DNA of 36,704 bases, taken from the IMG/VR virus record IMGVR_UViG_3300031857_000598, positions 1 through 36,704 of that record; one strand, 5' to 3'. The stretch is from a virus. Positions 1 through 36,704 of the stretch are shown one piece after another. The notes under the pieces were generated by a model. The model was not told where the DNA came from. It was given only the letters and a program-made list of their open reading frames with translations, and did no database searches. The stretch's first letter is position 1. Each line of letters begins with the position of its first letter. The position numbers were made by a program, and so were the translations under genes.

Positions 1-379
1 TTTTTAGGACATTTTCTATGCAAGTAATAGTATTATTATGCCGTTCTTGTGCCCAGTCTGGATAAACGTTAGCATCCTGGAAACCGGTATAGTTGTCAAA
101 AAGGAGTATGTTTTTTGTAGGGGGAACTCCATACCCACAAAAAACATACCCCCACTGGCTTTTTACGTCGTCTGGGAGAAGCGCATACATTTGTTTAGGC
201 ATTTGTTCAGTCTGTCTACGAGTATCAGTGATAAAAGTATTCCAACCGGTGATAGTTGGTGTTGGTGTTGGTGTTGGCGTTGGTGTTGGCGTTGGTGTTG
301 GTGTTGGCGTTGGCGTTGGTGTTGGCGTTGGTGCATAGGTGCAAGATGCGATACACAAAAATGCAACAATCGATTTCAT
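1..379 (-). CDS. Proline-threonine repeat lipoprotein (3' end cut by window edge)
   Basis: The frame is open from an ATG at 379, preceded by an AGGAG-type ribosome site, to the left window edge, so the C-terminus is missing (126 codons visible). Residues 1-13 form a short lipoprotein signal ending in the lipobox IASC, with Cys13 the predicted lipidated residue. Residues 17-42 are thirteen perfect Pro-Thr dipeptides, a likely rigid spacer, followed by a folded-looking, aromatic-rich domain with Trp and Cys residues. It would be exported and lipid-anchored in the host envelope, with the PT stalk holding the C-terminal domain away from the membrane. It lies just downstream of a strong terminator, so it is transcribed by read-through or a promoter I cannot see. 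Possible roles include superinfection exclusion, lysis accessory or surface display. The function is not recognised. Confidence 0.75.
   Translation of the reverse strand, partial: MKSIVAFLCIASCTYAPTPTPTPTPTPTPTPTPTPTPTPTPTITGWNTFITDTRRQTEQMPKQMYALLPDDVKSQWGYVFCGYGVPPTKNILLFDNYTGFQDANVYPDWAQERHNNTITCIENVLK
254..331. repeat. Hexanucleotide tandem repeat, 13 units, coding for (PT)13
   Basis: Thirteen uninterrupted 6-bp units (GTTGGT or GTTGGC on the plus strand) encode Pro-Thr pairs on the minus strand. Only the Thr codon wobble position varies (ACA/ACG/ACT). As a six-base repeat, copy-number slippage would lengthen or shorten the stalk without shifting the frame. Confidence 0.95.
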
Positions 380-405
380 AAGAGTCTCCTACACAAATGA
401 CACAC

Positions 406-434
406 AAAAAAAGGCGGTGGAAAGGATCACCGCC
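406..434 (-). terminator. Rho-independent terminator of the leftward late operon
   Basis: On the minus strand a perfect 7-bp stem (GGCGGTG/CACCGCC) with an 8-nt loop is followed directly by seven T residues. It sits 14 bp after the stop of the 449-778 gene and before the lipoprotein at the window edge. It is the clearest intrinsic terminator in the window. Confidence 0.9.
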
Positions 435-448
435 CGTAGTGTACTGCT

Positions 449-778
449 CTAACCTGGAGAGAACGCAGAATACACTGTCAGCGCCCCGCCTGCAATACTG
501 AGCGCGCCCTTGGCCACCTGAAGCCACTTGTCGCCGATTCCCGGAAGCGAGCTCAACACCATGTCGCGGATCTCCACAAGCTCCGAATCACTTAGGTCGC
601 TGAGTTCAGCGGGGATCTGATTCGCGCCCATGATCGCGGTAGGCAACTCAAGCACCGCGCCAAAAAAATTTGATGCGTCGGCCAAAGTGATCTTTCCATC
701 GTCTTTCAACGACTGGAAAACTCCCGCGCCCACTGCCATACCAAATTTGATTGCCTCTTTCGTTTCCTTGATATCCAT
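449..778 (-). CDS. Small late protein, unknown function
   Basis: A 109-residue protein with an AAGGAG ribosome site a few bases before its ATG. It begins with a helical segment (MDIKETKEAIKFG), has an acidic middle rich in Leu, Asp and Glu (PAELSDLSDSELVEI), and ends in a hydrophobic Ala/Gly-rich helix (LSIAGGALTVYSAF) that could touch or cross a membrane. The overall pattern, with a KxTKE start, a PAEL-D-LSD middle and a hydrophobic C-terminus, matches a small protein common near lysis genes in tailed phages, as I recall it. No function is established that I can name. It is the last gene before the terminator, downstream of the spanin-like pair, so a lysis-related role is possible but unproven. 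Confidence 0.75.
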   Translation of the reverse strand: MDIKETKEAIKFGMAVGAGVFQSLKDDGKITLADASNFFGAVLELPTAIMGANQIPAELSDLSDSELVEIRDMVLSSLPGIGDKWLQVAKGALSIAGGALTVYSAFSPG

Positions 779-798
779 TGCGTACTCCTTAGTTTGCC

Positions 799-1002
799 TC
801 AGTGAGGCTGGTTTCGTTCCGTCTCGCGCAGTCTTTCGTTGATCCTAGCATGTTCCTCGCGAAGTTTTGCGGCTTCAGCCGCCTGGGAGTCCACGCGCCC
901 CATCTGCGCCTCGATCGCGCGCTTCCATTCCGCCCGTTTCTCGATGTCAGAAAAGATTAAATCTGCTACCTTGAGCAAAACTGGTCCAATCAATTGCCAC
1001 AT
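799..1002 (-). CDS. Small coiled-coil protein with hydrophobic N-terminus
   Basis: A 67-residue protein. The ATG at 1002 is preferred over an in-frame GTG at 1008, because the AGGAG site lies at a proper distance only from the ATG. Residues 1-18 (MWQLIGPVLLKVADLIFS) form a hydrophobic or amphipathic helix. The rest is highly charged and predicted to be one long helix with heptad-like Ala/Leu spacing (EKRAEWKRAIEAQ, AKLREEHARINERL). The stop of the lipoprotein gene at 1005 lies 2 bp upstream, implying coupled translation. A membrane-anchored coiled coil next to a spanin-like pair could take part in lysis, but I do not recognise the family. Confidence 0.7.
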   Translation of the reverse strand: MWQLIGPVLLKVADLIFSDIEKRAEWKRAIEAQMGRVDSQAAEAAKLREEHARINERLRETERNQPH

Positions 1003-1004
1003 AA

Positions 1005-1667
1005 TCACTCCTTTTCGAGCGTTGTGTATCCGCGAGTTGTTAACCTGTGCCTGGCCTTGGTCGCCACACTAGAGAACCCGTACGCGCACAGTCCTTCGCC
1101 AACTGCGTAGGTGTATGCGTTGCCGTCTGCTGTGAGCAACGGACATCCCGCCCCCGGCATTGCAATCGTTCGCTCGTTGAACACAATGCGCTGTACCAGC
1201 CCGGCTCGCGCCTGGCAGAACGTTGCTCCCTTGAGCGAATCGACATTAATACCGTTGCACTGGCTTTTGCCTGGCAACGTTTCGTTGCTCGTAAAATCGA
1301 TAACGGCGTGGAGCGCATTGCCCTGTTGGGTGATCGCCGTCCACGTCATCAGGCACGAATCCCAGTTTTCGAGAAAAATCGCCGGTACCCACCGATACTC
1401 GAAACTTGCACTCGGCTTCAGCCAAACTTCCTCGCGGTGGCACGTAGTCATTGACAGAACTGCCGTCTTCTCTGGTAGCCGCAAACGAATCTTTTGACCG
1501 CTGCTCACTCGTTGAAGTATCGCAGTCCCAACATATGAAACACCGTCAACATCGAACGGCAAAGAAGCGCGCACAATGCCTTTTCCGTTAGATCCTGAAG
1601 ACTCGCTGCTTCCGCTCAGGCAACCGCTCACGCTCGACGGCAGCAAGAGCGCTACGCTCGTGAGCAC
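1005..1667 (-). CDS. Outer-membrane spanin-like lipoprotein (Rz1-position), unusually long
   Basis: The open frame extends upstream to 1874, but the likely start is GTG at 1667, with a GAGGA ribosome site about six bases before it. From there the protein begins MLTSVALLLPSSVSGC, a 16-residue lipoprotein signal with lipobox VSGC. A Ser/Gly linker (LSGSSESSGSNGKG) and about 185 exported residues with six more cysteines follow, enough for three disulfides. The first 80 bp lie inside the end of the i-spanin-like gene in another frame, the classic Rz/Rz1 architecture. Ordinary Rz1 proteins are short and Pro-rich. This one has a large Cys-rich domain instead, so it may have an extra function, or it may be an unrelated lipoprotein in the Rz1 position. 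Lipoprotein nature is well supported; the spanin role is inferred. Confidence 0.65.
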   Translation of the reverse strand: MLTSVALLLPSSVSGCLSGSSESSGSNGKGIVRASLPFDVDGVSYVGTAILQRVSSGQKIRLRLPEKTAVLSMTTCHREEVWLKPSASFEYRWVPAIFLENWDSCLMTWTAITQQGNALHAVIDFTSNETLPGKSQCNGINVDSLKGATFCQARAGLVQRIVFNERTIAMPGAGCPLLTADGNAYTYAVGEGLCAYGFSSVATKARHRLTTRGYTTLEKE

Positions 1668-1905
1668 GCAATTCCTCGTCTTCGAGCTGGGCGGCTTTCG
1701 AGTCGTCGTTTGCTTTCGGAATACGCTTTTGATACTTTTCACGTCGCTCGCTCCTTGGCGGAAAAGCCGCGCTAGCTGAGTTGTTTTGGTTAGCCCGCTG
1801 AGAAGTGAGCCTCGCTTTGATTGCGAAACCCACACCGATCGCAGCGAGAAGCACATTCGCAGAAAGAAAAACACTTTCCGAAATGCCTATCGTAAACCCC
1901 TCCAT
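1588..1905 (-). CDS. Inner-membrane spanin-like protein (Rz-like)
   Basis: A 105-residue protein with a single N-terminal membrane segment (about residues 11-29, SVFLSANVLLAAIGVGFAI) and a highly charged, Arg/Glu-rich C-terminal part likely to form a helical coiled coil (ERREKYQKRI, KAAQLEDEELRAHERSA). This is the topology of i-spanins, which stay in the cytoplasmic membrane and contact an outer-membrane lipoprotein to fuse membranes at lysis. The ATG at 1905 follows GGAG by seven bases and overlaps the end of the acetyltransferase gene. The 3' end overlaps the lipoprotein gene at 1667 in a different frame. The endolysin is far away, at 35.8-36.6 kb. The assignment rests on topology and nesting, not sequence identity. 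Confidence 0.65.
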   Translation of the reverse strand: MEGFTIGISESVFLSANVLLAAIGVGFAIKARLTSQRANQNNSASAAFPPRSERREKYQKRIPKANDDSKAAQLEDEELRAHERSALAAVERERLPERKQRVFRI

Positions 1906-2408
1906 TTTTCAGCTCCAATCGAGTACAAAGTTGCGTCAACATACCGGCCATTTTTGAAATAAAAGTCTTTGCGAACACCTTCTTTTTCCATGCCGATTTT
2001 CTCGAAAATGTTAGCAGCGTGGTTGAAGGAGAACACTTCACCCCATATCCGGTTCAGGTTCAACACGTCAAAACCGTGGTCAAACAGCAAAGTCAATCCC
2101 GGAACAGAGTGCCCACGTCGTTGGAATTCTGGCGCGATATAGAACGAGAATTCCGCGCGTCTTGCTGTGGTATCGATTGAAGTGAAACCGCATATTCCAA
2201 TCGCAGTCCCGTTATAATTCAGAACGTACATGCGTTGACTTGAGTCTATTTCCATGCGGTTCATGTAATGGCAATGGTCGGCGGGCGTGATAAAGTCGAG
2301 CTGGCGACAGTATTTTCTTACGGAATCGCTGTTCCTCCATCGCAGCATTTTGTCAGCCGTTTCCTCGTCAAACATCCGCGAAAGTTCGTATTTCTTATAG
2401 GAAGTCAT
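1887..2408 (-). CDS. GNAT-family N-acetyltransferase, PseH-like
   Basis: This 173-residue protein has the GNAT layout: an N-terminal part with LRWRNSDSVRKYC, a core strand (GICGFTSIDTTARRAEFSFYI) and an acetyl-CoA loop region at PEFQRRGHSVPGL, then FNHAANIFEKIGMEKEG typical of RimJ/PseH-type transferases. PseH N-acetylates the C4 amino group of UDP-4-amino-4,6-dideoxy-GlcNAc-type sugars in pseudaminic acid synthesis and is about this size. The acetyl-CoA loop reads RRGHSVPG rather than a textbook RGxGxG/A, so the donor site is slightly atypical. The ATG overlaps the stop of the aminotransferase gene (ATGA), implying coupled translation with the upstream sugar genes. The N-acetyltransferase class is firm. 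The PseH role is inferred from context and from the WRN-xxx-VRK signature. Confidence 0.8.
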   Translation of the reverse strand: MTSYKKYELSRMFDEETADKMLRWRNSDSVRKYCRQLDFITPADHCHYMNRMEIDSSQRMYVLNYNGTAIGICGFTSIDTTARRAEFSFYIAPEFQRRGHSVPGLTLLFDHGFDVLNLNRIWGEVFSFNHAANIFEKIGMEKEGVRKDFYFKNGRYVDATLYSIGAEKWRGLR

Positions 2409-3613
2409 TTTTCCCTCGCTTTCGCTGCAAATGGCGATGATGGAAGTTCGCCTTTGAGCGGTATGTTCCGTGTTTTCATTCTCCGAACTACGTCATGCAC
2501 CACGTCCCACACCAACACACTGTACGTTGCATGTGCGTAATTGTAGAAAAACGAAGGCCCAAAAAGCACACCACCTAGACAACATTCTTGCCAGAAAAGC
2601 GCCTTGCTTACCTCGTTTCCGACGAACGCCCCTCGAGTACCGTAACCGTCGATTCTAACGTCGAACTCGGCAAGCAGCTCATTCAGTTTTGCACAGAAAC
2701 GTTGCGCTTCTTCGACTAGTTCAGTCACCGCATTCGGTTCTTTTAGGCATATTTCAGCTATTCGCTGCGCAACGCACAGACTTGCGACTTCACCGCAATA
2801 CGTACCAGACACGAAATACCGTACGTCATCCATTATCTCTGCTTTGCCGCCAACCGCTGCCAGCGGCATCCCGTTCGCCATTGCCTTGCCAATCAGGATC
2901 AGATCTGGGGTCACGTTGCTAGCGCGGGAAACGCTCCACTGCGGAAATCGATACCCGGTAATTATCTCGTCAAATATCAGCAGAACTCCATGCTCTGTGC
3001 ACCTTTTTCGCAGCTCTTGCAGGTACTGCATTCGGTACTCGCTTGCATCAAGTTGCACGGGTTCAACGATGATCGCCGCAACGCTGTCGTCGATGTGGTC
3101 GAGGCCACCCATTCGCCATATTCCAAGCGACGCTGAATCCCCACAACCGTGTGCCGGTGGCACCAAACTAGCGAACGTTTCATGCCAGCCGTGGTACCCT
3201 TCTGACCAGATCCTGTACCGACCGGTTACCGCTCGCGCGATTTTGATAGCTGCTGAGCAAGCTTCTGAACCTGTTTTTACAAACTTCCAACGGTCTACCC
3301 AGTGGAACATCTCTTTCAATATTTCCGCGGTTGCCACTTCGTGAATCGTTGGCAACGAGTGACTCGCACCCATCTCCGCTGCCACCGCTAGCGGCAACGC
3401 TAACTTTGGGTGGCCGTAACCAAAAAGATTGGAGCCCAGCCCGCAGATAAAATCGACGTACGTTTTCCCGCGTTCGTCACGCACTTCTGCACCTTTGGCA
3501 GCGACAATGTGCGTCGGGTAAACGCCTTTGATAAGCGACTCTGGGCGTTTCGAGTTGGTCAACGCCCCTTGAGCAATGCAGTGTTTCGCACGGTCATACA
3601 GTGAAATACTCAT
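2405..3613 (-). CDS. Class III PLP-dependent aminotransferase (glutamate-1-semialdehyde aminomutase-like fold)
   Basis: A 402-residue protein when started at ATG 3613, which has GAGGGG seven bases upstream. The frame is open to 3673 but that start would overlap the previous gene. Class III signatures are clear: GSEA at about 116-119, IFDEIITGYR with the PLP-nitrogen Asp near 215, and LIGKAMANGMP with the Schiff-base Lys near 243. In nonulosonic acid loci, such enzymes add an amino group to a keto sugar or ketone carbon. Canonical pseudaminic acid synthesis uses a DegT-type enzyme (PseC) for C4 amination, so this is either a non-homologous replacement or acts on a different carbon, perhaps with the oxidoreductase encoded two genes upstream. 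It is coupled to the acetyltransferase by a 4-bp overlap. True haem biosynthesis is unlikely in this setting. Confidence 0.85.
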   Translation of the reverse strand: MSISLYDRAKHCIAQGALTNSKRPESLIKGVYPTHIVAAKGAEVRDERGKTYVDFICGLGSNLFGYGHPKLALPLAVAAEMGASHSLPTIHEVATAEILKEMFHWVDRWKFVKTGSEACSAAIKIARAVTGRYRIWSEGYHGWHETFASLVPPAHGCGDSASLGIWRMGGLDHIDDSVAAIIVEPVQLDASEYRMQYLQELRKRCTEHGVLLIFDEIITGYRFPQWSVSRASNVTPDLILIGKAMANGMPLAAVGGKAEIMDDVRYFVSGTYCGEVASLCVAQRIAEICLKEPNAVTELVEEAQRFCAKLNELLAEFDVRIDGYGTRGAFVGNEVSKALFWQECCLGGVLFGPSFFYNYAHATYSVLVWDVVHDVVRRMKTRNIPLKGELPSSPFAAKAREK

Positions 3614-3623
3614 ATAAATCCCC

Positions 3624-4337
3624 TCAAAAACGATGAACGTTATACTCACCAAAATACTCGAGCGCGGTATCAACTTTTGTGCGTACTTTTGCCCACTCGT
3701 TGCGCACTTTTTCCAAGTCGTCAGTGGTGTCTACCGAGATCTTGATGTCTGCCAAATCGTAGAATCCAATCGTCACCCCGTGCCGAATCCACGGCGGCGG
3801 GTCAGTTCTGGCTTTCAACGTGACGTGCTCTTTTTCTTCCGGTGTCTGCGCATTTTGTCCCAGCCATTCAAGCATTCTCGAGCTGATAACCTCGCAGTCC
3901 CACCCGTCCGGTGACGTGCGAAATCGTGGGTCTACGTTGGACACATAATCGTATTCGTTCATCACAGCTAACGTTATGTGCTTTGAGATTATGTATGGAG
4001 GCAACATTGGACAATCAGATGTCACGCGACAAACGTAATCTGCACGCAGTTCTTTCTGAGCTTGCACGTATCGCGCAAGAACGTCTTGCTCTGAACCTGC
4101 AAAAATCGGTACGCAGTTGGTCCACCGCTTGATAATCGGGTCGTTGTGCGGCACTACCATCGCCACAAGTGCAGTAGCGCGCTTATTCATGTTTATCTTG
4201 TTGATGTATTCGGCACTCGCCTTGCAGTTATCTATCACGCATTTCAGCATTGGCCGTGTGCCGACGCTCTCGAGAATCTTGTTCGGGAAACGTGTGCTGG
4301 TTGAGCGCGCTTGAATGATTATCGCGACAATTGACAT
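3624..4337 (-). CDS. SpsF-type cytidylyltransferase (CMP-sugar synthetase family)
   Basis: This 237-residue protein begins with IIIQARSTSTRFPNKIL, the nucleotide-binding signature of the SpsF/CMP-Kdo synthetase-like family (a Rossmann-like nucleotidyltransferase). YVCRVTSDCPMLPP follows, the usual metal-binding Asp region. Members activate acidic sugars as CMP derivatives or act in surface polysaccharide synthesis, and SpsF occurs with NeuB-type SpsE in Bacillus spore-coat operons. Here it is the best candidate to make the CMP-nonulosonate that a Maf-type transferase would use. It has a GGAGG ribosome site, overlaps the oxidoreductase gene by 19 bp, and leaves only 10 bp to the aminotransferase, so it is part of one operon. 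The nucleotide and sugar specificity cannot be read from sequence. Confidence 0.8.
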   Translation of the reverse strand: MSIVAIIIQARSTSTRFPNKILESVGTRPMLKCVIDNCKASAEYINKINMNKRATALVAMVVPHNDPIIKRWTNCVPIFAGSEQDVLARYVQAQKELRADYVCRVTSDCPMLPPYIISKHITLAVMNEYDYVSNVDPRFRTSPDGWDCEVISSRMLEWLGQNAQTPEEKEHVTLKARTDPPPWIRHGVTIGFYDLADIKISVDTTDDLEKVRNEWAKVRTKVDTALEYFGEYNVHRF

Positions 4338-5002
4338 GCTGCCATTTCCTCCGCTTTTCGGTGTATATCAATGAGCCACGATTGGTAATTTTGATGGCTG
4401 TTTTCCTTTCGAAAGAACTTTGGAGGGTTATGCTCAATCCAATTTTGGACATGTTCGCAATAGGCGATATCCATCGCCGCCCCAGCTGTCAGCTCAATAC
4501 CGTTGATCATGCACTGCCAGATTGGACTCGATTCACTCAGCGAAACCGGGCACTGTGACAAAGCGATTATCTGCAAACAGTCCCATACCAAACCATCATT
4601 GCCATGACGAAAATAGTCGTAATAGGAACGCACCGACGCATTCCGCAAAAGTGAATCCATTCTTCTCAGCATTCGCTCATCAAATAGTTCGACGTACTGC
4701 AACACCATTTGCAAATCTATTAGCGATTGATCAGCGTAATTCAACATTTCTCGAACAGTTTGTGAGCTTTTTGCCAGTGGCTTCTCGCAAAGAACTCTTG
4801 AACCAATAGGTAATCCTTGAAGAACGTCGAAGTGTATGTCCGTAGACGTGCAGATAATGAAGTTCCTACAATCGAAATCTATTGCCCCTTTGTCGAGATC
4901 GACGTGGTCGCCGCTGTCGCAACCGAACTTGCGAAGTATCGCTTGATAGCGCGTTCCCATTGAACCATTCGCACCGATAATCTGTATTTTCGTGTTTGTC
5001 AT
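4319..5002 (-). CDS. Gfo/Idh/MocA-type NAD(P)-dependent oxidoreductase, short form
   Basis: With ATG 5002 as start (GAGG upstream, ATGA overlap with the preceding stop) the protein has 227 residues. KIQIIGANGSMGTRYQ is an N-terminal Rossmann dinucleotide motif. DFRNFIICTSTDIHF-like spacing (CRNFIICTSTDIHF) and VLCEKPLA, containing the conserved EKP Lys, identify the Gfo/Idh/MocA family, which oxidises or reduces sugar hydroxyl/keto groups. Family members usually exceed 300 residues. This one has a reduced C-terminal substrate/dimer domain, so it may be a minimal form. In the operon it precedes the cytidylyltransferase and aminotransferase. An oxidise-then-aminate role on a sugar carbon is plausible by analogy to other amino-sugar pathways, but that is inference. 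Confidence 0.8.
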   Translation of the reverse strand: MTNTKIQIIGANGSMGTRYQAILRKFGCDSGDHVDLDKGAIDFDCRNFIICTSTDIHFDVLQGLPIGSRVLCEKPLAKSSQTVREMLNYADQSLIDLQMVLQYVELFDERMLRRMDSLLRNASVRSYYDYFRHGNDGLVWDCLQIIALSQCPVSLSESSPIWQCMINGIELTAGAAMDIAYCEHVQNWIEHNPPKFFRKENSHQNYQSWLIDIHRKAEEMAACQLSR

Positions 5003-5223
5003 CGTCTCGTCCTCGGAGAACGCAAAATCACGTTCGTTGGGCATACCCGTTCAACTCGAACCAGCGCGTGGCCTTGCAGCAAGTCCGCCATTAGATCAGT
5101 CACGTCATATGTTTCTTGCAGGATCTTTCGAGGTCGCTTTTTCAAGCGGTAGACGAGGTAGATATTCGCGAACAGGCTGAGCAACAGCCCAGCCGACAAA
5201 GCATCAATCAGTTGTAATTCCAT
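4999..5223 (-). CDS. Small single-pass membrane protein
   Basis: This is a 74-residue protein with one predicted membrane helix near the N-terminus (about residues 5-25, LIDALSAGLLLSLFANIYLVY) followed by a basic stretch (RLKKRPRK) that would sit in the cytoplasm. A soluble tail ends in RSPRTRR. Its stop overlaps the oxidoreductase start by 4 bp, so the two are translationally coupled. It heads the sugar cluster but shows no enzyme motif. It could be a small holin/antiholin-like protein or a membrane anchor. I do not recognise the family. Confidence 0.65.
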   Translation of the reverse strand: MELQLIDALSAGLLLSLFANIYLVYRLKKRPRKILQETYDVTDLMADLLQGHALVRVERVCPTNVILRSPRTRR

Positions 5224-5229
5224 AGTCTG

Positions 5230-5277
5230 TCATTTGCCTTTCTTTCCCTTGTCCTTGCCTTTGCCCTTGCATCCCAT
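5230..5277 (-). CDS. Possible 15-residue Lys/Gly-rich peptide
   Basis: An ATG at 5277 with GGAG eight bases upstream opens a 15-codon frame, MGCKGKGKDKGKKGK, ending TGA at 5230 just before the next gene. The composition is almost only Lys and Gly, and the reading frame fills the gap between two genes exactly. The ribosome site and placement argue for translation. Length alone cannot prove it. It could bind nucleic acid or membrane lipid, or may only couple translation between neighbours. Confidence 0.4.
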   Translation of the reverse strand: MGCKGKGKDKGKKGK

Positions 5278-5278
5278 G

Positions 5279-5593
5279 TTACTTCTCCTTGGAGGGATCT
5301 AACACCTGCCTAAGAGCCCAATAAACGCCGTTCGCAAACATTTTTTCGGCTCGCTTCAAAATCTTGCTGGCTAGTTCAACGTTGACTTCAATAGTTGGCT
5401 CCTCGCACCGAAAACACCGGTGCGCAAAGTCACCAAAAGCCACCTTCTCAGTTCCCGAGAGCTGCTGATCTTCCTGCAACGGGTTCAGACAAGCTGAAAT
5501 GATCAGATCTTTGTGCGTAAGATCCTTTTCGCCGTTGCGAATACATTCACCATTTGGAAGTATTGCGGATTCATTCAATCTTTCGATAATCAT
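5279..5593 (-). CDS. Hypothetical protein with CFRC motif
   Basis: A 104-residue protein of unknown function. It begins MIIERLNESAILPNGE, carries a C-x2-C pair (HRCFRCEEP, about residues 58-66) with another Cys upstream (SACLNP), and ends in a helix (LASKILKRAEKMFANGVYWALRQ). There is no membrane segment or signal peptide. It lies between tail-fibre-associated genes and the sugar cluster in the same operon. The Cys pair with nearby His might bind metal. The family is not recognised. Confidence 0.65.
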   Translation of the reverse strand: MIIERLNESAILPNGECIRNGEKDLTHKDLIISACLNPLQEDQQLSGTEKVAFGDFAHRCFRCEEPTIEVNVELASKILKRAEKMFANGVYWALRQVLDPSKEK

Positions 5594-5623
5594 AAAATCA
5601 CCTCGTTTTGGAGAGTTGAAACA

Positions 5624-5896
5624 CTAACGCAACAAAGCTAGCACGGTAACGGCCGTTTGCACAACAGACAACAAGAGAACCAGGTAGAAGAAACGCCCAG
5701 CTCTGGCAGTCCCAGCAAGCGAGTGAGCTTGCGCTAGCTCCGCTTTTGACTCGCTGACCCTGCGAGCACCGCAGTTTGAACAAATTGAATGAACGTCATC
5801 TACACGCTGAATAGTGTGATCAAGTCGCTCAATTATCGTGCCTTGAGTGCTTTGCACCTGGAGCAATGCACCCAAGACTTGATCAAGTACGCTCAT
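5624..5896 (-). CDS. Small C-terminally anchored membrane protein (XhlA/holin-like topology)
   Basis: The ATG at 5896 overlaps the stop of the preceding gene (TGATG); a GTG one codon earlier is an alternative. The protein has about 90 residues. Residues 1-40 form a heptad-patterned helix (VLDQVLGALLQVQ, IIERLDHTIQRVDDVHS). A CSNC pair follows, and the last 20 or so residues (FFYLVLLLSVVQTAVTVLALL) form a membrane helix. An N-terminal coiled coil plus C-terminal membrane anchor is the topology of XhlA-like haemolysin/holin accessory proteins. It is one of two candidates for the membrane step of lysis, since the amidase endolysin has no signal peptide. Assignment by topology only. Confidence 0.65.
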   Translation of the reverse strand: MSVLDQVLGALLQVQSTQGTIIERLDHTIQRVDDVHSICSNCGARRVSESKAELAQAHSLAGTARAGRFFYLVLLLSVVQTAVTVLALLR

Positions 5897-6180
5897 CACT
5901 CAAAACCAGCATCAGAAAAAAATGCACTAGTCAATTTTACTCGTTGCTGGATGAAACCGAGCAGGTCTGCTAGTTGTTGACCGCCGAAAGGAAAGTTGGC
6001 TGCATCCAACGCGATATATTTCGTTTCTTGCGGTGCTTTTCCAGAAACAAACGCCCCTTTGTTTTTGTAAAGAGCAATTTGAACCACCGATATCTTCTTG
6101 ATAGGGTCGATGTTAATTGCTATACATTCCCAGTACTCTGCATTGTCGCCGTATGGATTTTCTACACCTTTTCTAAACAT
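5896..6180 (-). CDS. Hypothetical protein downstream of tail fibre
   Basis: A 94-residue soluble protein of unknown function. The middle (KISVVQIALYKNKGAFVSG) suggests beta strands and the end (GGQQLADLLGFIQQRVKL) a helix. It follows the tail-fibre gene by 14 bp and is coupled by TGATG to the membrane protein after it. Small genes just downstream of fibres can encode fibre-assembly helpers, but no motif shows that here. Confidence 0.6.
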   Translation of the reverse strand: MFRKGVENPYGDNAEYWECIAINIDPIKKISVVQIALYKNKGAFVSGKAPQETKYIALDAANFPFGGQQLADLLGFIQQRVKLTSAFFSDAGFE

Positions 6181-6194
6181 ATAAACCTCAGTTA

Positions 6195-7544
6195 TTATTC
6201 TTTGTAAGCCTCTTCAATTGTCCGCAATCGTTTTTCGATACTCTGTACTATCGCATGTTCTTCTTGTAATGCTTTGGCTACTTTAAGCGCCACAAGAGAG
6301 TATTGCACTTGGTAAGTGTCCTCTTCTGTATTGTATGTAACCAAACCAGGAGATACTTCTAAAACTTCTTGCGCAATTAGTCCCATATGCAACGCACAAC
6401 TAGGGTTAATGAATGCATCAGACTTGAACCTATACTTTCTCCACCGCAATGCTAAAACATCATCAAGTTGTGGAGTTGCGTCCACTACGTCTTGTTTTAA
6501 CCTTATATCGGATATTGCTCCATACGAGTTGTCGTGATTAACAATATCCCCATCAGAGTATATGATACACCTTCCTGTTGTATTGTCACTACATGATAAA
6601 AATCGTTGAGTATTGTTATCGGGCGAAGCGCTTAAAAACTGAATTAATATTCCATTAGGCGTAGAGTTTCCGTTGTTATCCATTTGCACAATGTAGTTAC
6701 CGTTTCCGTTTACCTGAAGATAATGTGGTGCACTAACTGAAGTATTCCCTAAAACCCATTGACCTCCACCAGTAATACTTCCGACTGAACCACCATAGTT
6801 GTCGCTGACAAAATAGAATCTCCCTCCGCTTCCGTGCAACCATTCAATGGCTGAATAACTATCAGCAGCCGTCGTATCGTAAGATGCGCGTAGATCTACC
6901 ACGCAAGCGCCATTCCCGGCCGCGCAACGAATGCGGGCGCCAGTCCCATCAGCAGTCGATGAATTCGTTAGTTTCCACCAAACAAAATTCCCTCCTGTAG
7001 CCGTATTGGACTGCGTTGTATAAAAAGCCACAAAATCAGCAGCGGAAGAAGCTGCACCAGCAGAAATTGAACCCGCATCAGAAACGATCAATATTCCATT
7101 GTTGATGTCAATTGATGTGCTGGCATAAACAATTTTCTTTGCGCCAGCCGTACCGCCATTGACCTGCAAACCAGCACTTAAAATCAACACCGGCGTGCAT
7201 GTAATTCCGCTCGAACCACGGTCATCTAGCGCATCGGTATACACTTTGTAACAGTAGATATCCTTCAGCGCTGTTGCCGCCGCGCCCAAGTCAAATGAGT
7301 TGTCTGTTTTGACTGCCAGAGTCGATGCAAGCGAAGCTGTGATCGTTAGGTCATCGCTCGACGCATTGCCCAGCGTGACTGCTCCGTTGAACACCGCAGC
7401 GCCTGCGCAAGTCAGCGCGTTGATATTCAAGTCTTTGCTACCGTCGGTCATTCCGTTGATCAAATCGGTAAAGTTTTGGTTCACCTGCGTCGCATCAGCG
7501 GTCGTGGCGTTTGCAAAAGTGTAAGTTACTGTTGGCCCTGCCAT
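6195..7544 (-). CDS. Tail fibre/spike with C-terminal Peptidase_S74 intramolecular chaperone
   Basis: This is a 449-residue protein. The N-terminus (YTFANATTADATQVNQNF) is a common start for phage fibre proteins that attach to the virion. The middle is Gly/Ser/Thr/Asn-rich and likely beta-structured (GGGQWVLGNTSVSAPHYLQV). The last 105 or so residues have the S74 signature: SDIRLKQDV, LRWRKYRFK, HMGLIAQEV, and a C-terminal helix (ALQEEHAIVQSIEKRLR). S74 domains fold the trimeric fibre and then cleave themselves off at the Ser of the S-D-I-R-L-K motif. The base composition shifts from GC-richer at the 5' end to AT-richer toward the 3' end, consistent with exchange of receptor-binding parts. 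It is the probable receptor-binding protein. Confidence 0.9.
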   Translation of the reverse strand: MAGPTVTYTFANATTADATQVNQNFTDLINGMTDGSKDLNINALTCAGAAVFNGAVTLGNASSDDLTITASLASTLAVKTDNSFDLGAAATALKDIYCYKVYTDALDDRGSSGITCTPVLILSAGLQVNGGTAGAKKIVYASTSIDINNGILIVSDAGSISAGAASSAADFVAFYTTQSNTATGGNFVWWKLTNSSTADGTGARIRCAAGNGACVVDLRASYDTTAADSYSAIEWLHGSGGRFYFVSDNYGGSVGSITGGGQWVLGNTSVSAPHYLQVNGNGNYIVQMDNNGNSTPNGILIQFLSASPDNNTQRFLSCSDNTTGRCIIYSDGDIVNHDNSYGAISDIRLKQDVVDATPQLDDVLALRWRKYRFKSDAFINPSCALHMGLIAQEVLEVSPGLVTYNTEEDTYQVQYSLVALKVAKALQEEHAIVQSIEKRLRTIEEAYKE

Positions 7545-7555
7545 TGCTTTCTCCT

Positions 7556-9238
7556 CTACATTTTTTCTGGTTCCAGATTCAACTGGTACTTCTCGATCAC
7601 GCTGTCAAGACTGTCAAGCATTTCATTCGAGGCACCAATTTCTTCGCGATAATCTGCCGAACTTTTCATGAGTGCCGCGTGCGTAGCCATAAACGCCGTT
7701 GGCCCCTTTGCCGCTGCATCAAGCAATCGCTTAGCAAACTGAAAGCCTGGCTTTTCCATCGCCTGAGCAGCTTTATACGCCCCAACAGCAGCAAATGAAT
7801 CACCATAACGCTTGATAGCCTTCTGGGTGACTCCCATTGCCAGAGCGCCGGGAATACCGCCGCCCATTGCGCCCTGAATAATGCCCAGTTGTTCGCTCAA
7901 TCCGAGACTGCGATTCGACTGCAACCGGTCGGCCGCGCGTTCTCCAAAATCGAGAGCCGTTTTCGCTTTCCCGTACTCTTTTTTTGCCGCTTCGTACGCA
8001 CGAGAAACTGCGCCAGCTGACTGCGTTCCTGATTCCGTTGCTTTGCCAATCCCGAGAATGCCAATGCCCTGCGCCTTCGCTAAGCCTTGCTCAAGCGTTC
8101 CAGTTTTGGCGACAATATTTTCCATTTCTGTCTTCAAAATATCGTACACTTCTTGCTTATACCCTTCTGGCACCGACTCAGACTTGAAGTTTGTTTTCTT
8201 GCGCTGAATCATTTTGGCTTCGTTCGCTTGCTTCAACGAACCTATACCTTGAGTACGGTAGAAGTCTGCCAGTTCCTGCAAATTGTCCATTTCTTTGCGC
8301 ACCAAAGGCGAACCAATTGGGTTCTTTCTGTTCGGTTTTATTATTTCATTTTCGATTCTTTTCGCTATGTTTTCAGCGCTCACTTGAAAATTCTTGTCGA
8401 CCTGCGCATTGAAAGCAGTCTTTTGTTTGTCGGATATTTTGAACTTGCTCACTCGGTCTTTGACTGCTGTGACGAGATCATCAACCTTGCCGAGTATCGC
8501 ACCGATCTCTTTGCCCGACGCTTCCATCGCGCCCGCCGCACGGTCGGCCACCGTTCCAAACGCAACGCCCGGGGTGACAATCTTGTTCTCGACTAGCCAT
8601 TGACCAAGTTCAGCTTGCTGCGTTTGGCTCATCTTTCTTCGCTCTGGCGTCATCGCGCCTGTGGCAGATATCGCTTTTTGCTGCGAAAACTGGCGAAGTG
8701 CTCGAGGGTCGGTGCGTTTGATAAGTGAGCTCGCTCCTTCGCCAAGCAGCTGCCCGCCTGCACCAAGTCCCGCGCCCATCGCTGCTTTCGCAGCGGTTTC
8801 CCCGCTGAGCAGGTCACCTTCGGACATCCCAATCCCCTGCGCGGCACCGGCCAGAGCTTGCCCAGCAACGCGTCGCCCCATGGTTGACGTTGCCGCCTTG
8901 ATCGCAGTCTTCAGCCCCAGCCGTCCCGCACCAGCAACGATACCGCCAGGCCCGATTAGCGATGAGCCCAGCTCAACCGCAGTCGAAAGCTTCGGATATT
9001 CTTGTCTGCCTTCTTCATACCGCGCGCGAACCTTTTCGATTTCGTCTTTGTATTCGGTTCCCCTTTTCCACGATAAGAATTTTGCCTCAGCTTCGTCCGC
9101 AAAACCGAACGAAATTCCTTGGGCAGCGGCTCGCGCAGTTGCCTCGCCCGCTCCGATTCGTTCGGCAGGAGCATAGGCATTGAGAAGCTCACGCAAGTCA
9201 TCAGATATTTCTTCTGTTGCAGGAGTCATATCAGCCAT
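7556..9238 (-). CDS. Internal virion (ejection) protein, large, Gly/Ala-rich
   Basis: This 560-residue protein shares the N-terminal motif EATARAAAQGISFGFADEAEA seen in internal or DNA-ejection proteins of podo-like phages (as recognised by eye). Several Gly/Ala-rich hydrophobic stretches follow (SSLIGPGGIVAGAGRLG, GQALAGAAQGIGM, GAGLGAGGQLLGEGA), then long charged helices (NIAKRIENEIIKP) and further Gly-rich segments near the C-terminus. Such segments suit membrane insertion during genome delivery. Its start overlaps the previous stop (TAATG), tying it to the three candidate internal proteins before it. No enzymatic motif such as a lytic transglycosylase is evident. The virion role is inferred from composition and position between nozzle and fibre genes. 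Confidence 0.75.
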   Translation of the reverse strand: MADMTPATEEISDDLRELLNAYAPAERIGAGEATARAAAQGISFGFADEAEAKFLSWKRGTEYKDEIEKVRARYEEGRQEYPKLSTAVELGSSLIGPGGIVAGAGRLGLKTAIKAATSTMGRRVAGQALAGAAQGIGMSEGDLLSGETAAKAAMGAGLGAGGQLLGEGASSLIKRTDPRALRQFSQQKAISATGAMTPERRKMSQTQQAELGQWLVENKIVTPGVAFGTVADRAAGAMEASGKEIGAILGKVDDLVTAVKDRVSKFKISDKQKTAFNAQVDKNFQVSAENIAKRIENEIIKPNRKNPIGSPLVRKEMDNLQELADFYRTQGIGSLKQANEAKMIQRKKTNFKSESVPEGYKQEVYDILKTEMENIVAKTGTLEQGLAKAQGIGILGIGKATESGTQSAGAVSRAYEAAKKEYGKAKTALDFGERAADRLQSNRSLGLSEQLGIIQGAMGGGIPGALAMGVTQKAIKRYGDSFAAVGAYKAAQAMEKPGFQFAKRLLDAAAKGPTAFMATHAALMKSSADYREEIGASNEMLDSLDSVIEKYQLNLEPEKM

Positions 9239-10677
9239 TATTGCCTCCCATACTTGCGTTCAATCGCGTCAATTGCTCGTTTCGCCCGGTTGCGCATCTC
9301 TTCTGGTTTCCTCGTGTCATTATAGAGTATCTGAGCTTCGCGGTACGCTTTGGCCAGGTCGGCTGGCATTTTTGTGGGTGCGGGTTGACTTGCTGGGTTT
9401 GCTACCCCAAACGCAGGAGCGGTCTGCGCAGGCCCGCCAAGCGCAGGAGCTGTTTGGACTGGCGCCTGATTCTGTTGAGCAGGTGGAGGCGAAGCGGTGA
9501 CCTGAGTGTTGGGTGCACCGTTCTGCGATACCGCTCCGCCGGCTTCAGAATAGCGCTGGTTCGCCGGTTTGTACATCGGGTTGAGATACGGAGCATACAT
9601 GCCGTCGACCTGCGCTTGCAGGCTCTCAGCAGCGTTAGTTGAAGAGTCAATCAACCCAGAAACTAGCTCCTCGAATTTCCCAATTTCGCGACCGAACTGC
9701 GCTGGCCCGCCGCCGAAAACATTGCCCCAGCCGTATTCGATCAGACCGCCGAACACTTTGCGCTCTTCCGTTCCAACCGCGTCCGACGAAACGCGAGAGT
9801 TCAAGTTCTTCAGCATCATTTGAGCAGCGGCGTACTTCTTTCCAATGTCATTTGCAGGTATTTTCACGAAGTTTTCAAAATCGTTTTTAAGCATCTCATT
9901 GATGTAACTGAGAGTTGACGTTCTTCCGACCAGTGATTCAGCTTGCTTCTTCACGATATCAGGAACGTCAATGAATCTTTCGCTTTCAATTCCTTGCCGC
10001 ACTTTCAGCGCATCTTTTGCGGTATTTTGAGCTAGTTTGATGCGTTCTGATTCGCGTTTAGATGCGTCTTTATCCGCACCGAGTCGCGTCTTCCATTCGC
10101 GATCCAAACGCCGTTGTTCTGCTTCCCAGTCTTGTCGAGCGAGCAATTGATTTTCTTTTCGCTCGCCTTCCTGCGCCGCTCGTTCGGTCATCGCTCCCTG
10201 GCGGTACGATTCCAGATCCGCTTTTGCGATTTCTTCAGACACAAATTTTGGCTGAACATATACCTGCGCTGTTGGCTCATATGCTCCAGTTTGAGCGTTG
10301 CGAGAGACCAGCGTAAACGCCCGCGCCCCTTCAGGAAGGTTTGCCTTGCGTACCGGTTTCCCGGTTTCATCTGGCTCAACCACGTAAGGCACGTTTCCGA
10401 CAATCGCCTTGCCCGACGACGCCAGTTGCCAAGCGGCTTCCTCCGTGAGGTTCCCTTGAGCAATCTGCTGAGCCGTCTCTTCTTCGCGCTGCAATGTTTT
10501 GAGCGCATATTCGTTCTGCATTTGCCGCTGTTTGAGGTCCTTTGCTTGTTGGACGTTGGAGTATATGCCGGTCACCTTGCTCGCAACGTCAAGCCCCTTC
10601 AACAGCAGGTCAAGTGGATTAGTTTTTTCTTGCTCTTCCGGAGCGGTTCTCCGAAAAGGCATATTGATTGCTGCCAT
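9238..10677 (-). CDS. Internal virion protein, coiled coil with Pro/Gln-rich linker
   Basis: A 479-residue protein. Residues 20-80 and 165-225 are long charged helices (QQAKDLKQRQMQNEYALKTL, RQDWEAEQRRLDREWKTRL). Between them is a compact region with PEGARAFTLVSRNAQTG. A Gly-rich core (GWGNVFGGGPAQFGREIG) precedes a low-complexity Pro/Gln/Ala linker (PPPAQQNQAPVQTAPALGG, with a repeated QTAPA), and a final helix carries DLAKAYREAQILYNDTRKPEE. TAATG overlaps on both sides show tight translational coupling. It resembles the structural or ejection proteins encoded between the nozzle and fibre of podoviruses. I cannot name a closer family. Confidence 0.7.
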   Translation of the reverse strand: MAAINMPFRRTAPEEQEKTNPLDLLLKGLDVASKVTGIYSNVQQAKDLKQRQMQNEYALKTLQREEETAQQIAQGNLTEEAAWQLASSGKAIVGNVPYVVEPDETGKPVRKANLPEGARAFTLVSRNAQTGAYEPTAQVYVQPKFVSEEIAKADLESYRQGAMTERAAQEGERKENQLLARQDWEAEQRRLDREWKTRLGADKDASKRESERIKLAQNTAKDALKVRQGIESERFIDVPDIVKKQAESLVGRTSTLSYINEMLKNDFENFVKIPANDIGKKYAAAQMMLKNLNSRVSSDAVGTEERKVFGGLIEYGWGNVFGGGPAQFGREIGKFEELVSGLIDSSTNAAESLQAQVDGMYAPYLNPMYKPANQRYSEAGGAVSQNGAPNTQVTASPPPAQQNQAPVQTAPALGGPAQTAPAFGVANPASQPAPTKMPADLAKAYREAQILYNDTRKPEEMRNRAKRAIDAIERKYGRQ

Positions 10678-11120
10678 TATGCATACCTCTCTTTTTGACG
10701 TTCATATTCCAACGCCTGCTTGATTATTGGACTGTATTGCTGCTGAATATTCTTCGGCATTCCTTGCAGCGCCTGATCGGCTTGAGCAAGCGATTGCACC
10801 GCCGACTCACGGCGTTGCTGCATGCGCCGAAAAAGCGCACTGTCGTCGCCCTGGCCACTAACTGGTGCTGGTTCTCTCATTTGCTTGTACTCAGCTTGAT
10901 TCCCGGGATTCACCACGTTGCCAAGCAAAGAACCAAGCCCCGCGCCAGCGCCCGCTGCGCCCAGTATCGCAGGCATTGCCGCAAGCGAAGCTCCGCCCGT
11001 CGGAATAGCCAGTGCACCGGCGCCAATTGCGCCAAGAACGCCAAACAGCGAACCGCTGCCAGAATCCGCAGCTTTTGTTTGCTGCGGTCGTCGACCGGGA
11101 ATAGATATCTGTTTTCCCAT
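10677..11120 (-). CDS. Small internal virion protein, Gly/Ala-rich hydrophobic core
   Basis: A 147-residue protein. Residues 24-70 are almost wholly Gly, Ala, Leu and Ile (FGVLGAIGAGALAIPTG, AAMPAILGAAGAGAGLG) and could insert into a membrane. The C-terminal half is a Gln/Arg-rich helix (SALFRRMQQRRESAVQS). A short hydrophobic ejection protein followed by larger ones is the usual order in podovirus genomes. The stop overlaps the next start (TAATG). The role is inferred from composition and neighbours. Confidence 0.7.
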   Translation of the reverse strand: MGKQISIPGRRPQQTKAADSGSGSLFGVLGAIGAGALAIPTGGASLAAMPAILGAAGAGAGLGSLLGNVVNPGNQAEYKQMREPAPVSGQGDDSALFRRMQQRRESAVQSLAQADQALQGMPKNIQQQYSPIIKQALEYERQKERYA

Positions 11121-11129
11121 TTCGTCCTC

Positions 11130-12083
11130 CTATCGATCCGAATAGCCGTACTTGCCTGCCGACGAATAGGCCGGTTTGCTCGGCGTATACCGTGACGTTG
11201 AAGCAGGCGCTGGTGTCGGCGCGGGCGTGTACTTTCCGGTGCGAAGATATCCGATATCTGCACCTTCAAGTCGTGCCATTTCTTGCGATAGCCTGGTGTT
11301 GTATTCTTGCGCCGACTTATCAAGTTCGTACTGCTTAAGCAGCAACTTGTATTCGTCCGCAGCTTGAGACTTGTTCCACGCCTGGACGCTTTTCTTAAAC
11401 TTCATTTCTGTGTTGAATTGATCACGTTGCAATTCTCTCGCCTTGAAGTTCTGTTGCTCTTCAAAATTGCGCTGTATCTCAGCTTGCGTTCCCTGGAAAC
11501 GCTGTGCCTTTTCGTTTTCACCAGCTGCAAAAGCTCGCTGCTTTTCCGCTTCGAGACGGTTGTATTCTTGCTCCATGCCCATCAACTTTTCTTGATGTTG
11601 GCGTTGAGTTAGATTTTCGCCTGAGGTAAACTCGCGCCCCTTCTGCGCCTCGGCTGTTGCAAATGCTCGGCCAAGTGCCGACTCTCCCGACTCAAATTTT
11701 CGCTGAGTTAGATTTTCGCCTGAGGTAAACTCGCGCCCCTTCTGCGCCTCGGCTGTTGCAAATGCTCGGCCAAGTGCCGACTCTCCCGACTCAAATTTTC
11801 GCTGAATATCGGCTTGACCGGCTTGCCACTCGCGCCCTTCTTTCACTTCTTGCTGCTGACGGTTGAACTCCGCTTCCTGGGCACCAATGCCTTCAAGTTC
11901 CTGGCCCAGTTGCTCTTGAGTTTTTTCTGCTACCAGCTGCTCTTGTTTGATAGCTGCGCCACTCTGAAGCGCGCCCATCTGCGCGAATCGACGTTTGAGC
12001 GCATCAGTCGATTGTTGCTGGGACTCGGTCGCTTTTTGCTGCGCTCGCTTTTTCGCTAGCTCGAATACTGATGTCGCTGCCAT
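11130..12083 (-). CDS. Long coiled-coil virion protein with tandem 33-residue repeat
   Basis: A 317-residue protein, nearly all predicted helix and very rich in Gln, Glu, Lys and Arg. Residues 94-159 are two perfect copies of a 33-residue unit starting RKFESGESALGRAF and ending TSGENLTQ. Degenerate relatives follow (RLEAEKQRAFAAGENEKAQRF, EIQRNFEEQQNFKAREL). The last 45 or so residues are Pro/Ala/Thr/Ser/Tyr-rich (YTPAPTPAPASTSRYTP) and probably flexible. It lies directly after the nozzle gene (TAATG overlap) and before the hydrophobic internal proteins. That position suits a virion component whose helix length may matter. No family is recognised. Confidence 0.7.
   Translation of the reverse strand: MAATSVFELAKKRAQQKATESQQQSTDALKRRFAQMGALQSGAAIKQEQLVAEKTQEQLGQELEGIGAQEAEFNRQQQEVKEGREWQAGQADIQRKFESGESALGRAFATAEAQKGREFTSGENLTQRKFESGESALGRAFATAEAQKGREFTSGENLTQRQHQEKLMGMEQEYNRLEAEKQRAFAAGENEKAQRFQGTQAEIQRNFEEQQNFKARELQRDQFNTEMKFKKSVQAWNKSQAADEYKLLLKQYELDKSAQEYNTRLSQEMARLEGADIGYLRTGKYTPAPTPAPASTSRYTPSKPAYSSAGKYGYSDR
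11605..11805. repeat. Perfect 99-bp tandem duplication inside the coiled-coil virion gene
   Basis: Bases 11605-11706 match 11704-11805 without a mismatch, a period of 99 bp (33 codons, in frame). The absence of silent differences implies a very recent duplication or ongoing homogenisation. Confidence 0.95.
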
Positions 12084-13984
12084 TACCTCTCTCCTCGCAC
12101 GTTATAGTTGAACGCGATATTGTGCACCTTGAAATACTGATTGACCTTATTCTGATTGGAAAAGTAGAACTGGATTCTGTTGCCAACAGCGCCCGCGATT
12201 GTCACTCGTCGGTCTTCTCGCGACTTGCCGCCTCCCCAAAGCGATGTTCCCCATATTCCAGTGCCCCACAGAGTGCCGCCAGGGGTCAGCGCAAGCTGAA
12301 CTGTTGTCGCTCCGCCGACGGCCGAGTCGGTGCGGTAGCCAACGTCCATAAACCAGTCACCCGGAAGATCAACAAGCGTTGACACGCTCCGAAAATCTTT
12401 TGTGAACTCCCAGTCTTTCTGAAAACCGCCGAATTCTTTAGTATAAAAATAGGAGTTAATTGCTGCGCCATTATCAGCATATGTTCCGTTGTAAAGCTTG
12501 TGCACGTACCCCGTCGCGTCCGATGCGCCGAAAAGCAAAAAACCTTGGTACACTGCAAACTGCGACGCATACATGCCAGACCACGGTATCCAACCTGGCT
12601 TTTTGTCCGACACGATATTCTCGATCGAAAAATCAAACACGTACATCTTGTTGTTGTTAGTTGCTGTATCCCCGTATGGAACAGTGAAGTACGCTTTGTT
12701 TTTGTAGACGATTCCGCTGATATTTTTGAGCGTCGTTCCTTCTTTAACCGAAAACATCTCGCTTTCAATAACCTGTGATTCTAGCTCTGAGCCGACAATT
12801 CCAACAGTCGATAGTGCCACGCTTGATGAAGCCTCTACACCACTGATCATTCCAAAGCCGCAAAATTTTCCGTTCTGCACTGCTGGAAACATCACCGAGT
12901 TGTTTACTGAAATGATTCCATATGGCGAAAGCGTTCCGTATGAACTTTTTGACTTGACTCGCTGCCATTCGGTTGGATCTGTTGACGGCATATACACAAG
13001 CCAAATCGAGTTTTCGCAGGCGACAACGAGCGTGTTGTTGAACACTGCTAACCCGACCACCGTATCGCCCGCGTCATCGCCGAAAAAGATGAAATTTGTG
13101 CTCTTGAATACATGTGGTTCACCGAGTTCTGAATACCATACCCAAGCGGGATTGGCCGTGTCGTTGACGAACAAACGATCCTGGTGGCAAACAGCTGCGT
13201 TCCAGTTGGGCGGTACTCCTTGGTCACTCGGAGCCGCAACGCCAAGAGCGGAATCGGCCACCGAGTCGGTAAAAGTCGTGGTCGTGTTGTCGCCAATAGT
13301 GCCGACTCTTTTGTATGCCGTGCCGCCAGATTCTGTACGATAAATGTACCGAGCATTGACGCCAAAACTCACGGGAGCGAGAGGAAGACTGGTTAGGCCA
13401 ATCGTGGCACTTGCCGCGGTCAACGTTGCGGTTGCGGTGTTTGTGTCGCTTTCGACGCTGTAAGAGTTGACGTACGTGATTTTGTACCTGTAGCCGCCGG
13501 TGAGTGGCCCGGTCGCCGCGCTGGCGGCTGTTGGCCCAGAGTTGGGCGCAGGTACTCCGTGCCGAGTCCACGCGCTGCCATTGTATTTATAAGGCGTATT
13601 ACCGTTGGAAAAAAACGCCTGGTTGGCGTAGTTCACGCCAGCCACACGCACGCCCGCAGTCCACAAAGACTGAGCGGACGGTATCGTGACGAACGTTGTC
13701 GTGCCCAGCGCAAAGGCGTGGCCACCAGCGAACGCCACAAGCGTTTCTGAGCGGTCGTTTCCTCGACGGGTATACAAACCGTCGACCGTGAACGTCCCCA
13801 CGGATATCGTGTTGTAACGTGAAAACCCTTGTCGCGTTGCTATGGCTCCGTCGGTGATTTCGATGTTGAGACAATCGGCACTCTCGTTATCAAGCAAGTT
13901 GGGCGGACTAATTTTTGTGTTCAAACCGCCGTCGAAAATGATTCGAGAATTGCCTGGATACCTAATGCCGTGTCGTGTCGCCAT
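12083..13984 (-). CDS. Tail nozzle/hub protein (beta-propeller-like, packaged-DNA stabilisation type)
   Basis: A 633-residue protein. ATG 13984 is preferred (TAATG overlap with the adaptor gene, GGAG upstream); the frame extends three codons further. Early residues (RIIFDGGLNTKISPPNLLDNE) and repeated blade-like segments (WNAAVCHQDRLFVNDTANP, VGLAVFNNTLVVACENSIW, WSGMYASQFAVYQGFLLFG) suggest the beta-propeller nozzle that closes the portal channel in P22/T7-like tails (gp10/gp12 role). The C-terminus has a WG-xxx-WG-xxx-WG run (LWGTGIWGTSLWGG). Position after the adaptor and before the internal proteins supports this. The family is inferred from size, repeats and gene order. Confidence 0.75.
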   Translation of the reverse strand: MATRHGIRYPGNSRIIFDGGLNTKISPPNLLDNESADCLNIEITDGAIATRQGFSRYNTISVGTFTVDGLYTRRGNDRSETLVAFAGGHAFALGTTTFVTIPSAQSLWTAGVRVAGVNYANQAFFSNGNTPYKYNGSAWTRHGVPAPNSGPTAASAATGPLTGGYRYKITYVNSYSVESDTNTATATLTAASATIGLTSLPLAPVSFGVNARYIYRTESGGTAYKRVGTIGDNTTTTFTDSVADSALGVAAPSDQGVPPNWNAAVCHQDRLFVNDTANPAWVWYSELGEPHVFKSTNFIFFGDDAGDTVVGLAVFNNTLVVACENSIWLVYMPSTDPTEWQRVKSKSSYGTLSPYGIISVNNSVMFPAVQNGKFCGFGMISGVEASSSVALSTVGIVGSELESQVIESEMFSVKEGTTLKNISGIVYKNKAYFTVPYGDTATNNNKMYVFDFSIENIVSDKKPGWIPWSGMYASQFAVYQGFLLFGASDATGYVHKLYNGTYADNGAAINSYFYTKEFGGFQKDWEFTKDFRSVSTLVDLPGDWFMDVGYRTDSAVGGATTVQLALTPGGTLWGTGIWGTSLWGGGKSREDRRVTIAGAVGNRIQFYFSNQNKVNQYFKVHNIAFNYNVRGER

Positions 13985-14631
13985 TACACCCACTCCGTGC
14001 TAGCGCGAATCATTGTCGATTCGTCTTTGACTTGTGCGCAGGTATCGCCGCGCTTGCGCATTCGCTTCTTTGCCAGTGCTTCGACTATGTGCTTCTGCCA
14101 ACGAGCGTCATAATACATTGCGCGGTCGAAATTGTTCTCCTTTTGAGCCAGTTGACCACTGACAAAATCAACCACCGCTTTGTCGAACTCCGAGCATATT
14201 TCAAACGTCGACGTGATGACCAGATCCTGCGGTTTCATAAAACAGAATACGGTCAACGTCGATGCGGTGTCTGGAATAGGGCGCAGAAAAATAGAGTCTT
14301 GCCATTGATAGTAGAATTGTGGCTCACCTTTTGCTGTTGTGTTTGAGTCGAAACAAGTGACTTGGTCGTCACCATCAAAATCTATTCTGACCAGTTTCTT
14401 GCCGGCGAACTCCACTCGTTTGACCGAATAGTATCGCGATGGAAGTGCATATTCCTGCGTTCCATCTACGGTCGTCGTAACCTGCGTTCTTTCGATCAGG
14501 TAGCACTTTGTTGCAAGTTCCGTGTGCGCATCGAATATGTGGTCGAGTATTTCCGTATCACTAAAAAAATTGTCGCCGACAATGTTGTTGACCTTGCGTA
14601 TTCTGTCTATCAGTTGCGTTGGTGTCGTCAT
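13984..14631 (-). CDS. Head-tail adaptor protein (gp11/gp4-like)
   Basis: A 215-residue protein that begins MTTPTQLIDRIRKVNNIVG with helical character. Then come TVDGTQEYALPSRYYSVKRVEF, the typical strand-Pro-loop segment of phage adaptor proteins, and SIFLRPIPDTASTLTVFCFM. A C-terminal helical region (FVSGQLAQKENNFDRAMYY) ends the protein. Adaptors form the ring below the portal onto which the nozzle docks. ATGA overlap upstream and TAATG overlap downstream place it in a tight structural operon directly before the nozzle gene, as in podoviruses. Confidence 0.8.
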   Translation of the reverse strand: MTTPTQLIDRIRKVNNIVGDNFFSDTEILDHIFDAHTELATKCYLIERTQVTTTVDGTQEYALPSRYYSVKRVEFAGKKLVRIDFDGDDQVTCFDSNTTAKGEPQFYYQWQDSIFLRPIPDTASTLTVFCFMKPQDLVITSTFEICSEFDKAVVDFVSGQLAQKENNFDRAMYYDARWQKHIVEALAKKRMRKRGDTCAQVKDESTMIRASTEWV

Positions 14632-15014
14632 GTGCTACCCCACGAAATAGCTGAAGCCGTAGAAGTAGCCCACCCACTACTCCCAGTGGTTCCGCTTGTA
14701 TAAGTTGGACTGTATCTCTGTTCGAGGTCGATAACTTCAGGCGGGTAGACATGGTACCAACCAGCTGAGTCTTGAATGTACTCGTGCACTGGTTCAGAAA
14801 TGGGGGTAATCGTGTTGACGATTCCCTTCGCTGCATTTTTTGACACAGTATCATCAAACGTCACAGAGTTTTCTAGCCCTTTGAGCACCGCAATTGGAAA
14901 ATCAAATGACGTGCCCCAGTTATCCACGCCCCAAACCATGACTCCCCATCTCGAGGAGCCTTCGGGCCCGAACACGCTTATCGAGTTGACGATGGTTTTT
15001 GAATAGGCAGTCAT
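14628..15014 (-). CDS. Small structural protein with WG repeat
   Basis: A 128-residue protein. Near its N-terminus it carries WGVMVWGVDNWGTS, three Trp-Gly pairs at five-residue spacing, the same spacing as at the C-terminus of the nozzle protein. The rest is probably beta-structured (AKGIVNTITPISEPVHEYI) and ends in a Ser/Thr/Gly-rich tail. It is coupled by ATGA to the adaptor gene. A minor virion component is likely. The function is unknown. Confidence 0.65.
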   Translation of the reverse strand: MTAYSKTIVNSISVFGPEGSSRWGVMVWGVDNWGTSFDFPIAVLKGLENSVTFDDTVSKNAAKGIVNTITPISEPVHEYIQDSAGWYHVYPPEVIDLEQRYSPTYTSGTTGSSGWATSTASAISWGST

Positions 15015-15021
15015 CGCAACC

Positions 15022-15489
15022 TCAACTGAGGGTTATTTGGTGAACTACCGTCAGCGTGTCGTTTGCGCCTTTGTTGATAACTGACTCGGTGTCTCTGGTT
15101 AACATAGTGCCAGCGGAACTTGTGAGCGTGGAAAACAGCCCGTACTCAACGATAGCGCCCGTGCCAACTCCGCTCGCGAAGGTCGCCGTCACCTGGTAGA
15201 TCGCGCCGGAAACGTAACTGACCACGCCGCTGACTCGAGCGAGCTCCGCGCCCAAAGCTGTCTGGGCGGCCGCTTCCGCAGTTGCGTCGGTACCGACCGC
15301 CACGTACCTCATCGTGAAAGTCGCTGCTCCGCCTGCCGCTGCGTTCAAAAAGGCGGCGAGAAAATCTTTGCCGTTCGTCGTTACAACGTTCTTGCCGGCA
15401 ACTTCCTGCACCACAGCGTTGCCACGGTGCAGAATACATCGCCAGTGTCCCGATAGCCGAATGTCTCTACTTGGCTTTTCCGTTTCCAT
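15022..15489 (-). CDS. Minor virion protein (tail/head appendage type)
   Basis: ATG 15489 has AGGA eight bases upstream. The frame is open to 15519, but that ATG lacks a ribosome site. From 15489 the protein has 155 residues. The middle, TFTMRYVAVGTDATAEAAAQ with ELARVSGVVSYVSGAIYQV, and the ending VINKGANDTLTVVHQITL follow a pattern I know from small structural proteins of tailed phages. It is likely an all-beta protein. The start overlaps the preceding zinc-finger gene by 23 bp. The exact virion role is not known. Confidence 0.65.
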   Translation of the reverse strand: METEKPSRDIRLSGHWRCILHRGNAVVQEVAGKNVVTTNGKDFLAAFLNAAAGGAATFTMRYVAVGTDATAEAAAQTALGAELARVSGVVSYVSGAIYQVTATFASGVGTGAIVEYGLFSTLTSSAGTMLTRDTESVINKGANDTLTVVHQITLS

Positions 15490-15871
15490 TCTTGATTTTC
15501 CTTTCGGCTTCTTCTTCATCAGCCCACATGTGCCGATGTTCTTTTTCTGAATGCTCGTTCAATTCTTCTTGCGTTTTTGCTTTGAATCTGCACGCCTGAC
15601 AAGTGAAGTCATTGCGTGTTTGTTCCGCTACTAGCTGCGAAACTGGCTTCGATGTGCGCTCAATGCGCAGCATTTTGAAATGCTCTTTCATCGGTTGGCC
15701 GTCGGTATCGCGTATAATCGGCACGTATCTGCCGAGAAAACGTACCGCTTCAAGGTGCTCCATTTCGATAAACTTCTTCGGTGGTATAACGATATCTTGC
15801 TCGTTATACTTCTCGCGATAGATGTAATCGTTGTCGTTCCAAACCCGGCTGATCATTGGTATCATGCTCAT
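15467..15871 (-). CDS. C2H2 zinc-finger-containing small protein
   Basis: A 134-residue protein. Residues 90-110 or so read FTCQACRFKAKTQEELNEHS followed by EKEH, giving C-x2-C-x12-H-x4-H, a classical C2H2 finger with a matching helix. The N-terminal part (VVNDNDYIYR-like, IPPKKFIEMEHLEAVRFLG, VPIIRDTDGQPMKEHF) is of unknown fold. The C-terminus is Lys/Glu-rich (DEEEAERKIKNGNGKAK). It lies among the head and tail structural genes. Single C2H2 fingers are uncommon in bacteria. It may bind nucleic acid or be a structural metal site in a virion or assembly factor. Confidence 0.7.
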   Translation of the reverse strand: MSMIPMISRVWNDNDYIYREKYNEQDIVIPPKKFIEMEHLEAVRFLGRYVPIIRDTDGQPMKEHFKMLRIERTSKPVSQLVAEQTRNDFTCQACRFKAKTQEELNEHSEKEHRHMWADEEEAERKIKNGNGKAK

Positions 15872-15906
15872 AGAAATTCTCCAAAATTAGGTAGATTCAC
15901 TCTACC

Positions 15907-16260
15907 TCAATAGTTGTCTGCACAAATCACTCTAAACGTCGGTGCGGTAGCGGTTATTGCCGTAGAAAACTCAATTTTTAGGTACCGGTATCCCTGCGCA
16001 CCTTGCAGCTCTACCATCGCCTGCGAAATGCCACTAGCGATCTTAAGTGGCGAGTGAAGCAGCGCGCTCGTACTCCAGATCTGCGCATAGATACGTCGAT
16101 ACGTTGTCCCATCGTGCGAGCCCTGGATGTAGATATCGGTGTTGGAGGTCATCGTCGGAATGTGCAAACGCACGATCCGGCATATCTCGCCGATATCTAC
16201 AGCAGTCGTTAGCAATGTAGCTCCGCTTGCCATTGAAGCGGTGAAAATTCGAGGAGTCAT
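15907..16260 (-). CDS. Small beta-rich structural protein
   Basis: A 117-residue protein predicted to be mostly beta strands (CRIVRLHIPTMTSNTDIYIQ, DGTTYRRIYAQIW, YRYLKIEFSTAITATAPTF). The pattern of strand pairs with SHDGTTYRRI resembles small jelly-roll or discoidin-like phage surface proteins. It sits between the glycosyltransferase and the nozzle/adaptor group in the structural operon. It may be a virion surface protein. The function is not established. Confidence 0.6.
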   Translation of the reverse strand: MTPRIFTASMASGATLLTTAVDIGEICRIVRLHIPTMTSNTDIYIQGSHDGTTYRRIYAQIWSTSALLHSPLKIASGISQAMVELQGAQGYRYLKIEFSTAITATAPTFRVICADNY

Positions 16261-16270
16261 GTCGTGCTCC

Positions 16271-16537
16271 TTATCGTCCCAGCACGGTCAGATAGATCTC
16301 AGCGCCTGAACTCACGCCAGAGAGTCCAACCGAACCATTCGTCGCAACGCCCGATGCATTCGAGTTGATCGCGATCGTCACGTTTGCAAGACTGGTCAAG
16401 CTTTTCCAACCGACGGTGTAGTGATTGATCACTTGCAAACCAGTTTCGCATGTGTACGTTGCTGAGTCCGCAACAAGCTTCACATGCCTAACAGCTTTCG
16501 ACGTATTGTCTATAATAAAGGACTGTGTCCATGCCAT
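16271..16537 (-). CDS. Small structural protein, Ser/Thr/Asn-rich
   Basis: An 88-residue protein with alternating strand-like segments (AWTQSFIIDNTSKAVRHVKL, NVTIAINSNASGVATNG) and a Ser/Thr/Gly-rich C-terminal half. It lies immediately downstream of the Maf-type glycosyltransferase. As a hydroxyl-rich protein beside a putative glycosyltransferase it is a reasonable acceptor candidate, but that is speculation. No family is recognised. Confidence 0.6.
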   Translation of the reverse strand: MAWTQSFIIDNTSKAVRHVKLVADSATYTCETGLQVINHYTVGWKSLTSLANVTIAINSNASGVATNGSVGLSGVSSGAEIYLTVLGR

Positions 16538-16547
16538 TTGCGTTCTC

Positions 16548-17558
16548 CTAAAACAACAAAACCCGCTCTGCTTTTGACGGGTCTTTGCATTGATTTTCTA
16601 CATGTCTTGATAGTGAGGTCATATCAAGAAACTTTGCAAGTTCCATCTGAATGACGCTCATAATATTGCCCTCGCGATATGCGCCAAACGTACCGCCTTC
16701 GGTACAATTGATGTATATCCCGCTGACGGCCATTGAAAGCCAGTCGAACCATTGCTTGAAGCCGTAATACGAAGCCCACGTCAAAACAGAATTGCCATAG
16801 ATGTCTACGGTGCGAATATACGCCCCGAGATCGGCGTCATATTTTGAGTCCCATCCATGGAACTTGTGCTTGTAACTAAAGCAAAAGTCAGCTCCGACGA
16901 ACGCTAGCGTGTAGCAGCCGAATATCGCTTTCGCAACGTATGTGCACGCGCCAAGCACGTTGCCGCCAGTCGACAAACCTGTCCTGAAGTCTTCAATGTC
17001 GTCTATTTTCTTCATCAGTCCTAAGTCTGGAAGCGGAGCGGTGAAGAAAAGTATCCTTCCACGCCACTTCTCGAGGAGTCTTGGAGATGAGCCAATGAAT
17101 GCGAGTAGAGTCTGACCTTCTGTTGCTTTCCAGTATGCTTCTTCGTCGAAAACTCCGCCTTCGCTCACTTCTTCGATCGTGATGTCGCCTGCGTCGAGCG
17201 TTACCCAATAGTCGACCGGCACTCCTTTCTCGACAAAGTAATGAAAATTGTGGAGGCACGATACCAGCGGAATATTGCCACGATTCGCGAGCAAATGCCC
17301 GTTCTTGGCAAGACTTGGCCCCGATCCTGCAACCACACATGGAAGATTCTGAAACTTGTTCCAAAGCACACCAACGCCGTTTTCCGCAAACGTGCCGAAG
17401 CGTTTCTTGTTCTGCACGATATTCGCTAGCCAAGTTTTTTCCCACATTTTAATTGTGGAGTCGTCTTGAGCTGTCGCGTTTTTCCGCAGCTGCTGAACCG
17501 CCACAGGCGGGCAGGGAATGTACGGCTGTAATTCACAAATAATTTCTTCTACTCGCAT
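16548..17558 (-). CDS. Maf-type (DUF115/MAF_flag10) nonulosonic acid glycosyltransferase
   Basis: This 336-residue protein has the DUF115/Maf signature. PCVVAGSGPSLAKNGHLL is a Rossmann-like nucleotide site at about residues 73-90. VPVDYWVTLDAGD carries the acidic D-x-D-like region, and GGNVLGACTYVAKAIFGCYT with LAFVGADFCFSY matches the second half. Maf proteins transfer pseudaminic or legionaminic acid from CMP donors onto Ser/Thr of flagellin. The same fold is annotated as MptE-like pterin pyrophosphokinase in archaea. With NeuB-, PseB- and SpsF-like genes in this phage, the glycosyltransferase reading fits best. It lies just after the capsid and decoration genes in the same operon with its own AAGGAG site, so the acceptor may be a virion protein. 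Confidence 0.75.
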   Translation of the reverse strand: MRVEEIICELQPYIPCPPVAVQQLRKNATAQDDSTIKMWEKTWLANIVQNKKRFGTFAENGVGVLWNKFQNLPCVVAGSGPSLAKNGHLLANRGNIPLVSCLHNFHYFVEKGVPVDYWVTLDAGDITIEEVSEGGVFDEEAYWKATEGQTLLAFIGSSPRLLEKWRGRILFFTAPLPDLGLMKKIDDIEDFRTGLSTGGNVLGACTYVAKAIFGCYTLAFVGADFCFSYKHKFHGWDSKYDADLGAYIRTVDIYGNSVLTWASYYGFKQWFDWLSMAVSGIYINCTEGGTFGAYREGNIMSVIQMELAKFLDMTSLSRHVENQCKDPSKAERVLLF

Positions 17559-17569
17559 GCATAGACTCC

Positions 17570-18043
17570 TTAGAATATCGAAATAAACGCTGTTCCCGAG
17601 GCACCCGACGCAATTGCCGCCATGGCCTTGCCTATCGCAGGAACGGGGAAACCTGTTGAAAGGGACTTGTTGTCAGCAACGCCGTCTGCACCTGGCACCA
17701 AAATTCCGCCAGCTGCAATGGATGCATTTGCGCCCATCTTGACTTCCGCAAAGCCCTTCGTCATCAGCCAGCCGTATGTTCCAGTTGTGAGAGTGGCGTG
17801 TTTGCAAAGGCCAACTGCAAAGTCGATTGCGGCGGTCATTGAAACAGTCACGCTGTAACCTGATACAGCAGAAACTGTTGCAAAATATGCGGGTGAAATC
17901 TGACTATTTCCCGCGTTATAAACAAAAACGTACTCTTCGTCGCCTTCGCGGCATCTTTGTCCAACTTGAGGGTCGTTGATACCAAGGCTTGCTGTAACCA
18001 TCGAAATCGTTCCGTGCCGAACCACGCTGTCATATACTGCCAT
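17570..18043 (-). CDS. Head decoration-like protein
   Basis: This 157-residue protein is rich in Gly, Ala, Ser, Thr and Val and probably all-beta (SAVSGYSVTVSMTAAIDFAVG, GWLMTKGFAEVKMGANA). Position directly downstream of the major capsid gene, small size and beta content fit a capsid-stabilising decoration or cement protein. It has many Ser/Thr residues and precedes the Maf-type glycosyltransferase by 12 bp. No closer family is visible. Confidence 0.65.
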   Translation of the reverse strand: MAVYDSVVRHGTISMVTASLGINDPQVGQRCREGDEEYVFVYNAGNSQISPAYFATVSAVSGYSVTVSMTAAIDFAVGLCKHATLTTGTYGWLMTKGFAEVKMGANASIAAGGILVPGADGVADNKSLSTGFPVPAIGKAMAAIASGASGTAFISIF

Positions 18044-18106
18044 TTTTGTGTCTCCTTATGTTCTAGTTGTTTCAATAAATCAACGCAAAATATGGGTCGC
18101 TGCGTG

Positions 18107-19027
18107 TTAGGCAGTGATTGCCGAGAACCTTCCAAGGCGACGGTTGTTGCTCGAGCAGAGGTTACCCTGCCAGAGTACCTGGCCGATTTTCGCGTCCTGG
18201 TTTACAGGCTTGTCAAAGCCCGTGAACGAGAAGTTGGCATCGGGGTGATAGAACAAGTTGAGATATGCTTCATTGAGAATGAACAAGTTCGCTGATGTAC
18301 AATGAGAATCCCAGAAGCACGGAACGCCATTAAACATCAGGTTGTTGAACCCTGCCTTGGCTGACTCAGCATCGGTGAATCGTTGCTGTGGCTGCAACAG
18401 TGACCAATAAATGCTCCAGATCGTCTGTGTGGTCACGATCATGGTGGGAGTATCACCATCGTCTGAACACTGTTGAAACAGAGTGTTCAACGCTGCCAAA
18501 GACAACGTTGTGGTCGTGCTGTCTAGCTGCGCCTGCCAGAACGAGTATGAAGTCTGAGAAATGCCACCAACAGTTGAAGAAGTGTTGATGATAAAGCGCA
18601 AACCACCAATCGCTTTCGCGTCGGTACCAATGTTGAAAAGACCAGTTCCAAGATAGTCCTGGAGAGTCTTTTCTGCACTCTTCATTTTCGACTTGACGTA
18701 GTCAATTACGCCCTCGGTGCCCTTGTTCTTTCGCTCCTCAGTTCCCGGAATGACAACGCTGGCGTAGCCAGTCTTCCATTGCCACTCGGAGTTGACGGCG
18801 ATATCGTTACCAGTCACAGAAAGGGTATCGAGTCCAGAGTACCAGCCAGCCGCGCTGGTCTGTGCATACTCAAGTGGCTGCTCGATAACTCGCCCGCCGT
18901 CGTAGCTGTTGTACCACTTGTTCTTCGCACGATTGAGCAACACCGACTTGTTGAATATATTGTCAACAAGCTTCGGGATGAATTTTGTGCGGGTATATGC
19001 GTTTACCTCATTCCATTCTACTGTCAT
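18107..19027 (-). CDS. Major capsid protein (HK97-fold type)
   Basis: A 306-residue protein that begins TVEWNEVNAYTRTKFIPKLV. It continues VDNIFNKSVLLNRAKNKWYN and GRVIEQPLEY, a pattern I recognise from short HK97-type capsid proteins of podo-like phages. It lies directly after the scaffold gene and before the decoration-like gene, the canonical order. TPTMIVTTQTIWSIYW and the FNNLMFNGVPCFWDSHC region match the A-domain and P-loop part of such capsids, and LFILNEAYLNLFYHPDANF is near the end. No N-terminal delta domain is present, consistent with use of a separate scaffold. Confidence 0.9.
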   Translation of the reverse strand: MTVEWNEVNAYTRTKFIPKLVDNIFNKSVLLNRAKNKWYNSYDGGRVIEQPLEYAQTSAAGWYSGLDTLSVTGNDIAVNSEWQWKTGYASVVIPGTEERKNKGTEGVIDYVKSKMKSAEKTLQDYLGTGLFNIGTDAKAIGGLRFIINTSSTVGGISQTSYSFWQAQLDSTTTTLSLAALNTLFQQCSDDGDTPTMIVTTQTIWSIYWSLLQPQQRFTDAESAKAGFNNLMFNGVPCFWDSHCTSANLFILNEAYLNLFYHPDANFSFTGFDKPVNQDAKIGQVLWQGNLCSSNNRRLGRFSAITA

Positions 19028-19036
19028 TTCGTTCTC

Positions 19037-19867
19037 CTATTTGATTCCACGAGCACGAAGATCTTGTCTGATTTCATTTGCAATGTCTTCGTAACTCTGA
19101 TTCTTGATGTTTTTTGGTGGTGCTTCGTTGCGACCGAAAGGTTGCTTCGAGCGATCCACCACTCCTTTTTTTGCGTCGGCTTGAATAGACTTCTTCTTCG
19201 CTTCCGCTTGACTCCCAAGATGATGCTTGACTGCGTCATCAAACATTAGATCCCGGAAAGCAGCGCGAAATGTCTTGAAGCCGTTTTCGTGGCCGTACTT
19301 CATCACCCGCATTTCAAGGTCGTGACCGTTATCATCAAGAGTATTCCAATCGAGTGTGGGATAATTCTTGCGAATATCCTCGACCTCTTTGGAAAGCTCT
19401 TTGTCTTCTCGCTCAGCCTGCTCTCTTTGACGTTGAGTCATGATCTCATCGCGAAACTTGTTGAGCTCCTCAAGCTGCTGGCGAAGCGGAGCGATTGGGT
19501 CATCGCCTGTTTGCGGGTTAGCCTGCACATTTTGACTCAATGAATCGCGCGACTCATATGCCTTTTTCCAGTGGTCATACCACTGTGGGTTCTTTGCCGC
19601 GTACTCGTTGATCTGACGGATCTGCGCGGTCTCTTGTTCCCATGCTTCACGCTCTGCCTTCATTCGGGCAACTTGCTGAGCGTAGTCGTATCCCTGGGAA
19701 GCCCACGTCAAAACCTTCTCTCTGGTTCCCTTGACCGGCTTGCCGTTCCACTTGAACTCGTATTCCTCCGCGACGGTTTGCCCTGCGGCTCCGGAGACGG
19801 AAGAATCAGTTTGCGTTTCGGTGCCAGTGTTTCCATCAATTTGTTGAGAATTATCTTCAAGGCTCAT
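19037..19867 (-). CDS. Capsid scaffolding protein
   Basis: ATG 19867 has GAGGA seven bases upstream. A TTG two codons earlier also opens the frame. The protein has 276 residues and is hydrophilic, with an acidic, Thr/Ser-rich start and KVLTWASQGYDYAQQVARMK. A long Glu/Gln/Arg-rich helix follows (LRQQLEELNKFRDEIMTQRQ), and a basic C-terminus ends in DRSKQPFGRNEAPPKNI and ANEIRQDLRARGIK. Acidic-helical proteins with a basic C-terminal helix-turn-helix-like tail directly before the capsid gene are scaffolds that direct procapsid assembly and then leave. Order and composition agree; sequence identity was not checked. Confidence 0.8.
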   Translation of the reverse strand: MSLEDNSQQIDGNTGTETQTDSSVSGAAGQTVAEEYEFKWNGKPVKGTREKVLTWASQGYDYAQQVARMKAEREAWEQETAQIRQINEYAAKNPQWYDHWKKAYESRDSLSQNVQANPQTGDDPIAPLRQQLEELNKFRDEIMTQRQREQAEREDKELSKEVEDIRKNYPTLDWNTLDDNGHDLEMRVMKYGHENGFKTFRAAFRDLMFDDAVKHHLGSQAEAKKKSIQADAKKGVVDRSKQPFGRNEAPPKNIKNQSYEDIANEIRQDLRARGIK

Positions 19868-19879
19868 AGTCAATTCCTC

Positions 19880-20194
19880 TTAGTATTGCTGGCGCATTGT
19901 TCCTTTGCCACCGGCCATTGCGTCGTTCATCTGAACCGGTTCGGCTTCTGCTGGCTCACCTTCAGCTGCGCCCTCACCGCCAGAAATCGCTTGAACAGCG
20001 GATTGAAGAGCCTGGATCGCGGCTTCCACTTGCTGCTGAGCAGCTGGCGGAACATTCCCCTGCGAGATGGTTGAACGGATATCAAGCAGTCCCTTGAACG
20101 TTGACTCGAGCAACGCGCCAAAGTCGCCGCCTCCGCCTTCCGCTGCTTCAGGTTGCTGTTGTGGCTGGCCCTGTGGTTGCATCATTTCAGGCAT
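19880..20194 (-). CDS. Small Gln/Gly/Glu-rich head-region protein
   Basis: A 104-residue protein with low-complexity ends (QPQGQPQQQP-like start PQGQPQQQPEAAEGGGGD, and EGAAEGEPAEAEP near the C-terminus) around a helical centre (FGALLESTFKGLLDIRSTI, AAIQALQSAVQAISG). Short Q/G-rich proteins between portal and scaffold genes recur in podo-like phages; their role is unclear. The repetitive composition limits inference. Confidence 0.6.
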   Translation of the reverse strand: MPEMMQPQGQPQQQPEAAEGGGGDFGALLESTFKGLLDIRSTISQGNVPPAAQQQVEAAIQALQSAVQAISGGEGAAEGEPAEAEPVQMNDAMAGGKGTMRQQY

Positions 20195-20257
20195 GACTAC
20201 CTCATGTTGTATTGGGATTTCGTCGTTAAATTAAGAGTGAAGTGACGTGGGCGCTAC

Positions 20258-22054
20258 TTACTGTTGCGCTTGGGTCTGGGGAGCTTGCTCAGCCTGAGCT
20301 TGAGCGGCTTGAGCTTTCTTTTCGTTCACGCGGGCGAGGACGCCCTGGTAATTCGGATAATCGAGTGCGCGAAGCACTTCTTCATCATCTACAATACCAC
20401 GATCGAACAGTGCCAGGAGTCGACTCTCTTTTTCCGCTTTCGCAAATGGCAGCGTCGAACCAGTTGCAACTTGAACGTCGAGCTTTCCACGTAGCACATA
20501 TTCGCCGTCGCCGGCCGGTTCCCAAGCGCCAGCGTTCCATCGCTCAGTCACGACTTTTTTCTGGCCTTCGTCAGTTGTCTCGATTCTCGCCTTGAAATAC
20601 TTTTGCGAGTTATCGTTGCCGGTCAAGCGGAACACACGCGGAGCTGAATAGTATTGCAGGAACCGGCTGGCCATGTGTTGCCCAACACATTGCAGGTAAA
20701 GATCCAAGTGCCGCGCCTTCTCACGAATTCTAGTCTGGGCGGCTTCCTGCAAACTCATGATCGCCGACGCTGCGGTCACGCTTCCGGGCGAAGCTCCACG
20801 CGAGACATCCTGCGTGCCGGCCACGTCGTTGAACCAAGTCTGCATACGGTCGATCAACTGCATCACGTATGGCTGCAACTGGGTACCCTCTTGACGCAAC
20901 ACTTCGGTTCCAGGGTTCTTTTCGATGATGAGTCCAGGACGGTTGTAAAGATTCTCGGTATCGACTCCGCTATCGTTTGCCACGATCCAAACTGGGTTCC
21001 CCATCAACGTCAGCACGTCCAAAGAAAACGAAACCAGCTTGTTGAAAATCCGCTGCGGTGACTCGAGTTGCTCAACTTCGCTCATTCCCCAGAATTCGCG
21101 CGGCAAAATGTAGTTCACGAAACGCTCGTACGGGAATTCTCCGTCGTCATAATCATTTTCCCGATCCTCAAGAACGGCACCGGAACAAATCACGACTTTT
21201 CTGCCACGCGGGTAAACCTTTTTCCGGACGAACTCCCCAGCTTCGTCGTCTTTGTCGTCTTTGACCTGCTCGTCGCGGAAATATGCAGTGATGAGTAAGC
21301 ATTCTTGCTTGCTCTGGCTATCGCCTGCAATATCCCCGACCGATTGCATAGGCATTTGTTCGGAAGGCGGGCGCCGCCACTGGAGCTTGCGAAGGTCGCC
21401 CTCAACCGAGCCTTTTCGGTCGTCGACAATGTCCGACTTGATTTTTTCTTTCTGGTCGGGATAAAGCGATTTCACATAATCGATTGGGAGCGGCTCGGCT
21501 TTGATGATGTACCGGCATTTTTTGTTGCAGTCCGTCGCCATGGGGTCAGGGTACAGATAAAACGGGTCGCAACTCTCAAAATCAATATCGCCGATCCCGA
21601 GGTCTGCTTTCTTGTCCCAGCAAACTTGGGAAATCCCGCAACCGTACAAATGGCCGTCGAGAATCACTTCGGCAAGAACCTCAAGCCAATTTCGCGCCAC
21701 CCACTTCGACTCGATAATCCCGTTGAGCACGATCGCAAACTCATTGTCCTCTGGCTCGGTCGGCACGAACTCGACGCGCGGGCGGGTGTCGAGAAGAAGC
21801 GGAGTCTGGCTTTGAATCGTCTGGAACACGAAGTTGATGCACTCGGCATGCCGATAGCTTGGTCGTTCGCGTCCCCACTGCGAGCCCCGAAAGAATTTGT
21901 AATAAGCAAGCCAGTTCTGATCGTATCGCGACCGGTGTCTTTTTGCCTCGGAAAACATTTGTTCGACTCGGCGGCACAGATCGTCCTCTTCTTGCGTTGG
22001 GATATAGTCCGACTTGCTTTCTGTTTGCCTTGATTCGTGCTCACTTATTAGCAT
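20258..22054 (-). CDS. Portal protein
   Basis: ATG 22054 (AGGAG nine bases upstream) is preferred over a TTG at 22063. The protein has 598 residues. Early segments FSEAKRHRSRYDQNWLAYYKFFRG and NWLEVLAEVILDGHLYGCG match the wing/crown of P22/T7-like portals. DVAGTQDVSRGASPGSVTAASAI (around FNDVAGTQDVSRGASP) is the conserved loop-and-stem segment of such portals, and LQEAAQTRIREKARHLDLYL follows. The C-terminus is Ala/Gln-rich (EKKAQAAQAQAEQAPQTQAQ), like a portal barrel tail. It forms the dodecameric ring at the DNA vertex, binding TerL during packaging and the adaptor afterwards. The gene follows TerL and a small zinc-ribbon gene. Confidence 0.9.
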   Translation of the reverse strand: MLISEHESRQTESKSDYIPTQEEDDLCRRVEQMFSEAKRHRSRYDQNWLAYYKFFRGSQWGRERPSYRHAECINFVFQTIQSQTPLLLDTRPRVEFVPTEPEDNEFAIVLNGIIESKWVARNWLEVLAEVILDGHLYGCGISQVCWDKKADLGIGDIDFESCDPFYLYPDPMATDCNKKCRYIIKAEPLPIDYVKSLYPDQKEKIKSDIVDDRKGSVEGDLRKLQWRRPPSEQMPMQSVGDIAGDSQSKQECLLITAYFRDEQVKDDKDDEAGEFVRKKVYPRGRKVVICSGAVLEDRENDYDDGEFPYERFVNYILPREFWGMSEVEQLESPQRIFNKLVSFSLDVLTLMGNPVWIVANDSGVDTENLYNRPGLIIEKNPGTEVLRQEGTQLQPYVMQLIDRMQTWFNDVAGTQDVSRGASPGSVTAASAIMSLQEAAQTRIREKARHLDLYLQCVGQHMASRFLQYYSAPRVFRLTGNDNSQKYFKARIETTDEGQKKVVTERWNAGAWEPAGDGEYVLRGKLDVQVATGSTLPFAKAEKESRLLALFDRGIVDDEEVLRALDYPNYQGVLARVNEKKAQAAQAQAEQAPQTQAQQ

Positions 22055-22377
22055 TCGTCCCAACTCCTTGCCGCTTTTCGTTCGCGATCCGCAATTTCTG
22101 TCTTGATCATATTATCCGGCGTCTCGTTACCAATTTCTACCAGTCCCTTGCGTTTTGCAATCTCTGCGCGGTGTGCCTTGTTCCGGGTAACGCAACCTAA
22201 GCCGGGATTATACTCTGCATCCTCGACTTTTGCCCCGGCGAACTCCGGAGTCCCGATCACCAACTGAGAGTCATCAGACTGGCAGGCGGGACAAATTGCC
22301 GGGTCGTTGAACTGAGCTGCTGGGCGGTGCAGTTCGTGTCGCTTTTTGCATGATTTGCATTCGTACTCGTATAGCAT
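22048..22377 (-). CDS. FmdB-like zinc-ribbon protein
   Basis: Starting at ATG 22377, which overlaps the TerL stop (TAATG), the protein has 109 residues and begins MLYEYECKSCKKRHELHRPA, the hallmark of FmdB/zinc-ribbon putative regulators. A second pair follows (AICPACQSD), giving a C-x2-C ... C-x2-C metal site. The rest (KAHRAEIAKRKGLVEIGNE) is helical and charged. Proteins of this type occur between TerL and portal in some podo-like phages. They may assist packaging or assembly. The exact role is unknown. Confidence 0.75.
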   Translation of the reverse strand: MLYEYECKSCKKRHELHRPAAQFNDPAICPACQSDDSQLVIGTPEFAGAKVEDAEYNPGLGCVTRNKAHRAEIAKRKGLVEIGNETPDNMIKTEIADRERKAARSWDEC

Positions 22378-23663
22378 TACCAAACCTCCGTCTGTTTGTT
22401 TTTGTTCTTGCGTTCGGGCATCCACGGCGAGCCGCGCACGTTTGCTCGAGTCGGCGTCGACACCTGTGCCTTCTGCTCTTGATACTTGTCGCTCAGCAAA
22501 TAGACCGTGACATATCTGTTCGCATCCATCGCGTGGTCGTTCTGTTTGACTGGAACGTCCTCTTTCAGGTCATCGTCCGCTGCCAGGTCGGCCGGCTCGG
22601 GGTAATGATACAGGCTCAACTCATCTATAGTATGTGGAGACGAGTCGTGAACCACCCTGTACCTACCCGACTTGATCAGTTCGTAGTGTGCCTGAATGCC
22701 TTTGTGGATGTCGTTGTTGGCAGCGACGCACGGCAAGCCGTTGCGGTTGAACTCCTCGATGTCGGACGGCTCCGACGGGTCGGCAATGAAGAGTTCAATG
22801 TTGTACTGGAGCTTTTTCGCCTTCGCGACACGAATCTTGTCGCTGATGGTCAGCTGCGTTTGATAGGTTTCTGAAATTTGGATCTGGGTGCGGTCTTGCA
22901 TCAGCGCGCGGACAACCATTGCGCACGGCGAAGTGTATCCCCAGTCTACCCCGCAAACTATTCTGACTGCGCGGGAGAGGTCGGGCATTTCGCAGAAGTG
23001 CAGATCTTCGTCGAAGCACCCGTACACGAGTCCCTGCAACTTCTCAAAGTTCCCGCCGTAGACCGCGTTGAAGCGTCGGGGATCCATTGTCGCCTTTCGG
23101 CGTTCCCAATCGGCTTTCGAGAAATAGGGGTTTTCGATTGACTTAGCGCCAATCAGCTTGCAAAAGTCTTTTCGTTTTTTGATGAAGTCTTTGAATAGCC
23201 AATTGAGGGTGTAAGGTGACGTGGTCAGCATAATCGGAGCGTCACGGAGCGAAGCGCGGGCCTGGATGTTGTCCCAGAAGTAGAGCGAGTACTTCCCTGC
23301 TTCATCTCCCCATATGCCCCCGACGTTGGTAATTCCAACGACGGAATCGGGTTCAGTGCCAGTTCGGAAATAGACTTTTGATCCCCAGTGTGTCGTGAAG
23401 ATCTTCTTTTGGTCATTGAACGTTCCGCATCCCTGCATGACAGCCAGGAACGCTGGCAGCGTCGCTTGCTCCATGATCTTGTACGTGGGAGCGGTTACCA
23501 GCCACGCGGTGAGCGGGTTCTTATCGGCGTGGATGAGTCGCTTGAGCCACACAGCGCCGACGGTCGACTTTCCCCACTGGATGCCGGTGATGCAGCAAGT
23601 GATTTTGCTCGTCGAAAAAATTGCTTCTTGCTGTTTGAGCGAGTGGGGTCGGAAGCGCGTCAT
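22377..23663 (-). CDS. Terminase large subunit (TerL)
   Basis: A 428-residue packaging motor/nuclease. The ATPase part has Walker A GIQWGKST at residues 27-34, Walker B GGIWGDE near 115-121 (D120, E121) and coupling motif TTSP at 147-150. The nuclease part begins GVDWGYTSP (catalytic Asp near 240) and has a further acidic cluster (DHAMDANRYV) near the C-terminus. It drives DNA into the procapsid through the portal and cuts it. Uniquely here, a NeuB-type sugar synthase gene lies between this gene and its small subunit. The TerL start overlaps the NeuB stop by 4 bp (ATGA), so packaging and sugar genes are translationally linked. Confidence 0.93.
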   Translation of the reverse strand: MTRFRPHSLKQQEAIFSTSKITCCITGIQWGKSTVGAVWLKRLIHADKNPLTAWLVTAPTYKIMEQATLPAFLAVMQGCGTFNDQKKIFTTHWGSKVYFRTGTEPDSVVGITNVGGIWGDEAGKYSLYFWDNIQARASLRDAPIMLTTSPYTLNWLFKDFIKKRKDFCKLIGAKSIENPYFSKADWERRKATMDPRRFNAVYGGNFEKLQGLVYGCFDEDLHFCEMPDLSRAVRIVCGVDWGYTSPCAMVVRALMQDRTQIQISETYQTQLTISDKIRVAKAKKLQYNIELFIADPSEPSDIEEFNRNGLPCVAANNDIHKGIQAHYELIKSGRYRVVHDSSPHTIDELSLYHYPEPADLAADDDLKEDVPVKQNDHAMDANRYVTVYLLSDKYQEQKAQVSTPTRANVRGSPWMPERKNKNKQTEVW

Positions 23664-24634
23664 ACGCGTACGCGCTCAACATCATTTTTCGAGATCACAC
23701 TGCCAACATCGATCTTGTTGAGCGTTTGGAAAACGTCCGACATGTCTTCCGGAAGAAGCGCGACACCGTCCCACGAACGCAGCGGGCGCGCCAGCTCACA
23801 GTTGTGTCCAAGCACCAGTCGAGTACCGGTGTAGATGTTTTTCGTTGCGACCACTTTTCTTCTGGCAACGCGAGCGAACTCCTTCTCATCGACGTGCACG
23901 GTGCGCAATACTCGAGTGCGAGACCGGTACGTGATTGCCTCGATCATCTCTGCTAGCTCTTGCGGACGAAGCGAATGCGGTGCGTCAGCGCTTTCTTCTT
24001 CCGTACATGCTACGCAGTTCACGTGTTTCTCGAATATTTCGCACCCGAATTCGGTTGCGGCAACGAGCGGAGTGCCGAGAACGTCCGTGGTGTGGTCGGA
24101 AAACCCGATATCGCACTGAGGAAACAGAGTTCGCATGATGCGAATGTTACGCAGATCAAGATATCTCGGTGGGTATGCCGCTGCGCAGTACAGCAGTGCG
24201 CGGATGCGTTTGTCGAAACGATCAACCAGCTCTGCGATCTCGTCTTGGGACGCCGCGCCTGTGGAAATGATTATTTTCTTCTTGGACAGCGCAATTGCTT
24301 CGTGTAGCGGCCAGTTACTGACCTCTGAGGAAGCCAGTTTGTGGCACGTTACAAAGGGGTCTACGACCTTTATCTTCGACGGATGAAAACAAGACAAGAT
24401 GAAGTCGACCTTATGTTTGTCGCATTCTTGTCGAATAACTGGCAGGTATTCCGCCTTCAGTTCGCGCATTATCGGCAATTTGTGCGCCGGAGGTACGTAA
24501 CCGTAGAGGTCATTCTGAGTAAAGAACTGCATTTTGAATGCATGTGCACCCGCAGCTGCTACAATTTGAACTGAGCGAAGAATATCGCTCTTATCCCTCC
24601 AGTTGCTTCCTATCTCCGCTATGATATACGGCAT
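23660..24634 (-). CDS. NeuB/PseI-type nonulosonic acid synthase
   Basis: ATG 24634 with GGGGAG seven bases upstream gives 324 residues. The open frame to 24703 has no better site. MPYIIAEIGSNWRDKSDI and GAHAFKMQFFT are the NeuB-barrel opening. VDFILSCFHP, HKLASSEVSNWPL, IIISTGA and IGFSDHTTDVLGTPL follow in family order, with EIFEKHVN near the metal site. A C-terminal antifreeze-like/SAF domain is present (RRKVVATKNIYTGTRLV, NCELARPLRSWDGV). These enzymes condense phosphoenolpyruvate with an N-acyl hexosamine to make sialic, legionaminic or pseudaminic acid. The gene overlaps TerS by 44 bp upstream and TerL by 4 bp downstream. Substrate choice cannot be set by eye; PseI is favoured because a PseB-like gene is nearby. 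Confidence 0.9.
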   Translation of the reverse strand: MPYIIAEIGSNWRDKSDILRSVQIVAAAGAHAFKMQFFTQNDLYGYVPPAHKLPIMRELKAEYLPVIRQECDKHKVDFILSCFHPSKIKVVDPFVTCHKLASSEVSNWPLHEAIALSKKKIIISTGAASQDEIAELVDRFDKRIRALLYCAAAYPPRYLDLRNIRIMRTLFPQCDIGFSDHTTDVLGTPLVAATEFGCEIFEKHVNCVACTEEESADAPHSLRPQELAEMIEAITYRSRTRVLRTVHVDEKEFARVARRKVVATKNIYTGTRLVLGHNCELARPLRSWDGVALLPEDMSDVFQTLNKIDVGSVISKNDVERVRV

Positions 24635-25076
24635 CGATCGTCTCCCCTTCAAAGTCATCATTCTCTTTTTGTTTGCTTCCAATATGAACTTCACCGCCGC
24701 CAATCTTTTCGATTATAAACGGCTCAGGCGTAGTTAGCTCAAGCTTTTCTTTGCACTTGCCAATTGTGCGGTTCAGCAGGAAATCTAGGCGATAATGGTC
24801 GCCCTTGGAAATAGTGTGCACGACTATTGACGCAATAACCAGCTCAGCAGCTGTTTTGGCTCTACGTCTCTGTGGATCTAAATAATCCTGAAGCTCGGAA
24901 AACGTCATCTGAAAAAAGCGGTTAATAAGTCGCTCCCAGTCTTTGGCAGAGTAACACTTCACGTTGCGAAGGTCATTCTGCAAACGCCTTTTGCGAGCGC
25001 GTTTGTTGCTATCAGCAAACACTTCGTCCGCTTTTTTGCTGCTATTTTTCCGAGTCTTGACGTCTTTTTTCTTCAC
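24591..25076 (-). CDS. Terminase small subunit (TerS)-like protein
   Basis: A 161-residue protein with a very basic N-terminus (KKKDVKTRKNSSKKADEV, NKRARKRRLQNDLRN). KTAAELVIASIVVHTISKGD followed by HYRLDFLLNRTIGKCKEKLE is the helix pattern of phage small terminases that recognise pac/cos DNA and feed it to TerL. The C-terminal 50 or so residues are acidic. It lies upstream of TerL with only the NeuB gene between. Its last 44 bp overlap the NeuB coding region in another frame. The family call rests on the GD-xxRLDFLLNRTIGK signature and position. Confidence 0.75.
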   Translation of the reverse strand: MKKKDVKTRKNSSKKADEVFADSNKRARKRRLQNDLRNVKCYSAKDWERLINRFFQMTFSELQDYLDPQRRRAKTAAELVIASIVVHTISKGDHYRLDFLLNRTIGKCKEKLELTTPEPFIIEKIGGGEVHIGSKQKENDDFEGETIDAVYHSGDRKQLEG

Positions 25077-25077
25077 G

Positions 25078-26049
25078 TTACTTTGACCTGTGCATCATTT
25101 CTTTTTCGATGATATTTCCCAGGATTTTTTCCATTTCTGAATGGTACCATTTTGGCGCGATGAAACAGTTGTTTGAGTCGTTTTCTGGCTCGCCATGTTG
25201 CGCCTTAATTATCGCACTAGAATTCAGAACTCGATAGGGCTTGTATTCCGACTCTTCTTGTTCCTCGTTCGTAAGTATGTACTCGATTCTCTTTTCGCCG
25301 CAAAGAGGAACCGCTGGCGTGATACGCACATCTTTATTTGCGACGTTTTTCATCGCTTTTGCGAAACAAACTGCCAATGCTTTTATTCCCAAAGCTCGCA
25401 TCGATGGAACAAATAGTCGCACATCATCTTGGCAGGTCATTGCTTCGCATATTGCAGCTACAGCTTGCTCTTTGAGGAGCCAATAGCGAATGTGGTCATC
25501 TACTGCAAACACGTCCTCATGCCCGCCCATAATTCGGCCGATCCACTTCTCAATCACGCTACCTCGAGAGTTCAACACGTTGCCGTAACGAATGACTCGC
25601 CCGCCTGCGTCGGTAACGATCTTCTCTGCCAGCGCTTTGCTCATACCGTACGTGTTTATCGGGTAAACGGCTTTGTCGGTGCTAACAAACAACAGCTCGG
25701 CACCAACCTGTGCAGCATTGCCCGCAACGTTCCTGGTGCCAATTACGTTGGTGTGGAGGCACTCGCCGGGGCTGTCTTCGCAAGCGCAGACTTGCTTGAG
25801 CGCAGCTGCGTGGATTATCCAGTCTGGGCGAAAGTTCCGACACACGTCACCAAACCGCCCACGGTCGCGAACGTCGCCAAGGTACATGAAGACATCAGGA
25901 TACAGTTGCTCTAGATCTGACTGCTTCTTTTCGTCGCGAGAATAGACCGCCAGACACGCCCCCAGCCTTCGCAATTCCTCGATCAATGCATTGCCCAGTG
26001 TACCGGTTCCGCCGGTGATTAATACCTTACTGTTTCCGAGTGCTTTCAT
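25078..26049 (-). CDS. PseB-like UDP-N-acetylglucosamine 4,6-dehydratase
   Basis: A 323-residue extended SDR enzyme. The NAD motif TGGTGTLG is at 12-19. VFMYLGDVRDRGR and IIHAAALKQVCACEDSPGE follow, as in inverting UDP-GlcNAc 4,6-dehydratases (PseB/FlaA1/CapD). The catalytic region is STDK at 123-126, and Y134-x3-K138 lies in NTYGMSKALAEK. RYGNVLNSRGSVI and GEKRIEYILT near the C-terminus also match. PseB makes UDP-2-acetamido-2,6-dideoxy-L-arabino-hexos-4-ulose, the first intermediate of pseudaminic acid. The gene ends 1 bp before TerS, in one operon with it. A bacillosamine/legionaminate-type dehydratase (retaining) is less likely because of its short, soluble, PseB-like length. Confidence 0.88.
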   Translation of the reverse strand: MKALGNSKVLITGGTGTLGNALIEELRRLGACLAVYSRDEKKQSDLEQLYPDVFMYLGDVRDRGRFGDVCRNFRPDWIIHAAALKQVCACEDSPGECLHTNVIGTRNVAGNAAQVGAELLFVSTDKAVYPINTYGMSKALAEKIVTDAGGRVIRYGNVLNSRGSVIEKWIGRIMGGHEDVFAVDDHIRYWLLKEQAVAAICEAMTCQDDVRLFVPSMRALGIKALAVCFAKAMKNVANKDVRITPAVPLCGEKRIEYILTNEEQEESEYKPYRVLNSSAIIKAQHGEPENDSNNCFIAPKWYHSEMEKILGNIIEKEMMHRSK

Positions 26050-26052
26050 GCA

Positions 26053-26250
26053 TTACTCCTCTTCAATTTCATCATTTTTGAACGGGCAATTGGCTGGCCT
26101 TGGCGTGTACCACTTCTCTGTAGTCGCTGTTCGGACTCGCTTCCGGGTTTTGGGCAGTCCGCAGCGGAGAACACCGTACTCGGCATAGGGACAACCGTCG
26201 CAGCGGTCGGGATTAGGAAGAAATAACTTCAGGTGTAATACTGCCATCAT
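26053..26250 (-). CDS. Small Cys-rich (probable zinc-binding) protein
   Basis: A protein of about 65 residues beginning at ATG 26250 or 26247 and overlapping the end of the RusA gene. Cysteines occur as RCDGCPYAEYG, LRCGLP and ANCPFK, a four-to-five-Cys pattern suited to one zinc or Fe-S site. Basic residues between (KTRKRVRT) suggest nucleic-acid contact. Small Cys-rich proteins of this style are frequent among phage early/middle genes and lack known functions. It ends 4 bp before PseB. Confidence 0.65.
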   Translation of the reverse strand: MMAVLHLKLFLPNPDRCDGCPYAEYGVLRCGLPKTRKRVRTATTEKWYTPRPANCPFKNDEIEEE

Positions 26251-26746
26251 CAATCTCTTTCAACATAATTTGAGCGATTTTCTCGAGTTTCTGAGAAAAC
26301 GGCCGGTTGGTTCGCGGATCGAATACATCTTCATGATTTTTGCATATCTCTCGGATTATCACAATAGTGCCTTCTTTTGCAGCGTATGTTTTGCTGACTT
26401 TGAGTGCCATAATCTGTCTGTCATCGCAATACGCCAGGCCATTCAAACCGTCGAGAACCGTCTTCGCCAGGTTATCGATGTCGGGGTGAGTGATGTGATG
26501 GACGTGGCGGTTCGTCCGCGCCCGCTCGAACCCGAAAACGAGCTCGATTTCGATAGGCCCCTGCCAGGGACACATCAAGTCCACCCCGCGCGCCTTTTCC
26601 GCTTGCTTTGCCTGATTGAAAAACCAAGCGAACTCGTATTCGGCGTCGGACGTTCTTTTGTCGGTATAGGTGCCGTTTTTGCAGAAACGCGGGCGTGCTT
26701 TTGGAACGGGTTTTGACCAAGCGATGAAGCACAAGTGTCTAGTCAT
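26213..26746 (-). CDS. rusA: RusA-family Holliday junction resolvase
   Basis: A 177-residue protein with SKPVPKARPRF at the N-terminus and THPDIDNLAKTVLDGLNGLAY followed by CDDRQI, the RusA signature with the catalytic Asp residues. RusA dimers cut four-way DNA junctions and clear recombination intermediates before packaging. The C-terminal 50 or so residues (after EICKNHEDVF) extend beyond the compact RusA core of about 120 residues and end near the Cys-rich gene. ATGA overlap couples it to the methyltransferase gene upstream. The recombination set at 32-36 kb provides a clear partner role. Confidence 0.9.
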   Translation of the reverse strand: MTRHLCFIAWSKPVPKARPRFCKNGTYTDKRTSDAEYEFAWFFNQAKQAEKARGVDLMCPWQGPIEIELVFGFERARTNRHVHHITHPDIDNLAKTVLDGLNGLAYCDDRQIMALKVSKTYAAKEGTIVIIREICKNHEDVFDPRTNRPFSQKLEKIAQIMLKEIDDGSITPEVISS

Positions 26747-27765
26747 TTCTCACCCAATAGCATTTGTTCATACACGTTTTTGGCTATTCTTTGCATCATA
26801 AACGGCGGAACACTCATTCCGCAAATGTATTTCATCATCTTTTTCTCGCAATTGAAATCGTCGGGAAACGTTTGCAATCTAAGAAACTGTCTTCCTTCAA
26901 TTTCTTTTGTCTGATTCCAATGACTGTATCTTGCTGCCGCGCATATTGTTGGGCTTACGTTGTCTCCATCAAACTTTGCATAATTGAATCTTAAACCATT
27001 CTGAGTCACATCACCAAAGTCGCCACCTGGCTTGGTTTTTTTCCACAGCACGACGTTATGTGTTGCCATTTCTTTCATGTCACAATCATAATCACTGATT
27101 ACATCTTTGACGGCAATATGCTTTTCCTTGGTTTCTATTGTTACTGTCTTGCCGATTCGATTCGCAATGAAAAAGATTCTCTCTCTTCGTTGTGGAACGC
27201 CCATTTTGGCCGCATTCAATCGAAACAATTGCGTGTTATATCCGAGCATGTTGAACCTATCTAAGATCATTTTGACGAATCCTTTGGCATTCCCTTTCAA
27301 CATACCGGTTACGTTTTCGGCAATTACTATTTTTGGTGAAAGCTTTTCTACCGTGTCCAAAAAATGGGAAAACAACTCATCTAACACTTGCTCAGTTTGC
27401 CCTTCTCGAAAAGCATGTTTCTTTCCCCATTTCCTTTCTCTCGCCCCAGCCATACTAAACACACTGCACGGCGGGCTCCCGTCAAGGATATCTAACTCGA
27501 ACAATTCTGGCGGAAGTTTGCTATTTGGTATCTTGTTGAAATCGACAATTGACATGCAGAATGAGTGTTTCGGAACATGGTTTGCTCGGTATATGTTCAT
27601 CATCTCTTGGTCTATTTCAACACCACCGATCACATCGAATCCGGCAAGTTTGTACCCCATCGTACTACCTCCCGCGCAATGAAAACAACTGAATACCTTC
27701 ACGCCGGTGGGTTTTACTTCTTCCAAGTCTTTCAGTTTCCATGGCCCGTGTTTCAACTCTATCAT
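26743..27765 (-). CDS. DNA (cytosine-5) methyltransferase
   Basis: A 340-residue enzyme with the ordered C5 motifs. Motif I is FSCFHCAGGSTMGYKLAGF (SAM site). Motif IV is DGSPPCSVFSMAG with catalytic Cys at about 100, and motif VI is ENVTGM near 150-155. Motif VIII is PQRRERIFFI, and motifs IX-X are RQFLRLQTFPDDF and GMSVPPF. It transfers a methyl group to C5 of cytosine, probably to hide phage DNA from host restriction. No partner endonuclease is next to it, so it is an orphan. The gene is visibly more AT-rich than its neighbours, suggesting recent acquisition. ATGA overlaps link it to ParB-domain and RusA genes. The recognition site is unknown. Confidence 0.92.
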   Translation of the reverse strand: MIELKHGPWKLKDLEEVKPTGVKVFSCFHCAGGSTMGYKLAGFDVIGGVEIDQEMMNIYRANHVPKHSFCMSIVDFNKIPNSKLPPELFELDILDGSPPCSVFSMAGARERKWGKKHAFREGQTEQVLDELFSHFLDTVEKLSPKIVIAENVTGMLKGNAKGFVKMILDRFNMLGYNTQLFRLNAAKMGVPQRRERIFFIANRIGKTVTIETKEKHIAVKDVISDYDCDMKEMATHNVVLWKKTKPGGDFGDVTQNGLRFNYAKFDGDNVSPTICAAARYSHWNQTKEIEGRQFLRLQTFPDDFNCEKKMMKYICGMSVPPFMMQRIAKNVYEQMLLGEK

Positions 27766-28343
27766 GGTTTTTTCTCGTTGAATTCAAAACCACACTTAGG
27801 GCACTTGTGATCGAATGAATCGAATTCACTTTGGTCTATTTCATTGTCGCTTTCATCATTCGTATCGCCATTTTTTTTCTTTTCTTCCGCTATACCCGCC
27901 AAGTATTTACACGACAACGAATCGAACCCCATCCCTTCCAACGTCGGCATATCTGCGAGCAAGTCGTCAAGCTCGAGGCGCAGCATATCAGCGTCCCAGC
28001 TCGACGTTTCCGCGAGTCGGTTATCGACCAGCGCATACGCCCGGATCTGCGCTTTAGTAAGGTGGCAAGCGCGCACAACTGGCACAACTTCAAGATTGAG
28101 CTTCTTTGCCGCCTCAAGCCGCCCGTGCCCTGCGATGACGGTGTTATCAGCCGCCGCGATTATCGGCGCTAGAAACCCGAATTCTCGAATGCTGGCTGCT
28201 ATCTGAAGCACTTGTTCGGGTGAATGCTTGCGAGCGTTCTTTGCGTACGGGATCAAACTGTCGATCAGAACGTGCTCGAACGTTGCCGTTTCGACGTATT
28301 CACCCGCTACCGACTTCTTTTTTGACTCTACTTTCTTTGCCAT
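27762..28343 (-). CDS. ParB N-domain (ParB/sulfiredoxin-like) protein with C-terminal zinc ribbon
   Basis: A 193-residue protein. Residues 25-105 show the ParB catalytic fold: LIDSLIPYAKNARKHSPEQV, IREFGFLAPIIA and VIAGHGRLEAAKKLNLEVVP (GHGR box). A helical spacer follows (AQIRAYALVDNRLAETSSWD). The C-terminus has DHKCPKCGFEFNEK, half of a zinc ribbon. In phages such domains often accompany or fuse with DNA methyltransferases. Here the stop overlaps the methyltransferase start by 4 bp. A DNA-nicking, CTP-binding or methylase-assisting role is possible. True chromosome partitioning is unlikely because no ParA or long HTH region is present. Confidence 0.85.
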   Translation of the reverse strand: MAKKVESKKKSVAGEYVETATFEHVLIDSLIPYAKNARKHSPEQVLQIAASIREFGFLAPIIAAADNTVIAGHGRLEAAKKLNLEVVPVVRACHLTKAQIRAYALVDNRLAETSSWDADMLRLELDDLLADMPTLEGMGFDSLSCKYLAGIAEEKKKNGDTNDESDNEIDQSEFDSFDHKCPKCGFEFNEKKP

Positions 28344-28350
28344 GGTTACC

Positions 28351-28875
28351 TCATTTCATCAGTGGATCTTCGAGAAGAGCTTTCTGCTCTTTTTCGTGTT
28401 CAGATAGTTGCTTTGTGTCGCATTCCTGTTCCGCGATATACGCTTTCGCCGCTCTCGCGATCCGTATCAGGAATGATGTTTCTGTGTCTACATTCCAATT
28501 GAAATACACTTCAGATGGGGTTATCCCCGCTCTGCTAGCGACTTCTGCGGCTTCTGCGTCCCAACCTTTTTTCGAGTTCGACCAAGCCGCGCCTTTGATC
28601 TGCGCAGTCCACTTATCGATTTTTCCTTCCGTAATTGCTCTGCTTGCATGTATTTTGTCGGCGAGCGTAGGCAACCCAACGCACTCTCGCAAATTGTCCA
28701 GAGTCGGCATACTGTCGTTCGACTCCATCCAAAGAGTAAACGCCTTGAAGGCGAGGTCGTCGGGAAACTGCATCAAAGCGCTGATTCTCGCCGCGAGAAC
28801 TGATTCGGGAATATCTTTGCCAGCGATCTTCGCACAGTCAAGGTACAGTTTGACAAGTCTCTCATATTTTGCCAT
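28351..28875 (-). CDS. Helicase-loader-like replication protein (tentative)
   Basis: ATG 28875 has AAGGA about nine bases upstream and overlaps the end of the replication initiator gene. The frame is open to 28944. The protein has 174 residues and begins AKYERLVKLYLDCAKIAGKD. LAFKAFTLWMESNDSMPTLD follows, a helical pattern with a terminal P-T-L-x-N-L-R-E that resembles the N-domain of phage loaders or inhibitors of the replicative helicase (G39P-like). The C-terminal half is helical and charged. Position directly after an initiator-like gene supports a helicase-recruiting role. It lacks the Walker motifs of DnaC-type loaders. The call is tentative. Confidence 0.55.
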   Translation of the reverse strand: MAKYERLVKLYLDCAKIAGKDIPESVLAARISALMQFPDDLAFKAFTLWMESNDSMPTLDNLRECVGLPTLADKIHASRAITEGKIDKWTAQIKGAAWSNSKKGWDAEAAEVASRAGITPSEVYFNWNVDTETSFLIRIARAAKAYIAEQECDTKQLSEHEKEQKALLEDPLMK

Positions 28876-29959
28876 ACTGCGTTTTTCCTTCTTCAATGGG
28901 CTCGTTCGTGCGAGCCTTTTCTTCTCTAAGACGAAATTGCTCAATCACTCTTCGACCGACGTCATCATTGTGCGAATCCCTGTCCGCTATTTTTGCGGCT
29001 GCTTGGGTGTACCTCACGCCTTTTTTTGCCTGCAACAGTATTGATTCCCAGTTGCTTTCGAGCAACTTAAATGCATGGCCGCATTTCAAAAAAAACTGAT
29101 CGTTGATCACCAGGAAGTGCCGAGCGCACAAAATTGCATCCTCGAGTCCCATCGACTTTGCGATCCGAGCCGCAATCGCGTTTTGCCTGGCGTTGCGAAT
29201 CGGTGCAACTCGGTACCGCTCCTCGTACGCCGCCGCATACGCTTCCCACACCAGCGCGCCCGGCGGGGTCTCAGCGTCGTTCTTTTGCCGTTTTTGGCGC
29301 GTTGGGGTGAGTTTGGGTAACTGAGTCAGGGTCGACACCTTCCCAGCGCTAGAATCGACGATTCCGACTTCCTCCGAAACAGGTACCGAATCGAAGGCGC
29401 TCGGCGCCGGATTCGGTCCGCGCAGCGGGAGCGTTTCCGCGTTTTCGATCGTGTCGGCTGTCGATCGAAGATCGAAATCTTGTATTTGTATTTTCTTCTT
29501 AGGATCAGGATCAGGATCAGGATCAGGATCAGGAAGGTTGACGACCGTTGAACGCCCGTTAACGCCCGTTGAACGCCCGTTAACGCCCGTTGAACGACCG
29601 TTGAACGACCGTTGAGCTGCTGAAGCCTTCCCCGCAGCGCTCTGCTGCATCCGATAGGTTTCAATTTCTTCGAGTCTTTTTCGACTTCCGACAACCTCAT
29701 AACCTTCGTTTTCCAGAACGATAAAACCCGCAAAAGTCAGCGCATCTTTAATTGCTTCGCTTCCCAAAATTATCGCGATAGTTTTGCTGTCAACGTTTGA
29801 CTTTTTCTTGTCTTGGCAGTAATGCCAGAGTGATACCAAAGCGCCGATAACCGCGAACCTGGACTCCTCAAGTGACCAGCCAGCACTCAGTAACGCGCGC
29901 TCGGCTGCGATCAGTCGTGCATCACCAAAAAACTGGTCATCGATGCGCACGTACACCAC
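28862..29959 (-). CDS. Phage replication initiator-like protein with internal repeats
   Basis: The probable start is GTG 29959 (TAGTG overlap with the previous stop, seven G residues upstream); GTG 29950, giving M-RIDDQFFG, is an equally good candidate. The protein has about 365 residues. The N-terminal domain (RIDDQFFGDARLIAAERALL, ALVSLWHYCQDK) matches winged-helix, DnaD/lambda O-like initiators. A low-complexity centre has NGRSTGVNGRSTGV repeats and a PDPDPDPDPDP run. The C-terminal domain (VWEAYAAAYEERYRVAPIRN, FKLLESNWESILLQ) looks DnaD/DnaT-like, a helicase-contact region. The centre coincides with an iteron-like DNA array, as in lambda O, where the origin lies inside the gene. The assignment is by domain pattern and context. 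Confidence 0.7.
   Translation of the reverse strand: MVYVRIDDQFFGDARLIAAERALLSAGWSLEESRFAVIGALVSLWHYCQDKKKSNVDSKTIAIILGSEAIKDALTFAGFIVLENEGYEVVGSRKRLEEIETYRMQQSAAGKASAAQRSFNGRSTGVNGRSTGVNGRSTVVNLPDPDPDPDPDPKKKIQIQDFDLRSTADTIENAETLPLRGPNPAPSAFDSVPVSEEVGIVDSSAGKVSTLTQLPKLTPTRQKRQKNDAETPPGALVWEAYAAAYEERYRVAPIRNARQNAIAARIAKSMGLEDAILCARHFLVINDQFFLKCGHAFKLLESNWESILLQAKKGVRYTQAAAKIADRDSHNDDVGRRVIEQFRLREEKARTNEPIEEGKTQYGKI
29501..29533. repeat. Five AGGATC tandem hexamers
   Basis: Five perfect AGGATC units plus AGG encode the PD run of the initiator protein. They lie just beside an AT-rich stretch (29478-29500) and next to the iteron-like array, so they may belong to the origin. Each unit holds a GATC site. 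Confidence 0.9.
29537..29616. repeat. Iteron-like array, candidate replication origin
   Basis: Seven tandem units of 10-11 bp, alternating GTTGAACG(C/A)CC and GTTAACGCCC, run without spacers inside the initiator gene (29537, 29547, 29558, 29568, 29579, 29589, 29600), with a partial eighth at 29611. The period is about one DNA helical turn, so all sites face one side. Nearby are GATC hexamers and an AT-rich segment. Lambda-type origins have the same composition: iterons plus AT-rich DNA within the O gene. Protein-level low complexity is the alternative explanation. Confidence 0.55.
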
Positions 29960-30186
29960 TATACCCCCCCAAGGAGACGATAAGTCCACTCGCGCTTAAA
30001 GGAGCGATCGGGGTTCCACTCTAGTTTCTGTTCTTTCCGCAATTCCCCGATCGCCTTCAGCGTCATCACGCGCCCGGTGCCGAGCACGTCCGCAATATCA
30101 CTAACGGTTAATTTTGCTTTATTTTTTTTGACAAAAAACTCAAGCACAAGTTTTTTCGTTTCAGCGTACGACCTCTTTTTTTGCAC
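29959..30186 (-). CDS. Winged helix-turn-helix DNA-binding protein
   Basis: The frame is open to a GTG at 30246, but that start lacks a ribosome site and would precede the likely transcription start. GTG 30186 follows GGGGG by five bases and is preferred, giving 75 residues. KKNKAKLTVSDIADVLGTGR then VMTLKAIGELRKEQKLEW is a compact winged HTH (helix, recognition helix, wing with Trp). The protein is short, basic and first in the leftward replication operon. It may regulate the adjacent operator or act as an accessory initiator. The start is uncertain; the HTH call is good. Confidence 0.65.
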   Translation of the reverse strand: MQKKRSYAETKKLVLEFFVKKNKAKLTVSDIADVLGTGRVMTLKAIGELRKEQKLEWNPDRSFKREWTYRLLGGV

Positions 30187-30206
30187 GGGAACCCCCAGCG
30201 ACTTAA

Positions 30207-30236
30207 ATGTACTTATTACGGAATGACATGTACTTA
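30207..30236. promoter_or_regulatory. Direct repeat operator candidate
   Basis: ATGTACTTA occurs at 30207-30215 and 30228-30236, two turns apart (21 bp). Extended 14-bp units (AATGTACTTATTAC and CATGTACTTAATAC) agree at 12 positions. The repeats sit between the winged-helix gene and its probable promoter, where a repressor would block transcription. Confidence 0.5.
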
Positions 30237-30259
30237 ATACAGACACAGTAGAAAGTCAA
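30231..30259 (-). promoter_or_regulatory. Probable leftward early promoter
   Basis: On the minus strand TTGACT (30259-30254) lies 17 bp before TAAGTA (30236-30231), a good -35 and a weak -10; TATTAA at 30239-30234 is an alternative with short spacing. The -10 region coincides with one of the direct repeats. It would drive the replication operon beginning with the winged-helix gene. Confidence 0.4.
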
Positions 30260-30261
30260 CT

Positions 30262-30591
30262 GGCCAACATTTTTTTGTGTACTAGTTATCGGTTGTTACG
30301 GTCTGGAGAACCGGGATTCACGCCCGGCTCCGGAGGCCTCGTTTCTCGGCGCTACTTTGTGGCCTTGACGGCGGCTTCACTCTTTTTGGCGAGTCTTGGG
30401 GAAGTTGACTCTCGCATGTTCGCGAATCGGGATGGGTGTCACCTTTTTCGCGTTTTTTGCGCCACCCGATCTGCCTTCACTCTTTTTCCTGTTTTTTGGT
30501 GAAGGTGAAGACCTCTCGCTCATTTCGTATGGTCAGGTGCAAACGTCCGGAAGGCGCAAGTTCGCACCCGGCAACAGTGAAGGAGAAAGAC
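30262..30591 (+). other. Hairpin-rich noncoding region, possible structured RNA or long leader
   Basis: No gene is supported in this 330-bp stretch upstream of the plus-strand HTH gene. It holds several inverted repeats. The first, 30302-30334, is TCTGGAG/CTCCGGA (one G-U) enclosing CCGGG-ATTCACG-CCCGG. A second, near 30428-30470, is built on GGGTG/CACCC. A third, 30474-30506, is CCTTCAC/GTGAAGG with an 18-nt pyrimidine-rich loop, and a fourth, near 30536-30575, is GGTGC/GCACC. CTTCACTCTTTTT occurs twice exactly 100 bp apart (30375 and 30475). Structure plus position in a control region suggests a regulatory RNA or leader. Confidence 0.5.
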
Positions 30592-30819
30592 GTGAATGAA
30601 GTACTCTCAGCGTTGCTGAGCCTGGTCAAACACCAAAGTGAACTGATCTCTGATGCTCTTGCCGCAACTCCAAGCAATTCTTACGGCAAATTGGCACGAA
30701 TCACAGGCATACGACGACAAACGCTAGCTGCGTGGCACAAAGGTCATCAAAGAATGACTCTCGACAAAGCTTTGCAACTTACAAAAGCGCTTGACGAACA
30801 TACTCATAGATATAAGTAA
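30592..30819 (+). CDS. Cro/CI-like helix-turn-helix regulator (only clear plus-strand gene)
   Basis: GTG 30592 with AAGGAG seven bases upstream gives 75 residues. The longer frame to 30436 has no ribosome site and an implausible N-terminus. YGKLARITGIRRQTLAAWHK is a helix-turn-helix of the lambda-repressor-like type, followed by MTLDKALQLTKALDEHTH. As the only rightward gene, divergent from the replication operon, it is the likely early switch regulator. Its 3' end overlaps the opposite-strand lipoprotein gene by about 40 bp, convergent. The upstream hairpin region is probably its leader. Confidence 0.75.
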   Translation: MNEVLSALLSLVKHQSELISDALAATPSNSYGKLARITGIRRQTLAAWHKGHQRMTLDKALQLTKALDEHTHRYK

Positions 30820-31237
30820 CGAGCTCTCCGTCGATATCGACAATCACTGTTTTTGTCGAACCAGACGAAGAAAAAACTGTGGTTGTGCTGTCCGTGCTCG
30901 CACTGTTGCCTGACATCTCGATCGCCTGGCCGTCGTCGTTGATCTTGATTGTCCCAGCGCTGTGTGAACGCACCGGAACAAGCTGCCCATTGAATATTAC
31001 GTAGCAATCAGAAACGTGCACGAAATCATAGATCCCTGGCTCTCTGTTTGTCAGCTCCACAGAACACTCTCCTGCGGAAACCAAACCGGTAGCATTATGC
31101 AACCCACTGGCGCTAGACATCCTCACAGTTTTAAGCACATATTTGCCGGAAAAGGAGCTACTATCAGTATTAGAATCGTCGTTGGCTCCACATCTAGTCA
31201 GCAAAAACCCTAATACAATAACAAATATGCGTAACAC
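30779..31237 (-). CDS. Small exported lipoprotein-like protein
   Basis: GTG 31237 follows GGAGGTGA closely. The 152-residue protein starts with a 15-residue hydrophobic signal (LRIFVIVLGFLLTRC) and Cys16. The lipobox LTRC is unusual, with Arg before Cys where small residues are normal, so lipidation is uncertain. The mature part is Ser/Thr-rich with two further Cys (AGECSVELT, SDCYVIFNG) likely to pair, and is beta-structured. It lies at the end of the early leftward genes. Phage early lipoproteins often block superinfection at the envelope; no direct evidence shows that here. Confidence 0.65.
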   Translation of the reverse strand: MLRIFVIVLGFLLTRCGANDDSNTDSSSFSGKYVLKTVRMSSASGLHNATGLVSAGECSVELTNREPGIYDFVHVSDCYVIFNGQLVPVRSHSAGTIKINDDGQAIEMSGNSASTDSTTTVFSSSGSTKTVIVDIDGELVTYIYEYVRQALL

Positions 31238-31265
31238 AAATCACCTCCTACATACCGAACTTTTC

Positions 31266-31478
31266 TCAGCGCGTGCACGACCAAACTTCCTTTTCCAGAT
31301 CCCAGTCGTGGTCAGTTATCGACTCCCCGCGCTCGTTCACGATAGCGCTAGCTCCCAACGTGCCCGGGTTTTCCGCAGGGACATACCAACCACAATGCTG
31401 AAGATACTGGGCAAAATCATCGGCTTCTTCCGCTGTCGCGGTTGGACTCATGTATTCAGCTAGCCAGCCGTATCTCAT
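31266..31478 (-). CDS. Small early protein, unknown
   Basis: A 70-residue acidic protein with GGGGAG seven bases before its ATG. EYMSPTATAEEADDFAQYLQ suggests a helix, and HCGWYVPAENPG and EVWSCTR hold two Cys and several Trp. It is coupled to the zinc-ribbon gene upstream by ATGA. No family is recognised. Confidence 0.6.
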   Translation of the reverse strand: MRYGWLAEYMSPTATAEEADDFAQYLQHCGWYVPAENPGTLGASAIVNERGESITDHDWDLEKEVWSCTR

Positions 31479-31618
31479 GTCACATTCTCCCCGTAGTCAT
31501 ACCCACAACCGTTGCAGATCCAACTTCTGTCAGTGGGGTAATACATCACATCACCACAACTGCAATATTCGCACGGAAAACTCTCATAATCTTCCTTCGG
31601 GTCTCTATCAAAACTCAT
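31475..31618 (-). CDS. 47-residue zinc-ribbon protein
   Basis: ATG 31618 has AGAGGTG upstream. The 47-codon frame ends TGA at 31475, overlapping the next ATG (ATGA). FPCEYCSCGDVMYYP and SWICNGCGYDYGE give C-x2-C ... C-x2-C, a rubredoxin/zinc-ribbon-like knuckle pair. With ribosome site, overlap and a clear motif it is very probably real despite its size. It may bind nucleic acid or a host enzyme. The function is unknown. Confidence 0.75.
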   Translation of the reverse strand: MSFDRDPKEDYESFPCEYCSCGDVMYYPTDRSWICNGCGYDYGENVT

Positions 31619-31629
31619 AGCGTCACCTC

Positions 31630-31851
31630 TTAAATTTCAACATCAGAAATAGTTACCATGCAATAAGGATTCGCGCGCACCTGCGACCGCAAAACGTCTT
31701 CAGCTTTTGCCGTGTGGCACCAAGGCAATGGCATTGTCGCGGTGCCGAACAGGTCGACCATCTCTGCGGCATGTGGCCCGCTGAAAACCGCTAGCCAGCA
31801 CTTGCTATCAGGGCTTCGGTGCAACGTAATTGTGTTCTGTTCTTGGCTCAT
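31630..31851 (-). CDS. Small early protein, unknown
   Basis: A 73-residue protein with GGAGGAT before ATG 31851. TITLHRSPDSKCWLAVFSG and ANPYCMVTISDVEI suggest beta strands. It lies in a run of short early genes between the recombination set and the lipoprotein. No motif is recognised. Confidence 0.6.
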   Translation of the reverse strand: MSQEQNTITLHRSPDSKCWLAVFSGPHAAEMVDLFGTATMPLPWCHTAKAEDVLRSQVRANPYCMVTISDVEI

Positions 31852-31888
31852 GTCATCCTCCGCTCAGGATTGGTGCCTCCGAGGAAAC

Positions 31889-31928
31889 GAGCGGGCTTCC
31901 GGGGAGGCAAACAGTCTCTCTCCCGCTC
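31889..31928. other. 7-bp inverted repeat in short intergenic gap
   Basis: GAGCGGG (31889-31895) and CCCGCTC (31922-31928) are perfect complements around a 26-nt loop, between two small genes. There is no strong T tract on either strand (weak T/A-rich DNA follows on the plus strand), so it may be a weak terminator or mRNA stabiliser. Confidence 0.35.
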
Positions 31929-31945
31929 TTGTTTATTATTTCGGC

Positions 31946-32260
31946 TCAATTTTGAGGTTCTTGAGCTTTTTTTTGCAACTGGTTGACTTCGGTAGACTCT
32001 TTTTTTGGTTCGTTCTTCCGGTTGCGCCGCCGGCTGGGCGAAACCCAGTCTGGCGATTCCATCGCGGCACGGAAAACGAACTCAACTCTAGTACCTGCTC
32101 GACGTTGCTCAAGACGGCAACCCGCGCCGTACGCTTTGTGGGCGTATTCCGGTGCAAGTATCGGGCTCAGAGTCATCACAAGCTCACCTTCTCTCTCCTC
32201 AATTGGCACTTGCCGCAGCTCAGAAAAGCGCCGAAACCGTTGCTCGTATGTTGGCGTCAT
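31946..32260 (-). CDS. Small charged protein, unknown
   Basis: A 104-residue, very Arg/Glu/Lys-rich protein. YEQRFRRFSELRQVPIEERE opens it, RLEQRRAGTRVEFVFRAAME forms the centre, and SPSRRRNRKNEPKKESTE makes a basic tail. The start overlaps the stop of the SbcC-like gene (ATGA). The composition suggests nucleic-acid contact. No family is recognised. Confidence 0.6.
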   Translation of the reverse strand: MTPTYEQRFRRFSELRQVPIEEREGELVMTLSPILAPEYAHKAYGAGCRLEQRRAGTRVEFVFRAAMESPDWVSPSRRRNRKNEPKKESTEVNQLQKKAQEPQN

Positions 32261-33753
32261 TTTACTACCTCGCAGGTTAGCGGTGATTGCACAACTCGTT
32301 CGACGATAAGTTGAAAACCGCCTACCGATTTCTTCTCGTCAAGCAGGTCTTCGTGTTGGATAAACAGAAGCTTTTCAAGCGGATCGACTCGTTTGTTTCT
32401 AGCTAGCAGTCGAGACAATTCTATGCAAAAACGAATCTGTTCCGCACTCGATAGCCGGTCAATTTCCGTGGGCGGTTCGATTCGCTTAATATTGACTGAG
32501 TTCTCGTCAAAATCAAACGCAAAGTTTGGCATAGAAATGCACTCGAGCTTCGCTTTGAGCGCCAGCGGCAACACGCCCGTTCGGAGGTCGGTTGCTGCAA
32601 GCTGAGCAAGTAGATTCTGCTCTGCTAGCTCAATTGTTTTCATCTTCTCAGTTGCCTTCGCGCCTGCTTCTTTTCGCTCTTTCACAAAAGCGGCAATGCG
32701 TTCTTCTACGGAAGCTGGCGGTGAAGGAAGCATTCGCCGCTCCATCCGCGTCGGTATAGACTTCCTGAACTCGTCAATTGCTTTTCGCTGCTGTAGCTCA
32801 ACTTCTCCCAACGCAAAGCACTCTTTCTTCAGCTCCTCGCACGATTTTATGTACGCGTCTACTTTGGCAGAAAGGATCTCTTCGCGCTTCGCTGCATCCG
32901 CCCAGTCGCGCCCACACGTTGGGCACTTAGTTGTAAACGTGTCGTGTTGTTTCTGTGCGTCAACTAGTAGCTTCTCGCATTCTGAAAGCTTGCCCACCGC
33001 TTGATTCTTTTTCGAGTTCGCGCTGCGATATTGCTGCATCATCGATTGGTATTTTGGATCTTTCTCGAAGGTATCGATGCGCAAGTTGACCGCTTCCGCC
33101 TGCTTGTTGTGATCTGATACTTGCTGCGCCAGTTGAGCATACGTGTCCATTTCCATCCTAAAATGTTGGCGCATCAATTCAAGTTCATCTTCGGTATATG
33201 CCGACTTCTTTTTCAGTTCCTCTTTGTCTACCAGCACTTTGTCTAGCTTTGCAGTCAATTGTTTGCGAAGTGACTCGTGAGTTTTCTCGGAATATCCATC
33301 GGGAAGCTTAACTCCGTCGAAACGCTCGTCTGCCAGCTTTTGCAGGTTTATTTCAGGCGTAACAGATTGCAAAAATGCACGCCTTTGCGCCGTTGTCAGG
33401 TCGAAAAACAGGCCCGGCCAAAACATGATCGCCCAGATCTTCGCGGGACATCCCAATTTCGCCGCAACATGTTCCTGTGTGACTTTTGCACCGTCAAGCT
33501 CCAGCAATGTTGCTCCGTTCCAACGTTTCCTTCTCAGCCCGAACGAGTCGAACTCAAATGAGATGTCTGACTCCCTAACCGCTGCGGGGTCGGGAACTAG
33601 CTCAGTTCCGAGGCCGGTTAGCGCGAGCAACAGCGCCCGCATCAAAGACGTCTTGCCGCTCCCGTTTTTTCCGCTCAGCACCGTGATTTTCCCGATCGAA
33701 TATTCGCCGACCGGTATCACGTTGCTGCTGTGTACGATAATTTTCGATAACAT
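32257..33753 (-). CDS. SbcC/Rad50-like SMC-type ATPase
   Basis: ATG 33753 with GAGGAG seven bases upstream gives 498 residues. Walker A SGKNGSGKTS is at 27-36. A long coiled coil spans about 170-380 and includes KCPTCGRDWADAAKRE, a Cys-x2-Cys zinc hook. The C-terminal ATPase half has IDRLSSAEQIRFCIELSRLL (ABC signature) and LLFIQHEDLLDEK (Walker B, D-x-x-D/E). Rad50/SbcC proteins tether DNA ends for a nuclease partner. No SbcD nuclease is next to it; the RecE-like exonuclease downstream in the operon may be its partner. The coiled coil is shorter than in bacterial SbcC (about 1000 residues), as in phage mini-SbcC types. Confidence 0.85.
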   Translation of the reverse strand: MLSKIIVHSSNVIPVGEYSIGKITVLSGKNGSGKTSLMRALLLALTGLGTELVPDPAAVRESDISFEFDSFGLRRKRWNGATLLELDGAKVTQEHVAAKLGCPAKIWAIMFWPGLFFDLTTAQRRAFLQSVTPEINLQKLADERFDGVKLPDGYSEKTHESLRKQLTAKLDKVLVDKEELKKKSAYTEDELELMRQHFRMEMDTYAQLAQQVSDHNKQAEAVNLRIDTFEKDPKYQSMMQQYRSANSKKNQAVGKLSECEKLLVDAQKQHDTFTTKCPTCGRDWADAAKREEILSAKVDAYIKSCEELKKECFALGEVELQQRKAIDEFRKSIPTRMERRMLPSPPASVEERIAAFVKERKEAGAKATEKMKTIELAEQNLLAQLAATDLRTGVLPLALKAKLECISMPNFAFDFDENSVNIKRIEPPTEIDRLSSAEQIRFCIELSRLLARNKRVDPLEKLLFIQHEDLLDEKKSVGGFQLIVERVVQSPLTCEVVK

Positions 33754-33773
33754 AATATAGCTCCTCACCGGAC

Positions 33774-34529
33774 TCAGTACGGTATGTCTGAGTCCGCTTC
33801 TTCGTCTTGTTGTGTTTGCTGCGGCGCTGGCGGCTCGGATCGCAGCAACTCTTTAGACGCCTTGGACGGGCGCCCACGCCGGGGAGCCTGGGCAACCGGT
33901 TCCGGCGTCTCTTCCTGCGTCTCGACGACTCGAGCCGCCTGAGCCTGAGCTGGTGCCGCCACTGCTTGCGCTATCGCTGCAACGTGGGGCTTGCGAACCT
34001 GCACGTCATCGCCCGCATCTTCCCACTCTTCAACCGAGTGCAGGCCAAAAATCGCATCGGGAATGGTCGAGCGAATCAGTTTCAGCGCCGCGCGGTAGCG
34101 AAGCATCTGGTCGGGCTGTTGTGCCCAGGCGGGCGAGTTCCGCTTGAGTTCCATGCCTGCCATTGCGCGTATCTCGGTACCACCGACCGCTGAAGTAGCA
34201 ACGCAACGCAGTTCCGCTCCCTGGCCAGACATCTCGTATGTGATCGGTCGGTCGAGCCGCCCGCTGCGGTTCGCGAGAGCGATAGCTAGCTGAGCACTCA
34301 TCGCCGGTCGCCCGTCGATCAAATACATGTTTTGCAACGCCATCATTGGGTCGATTCCGACTCTGAAGGCCATCTGGCAAACGATAAAACAGTCTTCGAT
34401 TTTCCCTCGAAACGCACTCGGCACTAGCGAGCTTTTCGCAAAAATGGCCGCCGCCTTAAACGCTTGGTCGTATTTCTCGCTGTCAAGCCAGACTTGGTTA
34501 CTGTCGATTTTAACGACTAAATTTGTCAT
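33774..34529 (-). CDS. RecT-like single-strand annealing protein with SSB-like acidic tip
   Basis: A 251-residue protein. Residues 20-60 (YDQAFKAAAIFAKSSLVPSA, GKIEDCFIVCQMAFRVGI), then DPMMALQNMYLIDGRPAMSA and QQPDQMLRYRAALKLIRSTI with AIFGLHSVEE, are the core pattern of RecT-superfamily phage annealing proteins. A Pro/Ala/Gln-rich tail follows, with RRGRPSKASKEL, which resembles an AT-hook, and the protein ends DEEADSDIPY. The ending closely mimics the D-D-D-I-P-F tip of bacterial SSB, which recruits repair proteins. It anneals complementary strands after exonuclease resection. It lies between SbcC-like and exonuclease genes. Confidence 0.8.
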   Translation of the reverse strand: MTNLVVKIDSNQVWLDSEKYDQAFKAAAIFAKSSLVPSAFRGKIEDCFIVCQMAFRVGIDPMMALQNMYLIDGRPAMSAQLAIALANRSGRLDRPITYEMSGQGAELRCVATSAVGGTEIRAMAGMELKRNSPAWAQQPDQMLRYRAALKLIRSTIPDAIFGLHSVEEWEDAGDDVQVRKPHVAAIAQAVAAPAQAQAARVVETQEETPEPVAQAPRRGRPSKASKELLRSEPPAPQQTQQDEEADSDIPY

Positions 34530-34530
34530 A

Positions 34531-34758
34531 TTACACCTTTTGCAGTCTGTTTTGGAGTTCTTTGATTTCCGTATCGACTGTTTGATCCGACAATTCTCTC
34601 ATCACTCGTTTAGATATTTTGTGCTCGCCACACCAATCTGAATCGGGGTAAACGGCGGGGTATCCCTTAATGCTGGGAGCACTGCGTTTACAGCGAAAAC
34701 TCTCGTAATACATACATGAAGCGCAAGTGAATGTTGCGTTATTTAGCCATTTATCCAT
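34531..34758 (-). CDS. Small Cys-rich protein
   Basis: A 75-residue protein with AGAGGTG before the ATG. FTCASCMYYESFRCKRSAPS and SDWCGEHKISK give four Cys (C-x2-C...C...C) and a His, a likely single metal site. The C-terminal helix (DTEIKELQNRLQK) may be a coiled coil. It lies 1 bp after the RecT-like gene start side in the same operon, between annealing protein and exonuclease genes. It is probably an accessory of DNA metabolism. Confidence 0.65.
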   Translation of the reverse strand: MDKWLNNATFTCASCMYYESFRCKRSAPSIKGYPAVYPDSDWCGEHKISKRVMRELSDQTVDTEIKELQNRLQKV

Positions 34759-34771
34759 GGGTCACCTCTGC

Positions 34772-35560
34772 TTAATACTGGTTAATTTCGTTCTTCAGAT
34801 AGTAGGGTATCAGAATTTCTTCTATCTCGGTACTATAACCTGGCCAGGTCATTTTTTCAATACATTCTTTCAGTATTTTCCTGGCTTTTTCGATATTCTT
34901 TCGGCCGTATTGCAACACTTCCTCCGGTATCGCGTAGACCATAACGTTGTACGGAGCGACATTCTCTACGCAAACGATTGCCGGCGTAAACGACTCAAAG
35001 CCGTTTTCTGCTAGACCTTCTCGGTAAAACTCCATTTGAAAGTCGTACCCATGGTCGAAGAAGTCACGCGAAAAGCTCCTCGGCGAAGCGTCCCGTGTGG
35101 TCTTGAGGTCGACGAATATATGATCGTCTCGGATAAGATCCGGCTTGCACTTATAGTCTACTCCGTCTTTGTGCCACGATAAGCCGAGTTCTACCAGGCC
35201 ACCTTGCACCAAACGCCCCGCCTGGGGGTGAGAGTTGATAGCGTTCGTCATGGTGTAAACTTCGGCCATTTCCTCGCTCTTGAGCACAGACAAACCTAGT
35301 GACTCCGCTCTCCCAATTGCATCTTTCACCGCATTGCTGTTGCGGTTCCCGTCAATAGCGATAAACCGTTGCGCAAACGCGTTTGGCTCGAGCACAGCGC
35401 AATGCACTGCTGAGCCAATTAGCATTGCCTTAGACTCGGAATAGTCTTCACTTTTTTCGACTGCTACGCGGTAATGTGCTGGGCTTTGCAATATCTGCTT
35501 TAAGTGACTTTGTCGCACTGCTTTTGTCTGATTGTACTGTCCGTTCGTGATTTTCGACAT
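34772..35560 (-). CDS. RecE-like PD-(D/E)XK exonuclease
   Basis: ATG 35560 (AAGGA eight bases upstream) gives 262 residues. The frame reaches 35731, but the first 57 codons overlap the RHH gene and lack a ribosome site. LKQILQSPAHYRVAVEKSED and GSAVHCAVLEP open the fold. KPDLIRDDHIFVDLKTTRDA is the PD-x(9-10)-DxK catalytic core (Asp141, Asp151, Lys153), and DFQMEFYREGL is the Q-x3-Y motif IV. It resembles the nuclease domain of RecE and DUF3799 proteins, which digest the 5' strand for RecT annealing. Its 5' end overlaps the RHH gene by 113 bp in another frame. Confidence 0.85.
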   Translation of the reverse strand: MSKITNGQYNQTKAVRQSHLKQILQSPAHYRVAVEKSEDYSESKAMLIGSAVHCAVLEPNAFAQRFIAIDGNRNSNAVKDAIGRAESLGLSVLKSEEMAEVYTMTNAINSHPQAGRLVQGGLVELGLSWHKDGVDYKCKPDLIRDDHIFVDLKTTRDASPRSFSRDFFDHGYDFQMEFYREGLAENGFESFTPAIVCVENVAPYNVMVYAIPEEVLQYGRKNIEKARKILKECIEKMTWPGYSTEIEEILIPYYLKNEINQY

Positions 35561-35696
35561 ATGGCCAATCCTTTCTGTCAAAAAATTCCTCAAAAATTTG
35601 CTTGCATGTATCTTGTATTGTTGCCGATCGCATCGATGCCTCGACGCGAATCTTCGCATGAAGCGGGTCAGGAATGATGAAACGTATCTGAGCCAT
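35448..35696 (-). CDS. Ribbon-helix-helix DNA-binding regulator
   Basis: An 82-residue protein with GGAGGT shortly before the ATG. AQIRFIIPDPLHAKIRVEAS is the beta-strand and first helix, and MRSATIQDTCKQIFEEFFD the second helix, of an Arc/MetJ/CopG fold. The remainder (DWPYVENHERTVQSDKSS and a basic end) overlaps the exonuclease gene. RHH dimers bind short inverted repeats in tandem; alternating GGCAAT/ATTGCC half-sites lie just upstream of its gene. Autoregulation of the recombination operon is the natural inference. Confidence 0.8.
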   Translation of the reverse strand: MAQIRFIIPDPLHAKIRVEASMRSATIQDTCKQIFEEFFDRKDWPYVENHERTVQSDKSSATKSLKADIAKPSTLPRSSRKK

Positions 35697-35712
35697 GTGA
35701 CCTCCGGTTGAA

Positions 35713-35773
35713 ATTGCTGATAGGCAATCAATTGCCTTCAGGCAATCTAGTACAACCGGATTTAAAAGGCAAT
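35713..35773. promoter_or_regulatory. Alternating half-site operator array
   Basis: ATTGC (35713-35717), GGCAAT (35723-35728), ATTGCC (35731-35736) and GGCAAT (35741-35746) alternate in orientation with centres roughly one turn apart. A further GGCAAT lies at 35768-35773. The array lies directly upstream of the RHH gene, whose family binds such tandem sites. Confidence 0.6.
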
Positions 35774-35794
35774 AGCGAGGAGCTTGCTCGCGGA

Positions 35795-36613
35795 TTATAC
35801 GTACATGCCTGGATGGAAATATGGAGCTGAGGAGAGAATCGCGTCAAGAATCGCCATTGCAGCCTTGGTGCTGCGTTCTTTTGTAACTGTTGCATTAGAA
35901 TAGTCGTCGATAAAGTAACTTTCGACGAGCACGCAGCATTCACAACGATTTATCGACTCAGACAACACGGTAAAGTTTGAGCGTTTGACTCCCCGATTCT
36001 TGCATTGCAGCGTATTTGAGATGTTAGTGGCGATCTTGTCCCCCAGTTTCAGCGACAAACTGCTACCCGCTGAGTGAATATGACACTCCGTGCCTTCGTC
36101 ATTCCCGTCAGCGTTAGCGGCATTGTGGTGCAAAAACAACGCAATTGTATGCCCGCTGGCTTTTTGCCCGACTGCCACAAGATTATCTGGATCTGGGTCG
36201 AACAACGTCACTTCAGCACCGTGTGCCTCAAGTTCCTTTTTGAGCAGCTTTGCTTGCAATAAGTTGCACTCGTATTCGTTTGGTCTTGTGCCAACTGGCC
36301 CTTGCCCGTGCGCGCCAGATCGGCTCTTAGAGTGACCTGCATCCAACATAATTTTGAAGCCTTTGAGTTCAGGATCTACGACTCCAACGTCAGGAACATT
36401 GGGGATGATTTCGGTTTCTGTTTTCGCTACGCGTACAGCAACATCCTCGAACTCAAACGACTTGATAAACTGCACCAAGTGCTCGGTGTTGCGGAGGTAT
36501 CGGGTAGCTATTGGCGTTTTGTCGAAGTACGCTGTAATTGTCGGTTCACCCCGGTCGCTGCGGTTGAACTCAAACAGAGTCACTTTATCGTACGGAAATG
36601 CTTCGTTTGTCAT
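35795..36613 (-). CDS. N-acetylmuramoyl-L-alanine amidase endolysin (Amidase_3)
   Basis: A 272-residue protein. The catalytic domain starts near residue 86: KIMLDAGHS-like (GFKIMLDAGHSKSRSGAHGQ) with zinc His94. NEYECNLLQAKLLKKEL supplies the second ligand, ALFLHHNAANADG the third (His162/163), and CCVLVESYFIDD the catalytic Glu231. It cleaves the MurNAc-L-Ala bond of peptidoglycan. Residues 1-85 form an extra N-terminal domain of unknown type (KVTLFEFNRSDRGEPTITAY) that could bind the cell wall. There is no signal peptide, so release needs a holin. It stands alone at the start of the leftward recombination genes, far from the spanin-like pair. An AAGGA site precedes ATG 36613. Confidence 0.88.
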   Translation of the reverse strand: MTNEAFPYDKVTLFEFNRSDRGEPTITAYFDKTPIATRYLRNTEHLVQFIKSFEFEDVAVRVAKTETEIIPNVPDVGVVDPELKGFKIMLDAGHSKSRSGAHGQGPVGTRPNEYECNLLQAKLLKKELEAHGAEVTLFDPDPDNLVAVGQKASGHTIALFLHHNAANADGNDEGTECHIHSAGSSLSLKLGDKIATNISNTLQCKNRGVKRSNFTVLSESINRCECCVLVESYFIDDYSNATVTKERSTKAAMAILDAILSSAPYFHPGMYV

Positions 36614-36625
36614 ATTTTTATTTCC

Positions 36626-36704
36626 TTATTTAATCTCGCTAATGGCTTCAAATAAAGCCGGCCTTTGTGGTGTTAACAGAATCTTTTTTCCATCGAAACA
36701 TCCA
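36626..36704 (-). CDS. C-terminal fragment of an unknown gene (cut by right window edge)
   Basis: The last 25 codons of a minus-strand frame ending TAA at 36626 are visible, with FDGKKILLTPQRPALFEAIS near the end. The next gene's ribosome site (AAGGA) starts just after the stop, so the pair is probably one operon. Too little remains to name the protein. Confidence 0.5.
   Translation of the reverse strand, partial: GCFDGKKILLTPQRPALFEAISEIK

Follow-up and report, generated by a model that had tools for sequence, protein, structure and literature searches.

A candidate phage replication origin, with helically phased iterons and an adjoining short tandem run, within the linker codons of an initiator gene

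The window, i.e. the whole stretch of DNA analysed here, spans 36,704 bp and is a virus record from IMG/VR. It contains a putative replication initiator gene with a small gene upstream and a putative helicase loader gene downstream, and three repeat or compositional elements lie inside the initiator gene itself:

27762-28343: ParB-like protein gene (phrog_620), two genes downstream of the initiator
28351-28944, minus strand: putative helicase loader gene, downstream of the initiator, in a P/G39P-like position, with a low-confidence helical model
28862-29989, minus strand: gene for the putative replication initiator (375 aa), which has a winged helix at its N-terminus, then a disordered linker and a helical C-terminal domain
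28925-29251, minus strand: initiator C-terminal domain, phrog_11527-like, helical (weak match)
29478-29500: AT-rich stretch of 23 nt, 3' of the run in the gene, encoding KKKIQIQ
29501-29534: short tandem run, (AGGATC)5.7 on the plus strand and (CCTGAT)n on the coding strand, perfect, encoding PDPDPDPDPDP
29537-29616: iteron array of 6 good and 2 worn 10/11-bp units with the nearly palindromic core CGTT(N)AACG
29600-29965, minus strand: codons of the N-terminal winged-helix domain (residues 9-130, AlphaFold2 model)
29609-29641, minus strand: basic motif SAAGKASAAQR, where the last helix ends, immediately ahead of the iterons
29959-30246, minus strand: small gene upstream of the initiator and overlapping its start, with weak HTH similarity (E 0.0046, below cut-off)

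The putative loader gene occupies the place of lambda P and SPP1 gp39, and its product matched no family in profile searches. Right after it, the ParB-like gene is followed by a C-5 cytosine DNA methylase gene (26743-28343); a ParB-like gene ahead of a DNA methylase gene is a common phage pairing. Upstream of the replication module, at 32257-35731, lie genes for an SbcC-like ATPase, a RecT-like annealing protein and an exonuclease VIII-like protein. Elsewhere in the window, a perfect 99-bp tandem duplication (2 copies, 11605-11805) was noted within a probable structural gene, and Rfam and tRNA scans of the window were empty.

The AlphaFold2 model of the initiator has pLDDT values mostly of 80-97 across residues 11-120, and disorder is predicted for the linker encoded by the repeat array. 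A Foldseek search of the N-terminal domain against the PDB returned nothing at E<=0.001, and VIA-align gave middling winged-helix matches only (Z up to 6.7), those at Z 4.9-5.4 including 4pql, 5kbj ('Structure of Rep-DNA complex') and 4pt7 ('Structure of initiator'). The sole family matched by the protein is phrog_11527, through residues 247-355 (E 7.4e-8). Searches against Pfam and NCBIfam gave no match for the initiator, nor does the Pfam model of DUF1376 (PF07120) match its N-terminus, and no close relative of the whole protein was found in viral, genome, phage and plasmid collections. The fold model, together with relatives that carry the same iterons and are initiators, points to a putative DNA-binding initiator.

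The original prediction of a repeat array inside an initiator-like gene is borne out, as phased 10/11-bp units lie within the ORF at 28862-29989. It had counted seven to eight units over 29470-29616. The array proper begins at 29537 and consists of six good units, in the order GTTGAACGCCC, GTTAACGCCC, GTTGAACGCCC, GTTAACGCCC, GTTGAACGACC, GTTGAACGACC, with the worn units GTTGACGACC and GTTGAGC at its ends; the proposed alternation holds for the first four good units, the last two being identical (GTTGAACGACC). The spacing of 10,11,10,11,10,11 (D1 family) gives a mean unit of about 10.6 bp, i.e. one helical turn as had been claimed. Within the window, CGTTNAACG (four copies) and CGTTAACG (two copies) are found in the array and nowhere else. 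The AGGATC units and the AT-rich stretch indeed adjoin the iterons, and the 40 nt directly past the run have a GC content of 32%. Since all three elements lie inside a minus-strand ORF, their order along the gene is iterons, hexamer run, A-rich stretch. The iterons reach a period-21 score of 36, against a maximum of 13 in 100 dinucleotide shuffles of the whole window, and the hexamer run a period-6 score of 28, against a maximum of 11 in dinucleotide shuffles; neither score was attained by any of 2000 synonymous recodings of the initiator gene. Successive iteron units fall in different codon frames, CGTTCAACG being read as R-S-T and GTTAACG as V-N-G, and what the units have in common is DNA. 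A second period-6 run, (GTTGGT/C)13, is located near the record end (255-333), away from the iterons, so hexamer runs occur in other contexts too.

As searches with the window protein gave no relatives, DNA was used instead. Viral contigs were scanned for three iteron units (CGTTNAACGNNCGTTNAACGNNCGTT), which yielded at least 120 stretches and at least 103 distinct arrays; 84 of these arrays, among the matches listed, are in initiator-like ORFs at a sufficient distance from contig ends. In these collections, which are mostly metagenomic contigs and in which locus independence was handled by near-duplicate removal only, 74 of the 84 distinct loci among the matches listed have a tandem repeat of period 5, 6 or 7 at most 150 nt away on the 3' side of the iterons. 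Such a run lies on the 5' side in 1 of the 84 and is missing from 10 (again among the matches listed), and it was seen in 29 of 4,481 control windows (0.65%). Its period among the iteron-seeded loci listed was 5 in 14 loci, 6 in 24 and 7 in 36, and homologous N-terminal domains up to 52% identical bear runs of differing period. The primosomal family phrog_9327 was matched by 31 of 37 scanned proteins (36 iteron-seeded genes plus the window), and others matched replication-initiation families; DUF1376 was found as the N-terminal domain in 23 members of this set and Lin1244_N in 8. The window initiator and its iteron-seeded relatives have AGKASA..R of the basic motif in common. Among individual phages, Methylophilaceae phage P19250A has the same iteron DNA as the window, and Pseudomonas phages PfAn1 and AH02 show a similar layout beside a P or helicase-loader gene. 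By sequence comparison, the two-part layout recurs in more than 100 further initiator genes of phages, whatever the reading frame. The AGGATC units, originally described as a mere neighbour of the iterons, do adjoin them, but this comparison makes them the second, recurrent half of the element.

A second set of relatives was obtained through the run and the N-terminal domain. A scan for (AGGATC)4 gave 62 loci, many with iteron-like repeats adjoining the run, and N-terminal domains without linker fetched three initiator families, a fourth coming from a single sequence. With near-duplicates removed, a period-6 run score of at least 12 was found in the linker in 30/43, 24/37, 20/27 and 3/4 members by family and in 5/1118 control windows; the first of these families were seeded from run-bearing loci and their relatives fetched without the run, a link of which the iteron scan is free. 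In the three larger families, the autocorrelation of the 75 nt ahead of the run peaks first at lag 11, or 12 in one family, and a second time at lags 22-24. The run itself has a median GC content of 50-67% by family and is often not AT-rich. Such low AT is unusual for an unwinding element, and AT-rich unwinding element alone is a poor description of it.

Periods of 5 and 7 are incompatible with dipeptides, which argues that the run was selected as DNA; the ORF stays open for at least 58 codons beyond runs of these periods. In one family with a CAGGAA-type hexamer, 31 representatives read the run as QE/QD or the like and 8 read it as TG/GT/GA/VS/EA/RT; on a tree of modest branch support, the reading frame switched at least 7 times. 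In the second of these frames (frame 1), A is kept at two codon third positions against a background of 16% A there, the purine hexamer class being partly defined by those A's; without class selection, A three bases apart was found in 49 of 50 strong runs of two purine-class families. In two loci (L150 and L152, 2001-2500), the stop codon of the initiator falls inside the first iteron and leaves the N-terminal domain alone, so that iterons and run are non-coding past the stop, and in L150 an AT-rich region comes after them. An RN/KN frame (L121, L128) was set aside, as single-base indels relative to near-identical loci truncate the ORF and may reflect sequencing errors or broken genes. The comparison across relatives indicates that iterons and run are conserved as DNA, not as peptide. 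The original prediction had hinged on DNA-level conservation of the repeats among related initiators, and this conservation is kept across reading frames.

On the coding strand the run is purine-rich in two families and pyrimidine-rich in a third family and in the window. Opposite run classes occur despite homologous C-terminal domains in 34 gene pairs, the C-terminal domain having been swapped between initiator families in the relatives, and both classes are served by homologous downstream helicases and loaders. HDW-type genes with the iteron sequence of the window are still of the pyrimidine class (L340, L349, L352). Being independent of C-terminal domain, helicase or loader, and iteron sequence, the run class follows the family of the N-terminal domain. 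This suggests that the N-terminal module of the initiator itself may use the run.

An iteron origin embedded in an initiator gene, of the lambda and SPP1 kind, is already known. Lambda ori in gene O has initiator-binding repeats within the initiator gene, an adjoining opening region and a loader gene (P), to which the iterons, the candidate opening region and the putative loader gene of the window would correspond; unlike the window, it has four 18-bp iterons and an A-rich region with no period-6 run, and none was found in lambda O or TP901-1 rep when these were examined. The likeness to lambda drawn originally is supported for iterons plus an A-rich region in an initiator gene, but does not extend to the run. 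SPP1 oriL in gene 38, compared by description, likewise has repeats in the initiator gene beside the loader gp39, and consists of direct repeats and an AT-rich region (PMC6316719). In phage-inducible island (PICI) origins, iterons and a presumed melting site are also tied to the rep gene, but the AT-rich region lies 3' of the gene, with one iteron set on either side of it (PMC6092414). Iteron plasmid origins have helically phased iterons, like the window, and an opening region such as is proposed for it; their opening region is AT-rich, and a location in linker codons is not described there (PMC5043065). DUF1376 phage initiators, including ydaU of the Rac element of E. coli K-12, carry an AGKAS motif, repeats and a degenerate AAAGAT/ACAGAT run, and differ from the window, whose protein has no DUF1376 match; several DUF1376 phages have no run. 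An active origin, oriJ, has been reported for Rac (PMC3945230). In the bacterial basal unwinding system, as is proposed for the window, double-strand sites adjoin a one-sided short-period single-strand element, the DnaD recognition element consisting of pairs of TnnT (PMC10201434); that system is chromosomal, with a 3-nt period, DnaA and DnaD, whereas the phage relatives have periods of 5-7 and phage initiators. By analogy, DnaA-trios and the DnaD recognition element would be the nearest functional counterparts of the run. The short tandem run beside iterons is the new part, and it seems not to have been described before: in the open-access literature iterons in phage initiator genes are described and the adjoining run is not, which is weak evidence.

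Homology and anatomy together make 29478-29616 very probably a phage replication origin within the linker codons of its own initiator, the same two-part layout recurring across phage initiator genes. GC skew, proposed originally as a check, shows along the window no sign change of the kind that marks an origin. Winged-helix domains would bind the CGTT(N)AACG units, one per helical turn, and the array would wrap into one complex. The resulting strain would open the DNA on the 3' side, across the short tandem run and the A-rich stretch, the latter (29478-29500) being, by composition only, the candidate opening region beside the repeats. Being strand-asymmetric, with a repeat of 5-7 nt, the run could serve as a repeated single-strand landing site held by the initiator or a tied partner, and the neighbouring putative loader would place the helicase at the opened run. 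It is tempting to speculate that phage origins in general have such a run as their second element, i.e. a frame-blind, repeated 5-7-nt single-strand site read by the N-terminal module of the initiator, an independent counterpart of DnaA-trios and the DnaD element. Such a site would let an origin open where no AT-rich region is present, and would direct helicase loading to a specific strand. We put this broader proposal forward tentatively, as somewhat short of probable.

To our knowledge, lambda and SPP1 are among the few phages for which much is known of how the initiator opens the origin. A signature of two parts, 11-bp iterons and a 5-7-nt run, is recognisable from sequence alone and would mark origins in many uncultured phages. 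It would also explain the odd dipeptide runs of phage replication proteins (QEQEQE, PSPSPS, PDPDPD) as DNA elements, and provides a direct test of how generally origins are opened by way of short-period single-strand motifs like those known from bacterial oriC.

A possible but rather doubtful refinement is that the run is a TnnT-type element akin to the DnaA-trio or DnaD recognition element. The window run has T every 3 nt on the coding strand, purine-class hexamers keep the A of positions 2 and 5 with a conservation of at least 98% in either frame, PHROGs labels one initiator family DnaD-like, and DnaD requires pairs of TnnT (PMC10201434). Nevertheless, TnnT does not hold in CCGTCT runs (11 loci), the triplet phase is lost at periods 5 and 7, and orientation relative to the iterons varies among families. 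Given the misfit of CCGTCT runs and of periods 5 and 7, the TnnT reading remains a refinement of the iteron-plus-run origin. A general rule of A or T every third base was rejected on these same exceptions.

Alternatively, the iterons could be the origin and the hexamer run a neutral microsatellite generated by replication slippage in a tolerant linker. Slippage does act, since near-identical loci (L120-L143) differ in run length by whole units, from 30 to 54 nt, and the predicted disorder of the linker would allow it. Yet the run is retained in these loci and is kept on the 3' side in 74/84 loci among the matches listed, each family uses a small set of related units, the hexamer survives frame switches with A kept at third positions in frame 1 against the 16% background, and the run persists where it is non-coding (L150, L152). 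A purely neutral run is therefore unlikely. An operator or a ParB-type centromere, in place of an origin, is a very improbable reading of the array: the ParB-like gene lies only two genes downstream, but the position of the array is fixed within initiator genes across families, and the pairing of the ParB-like gene with a DNA methylase gene is a common one in phages. Weakest of all is a protein-level role as dipeptide or heptapeptide spacer in the linker, for although the unit pair of 21 nt (7 codons) and the run unit of 6 nt (2 codons) give clean peptide repeats in the window, this is hardly tenable with relatives having iteron spacings of 11-12 and run periods of 5 and 7, with related DNA encoding differing peptides (QE, TG, GA, VS, EA, PS, PD), with window units in different frames and with non-coding cases.

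Two further observations concern the relatives. An HNH-endonuclease-like insert lies between the initiator N-terminal domain and the iteron/run region in four loci, on the basis of profile matches among A1 members (L043, L013) and by eye (L156, L184). Moreover, initiator-gene repeats in a Vibrio phage record (L248:1555-1584) are annotated as 'CRISPR spacer', and are probably misread repeats.
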